A DNA stretch of 64,000 bases from Streptomyces sp. NBC_01353 (GTDB lineage Bacteria > Actinomycetota > Actinomycetes > Streptomycetales > Streptomycetaceae): positions 1,054,001 through 1,118,000 of the forward strand of contig NZ_CP108352.1 of assembly GCF_036237275.1 (NCBI RefSeq). Direction: 5' to 3'. Of the stretch, positions 1 to 64,000 are shown one piece after another. Position numbers and translations under genes: made by a program. A model generated the notes under the pieces. It did not search any database. It saw nothing but the letters and a program-made list of their open reading frames with translations, and was not told where the DNA came from. Numbering within the stretch: position 1 is the first letter of the stretch; every line of letters begins with the position of its first letter.

Positions 1-8
1 TTCCAGGG

Positions 9-1163
9 ATGTCACCCACCTTTGACGTGATCGTCGTCGGCCTGGGCGGAATGGGCAGTGCCGCCGCCCACCATCTGTCCGCGCGCGGTGCCCGTGTGCT
101 GGGCCTGGAGAAGTTCGGTCCGGTGCACAGCCGCGGCTCCAGCCACGGGGGTTCGCGCATCACCCGGCAGTCCTACTTCGAGGACCCCGCCTACGTACCG
201 CTGCTGCTGCGCGCGTACGAGCTGTACGAGGCGCTGGAGCGCGACACCGGCCGGGACATCGCGACGCTGTGCGGCGGCGTGATGGTCGGCAGGCCCGAGT
301 CCCGCACCGTGTCCGGTTCGCTGCTCTCGGCCCGGCGGTGGGACCTGCCGCACGAGATGCTCGACGCGAAGGAGATCCGCCGCCGCTTCCCCACCCTGAC
401 CCCCACGGACGACGAGGTGGCGCTGTACGAGTCACGGGCGGGGCTCCTGCGCCCGGAGAACACCGTGGCGGCCCATCTCCAGCTCGCGACGCAGGCCGGC
501 GCGGACCTGCACTTCGAGGAGCCGATGGTGCGCTGGGAGCCGTACCGCGACGGGGTACGCGTCCACACCGCCGAGGACACCTACACCGCCGGGCAGTTGG
601 TGATCTGCCCGGGTGCCTGGGCGCCCCGGCTCCTCGACGACCTGGGAGTGCCGTTCACGATCGAGCGGCAGGTCATGCACTGGTTCCAGCCCGACGGCGG
701 CACCCGCCCCTTCCTCCCGGAGAACCACCCGATCTATATCTGGGAGGACGCGGACGACGTCCAGATCTACGGCTTCCCCGCGATCGACGGCCCGGAGCTC
801 GGTGCCAAGGTCGCCTTCTTCCGCAGGGGCACGGTGTGCACCCCGGAGACCATCGACCGGACCGTGCACGACGACGAGGTCGCGGCCATGGCCGGCCGGC
901 TGTCCCGGCACATCCCCTCGCTGCCCGGCCGCTTCCTCAAGGCCGCCACCTGCATGTACTCCAACACCCCCGACGAGCACTTCGTCATCGCGCGCCATCC
1001 GGAGCACCTCGAGTCGGTCACCGTCGCCTGCGGGTTCTCCGGCCACGGTTTCAAGTTCGTGCCCGTCGTCGGCGAGATCCTCGCCGACCTGGCACTGACG
1101 GGCACCACCGAGCACCCCATCGAGTTGTTCGATCCGCGGCGCCTGTCCGCCGCGCCCGCCTGA
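9..1163 (+). CDS. Sarcosine oxidase / N-methyl-tryptophan oxidase family flavoenzyme
   Basis: Monomeric sarcosine oxidase (MSOX) family, 384 residues, the usual length. The N-terminus has an FAD Rossmann motif ([10 protein letters not shown], about residues 9-18). Cys315 in the [10 protein letters not shown] motif is the covalent flavin cysteine of the family, and the C-terminal [10 protein letters not shown] stretch closes the FAD site. The family oxidises secondary amines such as sarcosine to glycine, formaldehyde and H2O2. It is first in a forward run with a Rieske oxygenase, betaine aldehyde dehydrogenase, permease and choline oxidase, so a role at the end of choline/betaine catabolism (sarcosine or dimethylglycine to glycine) is inferred. 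The ATG lies at the window edge, so an upstream start cannot be excluded. Confidence 0.88.
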
Positions 1164-1174
1164 GGAGCCCCGCC

Positions 1175-2314
1175 ATGACGACCATGCCGCTGCCCCCGAG
1201 TCTGATCGCCACGCTCCCCGGCCACTTCTACACCGACCCGGAGATCTTCCGGCAGGAGCAGGAGCGGCTCTTCGAATCGACATGGTTCTGCGCCGTACGC
1301 GGCTCCGACCTCGCCAGGCCCGGCGCGTTCCGCACGGTGCGGATCGGCCGCGAGAGCGTGATCGTCACCCGTAACCGGGGCGGCGAGCTGCGCGCCTTCC
1401 TCAACGTCTGCCGGCACCGCGGCGCGCAGCTGTGCACCGAGGAGTCCGGTGACGTGCGGCGCGCGCTCCAATGTCCGTACCACGCCTGGACGTACGACCT
1501 CGACGGCAAGCTGATCGCGGCGCCGAACCTGGTGAAGATGCCCGACGTCGACCGCACCGCCTACGGTCTGGTGACGGTGCACCTGCGCGAATGGCTGGGG
1601 TACGCCTGGGTGTGCCTGGCCGACGAACCGCCCTCGTTCGAGGAGACCGTGGTCGGCGCGGCCGTGGAACGGCTCGGCGACGCCGCCACCATCGAGCGGT
1701 ACGGCACCGAGAACCTCGCGCTCGGCAAGCGCATCACGTATGACGTGAAGGCCAATTGGAAGCTGATCGTCGAGAACTTCATGGAGTGCTACCACTGCGC
1801 CACCATCCACCCCGAACTCACCGATGTGCTCCCGGAGTTCGCGGACGGCTACGCGGCCCAGTACTACGTGGGGCACGGTGCCGCGTTCGCCGAGGAGGTC
1901 AAGGGGTTCACCGTCGACGGCAGCGAGGGTTTCGCCCGACTGCCGGATGTGGCCGAGGAGCAGGACCGGCGCTACTACGCGATCACGGTCAAGCCGACCG
2001 TGTTCATCAACCTCGTCCCCGATCATGTGATCCTGCACCGGATGTTCCCGCTCGCCGAGGACCGCACGGTCGTCGAGTGCGACTGGCTGTACGCGCCCGA
2101 GGTCGTGGAGTCCGGCGCCGACGTGTCCAGGTCGGTGGAGCTCTTCCACCGGGTGAACGTGCAGGACTTCGACGCCTGCGAGCGCACCCAGCCGGCGATG
2201 GCCTCCCGCGCCTACCGGACCGGCGGCGTGCTCGTGCCCACCGAGCATCACATCGAGATCTTCCACGCATGGCTGCTCGAAAAGCTGCGGTCCCACTCCT
2301 CCGACCAGGCGTGA
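1175..2314 (+). CDS. Rieske oxygenase alpha subunit, glycine-betaine monooxygenase type (GbcA-like)
   Basis: Aromatic-ring-hydroxylating oxygenase alpha subunit, 379 residues. The Rieske [2Fe-2S] ligands are visible as C79-x-H81 and C100-x2-H103. The mononuclear iron site follows in the ENFMECYHCATIHPEL region. Among Rieske enzymes the size and the YHC..HPEL signature fit the quaternary-ammonium subgroup (GbcA, stachydrine and carnitine oxygenases), which demethylates or cleaves substrates such as glycine betaine. It starts 11 bases after the sarcosine-oxidase-type gene, with GAGGAG just upstream of the ATG. No ferredoxin-reductase partner (GbcB type) is present here; it may lie left of the window or be encoded elsewhere. 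The substrate is inferred from context. Confidence 0.85.
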   Translation: MTTMPLPPSLIATLPGHFYTDPEIFRQEQERLFESTWFCAVRGSDLARPGAFRTVRIGRESVIVTRNRGGELRAFLNVCRHRGAQLCTEESGDVRRALQCPYHAWTYDLDGKLIAAPNLVKMPDVDRTAYGLVTVHLREWLGYAWVCLADEPPSFEETVVGAAVERLGDAATIERYGTENLALGKRITYDVKANWKLIVENFMECYHCATIHPELTDVLPEFADGYAAQYYVGHGAAFAEEVKGFTVDGSEGFARLPDVAEEQDRRYYAITVKPTVFINLVPDHVILHRMFPLAEDRTVVECDWLYAPEVVESGADVSRSVELFHRVNVQDFDACERTQPAMASRAYRTGGVLVPTEHHIEIFHAWLLEKLRSHSSDQA

Positions 2315-2408
2315 TCACCGTCACATTCGGCATAGATCGCGGTCGTGCGGTGAGACACCAAGCTGCCAGGCGCCTTCGATACGGCGCTGACCAGGAGGAA
2401 CGAGAGAC

Positions 2409-3881
2409 ATGCCCGAACTCTTCATCGGCGGTGCGTGGCGGTCCGCGCTCGACGAGCGGACCCGTGAGATCCGCTGCCCGGCCGACGGCAGCCTGGTGGC
2501 GGTGGTCGACGAGGCCGGCGGCAAGGACACCGTCGAGGCCATCGCGGCCGCACGCCGTGCCTTCGACGAGGGCCCCTGGCCGTCGACCCCGGCCGCGGAC
2601 CGCGGTGACCTGCTGCTGCGCGTCGCCGACCTGCTGGTACGCGACAAGGACGCGCTGGCCCGCGCGGAGTCCCTCGACACCGGCAAGCGGCTGGTGGAGA
2701 GCGCGTACGACATGGACGACATCGCGAACTGCTTCCGCTACTTCGGCCGGCTCGCGGCAGCCGAGACGGGCCGGGTGATCGACACCGGCAGCGCGGGCAC
2801 CGACAGCCGGGTCGTGTACGAGCCGGTGGGGGTCTGCGGGCTGATCACGCCCTGGAACTACCCGTTGCTCCAGACGGCCTGGAAGGTCGCCCCGGCGCTC
2901 GCCGCGGGCAACACCTTCGTGCTGAAGCCGAGCGAGCTGACCCCGCACACCGCGCTCCATCTGATGCGGCTGCTCGCGGAGGCCGGGCTGCCGGACGGCG
3001 TGGCGAACCTGGTGCTCGGCGCGGGCCCCGAGGCGGGTGCGCCGCTCGCGGACCATCCCGACGTCGACCTGCTGTCCTTCACCGGCGGGGTGCAGACCGG
3101 GCGCCGGCTGATGGCGGCGGCCGCCGGGACGGTGAAGAAGGTCGCGCTCGAACTGGGCGGCAAGAACCCGAACATCGTCTTCGCGGACGCCGATTTCGAA
3201 GCCGCCGTGGACATGGCCCTGACGGCGGTGTTCCTGCACTCGGGGCAGGTCTGCTCGGCGGGCGCGCGTCTCCTGGTCGAGGACTCGCTGCACGACCGGT
3301 TCGTCGACGAGGTCGTGCGCCGGGCCGGCGAGATCCGGCTCGGCGGGCCTTTCGACGAGCGGGCCCGGACCGGGCCGCTCATCTCCGCCGCCCATCGCGC
3401 CAAGGTGGAGGCGTATGTGGAGCGCGGCCTCGCCGAGGGCGCGGTGCTGCGCTGTGGTGGCGCCCGGCCCGAAGGGCCCGCGTACGACCAGGGCTTCTAC
3501 TACCTGCCGACGGTCCTCGACGACTGCCACGCCGGGATGTCGGTGGTACGGGAGGAGTCCTTCGGGCCCGTCCTGACGGTGGAACGTTTCCGCGACGGCG
3601 ACGAGAACCAGGCCGTCCGGCTCGCGAACGACACGATCTACGGACTCGCGGGTGCGGTCTGGACGAGCGACGAGGCGCGGGCCCGCCGGATGGCGGCGCG
3701 GCTGCGCCTGGGCACGGTGTGGATCAACGACTACCACCCCTATCTGCCGCAGGCCGAGTGGGGAGGGTTCAAGCAGTCCGGCACGGGCCGTGAGCTCGGG
3801 CCGAGCGGGCTCGCCGAGTACCGCGAAACGAAGCACATCTGGCGCAACACCTCACCGGAGCCGCAGGGCTGGTTCGCCTGA
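2409..3881 (+). CDS. betB: Betaine-aldehyde dehydrogenase-type NAD(P)-dependent aldehyde dehydrogenase
   Basis: Full-length ALDH superfamily protein (490 residues). Visible motifs are the fold signature TPWNYPLLQ, the LSFTGGVQTG nucleotide-binding loop, the general-base glutamate in LELGGKNPN, and the nucleophilic cysteine in HSGQVCSAGARL. These fit the betaine aldehyde dehydrogenase group, which converts betaine aldehyde to glycine betaine. A strong AGGAGG-type ribosome site precedes the ATG. Because a choline oxidase, which can carry out both oxidations, lies two genes downstream, this enzyme probably clears released betaine aldehyde. Substrate assignment rests on neighbours; other amino-aldehydes are possible. 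Confidence 0.86.
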   Translation: MPELFIGGAWRSALDERTREIRCPADGSLVAVVDEAGGKDTVEAIAAARRAFDEGPWPSTPAADRGDLLLRVADLLVRDKDALARAESLDTGKRLVESAYDMDDIANCFRYFGRLAAAETGRVIDTGSAGTDSRVVYEPVGVCGLITPWNYPLLQTAWKVAPALAAGNTFVLKPSELTPHTALHLMRLLAEAGLPDGVANLVLGAGPEAGAPLADHPDVDLLSFTGGVQTGRRLMAAAAGTVKKVALELGGKNPNIVFADADFEAAVDMALTAVFLHSGQVCSAGARLLVEDSLHDRFVDEVVRRAGEIRLGGPFDERARTGPLISAAHRAKVEAYVERGLAEGAVLRCGGARPEGPAYDQGFYYLPTVLDDCHAGMSVVREESFGPVLTVERFRDGDENQAVRLANDTIYGLAGAVWTSDEARARRMAARLRLGTVWINDYHPYLPQAEWGGFKQSGTGRELGPSGLAEYRETKHIWRNTSPEPQGWFA

Positions 3882-3910
3882 CGCGACCTCTACCGTTCAG
3901 GAGTCACACC

Positions 3911-5467
3911 ATGGCAATCGCACCACCATCCCCGGCGGCCGACGACGCCGAGCTCGCCGAGTTCGGGTACCGCCCGGAACTGAAGCGGACGCTCGGCAAC
4001 TTCCACACGTTCGCGGCCGGCATCTCGTACATATCGATCCTCACCGGCACCTTCCAGCTCTTCTACTTCGGCTACGCCAGCGGCGGCCCCGCCTACTGGT
4101 GGTCGTGGCCGATGGTCTTCGTCGGGCAGTTCATGGTCGCGCTCTGCTTCGCTGAACTGGCGGCCCGCTATCCGGTCGCGGGATCCATCTACAACTGGGC
4201 GAAGAAGGTGGGCAATCCGCACATCGGCTGGCTGGCCGGCTGGATGATGATCATCGCCTCGGTCGTGTCGATCGCGGCCGTGGCCCTCGCCTATCAGCTG
4301 ACGCTCCCCCAGATCTCGTCGTTCTTCCAGTTCGTCGGGGACGGGTCGGGGACGTACGACGTGGCGACCAACGCGGTGCTCCTCGCCGCCGGTCTGATCC
4401 TCTTCACCACGGTCGTCAACGCCTTCGGTGTGAAGCTGATGGCCCGGATCAACACCGCGGGCGTCTTCCTCGAACTCATCGCCACCGTCGTGCTGATCGT
4501 GCTCCTCGCGGTGAACGTCGTCCGCGGCCCGCAGGTCGTCACGGAGACGGCCGGCACCGGCGACGGGCAGAGCTTCGGGTACCTCGGGGCGTTCCTGATC
4601 GCCTCGCTCGCCTCGGCCTATGTGATGTACGGCTTCGACACCGCGGCCTCGCTGGGCGAGGAGTCCCTGGACCCGTCCCGCAACGCGCCGCGCGCGATCA
4701 TCCGGGCCATCGTCGCCTCGTTCGTCCTGGGCGGGCTGATCCTGATCCTGGCGCTGATGAGCGTGTCGAGCCTGCGGGGCGAGAAGCTGTCCACGGACGG
4801 GCTGCAGTACGTCGTCCTCGACGTCCTCGGGCCGACGGCCGGCAAGGCGATGCTGTGGTGCGTGCTGATCGCCGTCACCGTCTGCGCGCTCGCGGTGCAC
4901 ACCGCGGCCGTACGGCTCGCCTTCGCCATGGCCCGGGACAACAACCTCCCCGCGTCCGGGCGGCTCGCGAAGGTCAGCCCGCGCTTCGGCACCCCGATCC
5001 TGCCGACCGTCATCATCGGCGTCCTGGCGCTGGCGATCCTGCTGGTGAACATCCGCCAGCCGCAGATCTTCACCGTGGTCACCAGCATCGGCATCGTGAT
5101 GATCTACGTCGCCTATCTGCTGGTCACCGGGCCGATGCTGGTCGCCCGGCTGCGCGGCCGATGGCAGCCCGCCGAGGGGAAGTTCTCACTCGGCCGCTGG
5201 GGACTGCCCGTCAACATCCTGGCCGTGCTGTGGGGCGGGGCGATGACGCTCAACCTCATCTGGCCGCGAGCGGCCGTCTACAACGCCGCCGCCCCCTACC
5301 ACTGGTATCTGCGGTGGGGTGCCGTCCTGTTCGTCGGCGCGATCGCGCTGGGCGGCTTCGCCTACTACTGGTTCGTCCAGCGGCACCGTACGGGCGTTCT
5401 GGCGGAACACGCCGCCGTCACGTCCCCCGGGACCGCTGCATTGAAGAAGGAGGTCACCCCCTCATGA
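3911..5467 (+). CDS. APC-superfamily permease, probable choline/betaine or related amine importer
   Basis: Amino acid-polyamine-organocation permease of 518 residues with about 12 hydrophobic segments, beginning after a roughly 40-residue polar N-terminus. The first segment region (GISYISILTGTFQLFYFGY) and the ELAARYPVAGSIYNW loop are typical of the amino-acid/choline transporter (ACT) branch. It belongs to the plasma membrane. GGAG lies 7 bases before the ATG. Its stop overlaps the choline oxidase start in an ATGA, so the two are translationally coupled, and this is the main argument for choline, betaine or a methylated amine as the substrate. GABA or another amino acid cannot be excluded from sequence alone. 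Confidence 0.8.
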   Translation: MAIAPPSPAADDAELAEFGYRPELKRTLGNFHTFAAGISYISILTGTFQLFYFGYASGGPAYWWSWPMVFVGQFMVALCFAELAARYPVAGSIYNWAKKVGNPHIGWLAGWMMIIASVVSIAAVALAYQLTLPQISSFFQFVGDGSGTYDVATNAVLLAAGLILFTTVVNAFGVKLMARINTAGVFLELIATVVLIVLLAVNVVRGPQVVTETAGTGDGQSFGYLGAFLIASLASAYVMYGFDTAASLGEESLDPSRNAPRAIIRAIVASFVLGGLILILALMSVSSLRGEKLSTDGLQYVVLDVLGPTAGKAMLWCVLIAVTVCALAVHTAAVRLAFAMARDNNLPASGRLAKVSPRFGTPILPTVIIGVLALAILLVNIRQPQIFTVVTSIGIVMIYVAYLLVTGPMLVARLRGRWQPAEGKFSLGRWGLPVNILAVLWGGAMTLNLIWPRAAVYNAAAPYHWYLRWGAVLFVGAIALGGFAYYWFVQRHRTGVLAEHAAVTSPGTAALKKEVTPS

Positions 5468-7026
5468 CCGAGACGTTCGACAGCGGAGAGTTCGACTACG
5501 TCGTCGTCGGCGGTGGAACCGCGGGCAACGTCGTCGCCGCGCGGCTCAGCGAGGACCCGTCCGTGACGGTCTGTGTGCTGGAGGCGGGGCCGAGCGACGT
5601 CGGGAACGACGACGTCCTCAAGCTGGAGCGGTGGATGGGACTGCTGGAGTCCGGCTACGACTGGGACTACCCGGTCGAACCCCAGGACAGCGGCAACAGC
5701 TTCATGCGGCACGCCCGAGCCAAGGTGCTCGGCGGCTGTTCCTCGCACAACTCCTGCATCGCCTTCTGGGCACCGGCGGAGGACCTGGACGACTGGGCGG
5801 GCGCCGGCTGTACGGGCTGGAGCGCGGCGGACCTCTTCCCGCTGTACCGCCGTCTGGAGAACAACGACGCCCCGGGTGACCACCACGGCCGGACCGGACC
5901 CGTCAAGCTCCGCACCCTCAAGGGCGGGGACCCGTGCGGCGAGGCGCTGCTGAAGGCGTGTGCGCAGGCCGGCATCCCCACGACCCCCTTCAACAGCGGC
6001 TCGACGGTCGTGCGGGGCGCGAACTGGTTCCAGATCAACTCGGACGAGAACAACATCCGGCAGTCCTCCTCGGTCGCCTATCTCCATCCGATCCTGGGCA
6101 AGCGTCCCAACCTGGAGATACGCACCGGAGTACGGGCGAAGAAGCTGGTCCTCGACGGGCGGCGCTGTGTCGGCGCCGAGTACCTGGACCCGGACCTGAT
6201 CCACACCCGGACGGTCCGCGCCCGCCGCGAGGTGATCGTCTCGTGCGGTTCCATCGACACCCCGAAGCTGCTGATGCTGTCCGGCATCGGCCCGGCGGAG
6301 CATCTGCGGGAGACGGGCGTCGAGGTGCTCGTGGACTCCGCGGGAGTCGGCGAGAACCTTCAGGACCACCCAGAGGGCGTCATCATGTGGGAGGCGGCGC
6401 AGCCGATGACCACCACGTCCAGCCAGTGGTGGGAGGCGGGCATCTTCTACGACACCGAGCCGGGTCTGGACCGGCCGGACCTGATGTTCCACTACGGCTC
6501 GGTGCCCTTCGACATGAACACCAGCCGGCACGGCTATCCGACCTCCGAGAACGCCTTCTGTCTGACGCCCAACGTCACCCGTGCCAAGTCCCGGGGCACG
6601 GTGCGGCTGCGGACCCGTGACTACCGTGACAAGCCGAGGGTCGACCCCCGGTACTTCACGCACGAGCACGACGCCCGGGTGATGACGTACGGCCTCAAGC
6701 TCGCGCGTCGCATCGCGCAGCAGCCCGCGCTCTCGGGCTGGGCGGGCGCCGAACTCGCGCCGGGGCCCGACGTCCGTACCGACGACGAGCTGCTCGACTA
6801 CATCCGCAAGACGCACAACACCGTCTACCACCCGGCGTGCACGGTGAAGATGGGTGCGGACGACGACCCGACGGCACCGCTCGACGCCCGACTGCGGGTC
6901 AAGGGGGTGGAGGGGCTGCGTGTCGCCGACGGGTCGGTGATGCCGGATCTCGTCACCGTCAATCCGTGCATCACGACCATGATGATCGGTGAGAAGTGCG
7001 CCGATCTGCTCCGCGAGGACGCGTGA
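5464..7026 (+). CDS. codA: Choline oxidase (GMC family)
   Basis: GMC flavoprotein of 520 residues that oxidises choline via betaine aldehyde to glycine betaine with O2. GGGTAG (residues 16-21) is the FAD dinucleotide motif. The MRHARAKVLGGCSSHNS stretch carries His95, the covalent FAD histidine of Arthrobacter choline oxidase (His99 there), with the active-site serine two residues on. The TVYHPACTVKMG and VNPCITTMMIG motifs give the catalytic His/Asn pair. The QWWEAGIFYDTEPGLDRPDL and HYGSVPFDMNT blocks are very close to that enzyme and unlike BetA-type dehydrogenases. It starts inside the permease stop codon (ATGA). The following hairpin closes the operon. Confidence 0.9.
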   Translation: MTETFDSGEFDYVVVGGGTAGNVVAARLSEDPSVTVCVLEAGPSDVGNDDVLKLERWMGLLESGYDWDYPVEPQDSGNSFMRHARAKVLGGCSSHNSCIAFWAPAEDLDDWAGAGCTGWSAADLFPLYRRLENNDAPGDHHGRTGPVKLRTLKGGDPCGEALLKACAQAGIPTTPFNSGSTVVRGANWFQINSDENNIRQSSSVAYLHPILGKRPNLEIRTGVRAKKLVLDGRRCVGAEYLDPDLIHTRTVRARREVIVSCGSIDTPKLLMLSGIGPAEHLRETGVEVLVDSAGVGENLQDHPEGVIMWEAAQPMTTTSSQWWEAGIFYDTEPGLDRPDLMFHYGSVPFDMNTSRHGYPTSENAFCLTPNVTRAKSRGTVRLRTRDYRDKPRVDPRYFTHEHDARVMTYGLKLARRIAQQPALSGWAGAELAPGPDVRTDDELLDYIRKTHNTVYHPACTVKMGADDDPTAPLDARLRVKGVEGLRVADGSVMPDLVTVNPCITTMMIGEKCADLLREDA

Positions 7027-7030
7027 CGGG

Positions 7031-7062
7031 GCGCCCGACCCGGCCGGTGCCGGGTCGGGCGC
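7031..7062. terminator. Bidirectional hairpin terminator
   Basis: Perfect 14-bp GC-rich stem (left arm 7031-7044, right arm 7049-7062) with a 4-base loop, between the convergent choline oxidase and subtilisin genes. No T tract is seen, as is usual in this genus. It can serve both operons. Confidence 0.75.
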
Positions 7063-7069
7063 TCTCGGC

Positions 7070-8872
7070 CTAGAAGGTGAGGTTCCAGGCGTCGATCCTG
7101 CCGGTGTCCTGGGCGGCGTTGTCGTTCACGCGGAGCTTCCAGACGCCGTTCGCGACCTCGGAGGAGGCGTTGACGGTGAAGGTCTGGACGATGTTGTCCG
7201 TGCCGCTGCCGGTCCGGTTGTGCACGGTGTACACGGTGCCGTCGGGGGCGACCAGGTCGACCTTCAGGTCACCGATGTAGGTGTGCTTGATGTCCACCCC
7301 GACCTTCAGGGTGGCCGGCGCGTTGCCGGTGACACCGCTGACCGTGATCGAGCTCTCCACGGTCGCGTTGTCGGCGATCGTGACGTCGCCGAGGTTCTCG
7401 AAGTACGCGCCGGGCGGCGGGGTGGAGCCGCCGACGGCCTTCAGCGCGTCGGCCGCGCCCTCACCGAAGAAGCCGTTGTTGGTCGTGGTGCCCTTGCAGC
7501 GGGTGTCCGAGGGGCACGCCCGGTCCGTGGCCTGCACGCCCAGCTGGTCCCGGATCTGCGCCGGGGTGAACGCCGGGTTCACACTCGCGATCAGCGCCGC
7601 GACGCCCGCCACGTGCGGGGAGGCCATCGACGTGCCGTTCATGTTTCCGTACTTGCCGCCCGGGAGCGTCGAGTAGACACCGGAGGCGCCGTCGCCGCCC
7701 GGGGCCGCGATGTCGATCACGCCGTTGCCGAAGTTCGAGTACGAGGCCTTCGCGCCGCCGTTGCCCTGCGCCGCGACCGTCACGACGCCCGGGAGCTCGG
7801 TCGGGATGTCGATGCAGGCGTTGGTGATGGTGCGGGTGACCGGCGTGGAGTCGTTGGGGCTCTCGCTGTCGGTCGTCTTGTTCGCCAGGTCGTAGTTGGA
7901 GTTGCCGGCGGCGGCGACCTGGAGCGAGCCCTTGCCCTCGGCGTACGCCTGGGCGCGCTTGACGCCCTCGATGATGGCGGCCTGGTCCACGTTGTCCGGG
8001 CAGTTGAACTGCCACGGGTCCGTGTAGTAGCTGTTGTTGGTGACCTTGAAGCCGTGGTCACCGGCCCACATGAAGCCGCAGACGGTGTTCTCGGCGAAGA
8101 AGAGGCTGCTGGTCGGCTCGGCGATGCGGACCGAGGAGATCTTCACGCCCGGCGCGACGCCGATGACGCCCTTGCTGTTCTTGGCGGCGGCGACGGTGCC
8201 GGCGACGTGCGTGCCGTGGGTGCCGACGTCCCGCCAGGCGCCGGCGCGGGTGTCCGCCTTGCCGTAGGCGCAGGAGACCGAGTCGGCCGCGTTGAAGTTG
8301 GGCGCGATGTCCTGGTGCTGGTCGTCGACGCCGGTGTCGAGGATGCCGACCTTGACGGAGGCGGAACCGGTGGTGACGGCCCAGGCCTGGTCGGCCTTGA
8401 TCTGGGTCATGTCCCAGCGGTTGGACTCCGTGAGCGTCGTCGGCGACTGCGCCGGGTTCGCGGGGAGCGCCGGGCTGTAGGCGTCGGAGGGGACGTCGGA
8501 GGTACGGGTGGCGCCGACCTGCTGGACGCCTGCGACCGTACGCATCGTCGAGGCGAAGCCCGTGGACGTCGAGTGGGCGACGATGACACCGATGGCGTCG
8601 TACGAGGCGAAGACCGAACCGCCGTTGCTCGCCACGGCGTTGCGCACGGCCGTGGTGTCACCGGGAGCGGTGATGACCAGGTAGGCGCGGGTACCGGCGG
8701 CCCAGGCGGCGGCCGGGGCCGCCACGTTCGCCGTCCTCGACACCGAGGCGCCGGCGGGCTCAGGGGTGGTCGATTCCACTGCCTGGGCGGGTGCGGCGAG
8801 AGCGACGGCCGCGCCGAGAGCGGCGGCGGCCGCGACCGAGAGTCTCAGCCGGCTGGATATGTGGGAAAACAA
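7070..8872 (-). CDS. Secreted S8 subtilisin-family serine peptidase with C-terminal P domain
   Basis: About 600 residues. A basic, alanine-rich signal peptide ends near APAQA. An I9-type propeptide region (AYLVITAPGD..) follows, then the subtilase domain with the triad Asp (VGILDTGVDDQHQD), His (GTHGTHVAGTVA) and Ser (NGTSMASPHVAG). The C-terminus is a P/Homo-B domain (KHTYIGDLKVDLVAPDGT, then NGVWKLRVNDNA). The export signal and propeptide imply an extracellular, self-maturing protease. The TTG start is chosen because GGAGGA sits 4 bases upstream and the signal peptide begins right after it; an ATG 23 codons upstream would place extra polar residues before the signal. The gene is monocistronic and convergent with the choline operon. 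Confidence 0.88.
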   Translation of the reverse strand: MFSHISSRLRLSVAAAAALGAAVALAAPAQAVESTTPEPAGASVSRTANVAAPAAAWAAGTRAYLVITAPGDTTAVRNAVASNGGSVFASYDAIGVIVAHSTSTGFASTMRTVAGVQQVGATRTSDVPSDAYSPALPANPAQSPTTLTESNRWDMTQIKADQAWAVTTGSASVKVGILDTGVDDQHQDIAPNFNAADSVSCAYGKADTRAGAWRDVGTHGTHVAGTVAAAKNSKGVIGVAPGVKISSVRIAEPTSSLFFAENTVCGFMWAGDHGFKVTNNSYYTDPWQFNCPDNVDQAAIIEGVKRAQAYAEGKGSLQVAAAGNSNYDLANKTTDSESPNDSTPVTRTITNACIDIPTELPGVVTVAAQGNGGAKASYSNFGNGVIDIAAPGGDGASGVYSTLPGGKYGNMNGTSMASPHVAGVAALIASVNPAFTPAQIRDQLGVQATDRACPSDTRCKGTTTNNGFFGEGAADALKAVGGSTPPPGAYFENLGDVTIADNATVESSITVSGVTGNAPATLKVGVDIKHTYIGDLKVDLVAPDGTVYTVHNRTGSGTDNIVQTFTVNASSEVANGVWKLRVNDNAAQDTGRIDAWNLTF

Positions 8873-9138
8873 TGCGTCCTCCGATGACCGGGTGGCGCTG
8901 GTGGCGCCGACCTGGCCGTGTGATGTGTGGGGTGGACGCAAGATCCCAGACGTTGCCGTGCGGAAGGAAGGATTCTGTCCGACAAGCCCGTTGGCGTTAC
9001 AGAGTGTTGACCTGACGGGACGCCGGTCGGGGAGGGTTTCCGCCTCGATGCGGTGCTTCGTTCCGGCTGGTACGTACCGGGCGTCGAGCCGGGCCCATGT
9101 CGGCGGGGATCCCCGGCCGGGCAGCTATCGTGGGCGCC

Positions 9139-9213
9139 GTGCGAGTGCTGCCGGGCGGGGACGACGTCGTAGGTGGGGTCGACCACCGGCCGGTGCCCGA
9201 GGGCTCGGAATGA
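9139..9213 (+). other. 24-codon ORF coupled to the kinase start; possible response-regulator remnant
   Basis: A GTG-initiated ORF begins VRVLPGGDD, resembling the MRVLLVEDD start of OmpR-type response regulators, then runs only to codon 24 and stops in an ATGA overlap with the histidine kinase. A GTG right after a TATCGT-like -10 element suggests a leaderless transcript. It may be what remains of a partner regulator after an internal deletion, or just a leader peptide. The rest of the 8873-9138 gap shows no gene and would hold the divergent promoters. Confidence 0.35.
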
Positions 9214-10505
9214 GAGCGGCCCTCACGCCCACCGGGCGGGTACGCCGGCTCCGTATGCGGATCACCGCGCTGTTCGCCCTCACCAGCGCCCTGGGCCTCG
9301 TCACGATGGCCGTCCTCGCCGTCCGCAGCGACGACGCGCGGTGGCGCGAGCAGCTCGACCGGTCGATGAACCTCGACACCACGCAGGCGATCAGCCTGCT
9401 CACGTACGACGCGGACGACCGGATCGACACCCGCGACCTCGTCGAGACCGTCGACGCCGACTGCCCGCCGCTGACCGTGTTCTCCGTGCCGCGCGACGGG
9501 GCCTCGGGGCCGGTCGTCGACTTCGCCGCGGCACGGCCGTGTCTGACCGCCCGTCCCGCCGACCTGCGGGCGGTCGCGGAGGACGCCGTACGCCGGGAGG
9601 ACGTCGTCGCCGTCGACCGGCGCGCGCAGGACGGACGGCCCGTGCGGCTCTTCGCGGAGCCCTTCTTCGCGCCCGACGCCGAGGGAGCCGACGGGCGCGA
9701 CGGTGTCGTGGTCACCGTGTACGAGACCACGGTGCCGCTCGCCGAGCACCGACGGACGACCTGGGTCCTGACGGGCGGCTGCGCGGTGCTGGTCCTGCTG
9801 TCGGCGGCCGTCGGCCATGTGCTCTCCGGGCGGGCGATCCGCCCGGCGCTGACGGTCCTGGGGCAGCAGGAGGCGTTCCTCGCCGACGCGGCCCACGACC
9901 TGCGGACGCCGGTCGCCTCACTGCGGATGCTCGCCGAGACCGCCCTGCGCGGCGAGACGGACACCACCGACGTGCTGCGCCGCACGATGCGGCTGGCGGA
10001 CGGCATGGGCGGCCTCGTCGACGGGCTGCTGACCCGAGCCCGGCTGATGAGCGGGGCGCAGAGCCTCGCGCCGGAGCCGCTGCGCCTGGACCAGCTGGTG
10101 GAGGCGGTGGTCGCGGACACACCGGCCGAGGGGCACCGGGTGACGGTACGGGCCGAGGAGACGGTGGTCGTGGCCGATCCCGAGCTCGTGCGGCGCGCCG
10201 TGGCGAACCTCCTGGGCAACGCGCTCGCCCACGGCCACGCCCCCGGTATGCCCGCCGACGTGACGATCGACGTCGCACGGGACGGCACGGTGACGGTCGA
10301 GGACACCGGTCCCGGGCTGCCACCGGGCGTGGCCGAGTCCCTGTTCGAGCGCTTCCGCAGTGGGGCGGGGTCGACCGGGCTCGGCCTCTCCATCGCCTCG
10401 TGGGTCGCCCACGCGCACGGGGGAAGCCTCGCCGCGGGGCGGGGAACGCGCGACGGCGGCGCCCGCTTCGTCCTGCGCCTGCCGGCCGGGCCCGACCGTC
10501 AGTAG
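9210..10505 (+). CDS. Orphan sensor histidine kinase
   Basis: Two-component kinase of 431 residues. A first membrane segment (about residues 17-38) and a second (GGCAVLVLLSAAVGHVLSG) enclose an extracytoplasmic sensor region of about 150 residues. The cytoplasmic part has the H box AAHDLRTPVASL with the phospho-accepting His, N box RRAVANLLGNALAHG, G1 VEDTGPGLP, F box LFERFRSG and G2 GSTGLGLSIA. Topology and motifs match OmpR-partnered kinases. Normally such a kinase follows its response regulator, but only a 24-codon ORF precedes it. The ATG overlaps that ORF's stop. Ligand and partner are unknown. Confidence 0.88.
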   Translation: MRAALTPTGRVRRLRMRITALFALTSALGLVTMAVLAVRSDDARWREQLDRSMNLDTTQAISLLTYDADDRIDTRDLVETVDADCPPLTVFSVPRDGASGPVVDFAAARPCLTARPADLRAVAEDAVRREDVVAVDRRAQDGRPVRLFAEPFFAPDAEGADGRDGVVVTVYETTVPLAEHRRTTWVLTGGCAVLVLLSAAVGHVLSGRAIRPALTVLGQQEAFLADAAHDLRTPVASLRMLAETALRGETDTTDVLRRTMRLADGMGGLVDGLLTRARLMSGAQSLAPEPLRLDQLVEAVVADTPAEGHRVTVRAEETVVVADPELVRRAVANLLGNALAHGHAPGMPADVTIDVARDGTVTVEDTGPGLPPGVAESLFERFRSGAGSTGLGLSIASWVAHAHGGSLAAGRGTRDGGARFVLRLPAGPDRQ

Positions 10506-10777
10506 AGGCGTGGGGACATGACCTGAGGCTCGACACCGGGCACTTCGAGGACGCAGCGGGGGATGCCGGGACCGGGCGCCGCACGGACCGTCGCCGGGGT
10601 CGGCGGTTCGGTCGGCAGCTCGATGTGCACGGCCACCGGATGGCCGGCACCGGCCGTGGCTTGCCCCGTCTCCTTGCCGTCGACGAGGACCTCCACCACC
10701 GCGGTGTGGCCGGTCTGGATGGTGACGCTGACCGAGTGCCCCGCGTGGTCGATGTGGAAATGGTGGCGTCGTCTCAT
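10499..10777 (-). CDS. Conserved hypothetical small protein, His-rich N-terminus
   Basis: 92 residues, start MRRRHHFHIDHAGHSVSV, followed by alternating hydrophobic/polar stretches that look like beta strands (VEVLVDGKETG, VAVHIELP). No signal peptide or membrane segment is seen. It is convergent with, and overlaps by 7 bases, the end of the sensor kinase. Codon usage fits the neighbours. I do not recognise a named family; the histidines could bind metal, but this is a guess. Confidence 0.6.
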   Translation of the reverse strand: MRRRHHFHIDHAGHSVSVTIQTGHTAVVEVLVDGKETGQATAGAGHPVAVHIELPTEPPTPATVRAAPGPGIPRCVLEVPGVEPQVMSPRLY

Positions 10778-10956
10778 GGGGTCGCCTCCGACCGGTCGCC
10801 GTCCACGCCCCCAGAACCAGGGTAGCCATCCGGCACCGGGCCGGCCTGGTCGGCGGTCGGGACGGCGTCACCCGAACAGCCCTCTTCCAGGCGTGCAACC
10901 ACCCCTCCGTCCGGTGCACTGGAGAGGCAACACGTCCGCCGAGCATGGAGACGACC

Positions 10957-11148
10957 ATGTACGAAATGCACGTCGGCATAGCGCCCCGAGACGGGATCTT
11001 CGTCTGGCACGTGGCCGCCATGGGCACCGCGACCGCCCTGTGCGGGCAGTCCCTCCACGAGGAACCCCTCGAAGAGCGCGACAGGACCGACCGTCACTGC
11101 ACCCCCTGCATGAGCTCGTTCCAGGAGTTGATGAACGACCGGAAGTGA
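10957..11148 (+). CDS. Small conserved protein with Cys/His pairs
   Basis: 63 residues starting MYEMHVGIAPRDG. An ATG 12 bases upstream exists, but GGAG lies 6 bases before the chosen ATG. The sequence WHVAAMGTATALCGQ plus HCTPCM gives one single and one paired Cys with flanking His, a pattern seen in short actinobacterial zinc-binding proteins. It stands alone between two reverse genes. Function unknown. Confidence 0.6.
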   Translation: MYEMHVGIAPRDGIFVWHVAAMGTATALCGQSLHEEPLEERDRTDRHCTPCMSSFQELMNDRK

Positions 11149-11201
11149 GGGGCGGGACCTCGGGTCGGACACCTCCTGGGCCTCGATCCGCCGGACAGGC
11201 G

Positions 11202-12425
11202 CTAGACCTCGAGGCGGTCCCGTAGGGCCGACAGCGGCGTGCGCTTCGCGGTGCGTTCGCGCGAGTGGCGGTCGAGTTCCTCCATGAGGCGGCGCCCGCG
11301 GTGGCCGGGATCCAGTTCGTCGAGGATCCGGTCGATCTCCGCGAGCAGCGCGCCGTGGAGCTGCCACTGCCGGGGGTCCCGCTGGACGCCCTGGAGCAGC
11401 AGGTCGGCCACGTGGTCACGGACCGCGCGGGTCGCGACGAGCTCCCCGGCGAGCCGCTCCTCCGCGGCGTCGGCGTTCGCACTGACGCGTGCGGTGACGA
11501 GGACGGCGTAGCTCACGAGGGTGTCCGCGACCCGGGCCAGGAGGTCTTCGAGCGCGATCGCCACGTCGCGTGGGAAGAGCTCCTCCTCCCGGCGTTCCTT
11601 GGCGAGGTCGGCGAGCGTACGGGCCAGGACGCGCAGGACGACCGCGCAGATCTCCAGCGTGTCGAGCCCGGTGCGCAGGACGACGCGGTGCAGAAGTCCC
11701 TCCTTGACGCGCGGATTGAGGCGGAGGCTGTCCTCCGCCTGCCGCAGCGCCGCGTCGACCTCGGCCACGTCGTTGTCGAGCCGGCGCGCTTCGTGCAGCC
11801 GCGCCTCGTGCCGGCGCGCGGCGGCGTGGGCGACCGGGGCCTGGGTCGCGAGCTCCTCGCCCATGCGCAGCAGCAGCTGCCGCATCCGCCGTGCCAGGTC
11901 CTCGATGGACTCCCCCGCCGATCCGACCCAGACCGGTGGGGCGAGCAGCATGTTGAACAGCAGGCCCACCACCGCCCCGATGAGCGTTTCGAGGACCCTG
12001 TCCCAGGCGGTGTCGGTGACCTGGGTGACGCCGAGGACGAGCATGGCGCTGATCGCGACCTCGGGCACGAACTCGTCGACGCGCACGAACCGGCCCACCA
12101 CCAGCGAGGCCAGGATGATCAGCGCGAGACTCCACCAGGTCAGCCCGACCAGGGCGCTGAACGCGATCGCGATGATCACGCCGACGACCACGGAGTTGAC
12201 CCGGCGGATCCCGGTCTTCAGCGTGGAGTAGAGCGTCACCTGGACGACGAGCAGGGCGGTGAGCGGCGCGGTCAGCGGGGCCGCCTCGCTGCTCAGCTGG
12301 AGGGCGACGACATAGGAGATCGTCGCCGCGGCCGTGGACCGGAGGGTCTGGACGACGACCGGGTCCCTGCGCCGCGCGAGCAGGTCGGCCACCGGTTGTC
12401 GTAGCGCGGCGCGCACGTCCGTCAC
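11202..12425 (-). CDS. FUSC / aromatic acid exporter family membrane protein
   Basis: 407 residues, GTG start. The N-terminal half has about six hydrophobic segments (ATISYVVALQL, LTALLVVQVTL, VVVGVIIAIAFSALVGL, LALIILASLVVG, AISAMLVLGV, LIGAVVGLLFNMLLAP), and the C-terminal half is a long helical cytoplasmic domain rich in Arg, Glu and Leu. This matches one half of the FUSC/ArAE fold (aromatic acid or fusaric acid exporters); such half-size proteins are expected to dimerise. It is divergent from a VOC protein, across a gap of about 120 bases. The substrate is unknown. Confidence 0.75.
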   Translation of the reverse strand: MTDVRAALRQPVADLLARRRDPVVVQTLRSTAAATISYVVALQLSSEAAPLTAPLTALLVVQVTLYSTLKTGIRRVNSVVVGVIIAIAFSALVGLTWWSLALIILASLVVGRFVRVDEFVPEVAISAMLVLGVTQVTDTAWDRVLETLIGAVVGLLFNMLLAPPVWVGSAGESIEDLARRMRQLLLRMGEELATQAPVAHAAARRHEARLHEARRLDNDVAEVDAALRQAEDSLRLNPRVKEGLLHRVVLRTGLDTLEICAVVLRVLARTLADLAKERREEELFPRDVAIALEDLLARVADTLVSYAVLVTARVSANADAAEERLAGELVATRAVRDHVADLLLQGVQRDPRQWQLHGALLAEIDRILDELDPGHRGRRLMEELDRHSRERTAKRTPLSALRDRLEV

Positions 12426-12544
12426 CTCTCAAGGCTTCCGCACCCTCGGCCGCTTCGCACGCCGTACCGGGACGGCCCGCCGGAATGGCGATCTCGTCGG
12501 GGGTACGGTGGGATGGAGAACGATCACGCGTCCACGACGGATGG

Positions 12545-13333
12545 ATGAAGGTTGTGTCGACCTCGAGCCATGCGGTGTCCGGCGCCCCCTGTTGGGTCAG
12601 TCTCATGGCCCGGGATCTCCGAGCCGCCGAGTCCTTCTACGGTGCCGTCTTCGGCTGGGACTTCCGGCCCACCCGGTTGGGTGAGGAGTTCTCCGTCGCC
12701 CTGAGCGAGGGGGCGCCCGTCGCCGGGATCGGCGCCTTGGCGCCACGTCTGGCCGTGGCGGTCGCCTGGACGCCGTACTTCGCCGTCGACGACGCCGATG
12801 TGACCGCGGCCCGTATCCGGGAGCGCAGCGCCACCGTGGCCGTCGGGCCTTTGCGGTTCGGTACGGGGCGGGCGGCGCTCGCCTCCGACCGCGAGGGCGC
12901 CGTCTTCGGCATCTGGGAGGGCGAGGTGATCCCCGACTGGAGTGTCGGCAAGGGAGGCGCCCCGGCCTGGCTGGAGCTGCGGACGAGGAACGCCTTCGAC
13001 GCGGCCATCTTCTACGCCGAGGTGCTGGACTGGGCAGGCGAGCGGCCCGGCTGCTGCCAGGTCGCCTACGAGGACGACCATGTCGTGCTGAGCCACGCGG
13101 GCATCACCGTCGCCCGGCTGTTCGGCGGCGCGGTGGAGGCGGCCCCTGATCCGCAGGTCAGGCCGCGCTGGCATGTGCACTTCCGGGTGCCCGATGTCGA
13201 CATCGCCGCCGAGACGGCCCTCAAGGCCGGCGGTACGACCGCTTCGGCCGTACTCCCCTCGGGCAACGGCCGGCGCATCACGCTGCGCGATCCGGACGGC
13301 GGGCTCTTCACGGTGTCCGACAGCGTGGAGTGA
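12545..13333 (+). CDS. Two-domain VOC (glyoxalase/bleomycin resistance-like) protein
   Basis: 262 residues made of two vicinal-oxygen-chelate domains: residues about 14-125 (PCWVSLMARDLRAAESFYGAVFGWDF to GAVFGIWEG) and about 140-260 (PAWLELRTRNAFDAAIFYAEVLDW to DPDGGLFTVSD). The layout is that of the CFP30B-like family, common in actinobacteria as broad detoxification or ligand-binding proteins. Two paralogues with the same architecture are in this window. The ATG is picked because the first VOC strand starts soon after; its ribosome site is weak. Substrate not predictable. Confidence 0.75.
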   Translation: MKVVSTSSHAVSGAPCWVSLMARDLRAAESFYGAVFGWDFRPTRLGEEFSVALSEGAPVAGIGALAPRLAVAVAWTPYFAVDDADVTAARIRERSATVAVGPLRFGTGRAALASDREGAVFGIWEGEVIPDWSVGKGGAPAWLELRTRNAFDAAIFYAEVLDWAGERPGCCQVAYEDDHVVLSHAGITVARLFGGAVEAAPDPQVRPRWHVHFRVPDVDIAAETALKAGGTTASAVLPSGNGRRITLRDPDGGLFTVSDSVE

Positions 13334-13357
13334 CCGCGGGGCATCCCGTCCGGGAGG

Positions 13358-13975
13358 TCAGTCGCCCGCGTGCGCGGCCCGGCGGATCGTCGCGTCGAGG
13401 AGGGCCAGGGCCTGGTCCGCGGTACGTCCCGGTGCACGGTTCCAGGGGCCGATGAGACCGGTCCAGCCCTGGGCGCGCAGTTCGGTGACGATCCAGGCGG
13501 CGGAGCGGTTCATGGTGTCGGCACTGCCGTAGCCGAGGCGGTGCGCGGTGAGCAGGGCGCCGCAGAGGCAGCGGGCGCCCCGGGCGTCCCGGAGGCGGTA
13601 CGGGCGGTTCTGCCAGCCCCACTCGACGAGGACGCGGCGGGCGTGGGCGAGGTGGGTGGAGGGCCGCAGGTCGGCCTGTCCGATGCGACGCCAGGTGTGC
13701 AGCCGGTCGGGCAGGACCGCGCCGAGGCGTCCGGGGAGCCGCCGTTCGGCGGGCGGGGGCGTGGTGAGGCCGGCGAGGGCTGCGGCGACGAGCTGGTCGA
13801 CGGGGACGGTGAGCAGCCGACGCCACTCCTCGGGGGCGGGTGGCGCTCCGACGGGGGCGGGTGGGGGCTCGGCCGGCATGCCCCAGTGCCGGACGATCTC
13901 CTGCCAGGCGGCGGTGTCGTGGAGCCGCGCGGCGGCACGGTCGACGGTTTCTGGGGCGAGGGTCGGCGGGGACAT
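13358..13975 (-). CDS. Hypothetical protein, DUF6197-like
   Basis: 205 residues, soluble, mostly helical. The C-terminal half (HLAHARRVLVEWGW, GARCLCGALLTAHRLGYG, IGPWNRAPGRTADQALALLDATIRRA) resembles the actinobacterial DUF6197 pattern: a conserved Cys-x-Cys-Gly-Ala block and a late W-N-x-x-x-G-R-T motif. The N-terminal part is Pro/Ala-rich. It ends 24 bases from the convergent VOC gene. Function unknown; domain naming is from memory of the motif. Confidence 0.6.
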   Translation of the reverse strand: MSPPTLAPETVDRAAARLHDTAAWQEIVRHWGMPAEPPPAPVGAPPAPEEWRRLLTVPVDQLVAAALAGLTTPPPAERRLPGRLGAVLPDRLHTWRRIGQADLRPSTHLAHARRVLVEWGWQNRPYRLRDARGARCLCGALLTAHRLGYGSADTMNRSAAWIVTELRAQGWTGLIGPWNRAPGRTADQALALLDATIRRAAHAGD

Positions 13976-14100
13976 AGGGCGCTCCGGGCTCGGCGGATCT
14001 CCGACTCATCAGAATGTCGGCCTTGCCCCGATCATTCTTGAGCGATCCACCCAAAAGTTACCAATCGGTATGCCGTGACTTCCCATCCGGGCGGCAGTAG

Positions 14101-15714
<1,614 letters not shown>

Positions 15715-15716
15715 GG

Positions 15717-16196
15717 TCACTGGGATGGCAGCACACACACCGCGTCGAGGCCGAGCACCCGGTTGAGCCGCCCGAACGACAACCAGGAGCCGATGCTCAT
15801 CGTCAGCTCCACGATCTCGGGCTGGCTGTAGTGAGCGGTCATACGAGTCCAGAAGTCCTCGTCGAGACCGTGATGATCCAGGGCGTACCGCTCGGCGTAC
15901 TCCGCGGCCAGCCGCGTACGGTCGTCGAAGGCATCGGTGGTGCGCCACTGGGTCACCGCGTCCGCGAACGACTCCTCGACCTTCTCGCCGTCGCGGTCGG
16001 TCCGCCAGTCGAGGCAGAACAGACAGCCGTTGATCTGCGCGATGCGCAGCCGCGCGGCCTCGAACTCGCGCAGCCCCAGGGTCGTATGGGCGTAGACCGA
16101 GAGCGAGAAGTTCGCGGCGGCCGTCCCGATCTCGGGGACGATCTCGCCCCACACGTATTCGATCGGGTGCCTGCCGTCGGGTACGTCGATTCTCAT
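15717..16196 (-). CDS. Carboxymuconolactone decarboxylase / AhpD-like protein
   Basis: 159 residues of the CMD/AhpD family. The helical core carries the redox pair GCLFCLDWR, with the usual AARLRIAQINGC lead-in, and lacks the His-rich CMD active site, so a peroxidase-like disulfide role is more likely than decarboxylation. The ATG overlaps the stop of the upstream DapB-like gene (ATGA), so both are made from one transcript controlled by the operator at 17283-17301. It converges on the cholesterol oxidase gene two bases away. Confidence 0.78.
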   Translation of the reverse strand: MRIDVPDGRHPIEYVWGEIVPEIGTAAANFSLSVYAHTTLGLREFEAARLRIAQINGCLFCLDWRTDRDGEKVEESFADAVTQWRTTDAFDDRTRLAAEYAERYALDHHGLDEDFWTRMTAHYSQPEIVELTMSIGSWLSFGRLNRVLGLDAVCVLPSQ

Positions 16197-17272
16197 GGCC
16201 GTTTCCTTCCCAGTCGGCCCACTGCGGGCCGCAGCGGGACGTCGAGCGCGTCGTAGAGGCCGGGCTTCGCGTCCACGAGCCAGTCGACGGCGTTCACCAG
16301 CCGGCCGACGGCCGTTGCGTTCCCGCCCGCGGAACGGTTCTCGCCCTCGTCGCTCGCCTCCACCGTGACCTCGATGCGCGGGCGTCCCTCGATGACCACC
16401 CGGTGCGCTCCCGTGCCGTCGGGCGGCGTCGGCCAGTCGGGGGCGCAGGAGGGGTGGATGCGGGTGATGTGCTCGACGACGATGCGGGGTTCGCCGCCGA
16501 CGATGCCCTGCACCTCGAAGCGCACGGCGCCCTGCGTGCCGGCCTCGAAGACGCCCATCGTGCGGGTGGTGACCGTGGAATCGAGGGCGCGCCGCTCCAA
16601 GGTCTCGCGAATCTCGTCGAGTTCGACGCCGAGGGCGCGGGCCATGAGCCGTAGCTGACCGCCCCACACCATGGTCGGTATCGACGGGGCCAGCATCAGG
16701 GGCTCGTACTCCATCGGGTGCCCCATGCCGATGAGGTGGCGGACCGAGTCCTCCTGCTCGTACGTGGAGTAGTCGAAGATCTCCTGGCAGCGGATCGCGT
16801 CCACGGTGGTGCCGAGGCCGCTGATCAGCAGGGGGAGCACGTCGTTGCCCCAGCCGGGGTCGACACCTGAGACGAAGAGCGACCCGCCGCCCTCCGCGAC
16901 GGCGGCGAGCACCGGGTCCCGGAACTCCGGCGGGGCGCTGCGCGGATCGTAGAGCGGGTAGAGCGCGGGGGTCACCACCACCGCGCCCGCGCGGACGGCC
17001 CTGACGACGTCGGCGAGCGCCTCGTCGGGCCGGATGTCGCCGGACGCGGCGTACACCACCGCTCGGGGGCGGGCCGCGAGCACGGCGTCGATGTCGTCGG
17101 TCGCCGCGACGCCCAAGGCGCGGTCCAGACCGGCGAGTTCGCCCGCGTCCCGTCCGACCTTGGCCGGATCGTGGACGAGGACGGCGGCGAGTGCGAGCGC
17201 CGGGTGGGCGTCGACGGCCCGCAGGGCCGCGCGGCCGACGTTTCCGGTGCCCCAGACAACGGTCGGAATCAT
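16193..17272 (-). CDS. DapB-fold NAD(P)-dependent oxidoreductase (2,4-diaminopentanoate dehydrogenase-like family)
   Basis: 359 residues. A Rossmann start (VVWGTGNVGRAALRAV) and a dihydrodipicolinate reductase N-fold (VVYAASGDIRPDEAL) are followed by a long C-terminal domain (VSGVDPGWGNDVLPLLISGL). Relatives in actinobacteria lie beside steroid or fatty-acid genes; their reactions are mostly undefined. No clear Shine-Dalgarno precedes the ATG. It is the first gene of a two-gene reverse operon whose promoter carries a palindrome almost identical to that of the enoyl-CoA hydratase at 41.4 kb, suggesting co-regulation. Substrate unknown. Confidence 0.72.
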   Translation of the reverse strand: MIPTVVWGTGNVGRAALRAVDAHPALALAAVLVHDPAKVGRDAGELAGLDRALGVAATDDIDAVLAARPRAVVYAASGDIRPDEALADVVRAVRAGAVVVTPALYPLYDPRSAPPEFRDPVLAAVAEGGGSLFVSGVDPGWGNDVLPLLISGLGTTVDAIRCQEIFDYSTYEQEDSVRHLIGMGHPMEYEPLMLAPSIPTMVWGGQLRLMARALGVELDEIRETLERRALDSTVTTRTMGVFEAGTQGAVRFEVQGIVGGEPRIVVEHITRIHPSCAPDWPTPPDGTGAHRVVIEGRPRIEVTVEASDEGENRSAGGNATAVGRLVNAVDWLVDAKPGLYDALDVPLRPAVGRLGRKRP

Positions 17273-17282
17273 GCGGGGAGAG

Positions 17283-17301
17283 TAACCTGACGGGTCGTCA
17301 G
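17283..17301 (-). promoter_or_regulatory. Palindromic TetR-type operator (CTGACG-N3-CGTCAG)
   Basis: A perfect 6+6 inverted repeat (17287-17301), 15 bases upstream of the DapB-like start. Read on the minus strand it matches the site at 41456-41474 in 17 of 19 bases, including a shared flanking GTTA. The position over the promoter suits a repressor; the protein is not encoded next to it. Confidence 0.65.
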
Positions 17302-17401
17302 TTCCTAGGGGTGTGGACGATTTCTGCGGACGCAACCCGCTCGCAACCTCAGCCGGTGTTCGCTGGACCACCGACGGACCCACGAGGAAGGGGCGGGAGA
17401 G

Positions 17402-17761
17402 ATGGATCGACCCGGAGCACGCGTGGAGTTGACGCCCGCCGCGGCCGACCTGCTCAGGCGGCTGCGGGAGTCGCACGGACCGCTGATGTTCCACCAGTCG
17501 GGCGGCTGCTGCGACGGCAGTGCACCGATGTGCTACCCGGCCGGGGAGTTCCGCACCGGCGCCTCGGACGTGCTGCTCGCCTCCCTGGAGGTCGCCGGCG
17601 TCGCGGAGCCGGTCCCGTTCTGGATGTCCAAGGCGCAGTTCGAGCTGTGGAGTCACACGCGGCTGATCGTGGACGTCGTACCGGGGCGGGGCAGCGGGTT
17701 CTCCCTGGAGGCCCCAGAAGGCGTCCGTTTCCTCATCCGTTCCCGCCTGGTCGGCTCCTAG
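17402..17761 (+). CDS. DUF779 family protein
   Basis: 119 residues matching DUF779: FHQSGGCCDGSAPMCYP near residues 31-47 with its clustered cysteines, then FWMSKAQFELW and the late EAPEGVRFLIRSRL. The family is usually encoded beside an aldehyde dehydrogenase and may support its metal or cofactor state; that is known for the family only as context. No aldehyde dehydrogenase is adjacent here; the right side is a transposon scar, so a former partner may have been deleted. GGGAGAG lies just before the ATG. Confidence 0.82.
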   Translation: MDRPGARVELTPAAADLLRRLRESHGPLMFHQSGGCCDGSAPMCYPAGEFRTGASDVLLASLEVAGVAEPVPFWMSKAQFELWSHTRLIVDVVPGRGSGFSLEAPEGVRFLIRSRLVGS

Positions 17762-17778
17762 CCGCTCCACCGGAGCGG
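17762..17778. terminator. Short hairpin at the end of the DUF779 gene
   Basis: Perfect 7-bp stem (CCGCTCC / GGAGCGG) with a 3-base loop immediately after the DUF779 stop. It abuts the resolvase fragment, so it also marks the left edge of the mobile remnant. Confidence 0.5.
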
Positions 17779-17891
17779 TACTTCGGGGCGACCTTGCCGC
17801 CGCGGGTGCGGCAGGTGCTTCCGGCGGGCACTTCACAGGTGGGGCAGTCGAACTGTTTGACGGCGGCGACCGGTTCGGCGAGCCGGGGCAT
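17778..17891 (-). pseudogene. N-terminal fragment of a Tn3-type resolvase (zinc-finger domain)
   Basis: 38 codons reading MPRLAEPVAAVKQFDCPTC then CRTRGGKVAPKY. This matches, from memory, the Cys-rich start of serine recombinases carried by Streptomyces Tn3-like elements, where the next residues are normally H-T and the catalytic domain follows much later. Homology stops at 17778, where the DUF779 terminator begins. No catalytic domain remains. Confidence 0.65.
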
Positions 17892-17984
17892 GTTGCAGCA
17901 CCTACCGCGAGGGGCCTTGTGCGACAGCTGTTTCGCGAGAGGTTGTGAGAACGAGGATCAGGGGTAAACCGGACACGGTCCGGT

Positions 17985-18023
17985 GGGGGTCCGTGGTCTC
18001 TCAGAACTACTCATTTCTGCGAG
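17985..18023 (+). repeat. Candidate Tn3-type terminal inverted repeat
   Basis: Begins with five G and contains CTCAGAACTACTCATTT, a layout like the 38-bp GGGG...TCAG...ACTCA ends of Tn3 transposons. The GGGGG end faces left, so the element interior would be to the right, toward TnpA. The other end is not in the window. The rest of 17892-18190 shows no gene. Confidence 0.45.
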
Positions 18024-18190
18024 CACGAAGCGTGACAGCCTTCACCAACGATCATCACGCGGCCGAGCCGTCCCCGATCTGGAGCCCACCCACCCACTTC
18101 CGTGCCGCCGCAAGGTCGGGGGCGGTACCGACGACCGGCAGTTTCCGCCCGCCCCCACCCCATCAGGCGACAGAAGAAGCGCTCAACGAC

Positions 18191-18661
18191 TCACGAACCG
18201 CTCTGGCACGGGGACCCGTGGACCTGTGGCGTGGGGCGCCCGCGCCGGTCGGCGGCCAGGGCGACCCCGAAGGCGATGCTGGCGACCGTGAACGTGATTG
18301 TCGGCGGGATCAACAGGAACACTGCCGAGAGCACCAGAGCGGTCGCGGAGCCGACCAAGCCCACGTACCCCGCGGTACGCGCCCGGCCCGGGGCGTCCGC
18401 CGCGAGCCGGGCGATCTGCAGGAGCAGCACGCCGGTCGTCACCAGCGCCAGACTCATGATCAGACTCATCCCGAGGGTGAGTTGGTACTGGCTTGGGCTC
18501 ACGCCGAGGATGGTGAACGGGTCGTGGCCGCGCATCAGGTCGTTCATCCGCTGCGCCTCGGCATCCGGCGCCAGCGATGTCAGCGTCTCGCCGGCCAGGT
18601 GGCCGACTCCGGTGACGATCCAGCACCAGGCACCGATCCGGAAGGACGGTATGGCGTTCAT
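18191..18661 (-). CDS. Small integral membrane protein, transposon passenger
   Basis: 156 residues with four hydrophobic segments (IGAWCWIVTGVGHLAG, LGMSLIMSLALVTTGVLLLQI, YVGLVGSATALVLSAVFLLI, ITFTVASIAFGVAL). Divergent from a TetR regulator across 133 bases with two palindromic operators, the standard layout for a regulator and its controlled membrane protein. I know no specific function; such LIM/DUF-type proteins often appear with this kind of regulator. It lies within the Tn3 remnant and was probably carried by it. An upstream start would add 26 residues with no function evident. Confidence 0.65.
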   Translation of the reverse strand: MNAIPSFRIGAWCWIVTGVGHLAGETLTSLAPDAEAQRMNDLMRGHDPFTILGVSPSQYQLTLGMSLIMSLALVTTGVLLLQIARLAADAPGRARTAGYVGLVGSATALVLSAVFLLIPPTITFTVASIAFGVALAADRRGRPTPQVHGSPCQSGS

Positions 18662-18755
18662 GGCACACCTCTCGATCAGAGCGCGCCAGCCAGGCACCGG
18701 GCCGCGCGTCGCCGACATGCCACTACATCTGCATCTCACGACATCCGTTTCGCCG

Positions 18756-18784
18756 CTACAGCTGTAGTGTCACTACGTCTGTAG
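18756..18784. promoter_or_regulatory. Two CTAC-N4-GTAG operators between tetR and membrane gene
   Basis: CTACAGCTGTAG (18756-18767, perfect 12-bp palindrome) and CTAC-GTCT-GTAG (18773-18784), spaced 17 bases apart. A degraded third copy (CTACATCTGCAT) begins at 18723. They overlap the region just before the tetR start, as in autoregulated TetR systems. Confidence 0.7.
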
Positions 18785-18794
18785 CATAGCAGCT

Positions 18795-19397
18795 GTGGAA
18801 CAGAACACGGACCGCAAGCTCCGGCTGGCCGACGCGGCGGTCGAGGTCATCGACGCCCATGGGCTGCGCGGGCTCACTCATCGCGCCGTGGAGTCGCAGG
18901 CCGGGCTCCCACCGGGAACCTGCAGCTACCACTTCCCGACCCGCCGGGCTCTGATCGCCGCGATCCTGCAACGCATCGCCGACCTCGATCGCGCCGACAT
19001 CGACAACGCCACCGCCGGACAGGCCTGGGCACCCGACATGGATCCAGCGATCCTCATCGACGCGGCCACGGCAACCCTGGCGACCTGGCTGGGACCCGCC
19101 CGCGCCCGCAGCCGGGCCCGCCTGCTGCTGATGCTCGACCGCCCCAGCCAGCAGCTGGCCGCGTCGACCATCGACAGCGTCACCGCAGGATTTCGGGCGA
19201 TGGCCACCGAGGTGACCGGCGACGCCGACCGCGCCGACCTGGTGATAGCCCTCATCGACGGCCTGGTCGTTGACGAGCTCACCACCGGCACCACACCGGT
19301 GGACGGGACCCGATTGCGCGACCGGATGACCGTGATCGTGGGGCTCGCCCTGCCCCCACCGGAACCGACCCGCCCCGCAAGTCCCGGAATCACGTGA
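18795..19397 (+). CDS. TetR/AcrR family transcriptional regulator
   Basis: 200 residues. The N-terminal helix-turn-helix is clear (RLADAAVEVIDAHGLRGLTHRAVESQAGLPPGTCSYHFPTRRALIAAIL). The C-terminal ligand domain is helical (LLLMLDRPSQQLAAS, ADLVIALIDGLVVDEL). GTG start with no ribosome site and with the operator ending 10 bases upstream, so the mRNA may be leaderless. It should repress itself and the divergent membrane protein through the CTAC-N4-GTAG sites. Its stop is 17 bases from the TnpA stop, inside the mobile remnant. Confidence 0.82.
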   Translation: MEQNTDRKLRLADAAVEVIDAHGLRGLTHRAVESQAGLPPGTCSYHFPTRRALIAAILQRIADLDRADIDNATAGQAWAPDMDPAILIDAATATLATWLGPARARSRARLLLMLDRPSQQLAASTIDSVTAGFRAMATEVTGDADRADLVIALIDGLVVDELTTGTTPVDGTRLRDRMTVIVGLALPPPEPTRPASPGIT

Positions 19398-19414
19398 CTG
19401 TTTGAGGAACAGGT

Positions 19415-20830
19415 TCAGGCCGCCTGGCCGAAGCCGGTGGCGGCCGGGTCCTGGTCGCGGAGCTGGGTGAAGTCGACGTCCAACTTCGTCTCGTACGCCT
19501 CGGGCTGGATGCCGAGCTCGTGCGTGCTGTACTCGCCGAACCTGTTGATGTGCTCGGTCAGGTACGGCGAGATGTGGGCCAGGTCCTCCGGCTCGATGGT
19601 CCATCCCTCCTCCAGCAGCTGCCGCACGATCTCCGCGATGTCCAGGGCGTTGTGAAGAATGACCGCGTTGGTGAGCAGAGCATTGAATTTCATCGCCTTC
19701 TCCTGCTCGACCGGGTCGTTGTCCGCGATGACGCCGCGGTTGCCGAAGCCGATCCACTGGGAGAACCGGTTGAACGACTCGGTCTTGTTCGTCGCCGCGG
19801 TCACCCGCCGGCGAAGCGCCGGATCGGAGAGGTAGCGCAGCAGCTGGACGGTGCGGATCACGCGGCCGACTTCGCGGAAGGCGGCGTAGGTGGCGTTCTT
19901 CGTGGAGCCGGAGCGCAGCCGCTTGAGCAGCGCAAAGGAGGAGATCGCCCCTTCCCGCACGGAGACCGCGACCTTCATCAGGTGCCGGAACTGGGACTCG
20001 ATCGGGTCGAAGTCGATGACGTTCTTACCGGCCTCGCCGAACAGCGCGTCGATGTGCACGTACTCGGTGGTCTTGCTGGGCCGGTAGAAGGTCAGGCCCT
20101 TCCAGTTCCAGATCCTGGGCATGAGATCGAAGCCCAGCAGGTGCGCGAGCGCGAACACCGGCTGGGACTGGCCCTGCGTGTCGGCGTGCACCGCGGTCGG
20201 CTTCACCTCGGAGGAGTTCTTCAGCAGGCCCTCGATGATGTAGACGGCCTCCCACACCCCGCAGGGGATGAAGTGCGTGAACAGCGCGATGTAGGTGTCC
20301 GAGATGTGGTGGTAGGCGATGCCGCCCGGCTTGCCGTACCGCACGGAGGTCTCGGCGAGCAGGTTGTCGAGGTAGGTGTCCATGTGGGTGCCGTCGGCGG
20401 CCACGGCGGTGCCGTCGCCCCACGCCTGGGAGATGTCCAGGCGGGCGTGCGCGTTGACGAGGTCGGCGATGGCCTCGTTCAGCAGCACGATGGAGAAGTG
20501 CCGGTTCGCCGTGTACGACAGCTCGTGACCTGAGACTCCAGGGATGTGGCGGGCGGTGTCGTAGGGGCCCATGTTGGTGCCCTTCACGAAGGTCGTGATG
20601 ACGTAGCGGCCGAAGGGATCGTCCAGCTTCGGCTCGTTGCCGGACGCCGGGCCGAAGCGCTGCCACCAGTCCACCCAGTACGCGGTCCGGGCAACGATCC
20701 CCATCAGCGAGCGTTCCGGCATCCTGGCCTTGATCTCCTGCTCCAGGCGCCTGGCCGAGGGCCGCTGTCCTTCCGAGCGGTGCGGCTTCAGTGACGGGAT
20801 ACCGGTCTCGGGGTCGATGACCAGGCCCCC
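19415..20830 (-). pseudogene. tnpA: Tn3-family transposase TnpA, C-terminal part only
   Basis: About 470 codons of a protein that is normally near 1000 residues. The frame is open back to about 20830, through GLVIDPETGIPSLKPHR and RLEQEIKARMPERSLM, well before the first ATG (20722). The DDE core of Tn3 transposases is still recognisable: D in WGDGTAVAADGTHMD, D in VHADTQGQSQPVF, E in NKTESFNRFSQW followed by NDPVEQEKAMKFNALLTNAVILHN. Its N-terminal DNA-binding half is lost where the sequence switches to the phosphodiester glycosidase gene, so it is not functional. Confidence 0.9.
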
Positions 20831-20837
20831 GGGTTCC

Positions 20838-21200
20838 CTACCGCTTCGCGGCTTCGCGGTGGGCGGCTATCCGGTGCTGCGCGCGGGAGAGCCACTGCCC
20901 GGCCTCGACGCGAACACCTCCGCCGTACGCTCGGCGGCCGGTGTCACGGACCGTGGGCGCAGGCTGCTGCTGATGGCGCTGGACGGGGCGCCCGAACACC
21001 GCACCGGGCTGACGATCGCCGAGGTGGCCTCGGTGATGTCGGGCGTGGGTGCCGTGGACGCGTTCAGTCTCGACGGCGGCGGCTCCTCCACGCTGGTCGC
21101 CCGGGGCCCGGACACCTCGACCGTCACCGTGCGCAACCATCCCGCCGGAGGGGTCGAGCGTCCCGTACCGAACGGCATCGGGATCTTCTCGCGCGACTGA
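20838..21200 (+). pseudogene. Phosphodiester glycosidase (NAGPA) family, 3' fragment
   Basis: About 120 codons of the C-terminal NAGPA domain: FAVGGYPVLRAGEPLPG, RRLLLMALDGAPEHRTGLTI, then the signature DAFSLDGGGSSTLVARG and a late RPVPNGIGIF. The family has uncovering-enzyme or exopolysaccharide-related glycosidase activity and is usually secreted; complete proteins are several hundred residues. The N-terminal part with signal peptide was removed by the transposon junction at about 20830. The open frame continues into transposon DNA but has no plausible start. Confidence 0.8.
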
Positions 21201-21306
21201 CCGCCACGGACACGCTCCGTCACCGAGCGGGGCGTGCCTGTCCTGGCTAGCGTGGGACTCGGCAACCACCATCGAGACCACCATCGATCGGAAGAGAGTC
21301 ACCGTC

Positions 21307-22107
21307 ATGGCCGCACGACCTGAAGGCACACCGGTCTGGACCGACGCGATGTTCACCGACGTCGAGGGCGCCAAGACCTTCTACGGAGAGGTGCTGGGCT
21401 GGACCTTCGGCGAATCGTCCTCGGAATACGGCAACTACACGCAGGCCTACAAGAACGGCAAGGCGGTCGCGGCCGTCGTCCCGCCCATGCCGGGCCAGGA
21501 CGGCTCCTCGCAGTCGGCCTGGTGTCTGTACTACGCCTCGCCGGATGTCGCCGCCACGGCCGAGAAGATCAAGAGCAGCGGCGGCACCGTCGTCATGGAG
21601 CCGATGGCCGTCGGTGACTTCGGCTCCATGTGCCTGGCCCAGGACCCGGCCGGCGTCATGTTCGGCGTCTGGCAGCCCGGCTCCCACACAGGTTTCGAGC
21701 TGGAGGGCGAGCCCGGCTCCTACGTGTGGGCCGAGGTCTTCACCCGGGAGCCCGCGAAGTCGGACGACTTCCTCACGTCGGTGTTCGGCTACAACACCAA
21801 GAAGATGGCCGACGAGCACATGGACTACAAGGTCTTCGACCTGGGCGGCGAGATGCCGGTCCTGGGGCGGATGAAGATGACGTCGGAGGAGTTCCCGGCC
21901 GAGGTCCCGTCCTACATCCAGATCTACTTCGCCGTCGACAACTGCGACCAGGCGGTCGACAGGGCCGTGAAGCTCGGCGGCCAGAAGGCGTTCGGGCCGA
22001 TGGACAGCCCCTTCGGCCGGTTCGCGTCGATCGTGGACCCGCAGGGCGCGGCGTTCGCGGTCATCGACGTCAAGACCACCGAGGGCAAGATGCCCGAGAT
22101 GGTCTGA
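21307..22107 (+). CDS. Two-domain VOC (CFP30B-like) protein
   Basis: 266 residues with two VOC domains: PVWTDAMFTDVEGAKTFYGEVLGW through GVMFGVWQPG, then GSYVWAEVFTREPAKSDDFLTSVFGY through GAAFAVIDVK. The first strand of each domain keeps the family's W-x-(D/E) pattern. GGAAGAGAG precedes the ATG. It lies just downstream of the transposon scar and is intact. Paralogue of the proteins at 12.5 and 39.8 kb. Function is not defined beyond detoxification or antibiotic/ligand binding. Confidence 0.8.
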   Translation: MAARPEGTPVWTDAMFTDVEGAKTFYGEVLGWTFGESSSEYGNYTQAYKNGKAVAAVVPPMPGQDGSSQSAWCLYYASPDVAATAEKIKSSGGTVVMEPMAVGDFGSMCLAQDPAGVMFGVWQPGSHTGFELEGEPGSYVWAEVFTREPAKSDDFLTSVFGYNTKKMADEHMDYKVFDLGGEMPVLGRMKMTSEEFPAEVPSYIQIYFAVDNCDQAVDRAVKLGGQKAFGPMDSPFGRFASIVDPQGAAFAVIDVKTTEGKMPEMV

Positions 22108-22124
22108 GCCCGGTACGACAGGGC

Positions 22125-22149
22125 GCCCGGGACCCCAGCGGCCCCGGGC
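22125..22149. terminator. Hairpin between convergent genes
   Basis: GCCCGGG and CCCGGGC arms (7 bp) around an 11-base loop, between the VOC gene and the convergent secreted protein. A modest stem. Confidence 0.45.
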
Positions 22150-22160
22150 ACCGTCGCGTC

Positions 22161-23744
22161 TCAGGCTCCGTCGCGCACGGCGACGATCCCGTTGAAGACG
22201 CCGATGTACGCCGTCCCGTCGGGCCCGATGGTGATCGGGGCCCAGTTGTTGTCGTAGGCCACCCCCGTGCCCGTGAACCGCTTCCAGGCGCGCTTCCCGG
22301 TACGGAAGTCGACCGCGGTCAGGTACCAGGCGTCGATGCCGAAGGCGTTGGGCTCCTTCTCGTAGAAGTAGAGCAGGCCGTTGGCGGTGGACAGCTTGGG
22401 CACGGTGGAGGGCGAGCGGACGTCGCTCTCCCAGACGGTGTCGCAACCGCTGCCGTCGGGGCGGACGTCGATCCGGGTCGCCCCGCCGACGACGCTGCGG
22501 CCGAAGGTCAGTGTGGTGGGGTTCTCGTAGCCGTAGTTGTTCTCGACGACGAGGCTGTTGCCCCAGCTGATCAGGGAGTTGTCGGTGGTCGAGGCGCCGG
22601 AGCCGAAGACCGGGACCTTGCAGACCAGGCGATCCGCGTCGGGGACGTCGGTGCCGCGTCGGTAGACGAGGACGTTCATCCGGTCGTCGGCGTTGTCGGT
22701 GATCGCGACGTAGGCGTCACCGGCGCCGAAGAGGTCGGGCGTGGTTCCCGAACCCTGGTTCACCGAGCCGGGTTTGGTGCTTGTCCCCCGGTCGTACGTC
22801 CGGCGCCACTGGATCCGCGGGGTGCCGTCGGCGTCGGCGCGGAAGCTGTAGAGCGCGTGGTCGGAGACGATGGAGACGCCGTCCTCGGCGACGGAGAACG
22901 AGTTCTGGATCTCCTCGCCGGTCAGCCGGAGCGAGCGGAGCGTTCCGGTGGCGGGGGCGACCGTGCCGACCCGACCGAGCCGGGTCACCCACCAGATTCG
23001 GCCGTCCCAGTCAGGCATGACGGAGGTGACGGGGTCGCAGACACCGCTCGGGAACAGGTTGGTCCAACTGACGCAGTCGTGCGGGACGAGCGAGGTGAGG
23101 TCCCAGTCGTCCTCGACAGTGAACTGCCAGCTCCCGTCCGGCTTCTGGCCGTGCGCGATGCGGAGGATGTGCTGGCGGGAGTCGGCGAGGACGACCCGGT
23201 CCCGGTTGTCGAGGTAGAAGTAGGCGCCACCGGAGGTGTCCTTGAAGATCTTCTCGAAGTCGAGGCGGGTGATGGCCTCGACGGTCGAGGAGCGCTGGGG
23301 CAGCTGGTACTCGGCGAGCGTGTCCAGGGTCCGGGGATCGAGCAGCTTGAGCAGGAAGCCGGAGAAGGTGCCGCAGACGGTGAGGATGCGGCCCGCCGAG
23401 TCGAAGGTGACGGTGGCGCACTCGCCGCCGAGTGCGGCGATCTTCTCGCTGGACACCTTCGGGTCGCGCCCGAGCGGCCCGGAGAAGGGGTGGGTTCCGC
23501 TGCCCGCGCCGTCCGCGTGCATCCCGCTGCGCCCGTTGGGGGCGAGGTACGGGTGCTGGGCGGGCGGCTCGCCCGGTACGGGCAGGGCGGTGGCGGGTGC
23601 GCCGTCGTAGTGGTCGACGAGCCGGTGGCCGGGGGCCAGCGGTATGTCGTCGGCGAGGGCGACGGGGGTGGCGAGCGCGAGGGCGGTCGCGCTCACCGCG
23701 GCGATCAGGGCGAGCACGCGGGCTCGTCTTCGGGGGGTGGTCAA
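22161..23744 (-). CDS. Secreted protein, probable beta-propeller (PQQ/WD-like), function unknown
   Basis: About 527 residues, starting at TTG with GAGGAG five bases upstream. A basic signal peptide (TTPRRRARVLALIAAVSATALALA) ends near VALADD. The mature part has repeated segments such as SAGRILTVCGTF, DNRDRVVLADSRQHILRIAHG, MPDWDGRIWWVTRLGRVGTVAP and GPDGTAYIGVFNGIVAV, giving the glycine/aspartate turn and W/V strand rhythm of a propeller. No catalytic motif stands out. An ATG 25 codons upstream is less likely as it gives a polar extension. Monocistronic. Confidence 0.72.
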   Translation of the reverse strand: MTTPRRRARVLALIAAVSATALALATPVALADDIPLAPGHRLVDHYDGAPATALPVPGEPPAQHPYLAPNGRSGMHADGAGSGTHPFSGPLGRDPKVSSEKIAALGGECATVTFDSAGRILTVCGTFSGFLLKLLDPRTLDTLAEYQLPQRSSTVEAITRLDFEKIFKDTSGGAYFYLDNRDRVVLADSRQHILRIAHGQKPDGSWQFTVEDDWDLTSLVPHDCVSWTNLFPSGVCDPVTSVMPDWDGRIWWVTRLGRVGTVAPATGTLRSLRLTGEEIQNSFSVAEDGVSIVSDHALYSFRADADGTPRIQWRRTYDRGTSTKPGSVNQGSGTTPDLFGAGDAYVAITDNADDRMNVLVYRRGTDVPDADRLVCKVPVFGSGASTTDNSLISWGNSLVVENNYGYENPTTLTFGRSVVGGATRIDVRPDGSGCDTVWESDVRSPSTVPKLSTANGLLYFYEKEPNAFGIDAWYLTAVDFRTGKRAWKRFTGTGVAYDNNWAPITIGPDGTAYIGVFNGIVAVRDGA

Positions 23745-23873
23745 TGCGGCTCCTCGGGTGCGTACGTCGGTCGCGCCGGCGGCCGACGTTAGGCCCGAGT
23801 CCATGAGATGTACATGCAACTGCCCGGGGTTTCATGGGCACTTCATGATCGTGCAACGTTACGTCGGACGGTG

Positions 23874-24068
23874 TCAGGGCTTGAGGCTGCTGACCACGTT
23901 GGCGGTGGCGGCGACCCCGTTCTGGATGGTCGGCGCCATGCTCGTGCCGGCGAGGAAGAAGCCGAGCAGGGCGCAGACCAGCGCGTGGGACAACTTGAGG
24001 CCGCCGTTGCGGAGGAAGATCACCGCCAGGACGAGCAGCAGCAGTACGACAGAAACGGACACGGCCAT
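23874..24068 (-). CDS. Small two-helix membrane protein
   Basis: 64 residues with two hydrophobic helices (VSVVLLLLVLAVIFLRN and LSHALVCALLGFFLAGTSMAP), then a polar tail. AAGGAGGG lies 8 bases before the ATG. Proteins of this form are common single genes in Streptomyces; function unknown. It sits alone, 129 bases after the start of the secreted protein gene and in the same direction. Confidence 0.7.
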   Translation of the reverse strand: MAVSVSVVLLLLVLAVIFLRNGGLKLSHALVCALLGFFLAGTSMAPTIQNGVAATANVVSSLKP

Positions 24069-24209
24069 CGCCCACACCCTCCTTGCGCCGCGCCGGAATC
24101 GCGGCGTTCGGCGGCCAGTGTGGCGCAGTGGGGGCGCCGCCCGGCCGTACGGCATGTCTGCCGAACGGGTGACATTCCCACCGCAGCGGTTCATCTGCGG
24201 TGGACGGGC

Positions 24210-25586
24210 TCACGAGGAGGGCTCGGGCAGAGCGCGTCGCAGCGCCTTGTCCAGCTCCCCCGCGAGTGGCTTGACGTCGGGGGGACTGTCGCCGAACAGC
24301 TTGCTCAGATGCGTGGTGAAGGTCTGGGTGAAGGCCCCGTAGTGCGGCGTGCGGGGGCGGGCGACGGCCTCGCCCTTCAGGGCGGTGAGCAGCGTCGTCC
24401 GCGCGTACAGCGGGCGCCCGTCGTCACGCGGCATCCGGTCCGCGCTCTCCGCCGACGGCGAGGGCGCGGACGTGGCGGGGAGCCGGCAGGAGACCTTGTC
24501 CTCCGTGTATGCGGACTCCCGGGTCGCGGCGAAGCCCGCGTCGAGCAGGCAGCGTTCGCTCTGCGGGTCGGTGAGGAACCTGATCAGATCCCGCGCCGCT
24601 TCGGCGCGCTTTCCGGTGGCGGACGTGGTGACGGCGAGGTTCTGGCCTCCGAGGACCGCCTTGCCGGGCAGCGGGGCGACTCCGAGCCGGTCGGGGGTGA
24701 GCGACTGGTGCAACGTGCGGTAGGCGTAGGGCCAGTGGCGCAGGAAGGTCGTCCTGCCGTCGATGAAGGCGGTGAGGGACGCGGCCTCGTCGGAGCCGGT
24801 GGCGTCGGGGAGGAGGTAGGAGCTCTCGGTACGGGCGCGCAGCTCCTCGAGACCGTCCTCCAGGCCACCGACGGTGGCCGTGTAGCGGCCGCGTTCGTCG
24901 GTGAGGCCGTCTTCGAGGACCGAGGCGAACGCCTCGATGCCGTTGACCGTCAGGCCTTCGTACGGGGCGAGTTGGGTGGTCCACCCCGCCTCGACGCCGG
25001 GCAGGTTGGCCTGTTCGACGGTCCTGATGAGGTCGCGCACGTCGTCCCAGGTGGTGTTCTCGTCGAGACGGGTGTTCTGCACCCTGGCCTGCTCCAGATG
25101 GTCGCGGCGGTAGTAGAGCAGTCCGACGTCGGTGTTGAAGGGGACGGAGTAGGTCTTGCCGTCCCAACGGGCCGTACGGGCGACGGAGTCGATGACGTCG
25201 TCGTCGACGAGGCCCGCGTCCAGCTCCTGGACGAGCTCCGCCTCGGCGAACTCCGGCACCCAGGTGACGTCCAGGTTGACCACGTCGTACCGGGCGCTGC
25301 CGGACTGGAGGGCCCCGAGCAGCTGGCTGCGCTGCTGGTCGGCGGAGCCCGGCAGTTCGACCAGGCGAGCCTGGTGGGTGTTGCCGGGCTTGGCGTTCCA
25401 CTCCTTGATCAGCTTCTCGCGGATGCCACCCTTGCCGGTGACGTCCCGGCCGCTGGCGATCAGGAGCGGCGCACCGGAGTCCGTCGCGTTCTCGGGCGGA
25501 TCGCCGCCCTCGCCCGTGCACGCGCCGAGCGCGAGAAGACAGGCGAGGAGGAAAGTGGTGGTACGGCGGGATGCACGGGCGGTCAT
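24210..25586 (-). CDS. Extracellular solute-binding lipoprotein of the caspase locus
   Basis: 458 residues. A lipoprotein signal (RRTTTFLLACLLALGAC) gives Cys22. The mature protein has the bacterial type 1 sugar-binding SBP pattern (LIASGRDVTGKGGIREKLIKEW, DVVNLDVTWVPEFAEAELV, WDGKTYSVPFNTDVGLLYYRRD, AARDLIRFLTDPQSERCLL). No ABC permease or ATPase for it is nearby. Its ATG overlaps the stop of the caspase/vWA gene (ATGA), so it is coupled to a putative receptor. It could bind the ligand and present it to the extracellular domain of the receptor; this is inference. Confidence 0.8.
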   Translation of the reverse strand: MTARASRRTTTFLLACLLALGACTGEGGDPPENATDSGAPLLIASGRDVTGKGGIREKLIKEWNAKPGNTHQARLVELPGSADQQRSQLLGALQSGSARYDVVNLDVTWVPEFAEAELVQELDAGLVDDDVIDSVARTARWDGKTYSVPFNTDVGLLYYRRDHLEQARVQNTRLDENTTWDDVRDLIRTVEQANLPGVEAGWTTQLAPYEGLTVNGIEAFASVLEDGLTDERGRYTATVGGLEDGLEELRARTESSYLLPDATGSDEAASLTAFIDGRTTFLRHWPYAYRTLHQSLTPDRLGVAPLPGKAVLGGQNLAVTTSATGKRAEAARDLIRFLTDPQSERCLLDAGFAATRESAYTEDKVSCRLPATSAPSPSAESADRMPRDDGRPLYARTTLLTALKGEAVARPRTPHYGAFTQTFTTHLSKLFGDSPPDVKPLAGELDKALRRALPEPSS

Positions 25587-28210
25587 GTCCCCTCCCCTGT
25601 GCCGGCTCTGGCGACCTCGTCCCGCAGCCCGGCGATGAGGTCCCCCGAGGCGTCCAGGCACCGTCCGCCGCTCGCGGCGGCGATCCGCTCGTCGGGGCGG
25701 CCCTTGGCGCAGCCGCCGACGTCCAGGGACGCCATGACGACCGGGACCCCGGCCTGTCGCAGAGTCGTGAGCAGTCCCTCCAGCCGGTCGCCGGAGGTGA
25801 GATGGGTGTTGTCCTCGTCGTCCGTGACGAAGACGATCAGTCGGGGCCGGCTTTCGTCCCCTTCGTCCTCTGCCTTCATGGCGGTCACCGCGTCGCTCAA
25901 CGCCCGGTACGGATCGGCCTCGTTGTCCTCGATCCGGGCACTGCCGACGGTCCTCTTCGCCTCGTCGCGGTTCTTGTGCGTGCCGAGGGTCAGGAGGGGG
26001 GTGTACGGGCGGGCGGCTCCGGGCTTCGACGACACCGTCCACAGGCCGTACTCGTCCTGGCCGCCCAGTCCGCCGAGGGACTGCTGGATGATCCCCGGGC
26101 CGCCGCCGGGTCCGTCCCACGCGCCTCTCATCGAACCGGAGTTGTCGAGCAGGAACAGCACCCGGCCGGGGCCGTTGGCCTTGCGGTACCCCTCCAGGGC
26201 GGCGTTCATCGTCGTGGCGTCGCCCGCGTCCGGAAGCCGCCCGGGGTCGGCGAGCGCGCCGGCGGCGGGTGGCGAGGCGGCCGGGGAGGCCGGGGGCTGC
26301 GCGTCGCCCGGCCCGGCGCGGTAGCCGTCGGCCGTGAACTCCGCCACTCCGTCCGGGCCGGTCAGCCAGACCCTGAAGCGCTCGGAGGCATCGTCCCGGG
26401 CCGCCTTGTCCTGGTCGCCGCCGTCCCAGTGGACCCGCACGAAGGGCAGGGTGAGCCGGGGCACGTCGGCCGGGTACTCCGCCACGCGGGGAGTCCGGGT
26501 CTGGCGCCCACAGCCCACCCCCGTCCTCAGCAGGTGCTCCGGCACGAGCGCGGCGGTCTTCGTGTCGACGGCCGCCACCTTGGGCAGGTCGCACAGCAGC
26601 GCGCGGCCGTCGGGCAGCGGCCGTCCCGGCGCCAGGCCCCGTTCCACCCCGGCCGCGGCGCCGGGACGGTTCCCGTACAGGCCCACGGTGGCGAGGAGTC
26701 CGGAGTCGGTGTGTTCCGGGTCGCTCCGCGCCACGACGGCGCCGGCGGCGCGCTGGGTCAGTGCCTCGACGAACTGGGCGAGCGGGCGGCCGAACCGGTC
26801 CTTCTCCGATCCCTCGGCCAGCTGCGCGGGGACGGCCAGCACCATCGGCGAGTGGACGAACGGCTTGTGCGCCGTGAGCTCCACCGACGATCCGCCGCCG
26901 CCGTAGGAGCGGGCACGGTCGACGGCTGCGGCCGAGCCGGGAATCCAGATGTCCGGCTGGGGGCCGACGTCCCGCTGGGGGTTGGTCTCGGCGTCTGGGT
27001 CCTGCCAGAAGCGGGAGGAGTCCCGGAAGGCGGCGACGGCGTCGGTGGCCTTGGCGCCGTAGACGGTGATGCCGCTGCGCCGGCAGTCGCCCTCCCGGTT
27101 GGCGGGCGACTCCAGATAGGTGTTGACCGCCTTGCGTACGGTCGGCTCGGAGTCCGGGTCGGTGAGCAGTCTGAGTTCCAGGGGAGACGTGCACGGGTTC
27201 GTCGGCAGTGCGCGGTAGACGGCGAACCCCACCACGACGGCCAGGGACAGGGCCAGGGCCGCCCAGGCCAGGACGGGGACACGGCGCCATCGCCCGCCGC
27301 GCCGGGGCGGGACGGGCGGAGGGGGCGGCGGAGGCGGAGGGGGCTGCGGAGGCTCGACGTCGGCGGCGGCGAGGACGACGTCGGCGGCGGCGGCGAGGAC
27401 GACGTCGGCGGCGGCGGCGAGGACGACGTCGGCGGCGGCGGCGGCGGCGAGGACGACGTCGGCGCCGTCGGCCGGGCAGCTCTGCGGCACCCACGGAGTC
27501 GGCTTCTTGCGCAGGGTGGTGTGGTTCCTGGACATGTACGTCCTGAGCGCGTCGGCGAGCGCGCTGAAGCTCACCTCGCCACCAGCGCCGTCGACGCCCT
27601 TCTCGAGCATGCGCACCAGCTGGGCGGTGAACGGTGTGGGGGTGCCCGACTCCCCCGCGTCGATCCTGTCGTTCGCCTGCACGCAGGCGAGCAGCGAGAT
27701 GCGCTCGCGGTGGTCTGCGGGCAGCCGGTTCCAGGCCGCCGAGGCGTTGCCGGCATAGCAGCAGTCGAGAACGACCACCACCTGCTCGGCCCGGGCCTGG
27801 CACAGCGCCGGGAGCACCTCGCTCCAGCGGACGGCCTGCAGGAACGCCGGTGGATCTCCCGGCACGATCGTCGTACGGGGCATGGCGAGCCACAGTTCGT
27901 CCGGCTCGTTGTAGCTGGACACCAGACCGTGTCCGGCGAAGTACAGCAGGAGCAGCCCGTCCGCCCGGTCCCGGGCGCGCATGAGGTCCCGGAAGAACAG
28001 GTCGGAACCCGCCGGGCTGCTGGTGGTGATGTCCTCCTCGCGGAACACCCCACCCGATCGCAGCGCCCGTTCCAACTCCGTGCTGTTGTGCCGGACGGCC
28101 GCGATGTCGCCCAGCACGCCGGACGGATCCGGTGGCAGATCGGAGGTGTATTCGGGCACCGTGACGAGCAGGGCGTGGTTCACCCTTCCGCGCGGGTCGA
28201 AGCGCGCCAC
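25583..28210 (-). CDS. Transmembrane caspase with extracellular solute-binding and vWA domains
   Basis: 875 residues with a striking order. Residues 1-245: peptidase C14 caspase-like domain with YFAGHG (His94) and DCCYAG (Cys151). Residues 250-285: alanine-rich DVVLAAA repeats. Residues 287-302: a Pro tract. Residues about 311-333: a single membrane helix (VPVLAWAALALSLAVVVGFAVY). After it: a solute-binding-like region (LELRLLTDPDSEPTVRKAV, PDIWIPGSAAAVDRA, FVHSPMVLAVPAQLA) and residues about 665-870 a vWA domain with MIDAS D689-x-S691-x-S693. The caspase would be in the cytoplasm and the SBP/vWA outside. Start M is directly after EACC1 (4 bases). Caspases with EACC1 partners occur in proposed actinobacterial conflict systems; function here is inference. 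Confidence 0.88.
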   Translation of the reverse strand: MARFDPRGRVNHALLVTVPEYTSDLPPDPSGVLGDIAAVRHNSTELERALRSGGVFREEDITTSSPAGSDLFFRDLMRARDRADGLLLLYFAGHGLVSSYNEPDELWLAMPRTTIVPGDPPAFLQAVRWSEVLPALCQARAEQVVVVLDCCYAGNASAAWNRLPADHRERISLLACVQANDRIDAGESGTPTPFTAQLVRMLEKGVDGAGGEVSFSALADALRTYMSRNHTTLRKKPTPWVPQSCPADGADVVLAAAAAADVVLAAAADVVLAAAADVVLAAADVEPPQPPPPPPPPPPVPPRRGGRWRRVPVLAWAALALSLAVVVGFAVYRALPTNPCTSPLELRLLTDPDSEPTVRKAVNTYLESPANREGDCRRSGITVYGAKATDAVAAFRDSSRFWQDPDAETNPQRDVGPQPDIWIPGSAAAVDRARSYGGGGSSVELTAHKPFVHSPMVLAVPAQLAEGSEKDRFGRPLAQFVEALTQRAAGAVVARSDPEHTDSGLLATVGLYGNRPGAAAGVERGLAPGRPLPDGRALLCDLPKVAAVDTKTAALVPEHLLRTGVGCGRQTRTPRVAEYPADVPRLTLPFVRVHWDGGDQDKAARDDASERFRVWLTGPDGVAEFTADGYRAGPGDAQPPASPAASPPAAGALADPGRLPDAGDATTMNAALEGYRKANGPGRVLFLLDNSGSMRGAWDGPGGGPGIIQQSLGGLGGQDEYGLWTVSSKPGAARPYTPLLTLGTHKNRDEAKRTVGSARIEDNEADPYRALSDAVTAMKAEDEGDESRPRLIVFVTDDEDNTHLTSGDRLEGLLTTLRQAGVPVVMASLDVGGCAKGRPDERIAAASGGRCLDASGDLIAGLRDEVARAGTGEGT
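27356..27460. repeat. In-frame GGC-rich tandem repeat coding for the DVVLAAA linker
   Basis: About four units of GACGACGTCGGCGG(CGG)n..GAG, of 18, 24, 24 and 30 bases; the lengths differ by multiples of 3 in the GGC run, so the frame is kept. On the minus strand it encodes the ADVVLAAA repeats of the caspase linker. Slippage in the GGC run would change the linker length. Confidence 0.85.
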
Positions 28211-28214
28211 CGGG

Positions 28215-28574
28215 CTACCTCGGATCGCCGTCCGAGGTGACGTCGAAGTCGGGGGGATCGTCCTCTCCGACCGACCGACGGTTCTCCTGCCACTCCCGCA
28301 CCGCGGACTTCGCCTGCTCCAGGAGTTCGACGAGGACGACTCCGGTCACCCCTTGCAGAACGACGAGGACGATCTCGGTCCCGAGACCCATCGGGGTGCC
28401 GTGCTCGTCCGGTGTGGCCCGCTGCTCGACCCGTAACTCCCCCTTCTCGAGCTTCTCCTTCACGATCCGCTCGCGTGTGAGCCAGGTCAGCAGGGCGTCG
28501 ACATCACTGCGTGATGTCTCCTGGACCGGCCTGATGCGGATCTCGTGCCTTGTCACACCCTCCCCTGGCGTCAT
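28215..28574 (-). CDS. EACC1-like effector-associated small protein
   Basis: 119 residues. RHEIRIRPVQ and DVDALLTWLTRERIVKEKLEKGELRVEQR form an N-terminal region, then GTPMGLGTEIVLVVLQGVTGVVLVELLEQAKSAVREWQENR, a hydrophobic Gly-rich helix and amphipathic tail like the effector-associated constant component EACC1, which pairs with caspase or TPR effectors in actinobacteria. It is encoded 4 bases upstream of the caspase gene, fitting an operon and a direct interaction. A GTG six codons into the ORF is the alternative start; both have poor ribosome sites. The call is from memory of the motif. Confidence 0.65.
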   Translation of the reverse strand: MTPGEGVTRHEIRIRPVQETSRSDVDALLTWLTRERIVKEKLEKGELRVEQRATPDEHGTPMGLGTEIVLVVLQGVTGVVLVELLEQAKSAVREWQENRRSVGEDDPPDFDVTSDGDPR

Positions 28575-28635
28575 AACTCACCATCATGGCACGGCAGTTG
28601 CCCTCAGCACGATCCACTTGCAAAGGAATTCGAGG

Positions 28636-29295
28636 TCAGGCCGCCACACAGTCGGACCACTCGACCGTGCGTTCGCACCAGCGGTCGAGCAGGACGCGGT
28701 CGTGTCCGACGGCGAGCAGGCCGGCGCCCGATTCCGCGCGGTAGGACTCCACCGCGGCGACGAGGGCGGCCGTGGTCGAGGCGTCGAGCATGGCCGTCAT
28801 CTCGTCGCAGACCAGCCAGCGCGGGCGGAGCACCAGCGCCCGTGCCAGGCAGGCGCGTTGGAGCTGGCCGTCGCTGACCTCGTGCGGGCGGCGCGCCAGG
28901 AGGTCGTCGGTGAGGCCGACGGTGGGCGCGAGTGCGGCGAGCCGTTCGGGGACCTCCGCGCGGCGGCCGCCGGCCCGCAGGGGTTCGGCGATCAGATCGC
29001 GCAGCCGCAGCCGCGGGTCGGCGGACATCCGGGGCTGCTGGAACACCACTCCGACGGAGGTCCGCAGGGCGCGCGGGGCACGGTGTCGCCAGCCCCGCGC
29101 CTCCTGCCCGTCGACCGTGACGCGGCCGGCCTCCGGCCGGTGGAGCAGGGCGGCGACCCGGGCGAGCGTGGACTTGCCGCACCCGCTGGGTCCGAGCAGG
29201 CCGACCGACTCGCCGGGTTGGAGCGTCAGCGAGGCGCCGCGGAAGACCGGCGTCCGGCGGTCGTAGCCGGCGGTGATGGCGTCGAGTTCAAGCAC
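28636..29295 (-). CDS. nikE: Nickel/oligopeptide-type ABC importer ATPase 2
   Basis: 219 residues, GTG start with GGAGG upstream. Walker A is GPSGCGKSTL, signature is the degenerate VSDGQLQRACLARAL, and Walker B is RWLVCDEMTA. It is short for the family: it ends soon after the H-loop region and lacks the C-terminal oligopeptide-ABC extension. Its start overlaps the preceding ATPase by 8 bases. It is the last of five ABC genes on the minus strand. The operon's own Nur-like operator argues for nickel rather than peptides. Confidence 0.78.
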   Translation of the reverse strand: MLELDAITAGYDRRTPVFRGASLTLQPGESVGLLGPSGCGKSTLARVAALLHRPEAGRVTVDGQEARGWRHRAPRALRTSVGVVFQQPRMSADPRLRLRDLIAEPLRAGGRRAEVPERLAALAPTVGLTDDLLARRPHEVSDGQLQRACLARALVLRPRWLVCDEMTAMLDASTTAALVAAVESYRAESGAGLLAVGHDRVLLDRWCERTVEWSDCVAA

Positions 29296-30280
29296 GGGGG
29301 CCCTCCGGGTGGTGGCAGGCCACTCCGGCGAGCGGCGACGGCAGCGTGCCGCAGACCTCCGTCGCCCGCGGGCACCGCGGGGCGAACGCGCAGCCGGGCG
29401 GCAGGGCGGTCAGCTCGGGCGGCATACCGGGGATGGGGGTGAACGCACGGTCGGGCAGGGCGTTCAGCAGGCCGCGGGCGTACGGGTGGCGCGGGCCCGG
29501 CTCGCCGAAGAAGCGGTGGGCGGCCGTCGTCTCGACGATCCGGCCGGCGTACATCACCGCCACCCGGTCGGCGATGCGTTCCGCCGCGGCCAGGTCGTGG
29601 GTGATCAGCAGCAGCGCCCGGCCATCGTCGGCGTGGCGGCGCAGTTCGTCGACGGTCCGCTCGACCAGGTCGCGATCGAGGCCGGTGGTCGGCTCGTCCG
29701 CGAACAGGAGCGGGGCGTCGCCGATGAGCGCGAGGGCGGTCGCCGCGCGCTGGGCGAGTCCGCCGGAGAGTTCGTGCGGGTATCGGTCGAGGTGCCCGGC
29801 GGGGAAGGCGGCCCGTTCGGCGGCGGCCTCGGCAGCGGCACGCCGCTCCCGGCGCGGAGCGCCGGTCAGTTCGCGGACGGTCTCCTCGAGCTGGGCGCGC
29901 ACGGTCCGCACGGGCGTGAGATGGGCGGCCGGGCTCTGCGGTACGAGGCCGACGCGCCGTCCTCGTACCGTACGGGCCAGTGTCCGCTCGTCGGCGGCCA
30001 GCAGGTCGACGCCGTCGAGGAGCGCCGTGCCGGACGCCTCGGCGTTGCCGGGCAGGAGTCCGAGGAGCGCGGAGGCGAGGACGGACTTGCCGCAGCCGCT
30101 CTCGCCGACGAGGGCCAGGCACTCCCCCGCCGCCAGGTCGAAGTCCGCGTCGGTGACGGCGGCGACATGCCGTCCGCCGCGCATCCGGAAGCGGACGGAG
30201 AGCCCGCGCACGCTGAGGACGGCCTCGCCGGCGCGCTCGGCGGTGACGGCCTCCAGGGCTCGTACGAGGCGCGGGTTCAC
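29288..30280 (-). CDS. nikD: Nickel/oligopeptide-type ABC importer ATPase 1
   Basis: 330 residues. Walker A VGESGCGKSVLAS, Q-loop LVPQSPAAHL, signature ELSGGLAQRAATAL (SGGLAQ instead of SGGQRQ), Walker B PLLFADEPTTGLD and H-loop LITHD. The C-terminal extension has the Cys motif PGCAFAPRCPRATEVC typical of oligopeptide/nickel ATPases. GTG start overlapping the permease stop (GTGA). Works with NikE in energising uptake. Confidence 0.83.
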   Translation of the reverse strand: MNPRLVRALEAVTAERAGEAVLSVRGLSVRFRMRGGRHVAAVTDADFDLAAGECLALVGESGCGKSVLASALLGLLPGNAEASGTALLDGVDLLAADERTLARTVRGRRVGLVPQSPAAHLTPVRTVRAQLEETVRELTGAPRRERRAAAEAAAERAAFPAGHLDRYPHELSGGLAQRAATALALIGDAPLLFADEPTTGLDRDLVERTVDELRRHADDGRALLLITHDLAAAERIADRVAVMYAGRIVETTAAHRFFGEPGPRHPYARGLLNALPDRAFTPIPGMPPELTALPPGCAFAPRCPRATEVCGTLPSPLAGVACHHPEGPRA

Positions 30281-31113
30281 AGCATCAGCTCCGATCGGCG
30301 GCGCGGGCTGAGCCGGTCGCGCCACACTCCCGCGAGGCCGGCGATCGCGAGTGTCGGCACGATGAGCAGCAGGCCGGGGAAGAGCGTCGGCCACCAGTCC
30401 CCGGCCAGCAGCGAGGAGCGTGCGGACTGCACGAGGTTGCCGAGGCTGGCCTGGTGGCTGGGGAGGCCGAGGCCGAGGAAGGAGAGCGCGGACTCGTGCC
30501 ACATGGCGTGCGGCATCATCAGGACGGCGGCGAGCCCGGCCTGCGGCAGTACGGCGGGCAGCAGATGGCGCGCGGTCACGCGCCACCGTGAGGCGCCGCC
30601 GGAGATCGCCGCGTCGATGTAGGGGCGCGAGCGGAGCGAGAGCACCTCGGAGCGGACGATCCGGGCGGTCGAGAGCCAGTGCGTGAGGGCGACGGACACG
30701 ATGACCGGCCACACGCCCGGCCGGAACATGGCCACGATGAAGATGCCGAGCAGCAGGTGCGGTACGGAGGAGAAGGCGTCGACGATCCGCATCACGACCC
30801 GGTCGGTCCATCCGCCGAGGGAGGCGGCCGCCGCGCCGACGGCGGTGCCGATGACGGTGGCGACGAGCGCGGCGACCAGGCCGACGAGGAGCGAGATCCG
30901 CAGCCCGTAGACGCAGCGCAGCAGCAGGTCGCGGCCGACGTCGTCGGTCCCGAAGGGGTGCTCCCAGGACGGCGGGAGGAGCTTCAGGGACAGGTCGACG
31001 GCCTGTTCGTCGAGTGGGACGAGCGGCGGTACGAGGAGCACGGCGAGCGCGACCGCGCCGACGATCACCGCGGAGGTCCACATCCGTACGCGGCGGGCCA
31101 GATGGTCAGCCAT
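30277..31113 (-). CDS. nikC: Nickel/oligopeptide-type ABC importer permease 2
   Basis: 278 residues, DppC/NikC type. Five to six hydrophobic segments, with the N-terminal domain lead-in HPFGTDDVGRDLLLRCVYGLRIS and the cytoplasmic loop YIDAAISGGASRWRVTARHLLPAVLPQ (EAA motif region). Start overlaps the end of the upstream permease by 8 bases. Forms the membrane channel with NikB. Nickel as substrate is inferred from the Nur-like box upstream of nikA. Confidence 0.83.
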   Translation of the reverse strand: MADHLARRVRMWTSAVIVGAVALAVLLVPPLVPLDEQAVDLSLKLLPPSWEHPFGTDDVGRDLLLRCVYGLRISLLVGLVAALVATVIGTAVGAAAASLGGWTDRVVMRIVDAFSSVPHLLLGIFIVAMFRPGVWPVIVSVALTHWLSTARIVRSEVLSLRSRPYIDAAISGGASRWRVTARHLLPAVLPQAGLAAVLMMPHAMWHESALSFLGLGLPSHQASLGNLVQSARSSLLAGDWWPTLFPGLLLIVPTLAIAGLAGVWRDRLSPRRRSELML

Positions 31114-32071
31114 CGAAGCCCACCCTCGGGTCGGCGAGCCCGTACAGCAGGTCGGAGAGGAGGTTGCCGAGGAGCACGGCGGCGGTGGCGAGCACGGTGA
31201 GCGCGGCGAGCAGCGGGAAGTCCACGGAGGTGGCGGCCTGGACGGTCGCGGCGGCGATGCCGGGCCAGCTGAAGACGGTCTCCACGAGGAGGGCTCCGGT
31301 GATGAGTTCGGGGACGCGGGAGCCGACCAGGGTGAGCATGGGCAGCATGCCGGAGCGCAGGGCGTGGCCGAGCAGGACGGTCCGCTCCCGCAGGCCACGC
31401 GCGCGTGCCCCGCGTACGGGGTCCTCCTCCAGGGCGTCGCCGACACCCTGCCTGACGTACAGGTAGAACCAGGGCAGTTGGGAGACGCCGAGGACGAGGG
31501 CGGGCAGCACGAGGTGGCTGATCACCTGGTCGGCGGTGACGGTGTCGCTGGCGGTGTCGGTGAGACCGCCGGCCGGCAGGGCACCGAGCCTCAGCGCGAA
31601 GAACCAGATGGCGAGCAGCCCGAGCCAGAAGGCGGGGGCGGCTTCCAGGGTGTACGCGGCGGAGCTGACGGTCCGGTCGAGCAGGCCGCCGCGGCGGCGG
31701 CCGGCGAGGACGCCGAGCGCGGTGCCGAGCAGGATGGCGACGAGGAAGGCGGTGGCGGCGAGGAGCGCGGACCAGCCGATGCGCTCGGCGATGACGTCGG
31801 CGACGGGCCGGCGCATGACGCTGGAGTCGCCGAGGTCGCCGCGCAGGGCGGCGGTGAGCCAGTCCCACCAGCGGGTGACGAGGGGCTGGTCGACGCCGAG
31901 GTTGGCGCGGAGCTGGTCGAGGTTCTCCTGCGAGGCGGTGAGCCCGGCGGTGCCCGCGTATGCCTTGACGGGATCGAAGGGGGAGGCGGCGGCGACGGCG
32001 AAGACCGCGAAGGTGACGGCGAGGAGGACGGGGACGGCGAACAGGGCCCGCCGTCCCGTCATCCGGGCCAT
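31106..32071 (-). CDS. nikB: Nickel/oligopeptide-type ABC importer permease 1
   Basis: 321 residues, DppB/NikB type: N-terminal helix (RRALFAVPVLLAVTFAVFAVAA), then LRANLGVDQPLVTRWWDWLTAALRGDLGDS, and the later loop DPVRGARARGLRERTVLLGHALRSGMLPMLTLVG. Six hydrophobic segments. Follows nikA by 23 bases. The channel half partner of NikC. Confidence 0.83.
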   Translation of the reverse strand: MARMTGRRALFAVPVLLAVTFAVFAVAAASPFDPVKAYAGTAGLTASQENLDQLRANLGVDQPLVTRWWDWLTAALRGDLGDSSVMRRPVADVIAERIGWSALLAATAFLVAILLGTALGVLAGRRRGGLLDRTVSSAAYTLEAAPAFWLGLLAIWFFALRLGALPAGGLTDTASDTVTADQVISHLVLPALVLGVSQLPWFYLYVRQGVGDALEEDPVRGARARGLRERTVLLGHALRSGMLPMLTLVGSRVPELITGALLVETVFSWPGIAAATVQAATSVDFPLLAALTVLATAAVLLGNLLSDLLYGLADPRVGFDG

Positions 32072-32094
32072 GGCCCCCCAGGGGAGGCGCCGGC

Positions 32095-33702
32095 TCACTT
32101 CTTCGCGTCCTTGGGCGTCCACGCCTCGACGTTCCACCAGGGGCCGGAGGCCAGGCCGTGGTCGTGCGGCTCGATCTGGGTGGAGAGTCCGTCCCAGCTG
32201 TCGTTCACCACATAGAGGTGGTCGATGTGGGTGAGGAAGGTGTAGCCGGGGTTCTTCACGAGCTCGCGCTGGACGGTGGAGTAGGCGGCGTGCCGCTTGA
32301 CGGCGTCGTTCGTCCGACGGCCGTCCTCCAGGGCCTTGTCGACGGCCTTGTTGTCGTACCAGGCCATGTTGTTGAAGCCGTCGCCGCCGAGAGTGGACTT
32401 CAGGAGCAGGTACTGGTCGAAGTCGGGGTCGCCGGGCGAGCCGCCGCCGGCGAGGACCGCGTCGGTCTTCATCCGGGGCTCGATGACCTCCCAGGTGCCG
32501 CCCTGAGTCTTGATCTCGATGCCGGCCTTCTTGGCGTCCGAGGCATAGGCGAGGGCGTGGTCCTGGCGGAGCTTGTCGCCGGAGAGGTACCAGAGCGGGA
32601 ACGTGGCCCGTACGCCGTTCTTCACGCGGATGCCGTCGGGGCCGGGCTTCCAGCCGGCCTCGTCGAGGATCTTCTGGGCGCCGGCGAGGTCGTGGCGGCG
32701 TTCGGTGCCCTTGGCGAACCACTCGCTGTCGGTGGGGACGGGTCCGTAGGCGGGCTTTCCGGCGCCTTCGAGGATCTTGTCGACCATGGCCTGCCGGTCG
32801 ACGGCGGCGTCGAGGGCGCGGCGGACGGCGGTGTCCCCGGTGACCTTGTGGTGGGTCGGGAGGGTGACGGTCCGGTAGTCGTAGGTCTTCGCGGCGTAGG
32901 TCTTCTTCGCCTTGTCGTTCCCGAAGCCCGCGGCGAGGTTGGGCGGCAGGATGGCGGCGTCCAGGTCGCCGGCGCGGAGCCGGGTGGCGCGGACGTCGTC
33001 GTCCTTGATGATCGCCATGGTGAACTTCTTCACCCGGGGCGCGCCGTTCCAGTAGGTCGGGTTGGCCTTGAAGCTGAGCTTCTCGCCCTTGGACCAGTCA
33101 CTGAGGACGTACGGTCCGGTGCCGATCGGCTTCGTGGTGAAGGCGCCGGTGTTGACGTCCTGCTTCGCGGCGACGTGCTCGGGGGCGATGGCGTGGACGG
33201 TGCGCTCGGCGAAGGGCGCGTAGGCGTACTTGAGCCGGAAGACGACGGTGTCGTCACCGACCGACTCGACGCTCTTGAGGGCGTCGAGTTCGGTGCGGGA
33301 GGGGTTGTTCGTCTTCGGGTCGAGGATCGTCCGGTACGTGAAGACGACGTCCTTCGCGGTGAAGGGGACGCCGTCGCTGAAGGTCACGTCGTCGCGGAGG
33401 GTGTACGTGTAGGTGAGGCCGCCGTCGCTGATGTGGGGCAGTTTCAGGGCGAGGGCCGGCTTCAGCGTCATGTCGCCGTCGAAGGCCAGGAGGCCGTCGA
33501 AGATCTTGGAGTTGCCGTCCTTGCCGTAACCGAGGAGGGGGCTGAGGGTCTCGGGCTCGTAGGCGATGCCGACGACCGCGGAATCCTTCGGGCCGCCGGA
33601 GCCCGCGGCGGTCCCGCCCGGGTTCGAACAGGCCGCCGCGGTGAGGGCCAGTGCTCCGGCCAGCGTCGCGGCGGCCGCGCCGCGTATGGATCGGGCGGTC
33701 AT
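32095..33702 (-). CDS. nikA: Nickel/oligopeptide-type solute-binding lipoprotein (SBP family 5)
   Basis: 535 residues. A lipoprotein signal (AAAATLAGALALTAAAC) leads to a Ser/Gly linker and an SBP family 5 domain: VGIAYEPETLSPLLGYG, LPHISDGGLTYTYTLRDDVTFSDGVPF, KDVVFTYRTILDP, GTGPYVLSDWSKGEKLSF, TAVRRALDAAVDRQAM. This family includes NikA and DppA. The chosen ATG follows a GAGGGG stretch; upstream starts are possible. First gene of the operon, with a TTGCGA-N5-TCGCAA box about 34 bases upstream of the start. That box fits the nickel regulator Nur, known to repress nik-type genes in Streptomyces. Confidence 0.83.
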   Translation of the reverse strand: MTARSIRGAAAATLAGALALTAAACSNPGGTAAGSGGPKDSAVVGIAYEPETLSPLLGYGKDGNSKIFDGLLAFDGDMTLKPALALKLPHISDGGLTYTYTLRDDVTFSDGVPFTAKDVVFTYRTILDPKTNNPSRTELDALKSVESVGDDTVVFRLKYAYAPFAERTVHAIAPEHVAAKQDVNTGAFTTKPIGTGPYVLSDWSKGEKLSFKANPTYWNGAPRVKKFTMAIIKDDDVRATRLRAGDLDAAILPPNLAAGFGNDKAKKTYAAKTYDYRTVTLPTHHKVTGDTAVRRALDAAVDRQAMVDKILEGAGKPAYGPVPTDSEWFAKGTERRHDLAGAQKILDEAGWKPGPDGIRVKNGVRATFPLWYLSGDKLRQDHALAYASDAKKAGIEIKTQGGTWEVIEPRMKTDAVLAGGGSPGDPDFDQYLLLKSTLGGDGFNNMAWYDNKAVDKALEDGRRTNDAVKRHAAYSTVQRELVKNPGYTFLTHIDHLYVVNDSWDGLSTQIEPHDHGLASGPWWNVEAWTPKDAKK

Positions 33703-33735
33703 CGTGCCCACACCCCTCTTGAAGATCATCTGTTG

Positions 33736-33752
33736 TTGCGATCGACTCGCAA
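33736..33752. promoter_or_regulatory. Nur-like box upstream of nikA
   Basis: TTGCGA-N5-TCGCAA, a perfect 6+6 inverted repeat with the spacing of the Nur (nickel-responsive Fur family) box tTGCaa-N5-ttGCAA. It lies in the nikA promoter region next to an AT-rich stretch. When nickel is plentiful, Nur should repress the operon. Confidence 0.72.
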
Positions 33753-33801
33753 TTAAACAGTATGTAGAGGGGTGTAGACACAAGGGCCCCTTACTTCCGC
33801 C

Positions 33802-34878
33802 CTAGGCGGGAGCCGGGAGGCCGACCAGCGCGGCGACGGTGTCCTGATGCCGCCCCGCCGAACCCAGCGCGACCTGGTCGGACTTGGCCCGCTTCAGCGC
33901 GAGGTGGGCGGGGTGCTCCCAGGTCATGCCGATGCCGCCGTGCAGTTGGACACACTCCTCGGCCGCGTGGACGGCGACTTTCGAGCAGTACGCCTGGGCC
34001 ACGGCCACCGTCAGCGGGGCGTCGGGGCTGCCGGTGGCCAGCGCGTCGGCGGCGGCGCGGGCCACCGCCCGGGCGTTCACGATCTCCAGCCAGAGCTGCG
34101 CCATCCGGTGCTTGAGCGCCTGGAAGGAACCGACGGGCCGGTTGAACTGATAGCGCTCGCGGGTGTGGCGAACGGTCTCCTCCAGGCACCACTCGGCCAG
34201 CCCGAGCTGCTCGGAGGCGAGCAGTCCGGCGCCCGCGAGCAGTCCGCGGCGGATCGCCGCGCGGGCCGCGTCCGCGTCCGCGAGTCGGGTGCCGCTCGTC
34301 CCGTCCGTGGTGACCGCCGCGAGCGGCCGGGTCAGGTCGAGAGGCGTCTGCGCCTCGACCGTGGCCTCCGCGGCCGGGACCGCGTACAGCCCGTCGGCAC
34401 GGAGCACGAGCAGGACGTCCGCCGTGGCCGCGTCCGCGACGCCCGTCACCCGCCCGCTGGTGGGCGGCACCGCGTCGGGGTCCGCCGAGAGCGGGACGGC
34501 GAGCACCGCCACCGTGCGGCCGCCCGCGAGACCGGCGAGGAGCTCGGCGACGGGCCCGCTCTCCGTGTCCAGCGCGAGCAGGGTCTCGGTCGCCACCACG
34601 GCACTGGTGAGGTACGGCGCCGGGGTCACCGCGCGGCCGAGCTCCTCCAGGACGACGGCCGCCTCACGGTGGGTCGCGCCCTGCCCGCCGAGCTTCTCCG
34701 GCACGAGGAGTCCGGCGGTGCCCATCTCGCCGGCGAGCGACTTCCAGAGGCCGGGGACGTACGGATCACCGCTCTCGATCCGGCCGAGCACCACGCTCGG
34801 GTCCGCCCGGTCGGCGAGCAGGGAGCGGACTGCCGCCCGCAGGTCGTCCTCGGTCTCGGAGTAGAGCAGATCAGTCAT
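33802..34878 (-). CDS. Acyl-CoA dehydrogenase, small subunit type
   Basis: 358 residues. ACAD fold with LLVPEKLGGQGATHREAAVVLEELGRA near the N-terminus and RERYQFNRPVGSFQALKHRMAQLWLEIVNA plus HGGIGMTWEHPAHLALKRAK in the C-terminal domain. The central beta region is diverged, with no clear S-E-P-x-A-G-S-D motif. Encoded beside, and overlapping (ATGA) with, a second full ACAD, the arrangement of heterotetrameric alpha2-beta2 ACADs that oxidise steroid-derived or bulky acyl-CoAs. Pairing is inferred. Last gene of a three-gene operon with an MDR oxidoreductase. Confidence 0.8.
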   Translation of the reverse strand: MTDLLYSETEDDLRAAVRSLLADRADPSVVLGRIESGDPYVPGLWKSLAGEMGTAGLLVPEKLGGQGATHREAAVVLEELGRAVTPAPYLTSAVVATETLLALDTESGPVAELLAGLAGGRTVAVLAVPLSADPDAVPPTSGRVTGVADAATADVLLVLRADGLYAVPAAEATVEAQTPLDLTRPLAAVTTDGTSGTRLADADAARAAIRRGLLAGAGLLASEQLGLAEWCLEETVRHTRERYQFNRPVGSFQALKHRMAQLWLEIVNARAVARAAADALATGSPDAPLTVAVAQAYCSKVAVHAAEECVQLHGGIGMTWEHPAHLALKRAKSDQVALGSAGRHQDTVAALVGLPAPA

Positions 34879-36065
34879 CGCGCGAGGTCCTTCCAGGCGA
34901 CGTCCTTGTCGTTGCGGGGCTCGGCGGGCAGGCCGAGGACGCGTTCGGCGACGATGTTGAGCAGGACCTCGGTCGTGCCGCCCTCGATCGAGTTGCCCTT
35001 GGAGCGCAGATAGCGGTAGCCGGCGTCCCGGCCGGTGAAGTCGACCAGCTCGGGGCGGCGCATGGTCCAGTCCCCGTACAACAGCCCTTCCTCACCGAGG
35101 AGTTCGACCTCCAGGCCGCTGATGGCCTGGTTGAGCCGGGCGAAGCCCAGTTTCATGGCGCTGCCCTCGGGGCCCGGCTGTCCGGCGACGAGCTGCTGAC
35201 GCAGCCGCTCGCCGGTGAGACGGGCCACCTCGGAGTCGACCCAGAGGTCGAGCAGCCGCCGGTGCAGATCGTGGGTGCGCAGCTCGGGGCGCTCGCGCCA
35301 GGTCGTGGAGACCGGCCCGATCATCCCGCCCTCGCGGGGGATGCGGGCGCCGCCGATGGAGACCCGCTCGTTCATGAGCGTGGTCTGGGCGACGCGCCAA
35401 CCGTCGCCGATCTCGCCGAGCCGGTGGGCGTCGGGGATGCGGACGTCGGTCAGGAAGACCTCGTTGAACTCGGCCTCTCCGGTGATCTGGCGCAGCGGCC
35501 GGACCTCGACACCGGGGTCGTCCATGTCGCAGATGAAGTAGGTGATGCCCCGGTGCTTGGGCAGGTCCGGGTCGGTGCGGGCGATGAGGATGGCCCAGCG
35601 GGCGACGTGCGCGCTGGACGTCCACACCTTCTGACCGTTCACCACCCACGCGTCCCCGTCGCGTACGGCTCGGGTGCCGAGTGCGGCGAGGTCGGAGCCG
35701 GCCCCGGGCTCGCTGAAGAGCTGGCACCACACCTCCTCGCCGACCCAGAGCGGCTTGAGGAAGCGCTGCTTGACGTCCTCGGAGCCGTAGGCAAGAACGG
35801 TCGGCGCGGCCATGCCGAGGCCGATGCCGATCCGGCGGGGGTCGTTGTCGGGGGCACCGGCGGCGGCCAGTTCGGCGTCGACGACGGCCTGCAGGGAGCG
35901 CGGGGCGTCGAGGCCGCCCAGGCCCACGGGGTAGTGCACCCAGGCGAGGCCGGCGTCGAAGCGGGCCCGGAGGAAGTCCGTGCGTTCGGTGGTGGCGGGC
36001 GGGTGCTCGGCGAGCAGTTGCCTGGTCCGCGCGCGGATCGTGTCGGCGTCGATCGGGGCGGTCAT
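34875..36065 (-). CDS. Acyl-CoA dehydrogenase, large subunit type
   Basis: 396 residues. Key ACAD blocks are QLFSEPGAGSDLA, NGQKVWTSSAHVARWAILIARTD, and the C-terminal SKGNSIEGGTTEVLLNIVAERVLGLP region. Together with the neighbouring smaller ACAD it may form an alpha2-beta2 FAD enzyme for branched or ring-containing acyl-CoA. Both ends overlap neighbours by ATGA, so translation of the three genes is coupled. An operator-like palindrome lies 50 bases before the first gene (37080-37091). Confidence 0.85.
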   Translation of the reverse strand: MTAPIDADTIRARTRQLLAEHPPATTERTDFLRARFDAGLAWVHYPVGLGGLDAPRSLQAVVDAELAAAGAPDNDPRRIGIGLGMAAPTVLAYGSEDVKQRFLKPLWVGEEVWCQLFSEPGAGSDLAALGTRAVRDGDAWVVNGQKVWTSSAHVARWAILIARTDPDLPKHRGITYFICDMDDPGVEVRPLRQITGEAEFNEVFLTDVRIPDAHRLGEIGDGWRVAQTTLMNERVSIGGARIPREGGMIGPVSTTWRERPELRTHDLHRRLLDLWVDSEVARLTGERLRQQLVAGQPGPEGSAMKLGFARLNQAISGLEVELLGEEGLLYGDWTMRRPELVDFTGRDAGYRYLRSKGNSIEGGTTEVLLNIVAERVLGLPAEPRNDKDVAWKDLAR

Positions 36066-37030
36066 CGGGTGGCCCCTTCCGGGAGGACGACGAGACGGCC
36101 GGTGGTGACGCCCTCGGAGACGCGCTGCACCGCGTCGGCCGCGCCGGCGAACGGCACCCGCTCGCTGACCAGCGGCTTGATCAGGCCCTTGGCCGCGTAC
36201 TCGGTGAGGGTCTCGTGGCAGCGCAGGATCGCGGCCGGGTCCTTCAGGTTGTAGAGGCCCCAGTGGAGTCCGACGATCGAGTAGTTCTTGACGAGGGCGT
36301 GGTTGAGCGCGGGCGAGGGGATGGACCCGCTCGCGAAACCGACGATGACGATGCGGCCCTCGAAGGCGACCACCTTGGCGGACTGCGCGTAGGCCGCGCC
36401 GCCGACGGGGTCGTAGATCACGTCGGCGCCCCGGCCGCCGGTGGCCTCCTTGACGGCGGCGATGACGTCCTCGGCGTGCCGGTCGACGACGACGTCGCAG
36501 CCGAGCGCGCGGGCGACCTCGGCCTTCTCCGCTCCTCCGACGACGCCGATGACGGTGGCACCGGCCGCCTTGCCGAGCTGGACTGCGGCGCTGCCGACGC
36601 CGCCCGCGGCGGCGTGGACGAGAAGGGTCTCGCCCTCCTTGAGCGCGGCGCGTCGGTGCAGGCCGAACCAGCCGGTCTGGTAACCGATGTGGAGCGCGGC
36701 CGCCTCGGCGTCGTCGAGCGCCTCGGGCGCGGGGAGCAGGGCCGCCGCGTCCGCCACCGCGTACTCGGCGAGTCCGCCGTACGGGAGGGCGGGGGTCGCG
36801 ATGACCCGGCGGCCGTCCTCGGTCTCGCCGCAGATCTCCACGCCGGGGGTGAAGGGCAGCGGGGGCCGCACCTGGTACTGGCCCCGGCAGAGGAGGGCGT
36901 CGGGGAAGTTGACGTTGGCGGCTCGCACCTTGAGGAGCAGCTGCCCCTCGCCGGGTGTCGGGGTGTCCACCTCGTCGAGCTGCATCACCTCGCCCGGCTC
37001 GCCGTTCTCGTGCACTCGCCATGCCTGCAT
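36062..37030 (-). CDS. Zinc-independent MDR family NADPH:quinone oxidoreductase
   Basis: 322 residues. MDR fold without the zinc ligands: GroES-like start (VRAANVNFPDALLCRGQYQ, PFTPGVEICG), then the nucleotide-binding motif VHAAAGGVGSAAVQLGKAAGATVIG and VIYDPVGGAAYAQS. GGAGG precedes the ATG at 37030. First gene of the operon with two ACADs, so it may reduce an enoyl or quinone intermediate, or recycle electron acceptors. The specific substrate is unknown. Confidence 0.83.
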   Translation of the reverse strand: MQAWRVHENGEPGEVMQLDEVDTPTPGEGQLLLKVRAANVNFPDALLCRGQYQVRPPLPFTPGVEICGETEDGRRVIATPALPYGGLAEYAVADAAALLPAPEALDDAEAAALHIGYQTGWFGLHRRAALKEGETLLVHAAAGGVGSAAVQLGKAAGATVIGVVGGAEKAEVARALGCDVVVDRHAEDVIAAVKEATGGRGADVIYDPVGGAAYAQSAKVVAFEGRIVIVGFASGSIPSPALNHALVKNYSIVGLHWGLYNLKDPAAILRCHETLTEYAAKGLIKPLVSERVPFAGAADAVQRVSEGVTTGRLVVLPEGATR

Positions 37031-37079
37031 CGCGGTCCTCCACCAGCCGTCGTCCGTACTGCGCGGTCGGTCGCATACT

Positions 37080-37091
37080 AAGCGGTCGCTT
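37080..37091. promoter_or_regulatory. AAGCG-N2-CGCTT operator upstream of the ACAD operon
   Basis: Perfect 5+5 inverted repeat, 50 bases before the oxidoreductase start. AAGCG/CGCTT half-sites are common for TetR regulators of acyl-CoA dehydrogenase genes in actinobacteria. No such regulator is adjacent; the nearest DNA-binding gene is an XRE-cupin. Confidence 0.55.
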
Positions 37092-37139
37092 GTGCCTGGT
37101 GGAACCATGCGCCGGGTACTTCTTCCGCCCAGGGCTCCG

Positions 37140-37724
37140 TCAGGACGCCTTGGGCCTTGCCCTCACATGCATCCGCTCACCCTGCGGCCCGAACAGGCTC
37201 AGAAACTCCACCCGGCCGTCGTCCGTCGGCCCGAACCAGTGCGGTACACGGGTGTCGAACTCGGCCGCCTCCCCCGCGCCGATGACCACATCGTGCTCCC
37301 CGAGGACGAGCCGCAGCTTCCCGGACAGGACGTAGAGCCACTCGTACCCCTCGTGGACCCGCTGCTCCACCAGCGCCTCGGCCTTCTCCTGCACGATCTT
37401 GTACGCCTGGAGGCCGCCCGGCTGGCGGGTGAGCGGATACATGGTCCGGCCGTGTCGCACGATCGGCTTCGCGCGCACCCGGGGATCGCCGACGGGCGGG
37501 GCGCCGACCAGCTCGTCGAGCGGCACCTGATGGGCCCGGGCGATGGGCAGCAGCAGCTCGAGGCTCGGCTTGCGCTGTCCCGACTCCAGGCGGGAGAGCG
37601 TGCTCACGGAGATCCCGGTAGAGGCGGACAGGTCCCCCAGCGTGGCGCCGCGCTCGCGCCGGATGCGGCGCAGCCGCGGGCCGACCTCGTTCAGTACGTC
37701 GTCGATGCGTTCGTCGTCGGTCAT
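37140..37724 (-). CDS. XRE-family regulator with C-terminal cupin domain
   Basis: About 194 residues. N-terminal helix-turn-helix (GPRLRRIRRERGATLGDLSASTGISVSTLSRLESGQRKPSLELLLPIARAHQVPL) and C-terminal cupin (HEGYEWLYVLSGKLRLVLGEHDVVIGAGEAAEFDTRVPHWFG). Such regulators sense small molecules through the cupin. It is divergent from a TrxR-like flavoprotein. A GTTTCC-N6-GGAAAC palindrome overlaps its own start region, indicating autoregulation. Another ATG is three codons upstream; the chosen one has GGAAA just before it. Confidence 0.83.
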   Translation of the reverse strand: MTDDERIDDVLNEVGPRLRRIRRERGATLGDLSASTGISVSTLSRLESGQRKPSLELLLPIARAHQVPLDELVGAPPVGDPRVRAKPIVRHGRTMYPLTRQPGGLQAYKIVQEKAEALVEQRVHEGYEWLYVLSGKLRLVLGEHDVVIGAGEAAEFDTRVPHWFGPTDDGRVEFLSLFGPQGERMHVRARPKAS

Positions 37725-37725
37725 G

Positions 37726-37743
37726 GTTTCCATTTGCGGAAAC
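37726..37743. promoter_or_regulatory. GTTTCC-N6-GGAAAC operator between XRE-cupin and flavoprotein
   Basis: Perfect 6+6 inverted repeat covering the XRE-cupin start codons and 47 bases upstream of the divergent flavoprotein. Ideal position for control of both genes by the XRE-cupin protein. Confidence 0.7.
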
Positions 37744-37789
37744 GGCAAGAGTGTTTGTCAAGCGCGTCGGCCCGGGCGAGGGTCGACGC

Positions 37790-38746
37790 ATGGACATGAA
37801 CGAGCGGTACGACGTGGTGGTGGTGGGCGGCGGCGCGGCGGGGCTGAGCGCGGCACTGATCCTCAGCCGGTCACGGCGAAGGACCCTGGTGATCGACGCC
37901 GGCGAGCCGCGCAACGCCCCGGCCGCCCACATGCAGGGCTTCCTCTCCAGGGACGGGATGAGCCCGGCGGACTTCCTGCGGGTGGGACGTCGGGAGATCG
38001 CCGCGTACGGGGTGGAGTGGACGGCCGGGCGAGTGACGGCGGCGTTGCCGGACGGTGCCGACGCCTTCGTGGTGACCGTGGACGACGGCCGTCGGGTCTC
38101 TGCGCGTCGGCTCGTCGTCACCACGGGTCTGGTGGACGAACTCCCGGAGATCGACGGCGTCGCCGAGCGGTGGGGTCGCGATGTGCTGCACTGCCCGTAC
38201 TGCCACGGCTGGGAGGTCCGCGACCGTGCCTTCGGGGTGATCGCGCATCCGGTGATGGGCGTCCATCAGGCCCTGGTCGTCGCGCACTGGTCCGACGACG
38301 TGACCCTCTTCCTGCACACCGCCGACGAGCCCTCCGAGGAGGACCGGGCCAGGGTGGCGGCGGCCGGAATCGAGGTGGTGACCGGCGAGGTGGCCGGTCT
38401 GGTCGTCGAGGACGACCGGTTCACGGGCGTACGCATGGCGGACGGACACGTCGTCGCGCGTGACGTGCTCTTCGTCGGGCCGCGCATGACGCCCCGGGAC
38501 GGCCTGCTCACGGCGCTGGGCGCCACCACGCGCGAGACGCCGCTCGGCCGGTTCGTGGCAGTGGACGAGACAGGGCGGACGAGTGTCCCCGGTGCCTGGG
38601 CGGCGGGGAACGCCATCGGCGCGCAGGAGCAGGTCATCAATGCGGCGAGCGGGGGCTACCGGGCCGGCGTGGCGATCAACATGGAGCTGATCATGGAAGA
38701 CCTGGACCGCAAGGTCGCAGCAGGGGCCGCGACGACCAGGGGCTGA
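37790..38746 (+). CDS. Thioredoxin reductase-like FAD/NAD(P) disulfide oxidoreductase
   Basis: 318 residues. Starts with the FAD motif VVVVGGGAAGLSAALILSRSRRRTLVIDAG, then HCPYCHGWEVRD with a CPYC pair, and ends with the FAD-binding GAWAAGNAIGAQEQVINAASGGYRAGVAINMELI. The NADP-binding domain is diverged: where TrxR has a clear G-x-G-x-x-A, this reads GVIAHPVMGVHQALVV. This is the pattern of TrxR-like oxidases that make or reduce disulfides in small molecules. It is divergent from its likely XRE-cupin regulator. GAGGG is 7 bases before the ATG. Confidence 0.8.
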   Translation: MDMNERYDVVVVGGGAAGLSAALILSRSRRRTLVIDAGEPRNAPAAHMQGFLSRDGMSPADFLRVGRREIAAYGVEWTAGRVTAALPDGADAFVVTVDDGRRVSARRLVVTTGLVDELPEIDGVAERWGRDVLHCPYCHGWEVRDRAFGVIAHPVMGVHQALVVAHWSDDVTLFLHTADEPSEEDRARVAAAGIEVVTGEVAGLVVEDDRFTGVRMADGHVVARDVLFVGPRMTPRDGLLTALGATTRETPLGRFVAVDETGRTSVPGAWAAGNAIGAQEQVINAASGGYRAGVAINMELIMEDLDRKVAAGAATTRG

Positions 38747-38787
38747 CGGGTCTTCAGTTCTTGTCGGTCTCGCGCTATCGATGCGGC

Positions 38788-39687
38788 ATGACCGACGAAG
38801 CGCAGGACCTGCCGGGACTCCCCGCCCCTCCCCCGCTCGGCGCCGGCGCGCTGCCACCGGGGACGTACGAGGGGCGGGTGGTCCTGGTGACCGGGGGCGG
38901 TTCGGGACTCGGGAGGGCGATCGCGGCGGAGTTCGCCCGGCTCGGGGCGGAGCTGCTGATCGTGGGGCGTACGGCCGCCCGGCTGGAGGCGGCGCGGGAC
39001 GAGCTGGGCGGGATCGGCGCGGGGCGGGTGGCGACCGCCGTCTGCGACATCCGCGACGCCGAGGCCGTCGCCGGGGTCTTCTCCTCCTGTGAGGCGGCGT
39101 TCGGCTCCCGCCCGGACGTCCTGGTCAACAACGCGGCGGCCAACTTCCCCGTACCGGCCGAGGAGTTGTCCCCGAACGGCTGGCGTGCGGTCGTCGACAT
39201 CACGCTGACGGGCACCTGGTTCATGACGCGGGAGTTCGCCCGCCGCCACCTGGCGGCGGGGACTCCCGGGTCCGTCGTCAATGTGGGGGCCTCGTACGCC
39301 TGGACCGGCGGTCCCGGCTTCGCCCACTCGGCGGCGGCGAAGGCCGGGGTCAAGAACCTGGTGGAAACGTTGGCCGTGGAGTGGGGACCGTACGGGATCC
39401 AGGTCAACGGCCTGGTGCCGGGGCTGATGCCGCACGAGGACATGGCGTCCGACATCCGGAGCGCCCTCGACCGGGCGCCCCACCAGGACGCCCGGCAGCC
39501 CGCCCTCCGGGTGGGGTACCCGCGCGAGCTGGGCTGGGCGGCGACCTTCCTGGCCTCCCCGTACGCCCGGTTCGTCTCCGGGCACACGCTGGTCGTCGAC
39601 GGCGCGAACTGGCAGCGCCGGGCCCTGGTCAACGATCCCGTGGTGCCGGTGCGCGAGCAGCTGGGGCGGGGGCGGTTCGGGGAGTGA
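38788..39687 (+). CDS. SDR family oxidoreductase, 2,4-dienoyl-CoA reductase-like
   Basis: 299 residues. N-terminal 29 residues are Pro/Leu-rich and unusual, then the Rossmann start VVLVTGGGSGLGRAIAAEFARLGAELLIVGRT and LVNNAAANFP. Instead of the classical Y-x-x-x-K the motif is HSAAAKAGVKNL: Lys is kept but Tyr is Ser/His. This replacement plus LAVEWGPYGIQVNGLVPGL resembles 2,4-dienoyl-CoA reductases. So a role in unsaturated acyl-CoA metabolism fits better than a classical alcohol dehydrogenase. A TATCGA element just upstream suggests a leaderless start. Confidence 0.78.
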   Translation: MTDEAQDLPGLPAPPPLGAGALPPGTYEGRVVLVTGGGSGLGRAIAAEFARLGAELLIVGRTAARLEAARDELGGIGAGRVATAVCDIRDAEAVAGVFSSCEAAFGSRPDVLVNNAAANFPVPAEELSPNGWRAVVDITLTGTWFMTREFARRHLAAGTPGSVVNVGASYAWTGGPGFAHSAAAKAGVKNLVETLAVEWGPYGIQVNGLVPGLMPHEDMASDIRSALDRAPHQDARQPALRVGYPRELGWAATFLASPYARFVSGHTLVVDGANWQRRALVNDPVVPVREQLGRGRFGE

Positions 39688-39823
39688 CGCGCGTCGTCCC
39701 ACGCGGCTCGCGCTGGTCCACGCGGATGAACACGGGCGCGTGCGGCTGCGGGGGCGGGGGCGAGCGTGGAGGATCGGCGAGGGTGGCCGGACGACCTCCA
39801 GACGTGGAAAGGCAGGGCACGAC

Positions 39824-40603
39824 ATGCTCGGTACGGACTTCACCAAGGGCTCCCCCAGCTGGATCGACCTGGGCAGTCCCGACACGGCGGTCGCCGCCGG
39901 GTTCTACACCGCCGTCTTCGGCTGGGAGTTCGCCTCGGCAGGCCCGGACGCCGGCGGCTACGGCTTCTTCCAGCAGGACGGCCGCACGGTCGCCGCGATC
40001 GGGCCGCTGACCGAGGAGGGCGCGCGTTCCGCCTGGACCGTGTACTTCCATACACCGGACGCCGACGCCACGGCCAAGACCGCGGAGAACGCCGGAGGCA
40101 GGGTGCGCGCGGAGCCCTTCGACGTCATGGACGCCGGCCGGATGGCCCAGCTGACCGACCCGGGCGGCGCCGATTTCGCGGTGTGGCAGCCGGGCTCGGT
40201 GAAGGGTCTGGAGAAGACCTCCGAGGACAACACGCTGTGCTGGGCGGAGCTGCACGTCCCCGAACCGCGGGCCGCCGTGGAGTTCTACGGCAAGCTGTTC
40301 GGCTGGCGCTCGCAGGACATGGATGCGCCGGGGATGACCTACCGGGTGCTGTCCACGGCCGAGGGCGACCAGCAGGACGCCTCGTTCGGCGGGATCGCCG
40401 AGCTCCAGGAGGGCGGGGACCACGCGCGCTGGATCCCGTACTTCGCGGTGGCGGACGTGGACGACATCGCGGTGCGGACGCAGGGCAACGGCGGCTCGGT
40501 CCTCATGCCGGCGGCGGACATCCCCGACGTGGGCCGGATCGCCTGGCTCGCGGACCCGTTCGGAGCCCCCTTCGCCGTCCTCAAGCCGGCCCCGCAGGGG
40601 TGA
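39824..40603 (+). CDS. Two-domain VOC (CFP30B-like) protein
   Basis: 259 residues: GSPSWIDLGSPDTAVAAGFYTAVFGW to GADFAVWQPG, then TLCWAELHVPEPRAAVEFYGKLFGW to FGAPFAVLKP. Same architecture as the proteins at 12.5 and 21.3 kb. AAAGGCAGGG precedes the ATG. It is convergent with the enoyl-CoA hydratase, one base apart. Specific ligand unknown. Confidence 0.8.
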   Translation: MLGTDFTKGSPSWIDLGSPDTAVAAGFYTAVFGWEFASAGPDAGGYGFFQQDGRTVAAIGPLTEEGARSAWTVYFHTPDADATAKTAENAGGRVRAEPFDVMDAGRMAQLTDPGGADFAVWQPGSVKGLEKTSEDNTLCWAELHVPEPRAAVEFYGKLFGWRSQDMDAPGMTYRVLSTAEGDQQDASFGGIAELQEGGDHARWIPYFAVADVDDIAVRTQGNGGSVLMPAADIPDVGRIAWLADPFGAPFAVLKPAPQG

Positions 40604-40604
40604 C

Positions 40605-41438
40605 TCAGCTGCCCTCGAAGCGTGGTGGCCGGCGGGCGGCCTTCGCCGCGTAGCCCTCGCGGGCGTCGTCCGAGGAGAGGGTGAGCGCCGCGGCGAAGGC
40701 GGTGCGGTCGAGGGTCGCGGCCATGGCGTGGTCGGCGTAGGCGTCGATGTTCCGCTTGATGGCGCGGACGGCGAGCGGCGCGTTCGCCGCGATGTCGGCC
40801 GCGGTCTCGCGGGCGGTGCGGTCCAGCTCGTCGCGTGGTGTGACGAGCTGGACGAGCCCGAGCCGTTCGGCGGTGGCGACGTCGATACGGCGGCCGGTGA
40901 GCGCGAGGTACTTGGCCCAGCCGGCGCCCGCCTCGCGGGCGATCCTCAGATCACCGCCCGCGTCGACGGCGACACCGAGGCCCGCCTCGGGCAGGGCGAA
41001 GACGGCGTCGGCGGCGGCGATCCGGACGTCCGCCATGAGGGCGAGCTCGAACCCGAAGCCGAGGCAGTACCCCTGGACGGCGGCCACGACCGGCTGGGGC
41101 AGCCCGGCGAAGACGGCGAAGCGCTCATGGACCCAGCGAATGCCCTCGTCGTACCGCTGGATCCGCTCGGCGACCGTACGCCCGGTGATACCCCCACCGG
41201 GCGCGGTGACATCGATCCCGGCACAGAACGCCCGCCCCTCGGCCCGCAGAAGTACGACCCGCACCCTCTCGTCGAACCGCATCCGATCGGCCATCAGCCC
41301 GAGCTGCCGACTGGCCTCCCAGCTCCACCCGTTGAGCTTCTCGGGCCGACAGAGGGTGAGCACCCCGACGCCGTCCTCGACGACGAGAGTGAGACGCTCC
41401 TCGCCGTCCGGGATCTCCGTGTCGAGTGTGTCGATCAC
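40605..41438 (-). CDS. Enoyl-CoA hydratase/isomerase family protein
   Basis: 277 residues, GTG start with AGGAGG upstream. Crotonase fold: GVLTLCRPEKLNGWSWEA, oxyanion loop RAFCAGIDVTAPGGG and QGYCLGFGFELALMADVRIAAADAVFALPEAGLGVAVDAGGDLRIA. The usual catalytic Glu pair is only partly matched: the second-Glu region reads PEAGLG. So it may be an isomerase rather than a hydratase. A perfect 15-bp palindrome, close kin to that of the DapB-like gene, overlies the promoter. Substrate not defined. Confidence 0.82.
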   Translation of the reverse strand: MIDTLDTEIPDGEERLTLVVEDGVGVLTLCRPEKLNGWSWEASRQLGLMADRMRFDERVRVVLLRAEGRAFCAGIDVTAPGGGITGRTVAERIQRYDEGIRWVHERFAVFAGLPQPVVAAVQGYCLGFGFELALMADVRIAAADAVFALPEAGLGVAVDAGGDLRIAREAGAGWAKYLALTGRRIDVATAERLGLVQLVTPRDELDRTARETAADIAANAPLAVRAIKRNIDAYADHAMAATLDRTAFAAALTLSSDDAREGYAAKAARRPPRFEGS

Positions 41439-41455
41439 CGCGCACCTCCTATATT

Positions 41456-41474
41456 CTGACGAATCGTCAGGTTA
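41456..41474 (+). promoter_or_regulatory. Palindromic TetR-type operator (CTGACGA-A-TCGTCAG)
   Basis: Perfect 7+7 inverted repeat (41456-41470) with flanking GTTA, 18 bases before the GTG of the enoyl-CoA hydratase. Matches the site at 17283-17301 in 17 of 19 bases. Confidence 0.7.
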
Positions 41475-41521
41475 GGTGCTCGGCACCGCAAGTGAAAGAC
41501 CGCCCGCCCGGCGGAGGGTCC

Positions 41522-42274
41522 TCAGCGGGGGAAGAGTTCGAAGGCGACGGTCGGCCGGTCTCCGTAGCGCGGCGCGAAACGCCGGTTGTTGCCGTCGAGG
41601 AACGTGCGGACGTAGGACTCCGGGTCCTCGTCCGTCAGGGCCTCGATGTAGGCGCGGTGGGCCAGGAGGGACTGGACGGCGCGCTCCTCGCCGGGCGTGG
41701 CGTCGACGGCGTGGGTCGGGGTGTTCGAGCCGGCGACCGCCACCCAGCGGACGCCGTTCCACGGCTCCAGGCCCTGCTCGGCCAGTTCGGGGAAGATCCA
41801 GCGGTTGCCCGCGTCGCCCGCCGCGTCCAGCGTCGCGCGGCCCACGGCCACGTGGTCCGGGGTGTTCCAGAAGCCGCCCACGCCCGCGCCCCAGGTATCA
41901 CGGTGGTTCAGGGTGACGACCAGCTCGGGACGGTGCCTGCGGATCGCCGCCGCGATGTCGCGGCGCAGGCCGAGGCCGTACTTGATCACGCCGTCGCGGT
42001 GGTCCATGAAGTCCACCGTCGGCACCCCGACGACGGCCGCGCTCGCCCGCTGCTCCTGCTCGCGCAGTGGGCCGCAGGCGGCGGGGTCGAGCGAGTCGAT
42101 GCCGGCCTCGCCGCGGGTGGCGAGGACGTAGACGACCTCCTTGCCCTCGTCCGTCCAGCCGGCGACGGCCGCGGCGCAGCCGTACTCGAGGTCGTCCGGG
42201 TGGGCGACCACGGCGAGCGCGCGCTGCCAGTCACCGGGCATGTCTGCAAGTTGCGTGGTGCTCGTGTCGATCAT
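41522..42274 (-). CDS. PIG-L family deacetylase
   Basis: 250 residues. Zinc motif AHPDDLEYG (AHPDD is the LmbE/MshB/PIG-L hallmark), TRGEAGIDS loop, DHRDGVI and NTPDHVAVGRATLDAAG with a further zinc His. Family members remove acetyl from GlcNAc-type sugars. It sits directly after a SIS sugar-phosphate protein and a GntR-type regulator on the same strand, so a role in amino-sugar metabolism is inferred. Confidence 0.8.
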   Translation of the reverse strand: MIDTSTTQLADMPGDWQRALAVVAHPDDLEYGCAAAVAGWTDEGKEVVYVLATRGEAGIDSLDPAACGPLREQEQRASAAVVGVPTVDFMDHRDGVIKYGLGLRRDIAAAIRRHRPELVVTLNHRDTWGAGVGGFWNTPDHVAVGRATLDAAGDAGNRWIFPELAEQGLEPWNGVRWVAVAGSNTPTHAVDATPGEERAVQSLLAHRAYIEALTDEDPESYVRTFLDGNNRRFAPRYGDRPTVAFELFPR

Positions 42275-42291
42275 GGCCGCAGGATACGGCC

Positions 42292-43191
42292 TCAGACCCG
42301 GATCGCTCCGGAAAGGATCACCGAGCGCGACGCATGGCGGGGGCGGTCCGGGTTGAGCCCGCGTCGCACCGCGAGCGTGACGGCAAGGCGCTGGGCGCGC
42401 ACCAGGGCGGCCACCGGATCGATGGCGTCGGCGGCGAACAGCGCCCCGGTGGCTTCCACTTCGTCCCGCAGGCCGGCCGGCGCCGGGCCCAGGCAGCACA
42501 CAAGGCTGGACCGGTCGCTGATGATGATCGGCCCGTGGCGGTACTCCATCGCCGCGTACGACTCCGTCCAGGCGCGCGCCACACCGCGGAGCTTGTGCGC
42601 CGCCTCGTCGGCGAGTCCGACCGTCCAGCCGGTGCCGAGGAAGGTGAACTGACGACGCTGCTCCCAGGCCGTCGGCAGCGGTTCGTACAGGGCCAGTTCG
42701 GCGTCGACGATCGAGGGGGTCAGGTCCACCCCGAGCCCCGCGCGCAGCAGTTGGAGGGCCGTGGTGGCGAACCGGGTCTGGGCCACGGAACGTTCGTCGG
42801 CGTAGTCGAGGCCGATCACCCGGTCCGCGTGGTGGGCGGCGCGGCTGTCCGGGACGCCGGTCAGGACGAGGGTCGGGATGCGGCCCGCGGCCCGGGCGAG
42901 GAGCGTCGCCACCTCCGTCGTCGTACCGGAACGGGTGAGCGCGACGATCCGGTCGTAGCCCCGCCCGAGCGGGGTCTCGTCGGAGGCGGGAAAGGCGTCG
43001 GTCTCGCCCTGGCCGAGGGATTCGCGCAGGGCCGCGTAGGCGCGGGCGATGAAGTACGAGGTGCCGCAGCCGACGACCGCGATCCGCTCACCGCGCCGGG
43101 GCAGCAGATCGGCGTGGTCGGCGGCCGTGTCCGCGGCGCGCCGCCAGCAGTCGGGCTGGCTGGCGATCTCGGCACTGACGTGGGTGGTCAT
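42292..43191 (-). CDS. SIS domain protein (sugar isomerase / GlmS-like aldose-ketose isomerase)
   Basis: 299 residues with two SIS domains: IAVVGCGTSYFIARAYAALRE and RIVALTRSGTTTEVATLLARA in the first, FTFLGTGWTVGLADEAAHKL and the YRHGPIIISDRSS motif in the second. No N-terminal amidotransferase domain, so AgaS or FrlB type is more likely than GlmS. Followed by the PIG-L gene, 17 bases apart. A GGTCCGGACC palindrome 22 bases before the ATG suggests control by a GntR-family protein such as the upstream neighbour. Confidence 0.8.
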   Translation of the reverse strand: MTTHVSAEIASQPDCWRRAADTAADHADLLPRRGERIAVVGCGTSYFIARAYAALRESLGQGETDAFPASDETPLGRGYDRIVALTRSGTTTEVATLLARAAGRIPTLVLTGVPDSRAAHHADRVIGLDYADERSVAQTRFATTALQLLRAGLGVDLTPSIVDAELALYEPLPTAWEQRRQFTFLGTGWTVGLADEAAHKLRGVARAWTESYAAMEYRHGPIIISDRSSLVCCLGPAPAGLRDEVEATGALFAADAIDPVAALVRAQRLAVTLAVRRGLNPDRPRHASRSVILSGAIRV

Positions 43192-43213
43192 GTCCGGTCC
43201 TCTCCTCATGGGT

Positions 43214-43223
43214 GGTCCGGACC
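43214..43223. promoter_or_regulatory. GGTCCGGACC operator before the SIS gene
   Basis: Perfect 10-bp palindrome in the gap between the regulator stop and the SIS start. The core TGGTC..GACC resembles the DasR/GntR consensus for amino-sugar genes. It could belong to the neighbouring GntR-type protein or to DasR. Confidence 0.5.
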
Positions 43224-43261
43224 GAGTTCTATCCGCCCCGCCACGAGCGAACAATGAGCAA

Positions 43262-44413
43262 TCAGGACTCACTTCTTGGACTTTTGCGCCCGCCCGCACC
43301 ACGCGCCCCCGCGCCGCAGGACGCCCGGACCACGAGCCGGGGCCGCAGCTGCACCTGGTGCAGCGGGGAGGCGTCGCCGTCGGCGAGCCGGCGCAGCAGG
43401 ATCTGCGCGGCGAGTCTGCCGACCTGGAACTTGGGCGGTGAGACGGCAGTCAGCGGGGTCTCCGCGACGTCCGCGAACTCGTTGTCATAGCTGATCAGGG
43501 CGAGGTCCTCGGGGACGCGCAGCCCCGCGCGGCGGGCGGCGGCGAGCACGAGCGCGGCCTCGCGGTCGCCGAAGCAGAGCCCGGCGGTGACCCCCGCTCC
43601 CCGCAGTTCGGCGATGGCGCGGTCGGCCCGTTCGGGGTTCCAGCCGTCCCCCTCGTCCCGTACGCGCAGCGGCTCGTGGAGGCCGAGGTCGGCGACGGCC
43701 CGGTCGAATCCGGACTCGATGGGCGCGGTGGTCGGTGCGTCGGTGCGTACGAGGAGCGCGACCCGTTCGTGGCCGAGGGCCCGCAGATGGCGTACGGCGT
43801 CGTAGGCGCCGCCCTCGTGGTCGGTGCAGACGTGTTCGGTGGGGTCGCCGGGGCCGTACGCGGCGAGCCGGCGCTCGACGAGGACCGCCGGGACGGGCAG
43901 CGCGAGGAGTTCGTCGGCGCGCCGCCCCGGGTCGGTGGCGGTGTGCAGGGAGGGGACGAGCAGCAGCCCGTGGACGCCGGAGGAGAGCAGCCGCCGGACG
44001 GCGGCGTCCTCCTCGTCGGGGTCGTAGTGCGAGCAGGCGAGGACGAGCCGGGCGCCGGCCGCGGCGAGTTCCCGCTCGATGCCCTGAAGGACGCGGGGGT
44101 AGTAGAAGGTGGTGTCGGGGACGAGGACCCCGACGACCCTGCGGTCGGCGGCGCTCGCCCCCTCACCGTCCGGTCGTTGTGCGGCGAAGGTCCCCGCGCC
44201 CTGGCGGCGTTCGACGAGGCCGAGCGCGACGAGGTCCTCGTACGCGCGGCGGACCGTGGTCACGGAGAGGCCGGTCTCCGTGGCCAGGGCCCGCTCGGTG
44301 GGGAGCTTGGAGCCGGGTGGCCAGGTGCCGTCGAGGATGCCGCGGCGCAGCTCGGCCATCAGGGTGCGGAACTTCAGCTCCCGTCCGGACGCCGGCACGT
44401 CGTTCCCCGCCAT
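43262..44413 (-). CDS. GntR-type winged helix fused to LacI-type ligand domain
   Basis: 383 residues. N-terminal GntR HTH (MAELRRGILDGTWPPGSKLPTERALATETGLSVTTVRRAYEDLVALGLVERRQGAGTF) is fused to a periplasmic-binding-fold domain as in LacI/GalR proteins (VGVLVPDTTFYYPRVLQGIERELAAAG, HVCTDHEGGAYDAVRHLRALGHERVALL, GLCFGDREAALVLAAARRAG, VPEDLALISYDNE). This hybrid layout is typical of AraR-like regulators, which bind sugars. GGAGG lies before the ATG; a GTG 7 codons up is less good. Likely regulates the SIS/PIG-L pair downstream. Confidence 0.85.
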   Translation of the reverse strand: MAGNDVPASGRELKFRTLMAELRRGILDGTWPPGSKLPTERALATETGLSVTTVRRAYEDLVALGLVERRQGAGTFAAQRPDGEGASAADRRVVGVLVPDTTFYYPRVLQGIERELAAAGARLVLACSHYDPDEEDAAVRRLLSSGVHGLLLVPSLHTATDPGRRADELLALPVPAVLVERRLAAYGPGDPTEHVCTDHEGGAYDAVRHLRALGHERVALLVRTDAPTTAPIESGFDRAVADLGLHEPLRVRDEGDGWNPERADRAIAELRGAGVTAGLCFGDREAALVLAAARRAGLRVPEDLALISYDNEFADVAETPLTAVSPPKFQVGRLAAQILLRRLADGDASPLHQVQLRPRLVVRASCGAGARGAGGRKSPRSES

Positions 44414-44498
44414 CCCGGCCTCCCGCGTGCTCACCTCGATTGCTGACCGATTGCGCGGCGAATCCTATCCCCGGCGGATCGGATCCCACCCGGGCCGA

Positions 44499-45797
44499 TC
44501 AGACCTCTCCCCGGGCGAGCGCGAGCAGCCGGTCCAGGACGCGGGGGCCGCCGGCCCGTACGCCGTCGTGCTCGAACTCGTCCGTGACCCAGGTCCGCAG
44601 GCCCCGGATCGCGCGGGCGGTCTCCAGGGAGTGCGCGGTGTCCACGTACAGGTCGTCGTGGTAGATGGCGGCGGCGACGGGCACCTCGTTGGCGGCGAGG
44701 CGGGCGGGGTCGTAGAGCGGCGCCCAGTCCTTGCGTTCGGCGAGCAGATCGGCGGTCTCGCGCAGCGGGCGCAGGGCGGGGTCGGTCTCGAAGTGCCAGG
44801 GATGGACGGTCTCGCCCGTGAAGAGGATCGGCGCGTCGCCGGCCAGGGTCTTCTCCGCGTCGAACTCCGGGAACTCGGCGCGGACGCGTTCGGCGGCCCA
44901 GGCGGTGGGGCCATGCCCCTGGGCGTAGATCGCTTCGTGCAGCAGGGCGTAGAGCGGGTGTCCTGCGTACGAGAGGGCGGCCTGGACGTTCTCCAGGAAG
45001 GCGTCCGAGAGCGCGGGCCCGGCGGGTGTGGGGACGAACGCGTCCTCCAGGAGGAAGTGGAGCTGGTGAGTGCCCTCGCCGCTGCCGAGGAGGATCCCGA
45101 GGGACTGGAAGGCGGCCGGGGTGAGCCGTCCGCCGGACGGGAGGGTGACCTCGTGCGCGTGCAGGTGGGCGGCGATCCGGCGGGCTCGGTCGACGTCCTG
45201 GGGGTAGCGGGCGTAGTGGGCCTCGACCTTGCGGCGGATACGGGGGTAGGCGGCCCGGTAGACCTCGTCGGCGGTGGCGTGCAGGGACGGCAGTCCGCCG
45301 GTGATCAGGACCGTCCGCAGGCCCTCGGGGGCCGTGGACAGGTAGTGGGTGGCGCAGAAGCCGCCGAAGCTCTGGCCGAGCACGGTCCAGCGGGCTCCGC
45401 CGGTGAGCCGCTTCCGGATCAGTTCGCAGTCCTGGACGATCGAGTCGGCCCGGAAGTGTGCGAGATGGTCGGCCTGCTGCCGCGGGGTGCCGCGCAGGGG
45501 CAGGGTCTGGCGGTTGACGGGGGTGGAGTTGCCGGTGCCGCGCTGGTCGAGCAGGAGGACGCGGAACTCCTGGACGGCCCGTCCGAGCCAGGCCTGGCGG
45601 CCGATGAAGCGGCGGGCCCCGAAGCCGGGCCCGCCCTCCAGGTACACCAGCCACGGCAGGTCGTCCCCGGACTTGTCGCTCGCGACGGCCTCACGGCCGT
45701 AGACCTCGATCTGTTCGCCTTCGGGGTCCGCGTGGTCGAGCGGCACGGTGAAGCGACGGTCGGTGAGGACGAGGCCGGGCTGGCGGTAGCTGGTCAA
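44499..45797 (-). CDS. pip: Proline iminopeptidase-type alpha/beta hydrolase (S33)
   Basis: 432 residues. LVYLEGGPGFGARRF, the oxyanion loop, then LLLDQRGTGNSTPVN (S33 signature), nucleophile elbow VLGQSFGGFCATHYL, and the Asp/His triad in the C-terminal domain (LPVTDEF / DDLYVDTAHS region). Releases N-terminal proline from peptides; cytoplasmic as no signal is present. Monocistronic, between the regulator and the hairpin that ends the cellulase gene. Confidence 0.82.
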   Translation of the reverse strand: MTSYRQPGLVLTDRRFTVPLDHADPEGEQIEVYGREAVASDKSGDDLPWLVYLEGGPGFGARRFIGRQAWLGRAVQEFRVLLLDQRGTGNSTPVNRQTLPLRGTPRQQADHLAHFRADSIVQDCELIRKRLTGGARWTVLGQSFGGFCATHYLSTAPEGLRTVLITGGLPSLHATADEVYRAAYPRIRRKVEAHYARYPQDVDRARRIAAHLHAHEVTLPSGGRLTPAAFQSLGILLGSGEGTHQLHFLLEDAFVPTPAGPALSDAFLENVQAALSYAGHPLYALLHEAIYAQGHGPTAWAAERVRAEFPEFDAEKTLAGDAPILFTGETVHPWHFETDPALRPLRETADLLAERKDWAPLYDPARLAANEVPVAAAIYHDDLYVDTAHSLETARAIRGLRTWVTDEFEHDGVRAGGPRVLDRLLALARGEV

Positions 45798-45810
45798 TGC
45801 TGCTCCTGTT

Positions 45811-45863
45811 CGATACGCCCCCGCCCGCCCAGTGGATCACAGGGTGCGGGCGGGGGCGTATCG
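45811..45863. terminator. Hairpin terminator after the GH5 cellulase gene
   Basis: Perfect 18-bp stem (45811-45828 with 45846-45863) and a 17-base loop. It lies between the cellulase stop and the proline iminopeptidase start on the same strand. Confidence 0.7.
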
Positions 45864-45870
45864 AGGTGGG

Positions 45871-47322
45871 TCAGGAGGTGGGGAAGTCGTCGGCCGTCCT
45901 GATGCGGTCGCGGATCCAGACACCGGCCGGCTTGAGGGAGCCCGTTCCGGCCCACGGCCCGTTGTTGCCGCAGGTGCCGACGTTGAAGACGGCTCCGCTG
46001 CGGTTGTCGTCGGAGAAGTTCCAGTTGACCCAGCTGATCTTCTTGGCTGCCATGAGGTCGAGGAACCGCTGGGTCATCGCGAAGTCGTTGGCGCCCTCAC
46101 CCGCGTAGTTCTGGGTGCCGAACTCGGTGACGAAGACGGGCAGCTTGTCGGCGGTGCGGGAGAGGGTGTTCAGGTACTCGTCGCGGTGCGAGTACGCGTA
46201 GAAGTGGAAGGTGTACATGATGTTGGCGGCGTTCACCGGGTTCGCGACGATCTCGGACTCGTCGGCGCCCTCGGACACACCGAGCGAGGACCACGCGCGC
46301 GTGCCGACGAGGATCGGGGTCTCGGCGTCGTTGGCGCGGATGACGGGGATCAGCTGTTCGGCGTAGCTCTTGATCCGGGACCAGGCGACGCCGCTGGGCT
46401 CGTTGGCGATCTCGTAGAGCAGGTTGGTCTTGGCGCCGTGGCGCTGGGCGATCTCGGTGAAGAAGGTCTTGGCCCGGGCGAGGTTGTAGTGCGGGTCGCC
46501 GGGGTCGAGCATGTGCCAGTCGACGATCACGTACATGCCGCGCGCGGTGGCCTGCTCGATGAGCGAGTGGGCGAGGTCGGTGTACTTGCGCGGGTCGGTC
46601 TCGTACCCGTCCTCCTGGACGTAGGTGGAGACGCGCAGGACGTCGGCCTTCCAGTCCTTGGCGAGCGCGTCGAGCGAGCCGCCTGTCAGACACTGGCTGT
46701 ACCACTGGGTGCCGTGGCTGGACATGCCGCGCAACTGGATGGGCTTGCCGTACTGGTTGCAGAGCTTGGTGCCGCAGACCTTCAGCTGACCGTTGATCGC
46801 GGCCGGTGTGTCGGCGACGGGCACGGCGGTGTCGACCTTGAGATGGTCGACGTTGGGGCCGCCGTTCGCGGTGGTGGCGGTGGCGCGGATCGTGTTGGCG
46901 CCGGCCTTGAGGTTGGCGGTGACGGTGGTGGTGGTCCAGGTGGTCCAGGCACCGGTGCCCGCGAAGGCCTTGCCGGAGGCCGCGACCGCGCCGTTGACGG
47001 AGATGTCCATGGGGCGGTTGGCGGTGGTGCCGTTGGCGTAGCGCAGCGTGAGCGTCGCGGTGCCGGCCTGGGCAGCGTTGACGTTCCACTGGACGTAACT
47101 GCCACCGTCGTTTTCGTAGTTGACGAATCCCGAGCCCGTGAAGCCGGTGTGGTTGGACTCGACGGCGCCGCCGGAGACCGTGGCGGTCTCGGCCTCATGG
47201 GTGACGGGGGCGGCCACCGCCGTTGGCGGTGCGGCGGCGAGGCCGAGGAGCAGGGCGGTCACCGCGGTGCCGGCGGCGCCCAGTGAGCGCAGATGGAGAC
47301 GTGCCGATCGTGCCGATGTCAT
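45871..47322 (-). CDS. Secreted GH5 cellulase with CBM35-like domain
   Basis: 483 residues. A Sec signal (SLGAAGTAVTALLLGLAA) ends near AVAA. Residues about 42-165 look like CBM35 (HEAETATVSGGAVESNHTGFTG, then NGGPNVDHLKVD). The GH5 catalytic domain starts at GQLKVCGTKLCNQYGKPIQLRGMSSHG; the acid/base Glu is in YEIANEPSGVAW and the nucleophile Glu in VFVTEFGTQ. Subfamily 2-type endoglucanase is likely; mannanase is a possible alternative. A perfect AGGAAA-x-TTTCCT palindrome 28 bases upstream fits sugar-responsive control. Confidence 0.88.
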   Translation of the reverse strand: MTSARSARLHLRSLGAAGTAVTALLLGLAAAPPTAVAAPVTHEAETATVSGGAVESNHTGFTGSGFVNYENDGGSYVQWNVNAAQAGTATLTLRYANGTTANRPMDISVNGAVAASGKAFAGTGAWTTWTTTTVTANLKAGANTIRATATTANGGPNVDHLKVDTAVPVADTPAAINGQLKVCGTKLCNQYGKPIQLRGMSSHGTQWYSQCLTGGSLDALAKDWKADVLRVSTYVQEDGYETDPRKYTDLAHSLIEQATARGMYVIVDWHMLDPGDPHYNLARAKTFFTEIAQRHGAKTNLLYEIANEPSGVAWSRIKSYAEQLIPVIRANDAETPILVGTRAWSSLGVSEGADESEIVANPVNAANIMYTFHFYAYSHRDEYLNTLSRTADKLPVFVTEFGTQNYAGEGANDFAMTQRFLDLMAAKKISWVNWNFSDDNRSGAVFNVGTCGNNGPWAGTGSLKPAGVWIRDRIRTADDFPTS

Positions 47323-47349
47323 GGGGGTCTCCCGGAACGATGGATTGGA

Positions 47350-47362
47350 AGGAAAGTTTCCT
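47350..47362. promoter_or_regulatory. LacI-type palindrome (AGGAAAGTTTCCT) at the cellulase promoter
   Basis: Perfect 13-bp palindrome, 28 bases before the start codon. The GAAA-N-TTTC core resembles operators of LacI-family repressors at actinobacterial xylanase and mannanase genes. Confidence 0.6.
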
Positions 47363-47493
47363 AACGGATGAATAGCAGTCCGATGGAGCGCCTCGCAAGG
47401 GTCATGACAAGAGACGGAGTTCAGCGGGCTGTCGGAACCCCGGACGGTCCCGGCCCCTGTGCGCACCGCCCCCGAGGCTCCTAGCGTGGATCC

Positions 47494-48430
47494 CTGATCC
47501 GGTTCGAGCAGGTCGGCAAGGTGTACGCGGACGGCACCACGGCCGTCGACGGCCTGTCCTTCGAAGTCGCCGAGGGCGAACTGGTCACCCTGGTCGGCCC
47601 GTCCGGTTGCGGCAAGACGACCACGATGATGACGGTCAACCGGCTCATCGAGCCGACGTCGGGCCGGATCCTGGTCGACGGGGAGGACATCGCGAAGGTC
47701 GATCCGGTCAAGCTGCGCAGAAACATCGGTTACGTGATCCAGCAGGTCGGGCTCTTTCCGCACCGGACGATCCTCGACAACACCGCGACCGTGCCCTCGC
47801 TGATCGGCTGGAGGAAGGCCCGGGCCCGCGCCCGCGCCGCCGAACTCCTCGATCTGGTCGGCCTCGACCCCAAGGTCTACGGTGGCCGCTATCCGGCCCA
47901 GCTCTCCGGCGGACAGCGCTGGGGGTCCCCCCGCCGAAGGTAGGGGGAGCGTCGGCGTGGCCCGCGCGCTCGCCGCCGACCCGCCGGTGCTCCTGATGGA
48001 CGAACCCTTCGGCGCGGTCGACCCGGTCGTCCGCGAGCACCTCCAGAACGAGTTTCTGAACCTCCAGGCCACCGTGCACAAGACCGTCCTCCTGGTCACC
48101 CACGACATCGAAGAGGCCGTCCGGATGGGCGACCGGATCGCCGTGTACGGGGAGGGCCGCATCGAGCAGTTCGACACGCCGGCGACGGTGCTCGGCACCC
48201 CCGCCACCCCGTACGTCGCCCAGTTCGTCGGCGCGGACCGGGGCCCCAAGCGTCTCTCGGTCACCGAGATCGAGCCGGACGACCTGGAACAGCCGCCGGT
48301 CGCCCGCCTGGACGAGCCGGCCGCCGACGCGGCGGCACGGCTGGGTGGCCGCCGACACCCCCGACCTCGCCGGTCAGGAGGGCACGGTGGGCGACATGGC
48401 CCGCCGCGCTGCACGCCGGGCCGGGCCGTT
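47494..48430 (+). pseudogene. Osmoprotectant (OpuCA/ProV-type) ABC ATPase, broken
   Basis: Two halves in different frames. The first reads IRFEQVGKVYADGTTAVDGLSFEVAEG, Walker A VGPSGCGKTTT, Q-loop YVIQQVGLFPHRTI and LSGGQR. A 31-base insertion at 47920-47950 then shifts the frame by +1 and ends the reading in a stop. The second half resumes with GVARALAADPPVLLMDEPFGAVDP and the H-loop LLVTHDIEEAVRMGDR. A further frame break near 48340 splits the C-terminal CBS-like part. No good start exists: an in-frame stop lies at 47482 and only CTG at 47494 would include the first strand. No permease or binding-protein genes follow. Confidence 0.85.
47920..47950. repeat. 31-bp palindromic insertion (TGGGGGTCCCCCC...GGGGGAG)
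   Basis: A short imperfect palindrome of C and G runs (TGGGGGTCCCCCC .. AGGGGGAG) lying between GGQR and VGVARAL of the ATPase signature. Repeats of this form are widespread in Streptomyces genomes as small mobile palindromes. It shifts the frame by one and disables the gene. Confidence 0.75.
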
Positions 48431-48443
48431 CGGGCCCTCTCCG

Positions 48444-48893
48444 TCACAGCCGGAACAGCACTCCCCGCCAGGTCCATCCGGCACGGAGGACCGCGTCCCG
48501 CAAGGGGTTCTTCATCTCCCGGGAGTCGAAGCGGAGCGTCTCCACTCTGCGCCGCCGGCCGTCGGGCCCGCGCTCGTACGTCCACTGCCGGGAGACCGAG
48601 GTCACCTGCCCCCGGCTGTACTCACGCTCCCGCGCGTCCCACTGCTCGTCGACGGCCCGTACCTCACGGCTCGCCGGGACCAGGCGCATCCGGGTCCGCA
48701 AGGTCAGGCTCAGCTCCGGGACGCTCCACTGCGCCACGAGGTCGGCGCGCTCGGCAGGGGTGGCGTTGCGCACGACGTACGGCACGGCCGGCGCGTTGAT
48801 GCCGAGCAGCGCCGCCCGGACCTCCTCGGCGGAACGCGGTGCGACCCCGGCTGCGGGGTACCTGGTGCCGGTCAGTCTGTCGAGAGCGCCCAT
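48444..48893 (-). CDS. Conserved hypothetical protein (about 17 kDa)
   Basis: 149 residues. Residues 45-70 (NATPAERADLVAQWSVPELSL) and the Arg-rich half (LRTRMRLVPASREVRAVDEQWDAREREYSRGQVTSVSRQW, then DGRRRRVETLRFDSREMKNPLRDAVLRAGWTWRGV) show alternating strands and charged loops. No signal or membrane helix. It is common in Streptomyces as a single gene; no function known to me. Convergent with the ATPase pseudogene. Confidence 0.65.
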   Translation of the reverse strand: MGALDRLTGTRYPAAGVAPRSAEEVRAALLGINAPAVPYVVRNATPAERADLVAQWSVPELSLTLRTRMRLVPASREVRAVDEQWDAREREYSRGQVTSVSRQWTYERGPDGRRRRVETLRFDSREMKNPLRDAVLRAGWTWRGVLFRL

Positions 48894-48902
48894 CGGGCGA
48901 GC

Positions 48903-49148
48903 CTAGCCGGGGTACCTCTCGTGGAGATCGTCGGGCCGGGGTTCGTGCTCCTCGCTCAGGGCCCGTTCGCTGCGCTCCTTGAGCCGTTCCCCCTGCTCCC
49001 GCAGGCGGGCGGCCTCCGCGGGGTCGGTGCTGCGCCGTGCCCGCTGGAGAAGGTGCTCCGCCTTGTCGCGCTGGTACTGGGCATGGGCGTGGGCGGCCTC
49101 GCCCTCGCGTCCGCCGCCTTCCCGTCCGCCGCTGTCGTGTCCGGTCAT
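48903..49148 (-). CDS. Small helical protein, DUF6381-like
   Basis: 81 residues: Gly/His-rich start, then two charged coils (YQRDKAEHLLQRARRSTDPAEAARLREQGERLKERSERALSEE). The spacing of Arg/Glu and a DPAE break match small Streptomyces coiled-coil proteins (DUF6381-like). 9 bases from the preceding reverse gene. Function unknown. Confidence 0.55.
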   Translation of the reverse strand: MTGHDSGGREGGGREGEAAHAHAQYQRDKAEHLLQRARRSTDPAEAARLREQGERLKERSERALSEEHEPRPDDLHERYPG

Positions 49149-49210
49149 GATGGGCCTCCTCGGGCGGCGGCTTCCCTCACCGCGCGGGGAGAAACGCGGA
49201 CGCCCGTACG

Positions 49211-49260
49211 CGTACGGCGACGGCCCGGCCCCTCGCTCGGGGCCGGGCCGTCGCCGTACG
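49211..49260. terminator. Long perfect palindrome (22-bp stem)
   Basis: 22-bp arms (49211-49232 and 49239-49260) with a 6-base loop, after the VOC gene's stop and before the small helical protein. The stem is unusually long for a terminator. It would end the minus-strand transcript of the VOC gene. Confidence 0.75.
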
Positions 49261-49265
49261 GGTCA

Positions 49266-49652
49266 CTACTCCTGGATGACCGAGAGGACGTTGCCCGCCG
49301 GGTCGGTGAACCAGGCGATCGCGGCCGGACCCTCGGGGCCCCTGACGACGCCCTTGGCGTCGTGCTCGAACTCCGCGTAGCGCTCCAGGCTCACGCCCCG
49401 CTTCGTCAGCTCGTCGACGGCCACCTCGATGTCGTCCACGGGGAAGTTCAGGATCGTGAAGGACGCGGGCGTGTGGTTGTCCTTGGGGTAGACGAAGACG
49501 TTCGCGCCGCTCCCCAGCTTGATGGTCAGCATCCGCATGTCGCCCTCCCCGCTCTCCTCGACCGGGAGGCCGAGGGTCTCGCCGTAGAACTGGCGAGCCT
49601 TGCCGAGATCGTCGACCGAGAAGCCGCTGAACGCCTTCGTCTGTCCGAACAT
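49266..49652 (-). CDS. Single-domain VOC protein
   Basis: 128 residues, one VOC domain: [52 protein letters not shown], and [26 protein letters not shown] lies near the ATG. Glyoxalase-like; specific reaction unknown. Unlike the other VOC genes in this window it has only one domain. Confidence 0.8.
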
Positions 49653-49764
49653 GCCGTTGTCTCCTTCGTGTGGACCCCTGGGGATTCCGAGGGCACACCA
49701 AGCGGACCACCTTCCGGACGCCCGCCACGCGGGCTCACGTCCGGATGGTGGTCGCACATCACCC

Positions 49765-50595
49765 TCAGGGAGCGATCGGGAGCCGGCGCTTGTGGTCGGT
49801 GAGCTCGTAGCGGCGGACGATCGAGGCGAAGGCGGCCTCGGCGACCGGCTTGCCCTCCAGGAAGTCGTCGATGTCGTCGTACGTGACCCCGAGCGCGTCC
49901 TCGTCGGGCTTGCCCGGGTCGAGGGTCTCCAGGTCGGCCGTGGGCGTCTTCCACACCAGTTCGGAGGGGGCCCCGAGCGCCTCGGCGACGGCGCGGACAC
50001 GGCGCTTGGTCAGACCGGTCAGCGGTACGACGTCGGCCGCGCCGTCGCCGTACTTGGTGAAGAAGCCGGAGACGGCCTCGGCGGCGTGGTCGGTGCCGAC
50101 GACGAGGCCGTCGTGGGCGCCGGCGACGGCGTACTGCGCGATCATCCGCTGGCGGGCCTTGATGTTGCCCTGGACGAAGTCCTGGTGGTGGGCGTCCCGG
50201 AAGGTCACGCCGCCGGCCAGGGCGGCGTAGAGGGCGGCGTCGCTCGACGGCTTGACGTCCACGGTCAGGACCCGGTCGGCGGCGATGAAGCCCAGCGCGA
50301 GCTGGGCGTCCTTCTCGTCGGCCTGGACGCCGTAGGGCAGTCGCATCGCGTAGAAGGTGGCGTCGTGGCCGGCGTCGCGGGCCCGCTCGACGGCCAGCTG
50401 GCAGAGCCGGCCCGCGGTCGTGGAGTCGACGCCGCCGCTGATCCCGAGTACCAGGGCGCGCAGCCCCGTGGAGGTGAGGCGCGCGGCGAGGAAGGCCACC
50501 CGGCGTTCGATCTCGGCGAGCGGGTCGAACGTCGGGGAAACCTCGAGTTCCCGGGCGATCTGCTGCTGCGTGGCGGTGGACGCCGCGTCGGTCAC
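49765..50595 (-). CDS. nadE: Ammonia-dependent NAD+ synthetase
   Basis: 276 residues. ATP pyrophosphatase motif [21 protein letters not shown]-type loop ([15 protein letters not shown]), [30 protein letters not shown], and the late [20 protein letters not shown]. It lacks the N-terminal glutaminase domain, so NH3 is the nitrogen source. Converts nicotinic acid adenine dinucleotide to NAD+ in the cytoplasm. GTG start with GAGGAG upstream. Housekeeping gene, monocistronic. Confidence 0.93.
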
Positions 50596-50764
50596 GGAGT
50601 GCTCCTCGGGGTGGTGCGACGGTACGGGGGCGGGCACGGATCCGGTACGCCGGTCGGGCGACGGGTCACGAGCCGAGGTCGACTCTATGCGGCACGCCGG
50701 GGGAACGATGCGCGGGCCCGGCCCCACTGGCAGGCTGCTGCACCGCCCCGCCGTACTCGACCCC

Positions 50765-51094
50765 TCAGGCGCGGCGCGCCCTTCGGGCTGCCCGGCAGTC
50801 GCGGACGAACACCCGCGCGAAGCTCACCGCCGCCCATACCAGCAGCACGTTGACGAGCGCGCCGGCGACGACGTGCACCAGCGGCCCGAGAGCGGACGCC
50901 GAGTCGGCGGGCGGTTCACCGGAGTCGAGGGCCGACGACGTCACGTACAGGAGCACGACGAGCACGGCAGAACCGGGGAATGCCAGGGCGTACGGCGCCG
51001 CCGAGTCGCCCCTGAAGAGGCCGACGACTGCCACCGTCCCGAGATGGAGGACGGCGGCGCACAGGGCCCAGGTACGAGGGCGCGGGAAGCTCAT
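50765..51094 (-). CDS. Small membrane protein, three to four helices
   Basis: 109 residues with hydrophobic segments [42 protein letters not shown] and [25 protein letters not shown], then a basic tail. The ATG chosen gives a short N-terminus; an upstream start would add 24 polar residues. Function unknown. No neighbour suggests a partner. Confidence 0.6.
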
Positions 51095-51221
51095 GCCCAC
51101 ATTATTGAACACGTTCAAGCGGTGTGCGACCACCTCCGCCGGCACGACGTCGGCTCCCTTCGTCACGGATACCGTCCCGGACTCTTTACGCGCGTGTCAT
51201 GCACGGGTAACTTTCGCTCTC

Positions 51222-51239
51222 GCAAGCGCTTGCTGCAAG
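51222..51239. promoter_or_regulatory. Overlapping MalR-type palindromes upstream of the amylase
   Basis: GCAAGCGCTTGC (51222-51233) and CTTGCTGCAAG (51229-51239) are perfect overlapping palindromes, made of the CTTGCA-like elements seen before Streptomyces amylase genes and bound by MalR/Reg1. They lie 123 bases before the amylase start, in the 267-base gap. No other feature is seen in that gap. Confidence 0.6.
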
Positions 51240-51361
51240 TTGCTGACTGCCCTTTCAGAGGGTGGCGGCGCTCCCGTTCCGGTCCGAGGCGCTTCGGAGT
51301 GAGCGGGCTCCATCGACCGCCGCGACCTCCCCGTCGCGGCCCTGCTCCGGAGAAGTGACGT

Positions 51362-54349
51362 ATGCGACGCACTCCCTTCCGGCGGTTCGGACGCGCCCCG
51401 GCGGCGGCCGCGGCCGCCGCCTGCCTGCTCGGGCTGCTCTCCGCCACGCCCCCGGCCGACCCGGCCACCGTGTCCACGACCCCCGCCGCGGCCGCGGAGA
51501 ACACGGCGACGGTCTTCTACTACACGAAGACGAAGAACTGGTCGGCCCACAACCTCCACTACGCGCCCGACGGCGGCGCCTGGACCACCGTCCCCGGCGT
51601 CGCGATGGAAGCGGCCTGTACGGACTGGGTGAAGAAGACCGTCGCCCTGGGCTCCGCAGAAGGACTCCAGGCCACCTTCAACAACGGCACCGGCACCTGG
51701 GACAACAACGGCGGCCAGAACTACGACCTGGGAACCGGCACCATCACGGTGAAGGACGGCGTGGTCGCCCACTCCGACCCGTGCGCCGACGACCCGGGCG
51801 AGCCCGAGCCCGGCAACCAGGCCACCGTCTACTACTCCACGGCCGCCCTCGGCTGGACCACCGCCAACCTGCACTACGCCCCGGTCGGCGGAGCCTGGAC
51901 GACCGTCCCGGGCATCGGCATGGAGGCCGCCTGCACCGGCTGGTGGAAGCGGACCGTGGACCTGGGCGCGGCCACCGCCATGAGCGCCGTCTTCAACAAC
52001 GGCAACGGCGTCTGGGACAACAACAACGGCGCGAACTACGCGCTGTCCGCCGGCACGACGACCGTCAAGGACAAGGCCGTCACGGGCAACGCCGCCAACC
52101 CGTGTGCCGCCGAGGTCCCCGACACCGAGGCACCCAGCGTGCCCGCCGGGGTCGAGGCGAGCGCCGACGGCACCTCCGTCGTCCTCGCCTGGGAACCCGC
52201 CACCGACAACAAGGGGGTGACGGGCTATCAGGTGACACGTACCGGCGGCACCCGGGGCACGACGGTCACCGACGTGGGCTCCACGGTCCTCACCGACGCG
52301 GATCTGGAGGAGAACACCGCCTACACCTACACGGTCAGGGCCCGCGACGCGGCAGGCAACACCTCCGCCGCCTCCGCGCCCGCCCAGGCGACCACCGGCA
52401 CGGCGCCCCCGGCCCCCGACCCGGGGCGCCCGCTCGGCACCGACCCGCGCAAGGACCCGATCTACTTCGTCCTGACCGCCCGCTTCGACGACGGCGACAC
52501 GTCGAACAACCGGGGCGGCAGCCAGCACACGAAGTCCGGGAACGCGGCCAACGACGACCCCATGTTCCGGGGTGACTTCAAGGGTCTGGTGAACAAGCTC
52601 GACTACATCAAGGGGCTCGGCTTCTCCGCCGTGTGGATCACCCCCGTGGTGCTCAACCGGTCCGACTACGACTACCACGGGTACCACGGCTACGACTTCT
52701 ACAAGGTGGACGCCCGGCTGGAGTCGGCCGGCGCCTCGTACCAGGACCTGATCAACGCCGCCCACGCCAAGGGCATGAAGATCTACCAGGACGTCGTCTA
52801 CAACCACTCCTCCCGCTGGGGCGCCAAGGGCCTGTTCACCCCTAAGGTGTACGGCGTCCGCGACAGCCAGTGGAGCTGGCACTACGACGAGCCCAACTCC
52901 TCGTTCGAGTACGACGGACTCTCCGTCGAGCCGAAGTCCGGGAAGTCGTACTACAACGGCGATCTGTGGTCGACGGCCGAGCCGACGGGCAACACGTGCG
53001 TCAACTGGGGCACCCCGACCCAGTACACCTCCCCCGAGGGCTACCGGATCTACAACTGCCAGTGGCCGAACCCCACGTCGGGCATGTTCCCGAAGTCGCT
53101 CTACCACAACTGCTGGATCGGCAACTGGGAGGGTGAGGACTCCCGTTCCTGCTGGCTGCACGACGATCTCGCCGACTTCAACACCGAGTCCGCGCCCGTG
53201 CAGAACTATCTGATCGGCGCCTACGACAAGTACATCGACATGGGGGTCGACGGCTTCCGCGTCGACACCGCCGTCCACATCCCGCGCACCACCTGGAACC
53301 GGCGATTCCTGCCCGCCATCCAGGAGCGCGTCACAAGTAGGTTCGGGGCGGAGGCCGCGAAGAACTTCTTCGTCTTCGGCGAGGTCGCGGCCTTCGTCAA
53401 CGACAAGTGGAACCGCGGTTCGGTCAACCACTCCGCCCAGTTCTACACGTGGAAGGAGCGCAAGGAGTACGCCCTCGACGACGCGGCCGCCGCCCTGGAG
53501 ATGTACGACTACGAGCAGCAGCAGGGCACGGCGAACCAGCCGACGTCGAACAACGCCTTCCTGAACGGCAACAGCTATCACGCGCCGGACCACAGCAGGT
53601 TCTCCGGGATGAACGTCATCGACATGCGGATGCACATGAACTTCGGTGACGCGCAGAACGCGTTCGGCAACGGCAAGGACTCCGACGACAGCTACAACGA
53701 CGCCACGTACAACGTCGTCTACGTCGACAGCCACGACTACGGTCCCAACAAGAGCAGTGAACGCTACGCCGGCGGCACCGACGCCTGGGCGGAGAACATG
53801 TCGCTGATGTGGACCTTCCGCGGCATCCCGACGCTGTACTACGGCTCCGAGATCGAGTTCCAGAAGGGCAAGAAGATCGACTGCGGGCCCACCTGCCCGC
53901 TGGCGACCACGGGCCGCGCCTACTTCGGCGACCATCTCTCCGGGGATGTGAAGGCCTCCGGCTTCTCCACCGTCGAGTCGGCGAGCGGCGCGGTCGCCCA
54001 GACCCTGGCCCAGCCGCTGGCCCAACACGTCCAGCGGCTCAACCAGATCCGCCGGGCGGTCCCGGCCCTGCAGATGGGTCAGTACTCCACCGAGGGCATC
54101 AGCGGCTCGATGGCGTTCAAGCGCCGCTACACCAGCGGCACGACCGACAGCTTCGCGCTGGTCACGGTCACCGGCGGCGCCGACTTCACGGGCATCCCGA
54201 ACGGCGCCTACACGGACGCCGTCACCGGCGACCAGCGGGTCGTCACCAACGGCACCCTGAACGTCGCGGCTCCGGGGAAGGGCAACCTGCGGGTGTACGT
54301 CCTGAACGGGCCCGGTCGGATCGGTGCCGCGGGGCCGTATCTGAAGTAG
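51362..54349 (+). CDS. Secreted multidomain alpha-amylase (CBM25-CBM25-Fn3-GH13)
   Basis: 995 residues. Signal peptide with RRTPFRRFG start and a long Ala run. Two N-terminal repeats of about 95 residues (ATVFYYTKTKNWSAHNLHYAPDGGAWTTVPG.. and ATVYYSTAALGWTTANLHYAPVGGAWTTVPG) are CBM25 starch-binding domains. A Fn3 domain (PSVPAGVEASADGTSVVLAWEPATDN) follows. The GH13 domain has the nucleophile Asp in DGFRVDTAVHI, Glu in FGEVAAF and Asp in VDSHDYG. A C-terminal beta domain closes it. Raw-starch binding is expected. Ribosome site GGAG before the ATG. Control by the upstream MalR-like operator is likely. Confidence 0.9.
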   Translation: MRRTPFRRFGRAPAAAAAAACLLGLLSATPPADPATVSTTPAAAAENTATVFYYTKTKNWSAHNLHYAPDGGAWTTVPGVAMEAACTDWVKKTVALGSAEGLQATFNNGTGTWDNNGGQNYDLGTGTITVKDGVVAHSDPCADDPGEPEPGNQATVYYSTAALGWTTANLHYAPVGGAWTTVPGIGMEAACTGWWKRTVDLGAATAMSAVFNNGNGVWDNNNGANYALSAGTTTVKDKAVTGNAANPCAAEVPDTEAPSVPAGVEASADGTSVVLAWEPATDNKGVTGYQVTRTGGTRGTTVTDVGSTVLTDADLEENTAYTYTVRARDAAGNTSAASAPAQATTGTAPPAPDPGRPLGTDPRKDPIYFVLTARFDDGDTSNNRGGSQHTKSGNAANDDPMFRGDFKGLVNKLDYIKGLGFSAVWITPVVLNRSDYDYHGYHGYDFYKVDARLESAGASYQDLINAAHAKGMKIYQDVVYNHSSRWGAKGLFTPKVYGVRDSQWSWHYDEPNSSFEYDGLSVEPKSGKSYYNGDLWSTAEPTGNTCVNWGTPTQYTSPEGYRIYNCQWPNPTSGMFPKSLYHNCWIGNWEGEDSRSCWLHDDLADFNTESAPVQNYLIGAYDKYIDMGVDGFRVDTAVHIPRTTWNRRFLPAIQERVTSRFGAEAAKNFFVFGEVAAFVNDKWNRGSVNHSAQFYTWKERKEYALDDAAAALEMYDYEQQQGTANQPTSNNAFLNGNSYHAPDHSRFSGMNVIDMRMHMNFGDAQNAFGNGKDSDDSYNDATYNVVYVDSHDYGPNKSSERYAGGTDAWAENMSLMWTFRGIPTLYYGSEIEFQKGKKIDCGPTCPLATTGRAYFGDHLSGDVKASGFSTVESASGAVAQTLAQPLAQHVQRLNQIRRAVPALQMGQYSTEGISGSMAFKRRYTSGTTDSFALVTVTGGADFTGIPNGAYTDAVTGDQRVVTNGTLNVAAPGKGNLRVYVLNGPGRIGAAGPYLK

Positions 54350-54377
54350 CGGCGCCCCGGGTGGGGTCGGGATGCGG

Positions 54378-54410
54378 GCGGGCCGCGGGCGTCAGTACGC
54401 CGCGGCCCGC
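54378..54410. terminator. Hairpin terminator after the amylase
   Basis: Perfect 11-bp GC stem (54378-54388 with 54400-54410), 11-base loop, shared between convergent amylase and STAS genes. Confidence 0.7.
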
Positions 54411-54414
54411 TCCG

Positions 54415-54822
54415 TCATGACCTCCCGGCGTTCCTTCCGCCGGGCGGCGGGGCCGACAGGGTGCCCGCGGCGACCCGCAGCAGCCTGAGGACGACGGCCG
54501 GGGGCGCGTCGATGCGGTAGCGGCGGCCCAGCCGGGACCACTGGTCCAGGACGGCGAGGAGCCCGGAGTCGCAGAAGGTGACCCGCGAGGCGTCCAGGAT
54601 CAGATCCGTACAGCCGTCCGCGGCGGCGGAGGCGAGTATCGCCCTCAGCGGTGCGGCGCTGTAGTGGTCGAGCTCTCCGGTCAGCCGGACCAGCAGGGTC
54701 GCGGCACCGACGTGGGTGCAGGAGTGGACGACTATGCCGCCGGGCGCGGTGTCCGCACCCTGGTCACGGATGGGGGGCCGGTGCGTCTCGGTCAGTATCG
54801 GTGCGGTGCTCGCGGTACTCAC
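54415..54822 (-). CDS. STAS domain protein (anti-anti-sigma factor type)
   Basis: 135 residues, GTG start. STAS fold: ATLLVRLTGELDHYSAAPLRAILASAA, ILDASRVTFCDSGLLAVLDQW with the Ser of the DSxGL loop (phosphorylatable in SpoIIAA-type proteins), and DAPPAVVLRLLRVAAG. It would bind an anti-sigma kinase of the RsbW type, none of which is adjacent. It has an N-terminal polar extension of about 35 residues. Function in stress or development control is inferred. Confidence 0.75.
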   Translation of the reverse strand: MSTASTAPILTETHRPPIRDQGADTAPGGIVVHSCTHVGAATLLVRLTGELDHYSAAPLRAILASAAADGCTDLILDASRVTFCDSGLLAVLDQWSRLGRRYRIDAPPAVVLRLLRVAAGTLSAPPPGGRNAGRS

Positions 54823-54922
54823 GTACCCATCAACGGCCCTTCGGCCCGCTCGGGCGTACGCGGCACGCCGCCCGGTCACCCCACCGGGCAGCAGTGATCC
54901 ACTTCCGGGGGACACGGCCGGG

Positions 54923-56518
54923 TCATTCGACGGCTTCGACCGTGACCGCGATGGTGTGCCACCCGCTGGCCCCGTCGGGCATCGGGTCGGTGCGGCGCTC
55001 GGCCTGGGTGACGCCGGCGCCGTCGGTGGCCCGGACGGAGAGGTCGTGACGGCCGGGGGTGGCCTGCCACGGGTACACCCACTGGCGCCAGGTGTCCCGG
55101 CTGTCCTCGGCGGCGAGCCGCGCGTCCTGCCAGGGGCCGTCGTCGACACGTACCTGGACGCGCTCGATGCCCCGGTGCTGGGCCCAGGCCACCCCGGCGA
55201 TCATCACGGTGCCCTCGTCGAGGCGGGCGAGGGAGCGCGGGGTGTCGATCCTCGACTGGGTCTTGACCGGCGCCTCGGGTGCCCAGCCCCCGCGCACCCA
55301 GTACGCGTCGTAGGCGTCGAAGGTGGTGAGCTCGATGTCCTCGATCCATTTGCAGGCGGAGACGTAGCCGTAGAGGCCCGGGACGAGCATCCGGACGGGG
55401 AAGCCGTGGTCGAAGGGCAGGGGCTCGCCGTTCATCCCGAAGGCGAGGAGCGCGTCGCGGCCGTCCATCACGTCCTCGACCGGGGTGCCGATCGTCATGC
55501 CGTCGACGGAGCGGGCGACGATCTGGTCGGCCGGGCCGCCCTCGGACGGCGGTCGGACACCCGCCTCACGGAGCAGGTCGGCGAGCCGGACGCCCAGCCA
55601 GCGGGCGTTTCCGACGAGGGGTCCGCCGATCTCGTTGGAGACACAGGCGAGGGTGATGTCGCGCTCGATCACGGTGCGGCGGAGGAGATCCTGAAGGGTG
55701 AGGGTGCGTTCACCGTCGACGCCCAGGCCGTGGATCCGCAGCCGCCAACTGTCGGCGTCGACCTTGGGGACGACGAGTGCGGTGTCGATCCGGTAGAAGT
55801 CCTCGTTCGGGGTGATGAAGGGGCCGATGCCGGGGACGTCGAGTTGTGCACCGCGCGGGACGGCCGGTGCGGCGGACGCCGGCCGGGGCAGCCGGAGCGC
55901 GGTACGGGAGGCCACGGCGTCCTCGTGGCGGGCGCCGCCGAGCGCCCGGCCGAGCGCCGCCGCGCCCGTCGCCGCGACGACCGTGACGGCGGCCGTCAGG
56001 AGGAAGCTCCGGCGGCTCGCGCGGGCGGCCCGTTCCGGTGCGGCCGAGGGCCGTCGGGCGAGCAGGTGGCCGATCATCACGTACAGCAGCACCGCGCCGG
56101 CCACCGCGCCGAGCAGCGAGGGGAGCATGTCGACCGCGGAGTCGGAGTCCGGGCGCCCCGCGGCGGCGAGCGCGCCGACGAAGCCGAGGGAGAGCACGCC
56201 CGCGACCCCGGCCGGCCGGTTCCGCAGCGCCAGCACGCCGATGGCCGCGGCCAGGAGCGCGAGGATCGTGAGGATGCCCGTCAGGAGGACGGCCTTGTCG
56301 CTCGTGCCGAAGCTCCGGATCGCCCATTCCTTGACCGCAGCCGGGGTGAGGTCGATGACCGCTCCCCCGACGGCCGTGACGGGGCCCGCCTCGGGGCGGA
56401 CCCAGGCGGCGACTACTTCGGCGACGGCGAGGGAGACGTACCCGGCGACGAGCCCGCCGAGCGCGCCGAGGAGGCGATCGGTGCGGGTGGGCTCGCGCGG
56501 GGACTCGGAGAGGGTCAT
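54923..56518 (-). CDS. Membrane-anchored sulfite-oxidase-fold molybdoprotein
   Basis: 531 residues. N-terminal four to five membrane helices (RLLGALGGLVAGYVSLAVAEVVAAW, TDKAVLLTGILTILALLAAAIGVLAL and following), a linker with RRSFLLTAAVTVVAAT, then the sulfite oxidase domain: FYRIDTALVVPKVDADSWRLRIHG, Cys in TLACVSNEIGG (molybdenum ligand), GYVSACKWIEDIELTTFDAYDAYWVRGGWAPEAP, and a C-terminal dimerisation domain. Relatives are called YedY- or SorA-like. The cofactor is expected on the outer side. No cytochrome partner is adjacent. Reaction unknown. Confidence 0.85.
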   Translation of the reverse strand: MTLSESPREPTRTDRLLGALGGLVAGYVSLAVAEVVAAWVRPEAGPVTAVGGAVIDLTPAAVKEWAIRSFGTSDKAVLLTGILTILALLAAAIGVLALRNRPAGVAGVLSLGFVGALAAAGRPDSDSAVDMLPSLLGAVAGAVLLYVMIGHLLARRPSAAPERAARASRRSFLLTAAVTVVAATGAAALGRALGGARHEDAVASRTALRLPRPASAAPAVPRGAQLDVPGIGPFITPNEDFYRIDTALVVPKVDADSWRLRIHGLGVDGERTLTLQDLLRRTVIERDITLACVSNEIGGPLVGNARWLGVRLADLLREAGVRPPSEGGPADQIVARSVDGMTIGTPVEDVMDGRDALLAFGMNGEPLPFDHGFPVRMLVPGLYGYVSACKWIEDIELTTFDAYDAYWVRGGWAPEAPVKTQSRIDTPRSLARLDEGTVMIAGVAWAQHRGIERVQVRVDDGPWQDARLAAEDSRDTWRQWVYPWQATPGRHDLSVRATDGAGVTQAERRTDPMPDGASGWHTIAVTVEAVE

Positions 56519-56589
56519 GCTTCTCATTCGGCATCGAGGCGGCGCTGGACGGGGTGTTTCACCTGAACGGACGGCGCCGGGACAGTGTC

Positions 56590-57963
56590 TCAGTCCAGAG
56601 CTCGTGCGCGACGGAAGCGGGCCAGTCCCTCGGGCAGTCCGATCAAGGGGTCGGGATAGTCGTACCGGGCCCGTTCCGGGCCGGCCAGCTTCCACGGCTC
56701 ATGGACCGCGCGGGCTTCGAGTCCCTCGAGTTCCGGCACCCATCGCCGCACGTACGCCCCCTCGGGGTCGTACCGCTTGCCCTGGGTGACGGGATTGAGT
56801 ACCCGGTTGGGGCGGGTGTCGGTGCCCGTGCCGGCCACCCACTGCCAGTTGAGCTGGTTGTCGGCGATGTCGCCGTCGACCAGGAGGTCCAGGAAGTGCC
56901 TGGCGCCGGCACGCCAGTCGACGTACAGCGTCTTGGTCAGGAAGGAGGCGGTGAGCAGCCGCCCCCGGTTGTGCATCCAACCCTCGTGGGCGAGTTGGCG
57001 CATGGCCGCGTCCACGACGGGATACCCGGTACGGCCTTCCTTCCACGCCCGGAGGTCGGCCTCGGCCTCCTTGCCGCGCCGCCATTCGTCGTCCCGCGGG
57101 CGGTAGTCGTCGACGGCGACGCCGGGGCGCGCGGCGAGGGCCTGGTGGTGGAAGTCGCGCCAGCAGAGCTGCCGCACGAAGGCTTCGGCGCCCGCCCCGC
57201 CCCGGGACCGGGCCCGGTGGACCGCCTCGGCCGCCGAGACCGTACCGAAGTGGAGGTGCGGCGAGAGGCGGGAGGTGGCGTCACCGGCGAGGTCGTCGTG
57301 CTGTGTCTCGTACGCGTCGGCGTGCCGGCCGAGCCAGGCGGTGAGCCGTCTGCGGCCCTCCTTCTCGCCACCTCTCACCAGTCCCGGTGACACGGACGGA
57401 ACGGAATGGCGGGTGGGGAAGTCCTCGGAGCGGATCCCCGGAGGGACACGGACCGTACGCGGCGCCGGGAGCGGTTCACGGAGCCGCTCGCGCGACCATC
57501 GCCTGAAGTAGGGGGTGAAGACGGCGTAGTGATCCGACCCGGCCGGTGTCACGGCCCCGGCGGGCAGCGCGGTGACGACACCGTCGTGGACGTACAGGCG
57601 CCGCCCGTCCGCCTCGAGGGCGCGGCGCAGCCGGTCCTCACGGCGGCGGGCGAAGGCGGTGCATCCGGCCGCCAGGTGCACCTCGTCGGCATCGGCCTCC
57701 CGCACGACGGCACACACCTCGGCGACGGGGTCGCCCGAGCGCACGACGAGCCGGCCGCCGCGATCGCGCAGCGCGGCGTCGAGAGCGGTGAGGCAGTCGC
57801 CGAGGAAGGCGAGCCGGTTCGGCGCCGCGAAGCCGACGCGGTCCACCGCCGGATCCCGTACGAAGAGGGGGATGATCTCGTTTCCCTGGCCCAGCGCGGC
57901 GCGCAGGGGCGGATGGTCGTGGACTCGGAGGTCCGAGGTGTAGAGGACGACCGAGACGTTCAT
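56590..57963 (-). CDS. phr: Deoxyribodipyrimidine photolyase (class I)
   Basis: 457 residues. N-terminal antenna domain (VLYTSDLRVHDHPPLRAAL), C-terminal FAD-binding domain with RLSPHLHFGTVS, FVRQLCWRDFHHQ, RTGYPVVDAAMRQL, GWMHNRGRLLTASFLTKTLYVDWR, and LNWQWVAGTGTDTRPNRVLNP. The Trp electron-transfer residues and Asn of CPD photolyases are in place. Repairs cyclobutane pyrimidine dimers with blue light. Its ATG overlaps the stop of the upstream SDR gene (ATGA). Related to CryB only by fold. Confidence 0.9.
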   Translation of the reverse strand: MNVSVVLYTSDLRVHDHPPLRAALGQGNEIIPLFVRDPAVDRVGFAAPNRLAFLGDCLTALDAALRDRGGRLVVRSGDPVAEVCAVVREADADEVHLAAGCTAFARRREDRLRRALEADGRRLYVHDGVVTALPAGAVTPAGSDHYAVFTPYFRRWSRERLREPLPAPRTVRVPPGIRSEDFPTRHSVPSVSPGLVRGGEKEGRRRLTAWLGRHADAYETQHDDLAGDATSRLSPHLHFGTVSAAEAVHRARSRGGAGAEAFVRQLCWRDFHHQALAARPGVAVDDYRPRDDEWRRGKEAEADLRAWKEGRTGYPVVDAAMRQLAHEGWMHNRGRLLTASFLTKTLYVDWRAGARHFLDLLVDGDIADNQLNWQWVAGTGTDTRPNRVLNPVTQGKRYDPEGAYVRRWVPELEGLEARAVHEPWKLAGPERARYDYPDPLIGLPEGLARFRRARALD

Positions 57964-59486
57964 GGCGCCGCTCCTGGCGTCGGGGTGGGGGACGACTCCG
58001 CCTTCTGGGCGATGTTGCGGGCCATGCCGCCGAAGACCACGGCATGGAACGGCGAGACGCCCCACCAGTAGGCATGACCGGCCAGGCCGTGCGGGTGGAA
58101 CATCGCCCGCTGGCGGTACCGGGTCCGCCCGTCCTCGTCGCGCTCGGCGTACATCTCCAGCCAAGCAAGTCCCGGAAGCCTCATCTCCGCGCGCAGCCGC
58201 AGCAAGCGGCCGCGCTCGATCTCCTCCACGCGCCAGAAGTCCAGCGAGTCGCCGACCCTCAGTCGCGCCGCGTCGCGCCGGCCCCGGCGCAGTCCGACGC
58301 CTCCGATGAGGCGGTCGAACCAGCCGCGGACGGCCCAGGCGAGAGGGAAGGAGTACCAGCCGTTCTCCCCGCCGATTCCCTCGACGACGCGCCACAGCGC
58401 CCGCGGCGACGCGTCGACGGTCAGCTCGCGTACGTCGGTGTAGAGGCTGCCGCCCGCCCAGTCGGGGTCGGTGGGCAGCGGATCGCTCGGCGCTCCGGGA
58501 ACGGAGGCGGAGGACCACCGGGTGGTGACCTGGGCGTCGCGGACCCGCTGGAGGGCGAGCGTGAGCGCCGTGTCGAAGGAGAGGGGGGTGCCGGTCGGGT
58601 CCGGCACCCACGCGGCGATGTCGTGCTCGTCGCAGACGACCTCGTACCTGAGCGACTCCGCGAGCGGGCGGGCGATGGACCGGGGCACCGGAGTGACCAG
58701 ACCGATCCACAGACTGGACAGACGTGGTGTCAGGACCGGCACGGGGAGGATGAGCCGCCGGGGCAGCCCGGCGACGGCGGCGTAGCGGCGCATCATGCCG
58801 AGATACGTGAGGACGTCGGGGCCGCCGATGTCGAAGGCGCGGCTGACCTCCTCCGGCATCCGCGCGCTGCCGACCAGATAGCGCAGCACGTCCCGGACGG
58901 CGACGGGCTGGATACGGGTGCGCACCCAGCTCGGGGTGACCATCACGGGCAGGCGTTCGGTGAGGTAGCGGAGCATCTCGAAGGAGGCCGAGCCGGAACC
59001 GATGATGACGGCGGCGCGGAGCACCGTGGTGGGGACCCCGGATTCCAGGAGGATGCGCCCGACCTCCGCGCGGGAGCGCAGATGGGGCGAGAGGTCGCGT
59101 TCGGGAACACCGCGCGGGGTGAGCCCGCCGAGGTAGACGATGCGGCGGACACCGGCGGCGCGGGCCTGCTCGGCGAAGGTGCGGGCGGCGATGCGGTCGG
59201 TGTGTTCGAAGTCGCGTCCGCCGCTCAGGGCGTGCACCAGGTAGTAGGCGACGTCGATGTCCTGGAGGGCGGGTGCCATTGTCCCGGCGTCGGTGACGTC
59301 TCCGCGGACGACCTCCACCTCTCCGGCCCAGGGGTGGTCGCGCAGCTTCGCGGGGGTCCGCGCCAGGCACCGCACCCGGTACCCGGCGGCCAGGAGTTCG
59401 GGGACGAGGCGGCCGCCGATGTAGCCACTGGCGCCGGTGACGAGGCACCGAAGCCCCGGGGTCTCGTGGCCTTGTGCGTCTGTCAT
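57960..59486 (-). CDS. NAD(P)-binding SDR with DUF2867 C-terminus
   Basis: 508 residues. N-terminal NAD(P)-binding domain: LVTGASGYIGGRLVPELLAAGYRVRCLAR, AYYLVHALSGGRDFEHTDR, IVYLGGLTPRG. Residues about 300-500 are DUF2867 (GSLYTDVRELTVDASPRALWRVVEGIGGENGWYSFPLAWAVRG, FHPHGLAGHAYWWGVSPFHAVVFGGMARNI). The pair with photolyase is common in actinobacteria, so it probably belongs to light-induced stress; the reaction is unknown. GGAG lies 6 bases before the ATG. Confidence 0.78.
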   Translation of the reverse strand: MTDAQGHETPGLRCLVTGASGYIGGRLVPELLAAGYRVRCLARTPAKLRDHPWAGEVEVVRGDVTDAGTMAPALQDIDVAYYLVHALSGGRDFEHTDRIAARTFAEQARAAGVRRIVYLGGLTPRGVPERDLSPHLRSRAEVGRILLESGVPTTVLRAAVIIGSGSASFEMLRYLTERLPVMVTPSWVRTRIQPVAVRDVLRYLVGSARMPEEVSRAFDIGGPDVLTYLGMMRRYAAVAGLPRRLILPVPVLTPRLSSLWIGLVTPVPRSIARPLAESLRYEVVCDEHDIAAWVPDPTGTPLSFDTALTLALQRVRDAQVTTRWSSASVPGAPSDPLPTDPDWAGGSLYTDVRELTVDASPRALWRVVEGIGGENGWYSFPLAWAVRGWFDRLIGGVGLRRGRRDAARLRVGDSLDFWRVEEIERGRLLRLRAEMRLPGLAWLEMYAERDEDGRTRYRQRAMFHPHGLAGHAYWWGVSPFHAVVFGGMARNIAQKAESSPTPTPGAAP

Positions 59487-59577
59487 CAAGAGCTCCGCTC
59501 CGCCATTCGGGTGGTGGCATGTCCGCACCGCGTTCCCCGCGGCGCCCGGTCGCGTCACCCGCCCGCGGACCAGCTTG

Positions 59578-60492
59578 TCACTTGGTCCCGTCGGCCGGGC
59601 CCATGTGCTCGCCCGGGGTCGCGAGTTCCTCGACCGCGTCGGCGCCGACGACCGCGCCCGTGGACTTCTTGGCGCGCCTCAGCCTGCGTTCCAGCCAGCC
59701 GGCGAAGGTGGTGAGGGCGAAGTTCAGGATGACGAAGATGACGGCGACGACGGTGAAGCTGGCGATGGTGTTCGCTCCGTAGTTCGCGCTCATCGGGCGT
59801 ACGGACGCGAGGAGTTCGGAGAAGCCGAGCATCGCGCCGCCGAGTGCCGTGTCCTTGACGATGACCACGAGTTGGCTGACGAGCGCCGGGAGCATCGCGG
59901 TGACCGACTGGGGCAGCAGGACGTACGTCATGGTCTGGCCCTTGCGCATCCCGATCGCCTGGGCCGCGTCGGTCTGGCCCCGGGGCAGGGACAGGATGCC
60001 GGCCCGTACGACCTCGGCGAGGACCGAGGCGTTGTAGAGGACCAGGCCGGTGACGACCGCGTAGAAGGGGCGGTTCTCCGGGCTGATGTCGGTGAACTCG
60101 GAGTAGGCGGCGTTGGCGAAGAGCATCAGGATCAGCACGGGGATGGCGCGGAAGAACTCCACGACCGTGCCGGCGGCCCCGCGGATCCAGACGTGGTCGG
60201 AGAGGCGCCCGATACCGAGGAGTGCGCCCACCGGCAGGGCGATGACCACGGCGAGCGCGGCGGCGATGAGGGTGTTCTTCAGGGCGGGCAGGAGGAATGT
60301 CGTCCAGGTGCGGGAGTCCGTGAAGAACGGGGACCATTTGGCCCATTCGAGCTGGCCCTGATCGGCCAGGGTCGCCAGAACCCACCAGATCAGGCCGGCG
60401 ACCGCGAGCAGGAACAGCAGGGTGTAGAGGAGGTTGCGCCGCTTCGCGCGCGGGCCGGGGACGTCGTAGAGGACGGTGGGCTTCTCCTTCAT
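59578..60492 (-). CDS. gluD: Glutamate/polar amino acid ABC permease
   Basis: 304 residues. His/Glu/polar permease type: TTFLLPALKNTLIAAALAVVIALPVGALLGIGRL, VVEFFRAIPVLILMLFAN, and the EAA loop DAAQAIGMRKGQTMTYVLLPQSV. About five hydrophobic segments, with a C-terminal polar tail of 35 residues. Start overlaps the GluC stop (ATGA). Last gene of gluABCD. Confidence 0.87.
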   Translation of the reverse strand: MKEKPTVLYDVPGPRAKRRNLLYTLLFLLAVAGLIWWVLATLADQGQLEWAKWSPFFTDSRTWTTFLLPALKNTLIAAALAVVIALPVGALLGIGRLSDHVWIRGAAGTVVEFFRAIPVLILMLFANAAYSEFTDISPENRPFYAVVTGLVLYNASVLAEVVRAGILSLPRGQTDAAQAIGMRKGQTMTYVLLPQSVTAMLPALVSQLVVIVKDTALGGAMLGFSELLASVRPMSANYGANTIASFTVVAVIFVILNFALTTFAGWLERRLRRAKKSTGAVVGADAVEELATPGEHMGPADGTK

Positions 60493-61154
60493 CGCTTCAC
60501 CGCCACCTTCTTGCTCACCCAGCCGAGGAAGAGCCCCATGGGGAGCGTGAGGCAGATGAAACCGACCGCGAAGATCAGTGAGATGAGGATGAGCTGGGCC
60601 TCGTTCTCGATCATCTCGCGCATCAGCAGGGCGGCTTCGGCGACGCCGATGGCGGCGGCCACGGTGGTGTTCTTGGTGAGGGCGATCAGGACGTTGGCCA
60701 GCGGTCCGACGACCGAGCGGAACGCCTGCGGCAGCACGATCAAGCGGAGCACCTGGGGGAAGTTGAGCCCGATGGCGCGGGCCGCCTCGACCTGACCGAG
60801 GGGGACTGTGTTGATGCCCGAGCGCACCGCCTCGCAGACGAAGGCCGACGTGTAGGCGATCAGGCCGAGGACGGCGAGCCGGAAGTTGATGGTGGTGAAG
60901 TCCTCGGCGCCCATGTTGACGCCGAGGGTCTGGAACAGGCCGAGCGAGGTGAAGACGATGATCACCGTGAGGGGGATGTTGCGGACGATGTTGACGTAGG
61001 CGGTGCCGAAGCCCCGCATCAGGGGGACGGGGCTGACGCGCATGGCCGCCAGCAGCGTCCCCCAGATCAGGGAGCCGATCGCGGAGTAGACGGTGAGCTG
61101 CACCGTCACCCAGAACGCTCCCAGCAGGTCGTAGCCTTCGAGGAAGTCGAACAC
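60489..61154 (-). CDS. gluC: Glutamate/polar amino acid ABC permease
   Basis: 221 residues. GAFWVTVQLTVYSAIGSLIWGTLLAAMRVSPVPLMRGFGTAYVNIVRNIPLTVIIVF and the EAA loop VEAARAIGLNFPQVLRLIVLPQAFR mark the polar amino acid permease family. Forms the channel with GluD. Ten bases after the binding protein gene. Confidence 0.87.
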   Translation of the reverse strand: MFDFLEGYDLLGAFWVTVQLTVYSAIGSLIWGTLLAAMRVSPVPLMRGFGTAYVNIVRNIPLTVIIVFTSLGLFQTLGVNMGAEDFTTINFRLAVLGLIAYTSAFVCEAVRSGINTVPLGQVEAARAIGLNFPQVLRLIVLPQAFRSVVGPLANVLIALTKNTTVAAAIGVAEAALLMREMIENEAQLILISLIFAVGFICLTLPMGLFLGWVSKKVAVKR

Positions 61155-61164
61155 GGCGGCCCAC

Positions 61165-62013
61165 TTACTTGACGACGACGCCGATCTCCGGCGCGGGCTC
61201 GTTCTGGTACTCGGCAGGGCCGAAGTTCTTCTTCACGGCCGCGTCCCAGGAGCCGTCAGCGACCATCTTCTCCAGGGCGTCGTTGATCTGCTCCTTCAGT
61301 TCGCTGCCCTCCTGGACACCGATTCCGTAGTTCTCGTTGCTCATCTCGAAGCCGGCGAGCTTGAACTTGCCCTCGAACTCGGGCTGCGAGGCGTAGCCGG
61401 CGAGAATCGCGTCGTCGGTGGTCAGCGCGTCGATCACCCCGTTCTCCAGGCCGGTGAGGCACTCCGAGTAGCCGCCGTACTCCTGGAGCTGTGCGTCGGG
61501 GGCGATCCTCTCCTTGACGTTCTGCGCGGACGTGGAGCCGGTGACCGAGCAGAGCTTCTTGTTGTTCAGATCCTCGGGCTTGGTGATGGAGTTGTCGTCG
61601 GCGCGGATCAGCACGTCCTGGTGGGCCAGGAGGTACGGACCGGCGAAGTCGACCTTCTCCTCCCGCTGGTCGTTGATCGAGTAGGAGGCCGCGATGAAGT
61701 CGACGTCGCCGCGCTGGAGCATCGTCTCCCGGTCGGCGCTCTTGGCCTCCTTCCATTCGATGTCACCGGGATCGCGGCCGAGCTGCTGGGCGATGTACGT
61801 GGCCACGTCGACGTCGAAGCCGGTGTAGGTGCCGTCGGGGGTCTTGAGCCCGAGGCCGGGCTGGTCGTACTTGATTCCGACGGTGATCTTGTCGCCGTCG
61901 GAGGCCGAGCTGTCTCCGCCGTTCCCGTCGCCGCCGCAGGCGGCCACGGAGAAGGAGAGGGCGAGCGCGGCGGCCGCGGCCACCCCGGCCTTGGTGAGCT
62001 TGCGAGGGTTCAT
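61165..62013 (-). CDS. gluB: Glutamate-binding lipoprotein
   Basis: 282 residues. Lipoprotein signal (KAGVAAAAALALSFSVAAC) with Cys26. SBP family 3: ITVGIKYDQPGLGLKTPDGTYTGFDVDVATYIAQQLG, RETMLQRGDVDFIAASYSIND, DFAGPYLLAHQDVLIRADD, GVIDALTTDDAILAGYA. It binds the substrate outside and delivers it to GluC/GluD. Matches Corynebacterium GluB in layout. Confidence 0.87.
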   Translation of the reverse strand: MNPRKLTKAGVAAAAALALSFSVAACGGDGNGGDSSASDGDKITVGIKYDQPGLGLKTPDGTYTGFDVDVATYIAQQLGRDPGDIEWKEAKSADRETMLQRGDVDFIAASYSINDQREEKVDFAGPYLLAHQDVLIRADDNSITKPEDLNNKKLCSVTGSTSAQNVKERIAPDAQLQEYGGYSECLTGLENGVIDALTTDDAILAGYASQPEFEGKFKLAGFEMSNENYGIGVQEGSELKEQINDALEKMVADGSWDAAVKKNFGPAEYQNEPAPEIGVVVK

Positions 62014-62055
62014 GGGATCACCCCTGGGGGCTGATGTGCGCGGCGCGGCCGCTGG

Positions 62056-62796
62056 TCAGTGGTGCAGGATCTTCGACAGGAAGTCCTTGGCGCGGTCGCT
62101 GCGCGGGTTGCTGAAGAACTGGTCGGGTGTGGTCTCCTCCACGATCCTGCCGTCCGCCATGAACACCACGCGGTTGGCGGCGGAGCGCGCGAAGCCCATC
62201 TCGTGGGTGACGACGACCATGGTCATCCCGTCACGGGCGAGTTGCTGCATGACCTCGAGGACTTCGTTGATCATCTCGGGGTCGAGCGCGGACGTCGGCT
62301 CGTCGAAGAGCATCACCTTCGGTTCCATGGCCAGCGCCCGGGCGATCGCGACGCGCTGCTGCTGACCGCCGGAGAGCTGGGCGGGGTACTTGTCGGCCTG
62401 GTTCGCGACCCCGACGCGGTCGAGCAGCTCGCGGGCCCGCTTCTCGGCGGCCTTCTTGTCCTTCTTGCGGACCTTGATCTGGCCGAGGGTGACGTTCTCG
62501 AGCACGGTCTTGTGCGCGAAGAGGTTGAAGGACTGGAAGACCATGCCGACGTCGGCGCGGAGCGCGGCGAGCTCGCGGCCCTCGGCGGGCAGCGGCTTGC
62601 CGTCGATGACGATCTCGCCGGAGTCGATGGTCTCCAGTCGGTTGATGGCCCGGCAGAGGGTCGACTTCCCACCGCCGGACGGTCCGATGACCACGACGAC
62701 CTCGCCACGGCCGACGGTCATGTCGATCGACTGGAGCACGTGGAGAGCACCGAAGTGCTTGTCGACGTTCTTCAGTACGACGAGCTCGTCGGGCAT
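62056..62796 (-). CDS. gluA: Glutamate ABC importer ATPase
   Basis: 246 residues. Walker [13 protein letters not shown]-loop [13 protein letters not shown], signature [15 protein letters not shown], Walker [16 protein letters not shown]-loop [24 protein letters not shown] precedes the ATG. First gene in the order gluA-B-C-D, same as in Corynebacterium. Glutamate or aspartate uptake is the expected role. Confidence 0.9.
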
Positions 62797-62889
62797 GGCA
62801 GCCTCCTGGTCCGCCGCCCCCACTCCTCACGTTCATGCTCCGCCCTCGGCCGATGTACTGCACGCCGGAGGCCGGGCGAGGGCAATTGA

Positions 62890-62904
62890 TGAAAATGGTT
62901 GTCA
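62890..62904. promoter_or_regulatory. Zur-like box upstream of gluA
   Basis: TGAAAATGGTTGTCA matches the Streptomyces Zur-type sequence TGAAAATGATTTTCA in 13 of 15 bases. It is 94 bases before gluA and just after the pcaL-type stop. Zinc control of gluABCD would be surprising; it may be a degenerate or accidental site. Confidence 0.45.
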
Positions 62905-62920
62905 TGAGGCTGTGGTCTGA

Positions 62921-64000
62921 TCACTCCTCCGACGCGTCCTCCTCCGCGAGGGTGCGCTGGGCGACGGCGAAGGCCGCGTTGGCGGCCGGGACACCGCAGT
63001 AGACCGCTGTCTGGAGCAGTACGGCCCCGATCTCGTCGGGCCGCAGACCGTTGCGCCGGGCCGCCCGCACATGCATGGCCAGCTCCTCCAGATGGCCATG
63101 GGCGACGAGCGCCGTGAGGGTGACAAGGCTCCGCTCGCGCCGCGACAGGGTGGGGTCGGTCCAGATCTCGCCCCAGGCGTAGCGGGAGATGAAGTCCTGG
63201 AACCGGGCCGTGAACTCCGTCTGCCGCGCCTGCGCGCGGTCCACGTGCGCGTTTCCCAGCACCTGGCGGCGGACCTCCATGCCCCGCCGTGCGCCGTTGT
63301 CCGTGAAGTGGCCGCGCAGCGCGGCGAGGACGGCCCCGGGCTGCTCGGCGGGCGCCAGATGGGAGGCGCCCGCCAGCTCGGTGAGCGCGGCGCCGGGAAC
63401 CGCGTCGGCGATCTCCCGCAGATGTGCCGGTGGGGTCGCCGGGTCCTCGCGCCCGGCGACCAGGAGCATGGGCGCGGTGATCGACGGCAGCCGGTCCCGC
63501 AGGTCGAAGGCGGCGAGCGCGTCGCAGCAGGCGGCGTACGCGTCCGGGTCGGCCGTGCGGTGGTCGTCGACCAGCGCGGGCACGGTGAAGCCGGGAGTGA
63601 ACCAGCGGGCGTCGGCGGTCTCGGCGAGTGCGGCCAGGCCCTCGCGGCGGACGGTCGCGGCACGCTCCTCCCACATCGCGGAGCCGCCGAAGTGGGCGGA
63701 GGAGCACAGCAACGCGAGGCGCTCCACCCGCTCGGGGTGGTGCGCGGCGAGATGCAGGCCGACGGCGCCGCCGAGCGAGACGCCCGCGTACGAGAAACGC
63801 GCGACGCCGAGCGCGTCGGCAAGGGCGAGGACGAGTCCGGCCAGGTCGGCGACGGTCGATCCGGGGCCGATGAGCGAGGCCGGGGATCCGCCGTGGCCGG
63901 GGAGGTCCCAGCGGACGACCCGGTGGGTCACCGACAACTCGGGGGCGACCGCGTCCCACAGGGCGGTGGAGGTGCCCAGCGAGGGGCCGAGGATCAGGAC
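62921..64000 (-). CDS. pcaL: PcaL-type fusion: 3-oxoadipate enol-lactonase + carboxymuconolactone decarboxylase (5' end outside window)
   Basis: 360 codons in the window; the open frame runs past 64000 with no start here. The alpha/beta hydrolase part (LILGPSLGTSTALWDA, RVVRWDLPGHGGSP, YAGVSLGGAVGLHLA nucleophile elbow, then GAALTELAGASHLAP) is fused to a C-terminal CMD domain (EFTARFQDFISRYAWGEIWTDPTLSRRERSLVTLTALVAHGH, and AVYCGVPAANAAFAVA). PcaD-PcaC fusions of this order are known in Streptomyces and catalyse two steps of the protocatechuate branch of the beta-ketoadipate pathway. Other pca genes should lie to the right. Confidence 0.9.
   Translation of the reverse strand, partial: VLILGPSLGTSTALWDAVAPELSVTHRVVRWDLPGHGGSPASLIGPGSTVADLAGLVLALADALGVARFSYAGVSLGGAVGLHLAAHHPERVERLALLCSSAHFGGSAMWEERAATVRREGLAALAETADARWFTPGFTVPALVDDHRTADPDAYAACCDALAAFDLRDRLPSITAPMLLVAGREDPATPPAHLREIADAVPGAALTELAGASHLAPAEQPGAVLAALRGHFTDNGARRGMEVRRQVLGNAHVDRAQARQTEFTARFQDFISRYAWGEIWTDPTLSRRERSLVTLTALVAHGHLEELAMHVRAARRNGLRPDEIGAVLLQTAVYCGVPAANAAFAVAQRTLAEEDASEE

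Follow-up and report, generated by a model that had tools for sequence, protein, structure and literature searches.

The window, that is, the whole stretch of 64,000 nucleotides that was analysed (C1:1054001-1118000 of the 8.57 Mb host genome), contains a row of three genes on the minus strand, placed as an initial annotation had placed them. The row comprises an EACC1-like gene, a gene for a membrane receptor with a caspase domain and a gene for a solute-binding lipoprotein, the last of which overlaps the receptor gene by 4 nt. The features are as follows, in window positions:

28215-28574, minus strand: EACC1-like gene, 119 aa
25583-28210, minus strand: receptor gene (caspase, linker, transmembrane helix, solute-binding-protein-like domain, vWA domain), 875 aa, GTG start
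27473-28189, minus strand: caspase domain, residues 8-246
27929-27931 and 27758-27760, minus strand: codons of the caspase residues His94 and Cys151, respectively
27278-27472, minus strand: low-complexity linker, an ADVVLAAA repeat and then a proline run, the least conserved part of the receptor
27209-27271, minus strand: single transmembrane helix from topology prediction, residues 314-334, directly after RRGGRWRR
26306-27193, minus strand: extracellular solute-binding-protein-like domain, residues 340-635
25601-26233, minus strand: extracellular vWA domain, residues 660-870, with the MIDAS motif D689xS691xS693
24210-25586, minus strand: gene for an LpqY/TMBP-like solute-binding lipoprotein, lipobox LGAC, codon of Cys23 at 25518-25520

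Immediately upstream and on the same strand, window positions 28636-33783 (minus) carry peptide/nickel-type ABC transporter genes, named by eye. These genes recur beside the trio in only 0 to 2 of 64 loci (L073 has three), which agrees with the earlier view of the lipoprotein as a solute-binding protein without its transporter. Nine flanking genes of the window were checked, and none is common beside the trio elsewhere (64 loci). On the other side, positions 19415-20722 (minus) resemble, by eye, the C-terminal part of what is presumably a Tn3-type transposase. The host genome holds one further EACC1 match above the cut-off and further caspase matches below it (L203, C1:2756373-2756543; L206, C1:3949869-3950216).

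The receptor is the central element of the row, and full-length unbroken relatives of it were found at 57 of 67 loci. An alignment of the window receptor with 46 of these 57 (A1) serves as the basis for the conservation values that follow. The N-terminal part matches the Pfam C14 family with 24.6 bits (cut-off 21.4), and H94 and C151 are kept at at least 98% among the aligned relatives, so that the annotated caspase with these two residues is upheld. The best family overall is NCBIfam NF047832 (caspase_w_EACC1), which the window receptor matches with 115.8 bits, below the curated cut-off of 140, and which is matched at E<=0.001 by 47/47 aligned receptors. The outer part matches SBP_bac_11 with 32.4 bits (cut-off 25) and VWA with 22.5 bits, slightly below the cut-off of 23.8. 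The vWA identity is backed by Foldseek matches, by VWA matches at E<=0.01 in 18 of the 47 aligned receptors and by the MIDAS residues D689, S691, S693, T796 and D797, each kept at at least 98%, as are six cysteines of the ectodomain; the composite outer part described initially therefore holds. The same is true of the single membrane helix, predicted at residues 314-334, where hydropathy is at least 1.6 in 47/47 aligned receptors and the inner flank is the more positive one in 46/47. The linker shows a mean column identity of 0.24 (residues 251-275) and 0.16 (residues 276-300), and the linker-plus-helix region is long and variable, spanning 66-216 aa in 47 sequences. A GC-rich tandem repeat with units of about 24 and 27 bp lies inside the linker at window positions 27354-27472; it consists of in-frame copies of a DVLLAA-like stretch 3' of the caspase domain.

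The window copy of EACC1, searched alone with profiles, matches no EACC1 model. It aligns, though, with copies that do: in an alignment of all 63 EACC1 copies and that of the window (A2), PF19953 is matched by 42/64 copies at E<=0.001, the window being counted among the 64, and by 56/64 at E<=1. It is thus through its relatives that the gene annotated as EACC1-like can be assigned to this family. The AF2 model of the protein shows a ferredoxin-like alpha+beta fold (mean pLDDT 80.6), in which a strand (residues 66-72) is followed by a helix (residues 78-102), residues 51-80 having block pLDDT values of 69-79. The window copy is hydrophobic (2.15), yet a value of at least 1.6 is reached in only 25/64 copies, and the best 19-mer contains a charge in 62/64. 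We doubt that EACC1 is the single conserved TM helix that the EACC1-caspase system of Kaur et al. 2020 calls for.

The lipoprotein matches SBP_bac_8 with 85.1 bits, and a profile comparison with proteins of solved structure places MalE3, LpqY-type proteins and a trehalose/maltose-binding protein closest to it. In an alignment of the window protein with 59 of 60 lipoproteins (A3; the protein of L033, for which no start was found, was omitted), the lipobox column is cysteine in 58/60 rows and the strict lipobox pattern is present in 54/60. LpqY is the lipoprotein of the LpqY-SugABC trehalose importer, in which Q59, D80, N134, E241, W259, G334 and R404 contact trehalose, according to the available text of PMC7949145. 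When these positions are mapped by our reading of a HMMER alignment, Q59, D80, E241, W259, G334 and R404 correspond to identical residues in the lipoprotein, and N134 to an aspartate. The corresponding Q85, D106, D153, E267, W285, G314 and R410 (D153 being Asn in LpqY) are invariant in 60/60 rows. Among 19 distant lipoproteins encoded beside other outputs (see below), D106, E267, W285, G314 and R410 are kept in 19/19, D153 in 18 (Asn in one) and Q85 in 14. Because the pocket residues are invariant, the ligand is likely to be a glucose-containing disaccharide or a similar sugar. The resemblance to LpqY thus comprises the lipid-anchored binding protein and the predicted glucose-disaccharide pocket; the difference from LpqY-SugABC is that the trio has no permease or ATPase of its own, the partner of the lipoprotein being the receptor.

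The 67 loci were collected in a single scan, with short peptide patterns taken from the receptor of the window as queries, which biases the sample to close kin; 64 of them belong to Streptomyces or to unplaced actinobacterial records. The other three (L090, Paractinoplanes; L091, Micromonospora; L092, a Ktedonobacteraceae bin) yielded distant caspases only. The trio is intact and in the same order in 56/67 loci, with EACC1 3-6 nt ahead of the receptor gene in 56/56 of them and the lipoprotein frame overlapping the end of the receptor in 35/56 (in one, L033, no lipoprotein start was found). Of the 11 non-intact loci, two (L090 and L092) are the distant caspases just named, four (L053, L067, L071 and L077) are cut by a contig end within or just past the receptor, and in L066 and L070 the receptor frame is broken. 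In L079, EACC1 was missed by phmmer and found by profile (71 bits). L084 (1358-3493) carries EACC1 and a caspase-helix protein in which SBP_bac_3 (34.3 bits) is the binding domain, and a search there for a lipoprotein of the trio's family found none; it is another sensor type on the same EACC1-caspase output. L091 (5319-8174) has EACC1 (44.6 bits), a caspase with hydrophobic C-terminal stretches and the lipoprotein, and lacks the SBP-vWA ectodomain.

The spread of the trio is patchy among same-genus genomes. The ectodomain occurs in 24 of 101 of these, the host included; exactly these 24 also contain an orthologue of the lipoprotein (E<=1e-60). The two are adjacent in 23, and in the 24th they are split over two contigs. 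The caspase part is present in every one of the 24, and a search for EACC1 succeeded in 23; in the one exception the locus begins inside the receptor. Judged from these neighbourhoods, the caspase forms of Streptomyces always come with the predicted lipoprotein partner. An orphan ABC solute-binding protein lying next to a caspase gene by chance might have been suspected from the window, where the trio adjoins an apparently unrelated peptide-type ABC gene row (by eye). The order is, on the other hand, kept in 56/67 loci and in 23/24 genomes, the 24th being cut by a contig end, and conservation across species excludes chance, to which we give a negligible probability. The grouping proposed for the window recurs elsewhere; its absence from other genomes would have refuted the initial reading. 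As a separate observation, five genomes (L066, L070, L115, L116 and L121) have a receptor gene that is broken up into two or more frames; L115, L116 and L121 are three of the 24 ectodomain genomes, with the receptor in two frames. One TGA lies within a lipoprotein match (G092, C1:391371-392738). The split frames and this TGA reflect either decay or assembly error.

Beyond the genus, a class-wide survey with the ectodomain matched 17/345 genomes at E<=1e-5, and the ectodomain profile, run on the genomes of two families, matched 17/35 and 160/200 at E<=1e-25, SBP-vWA proteins thus being common in two other actinobacterial families. From the family surveys the best-scoring 49 loci were inspected (L134-L182; L134, L153 and L154 repeat earlier loci). 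Among these, the lipoprotein adjoins 30/32 loci with at least 200 bits and 0/17 with less than 165 bits (within about 1.5 kb). The N-terminus varies among the lipoprotein-bearing loci. In one genome (L129/L134), the ectodomain carries an EAD1 (38.7 bits), and the preceding gene encodes EAD1-TIR (TIR_2, 89.7 bits; EAD1, 38.9 bits), the two EAD1s being identical at 93/95 positions. In another (L168/L199), a Trypsin_2 domain (46.9 and 48.3 bits) is preceded by a Trypco2 gene (76.8 bits). A further genome (L165/L198) gives a trypsin match of 25.4 and 25.0 bits, below the cut-off of 27.6, and the gene before that receptor is not Trypco2. Tandem caspases (197.8 bits) with EACC1 (50.9 bits) were found in one genome (L132), and L164, L167 and L169 are cyclase-like by eye only. 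The other lipoprotein-bearing loci have short, hydrophobic N-termini; those of L153, L155, L161 and L182, scanned against the family library, gave nothing above cut-off. For every non-Streptomyces output in which a known domain was recognised there is one genome, to which one trypsin match below cut-off can be added; this lowers our confidence in the receptor reading and in the broader proposal given below.

A tree was built from 57 ectodomains, 19 of them chosen from the available caspase-type ones; of the 49 loci from the family surveys it omits 12, none of which has the lipoprotein. The tandem caspase falls into a single group with the caspase forms (support 100/99), the two trypsin-like forms are nested inside forms with membrane helices only, and the cyclase-like, EAD1 and lipoprotein-less forms cluster together, so that the swapped outputs lie on separate branches. 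In 23/57 rows the lipoprotein is present and the ectodomain is preceded only by membrane helices, as judged from length and hydropathy, 4 of the 23 having been scanned against the library. One related branch is without lipoprotein. In 25 wider neighbourhoods, the receptor and the lipoprotein were the only gene clusters seen in more than five. Since the ectodomain-lipoprotein pair is kept together on differing outputs, the outer pair resembles a plug-in sensor, a general sensor module joined in some bacteria to trypsin-like or EAD1-TIR outputs.

These swaps bear on a different interpretation, which follows the model of Kaur et al. 2020 and in which the SBP-vWA part would be effector or cargo: EACC1 would sense an invader, the caspase would cut the linker and the outer part would be released. 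The text of Kaur et al. describes EACC1-caspase systems with up to 50 C-terminal domains, reads these as effectors and proposes auto-proteolysis (PMC7159879), and the variable 66-216 aa region between caspase and ectodomain would suit such a cut. The ectodomain is, however, tied to a sugar-binding lipoprotein in the same 24 genomes, it also appears attached to an EAD1 adaptor and to a trypsin-like protease, beside which EACC1 was not detected (the profile may miss distant copies), and the part to be released is already outside. We regard this explanation as improbable.

The reading as an outside-in receptor, in which a sugar brought by the lipoprotein would switch the caspase, is the one we hold to be probable, with a fair margin of doubt. 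An outside-in receptor as such had been put forward in the initial annotation and remains the best supported reading, strengthened by the constancy of the outer pair across outputs. The sequences show the gene row, the predicted topology, the intact catalytic and metal sites and the swapped outputs. The lipoprotein, lipid-anchored outside the cell, would bind a glucose-containing disaccharide or a similar compound, as its pocket residues suggest, and the loaded form would dock on the SBP-vWA ectodomain. The signal might then pass through the single helix and alter how the caspase domains meet. EACC1, encoded in the same gene row and presumably located beside the caspase, either in the cytoplasm or at the face of the membrane, would set the threshold. 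Once active, the caspase could cut its own linker, EACC1 or a target protein, with growth arrest or cell death as the likely, if unproven, outcome.

Whether killing is the purpose may be questioned. The membrane-only forms (23/57 tree rows) imply that the basic job of the module may not be death, and these forms, the lipoprotein-less branch and L091 without the ectodomain count against a pure death role. It could be that the trio is a nutrient or envelope sensor working by regulated proteolysis, in which the caspase cleaves a regulator of development or metabolism and the cell survives. An LpqY/TMBP-like lipoprotein would fit such a sensor, as would the many module relatives without a known killing domain and the nine tested flanking genes, none of them common beside the trio elsewhere. 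It is at odds with the EAD1-TIR, Trypco2-trypsin and EACC1-caspase outputs, which belong to proposed conflict systems. We judge a surviving-cell role to be rather unlikely, with an appreciable chance nonetheless.

Under the outside-in reading, a broader proposal can be made, tentatively and at somewhat less than even chances: an actinobacterial, modular, death-receptor-like family would combine an LpqY-like lipoprotein and an SBP-vWA sensor with EACC1-caspase, with Trypco2-trypsin or with EAD1 accompanied by EAD1-TIR, and its trigger would be an outside sugar signal, for instance a sugar of the trehalose or maltose type from lysed kin or envelope damage, instead of an internal signal. For most bacterial caspase and EAD systems the trigger is not known, and the anatomy described here points to a sensor, a partner and a ligand class for a bacterial caspase. 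If the proposal is true, bacteria possess surface receptors through which an external cue turns caspases on, and the sensor has been coupled to several death-linked outputs.

The EACC1-caspase pair was described by Kaur et al. 2020 as a two-gene conflict system ('System 4'), with the variable C-terminal domains taken as effectors and EACC1 as the sensor (PMC7159879). The trio has in common with it the 5' EACC1 gene and a 3' gene with an N-terminal caspase, conserved catalytic His and Cys and a variable C-terminus, and differs in adding the lipoprotein gene. The layout had initially been called little described; this is less well supported, as Kaur et al. already mention, for EACC1-caspase proteins, TM helices together with an extracellular PBP domain, as well as a vWA (PMC7159879). 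That text, figures and supplements aside, does not state that PBP and vWA occur within one protein, and the word 'lipoprotein' appears in it once, in the reference list. Neither the available text of PMC7159879, PMC8195603 and PMC10907252 nor the literature searches yielded a lipoprotein partner, a sensor common to caspase, trypsin and EAD1 outputs or a ligand class. New relative to the text of Kaur et al. 2020 are thus the partner lipoprotein, the swapping of outputs, the class of ligand and the doubt on EACC1 as a membrane helix. Literature searches, covering text without figures or supplements, did not find the three-gene form.

The proposed docking of the lipoprotein may be likened to that of binding proteins on VirA, Tar and LuxQ. 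In ChvE-VirA, MBP-Tar and LuxP-LuxQ, a free solute-binding protein offers its ligand to the external portion of a membrane receptor; those receptors have a kinase or chemotaxis domain as output, whereas here it is a caspase, a trypsin-like protease or EAD1. Caspases also drive cell death in animals, and animal death receptors share with the receptor described here the layout of an outer ligand domain, one helix and an inner death-linked domain, a likeness of layout only, with no relation of the ectodomains being claimed.
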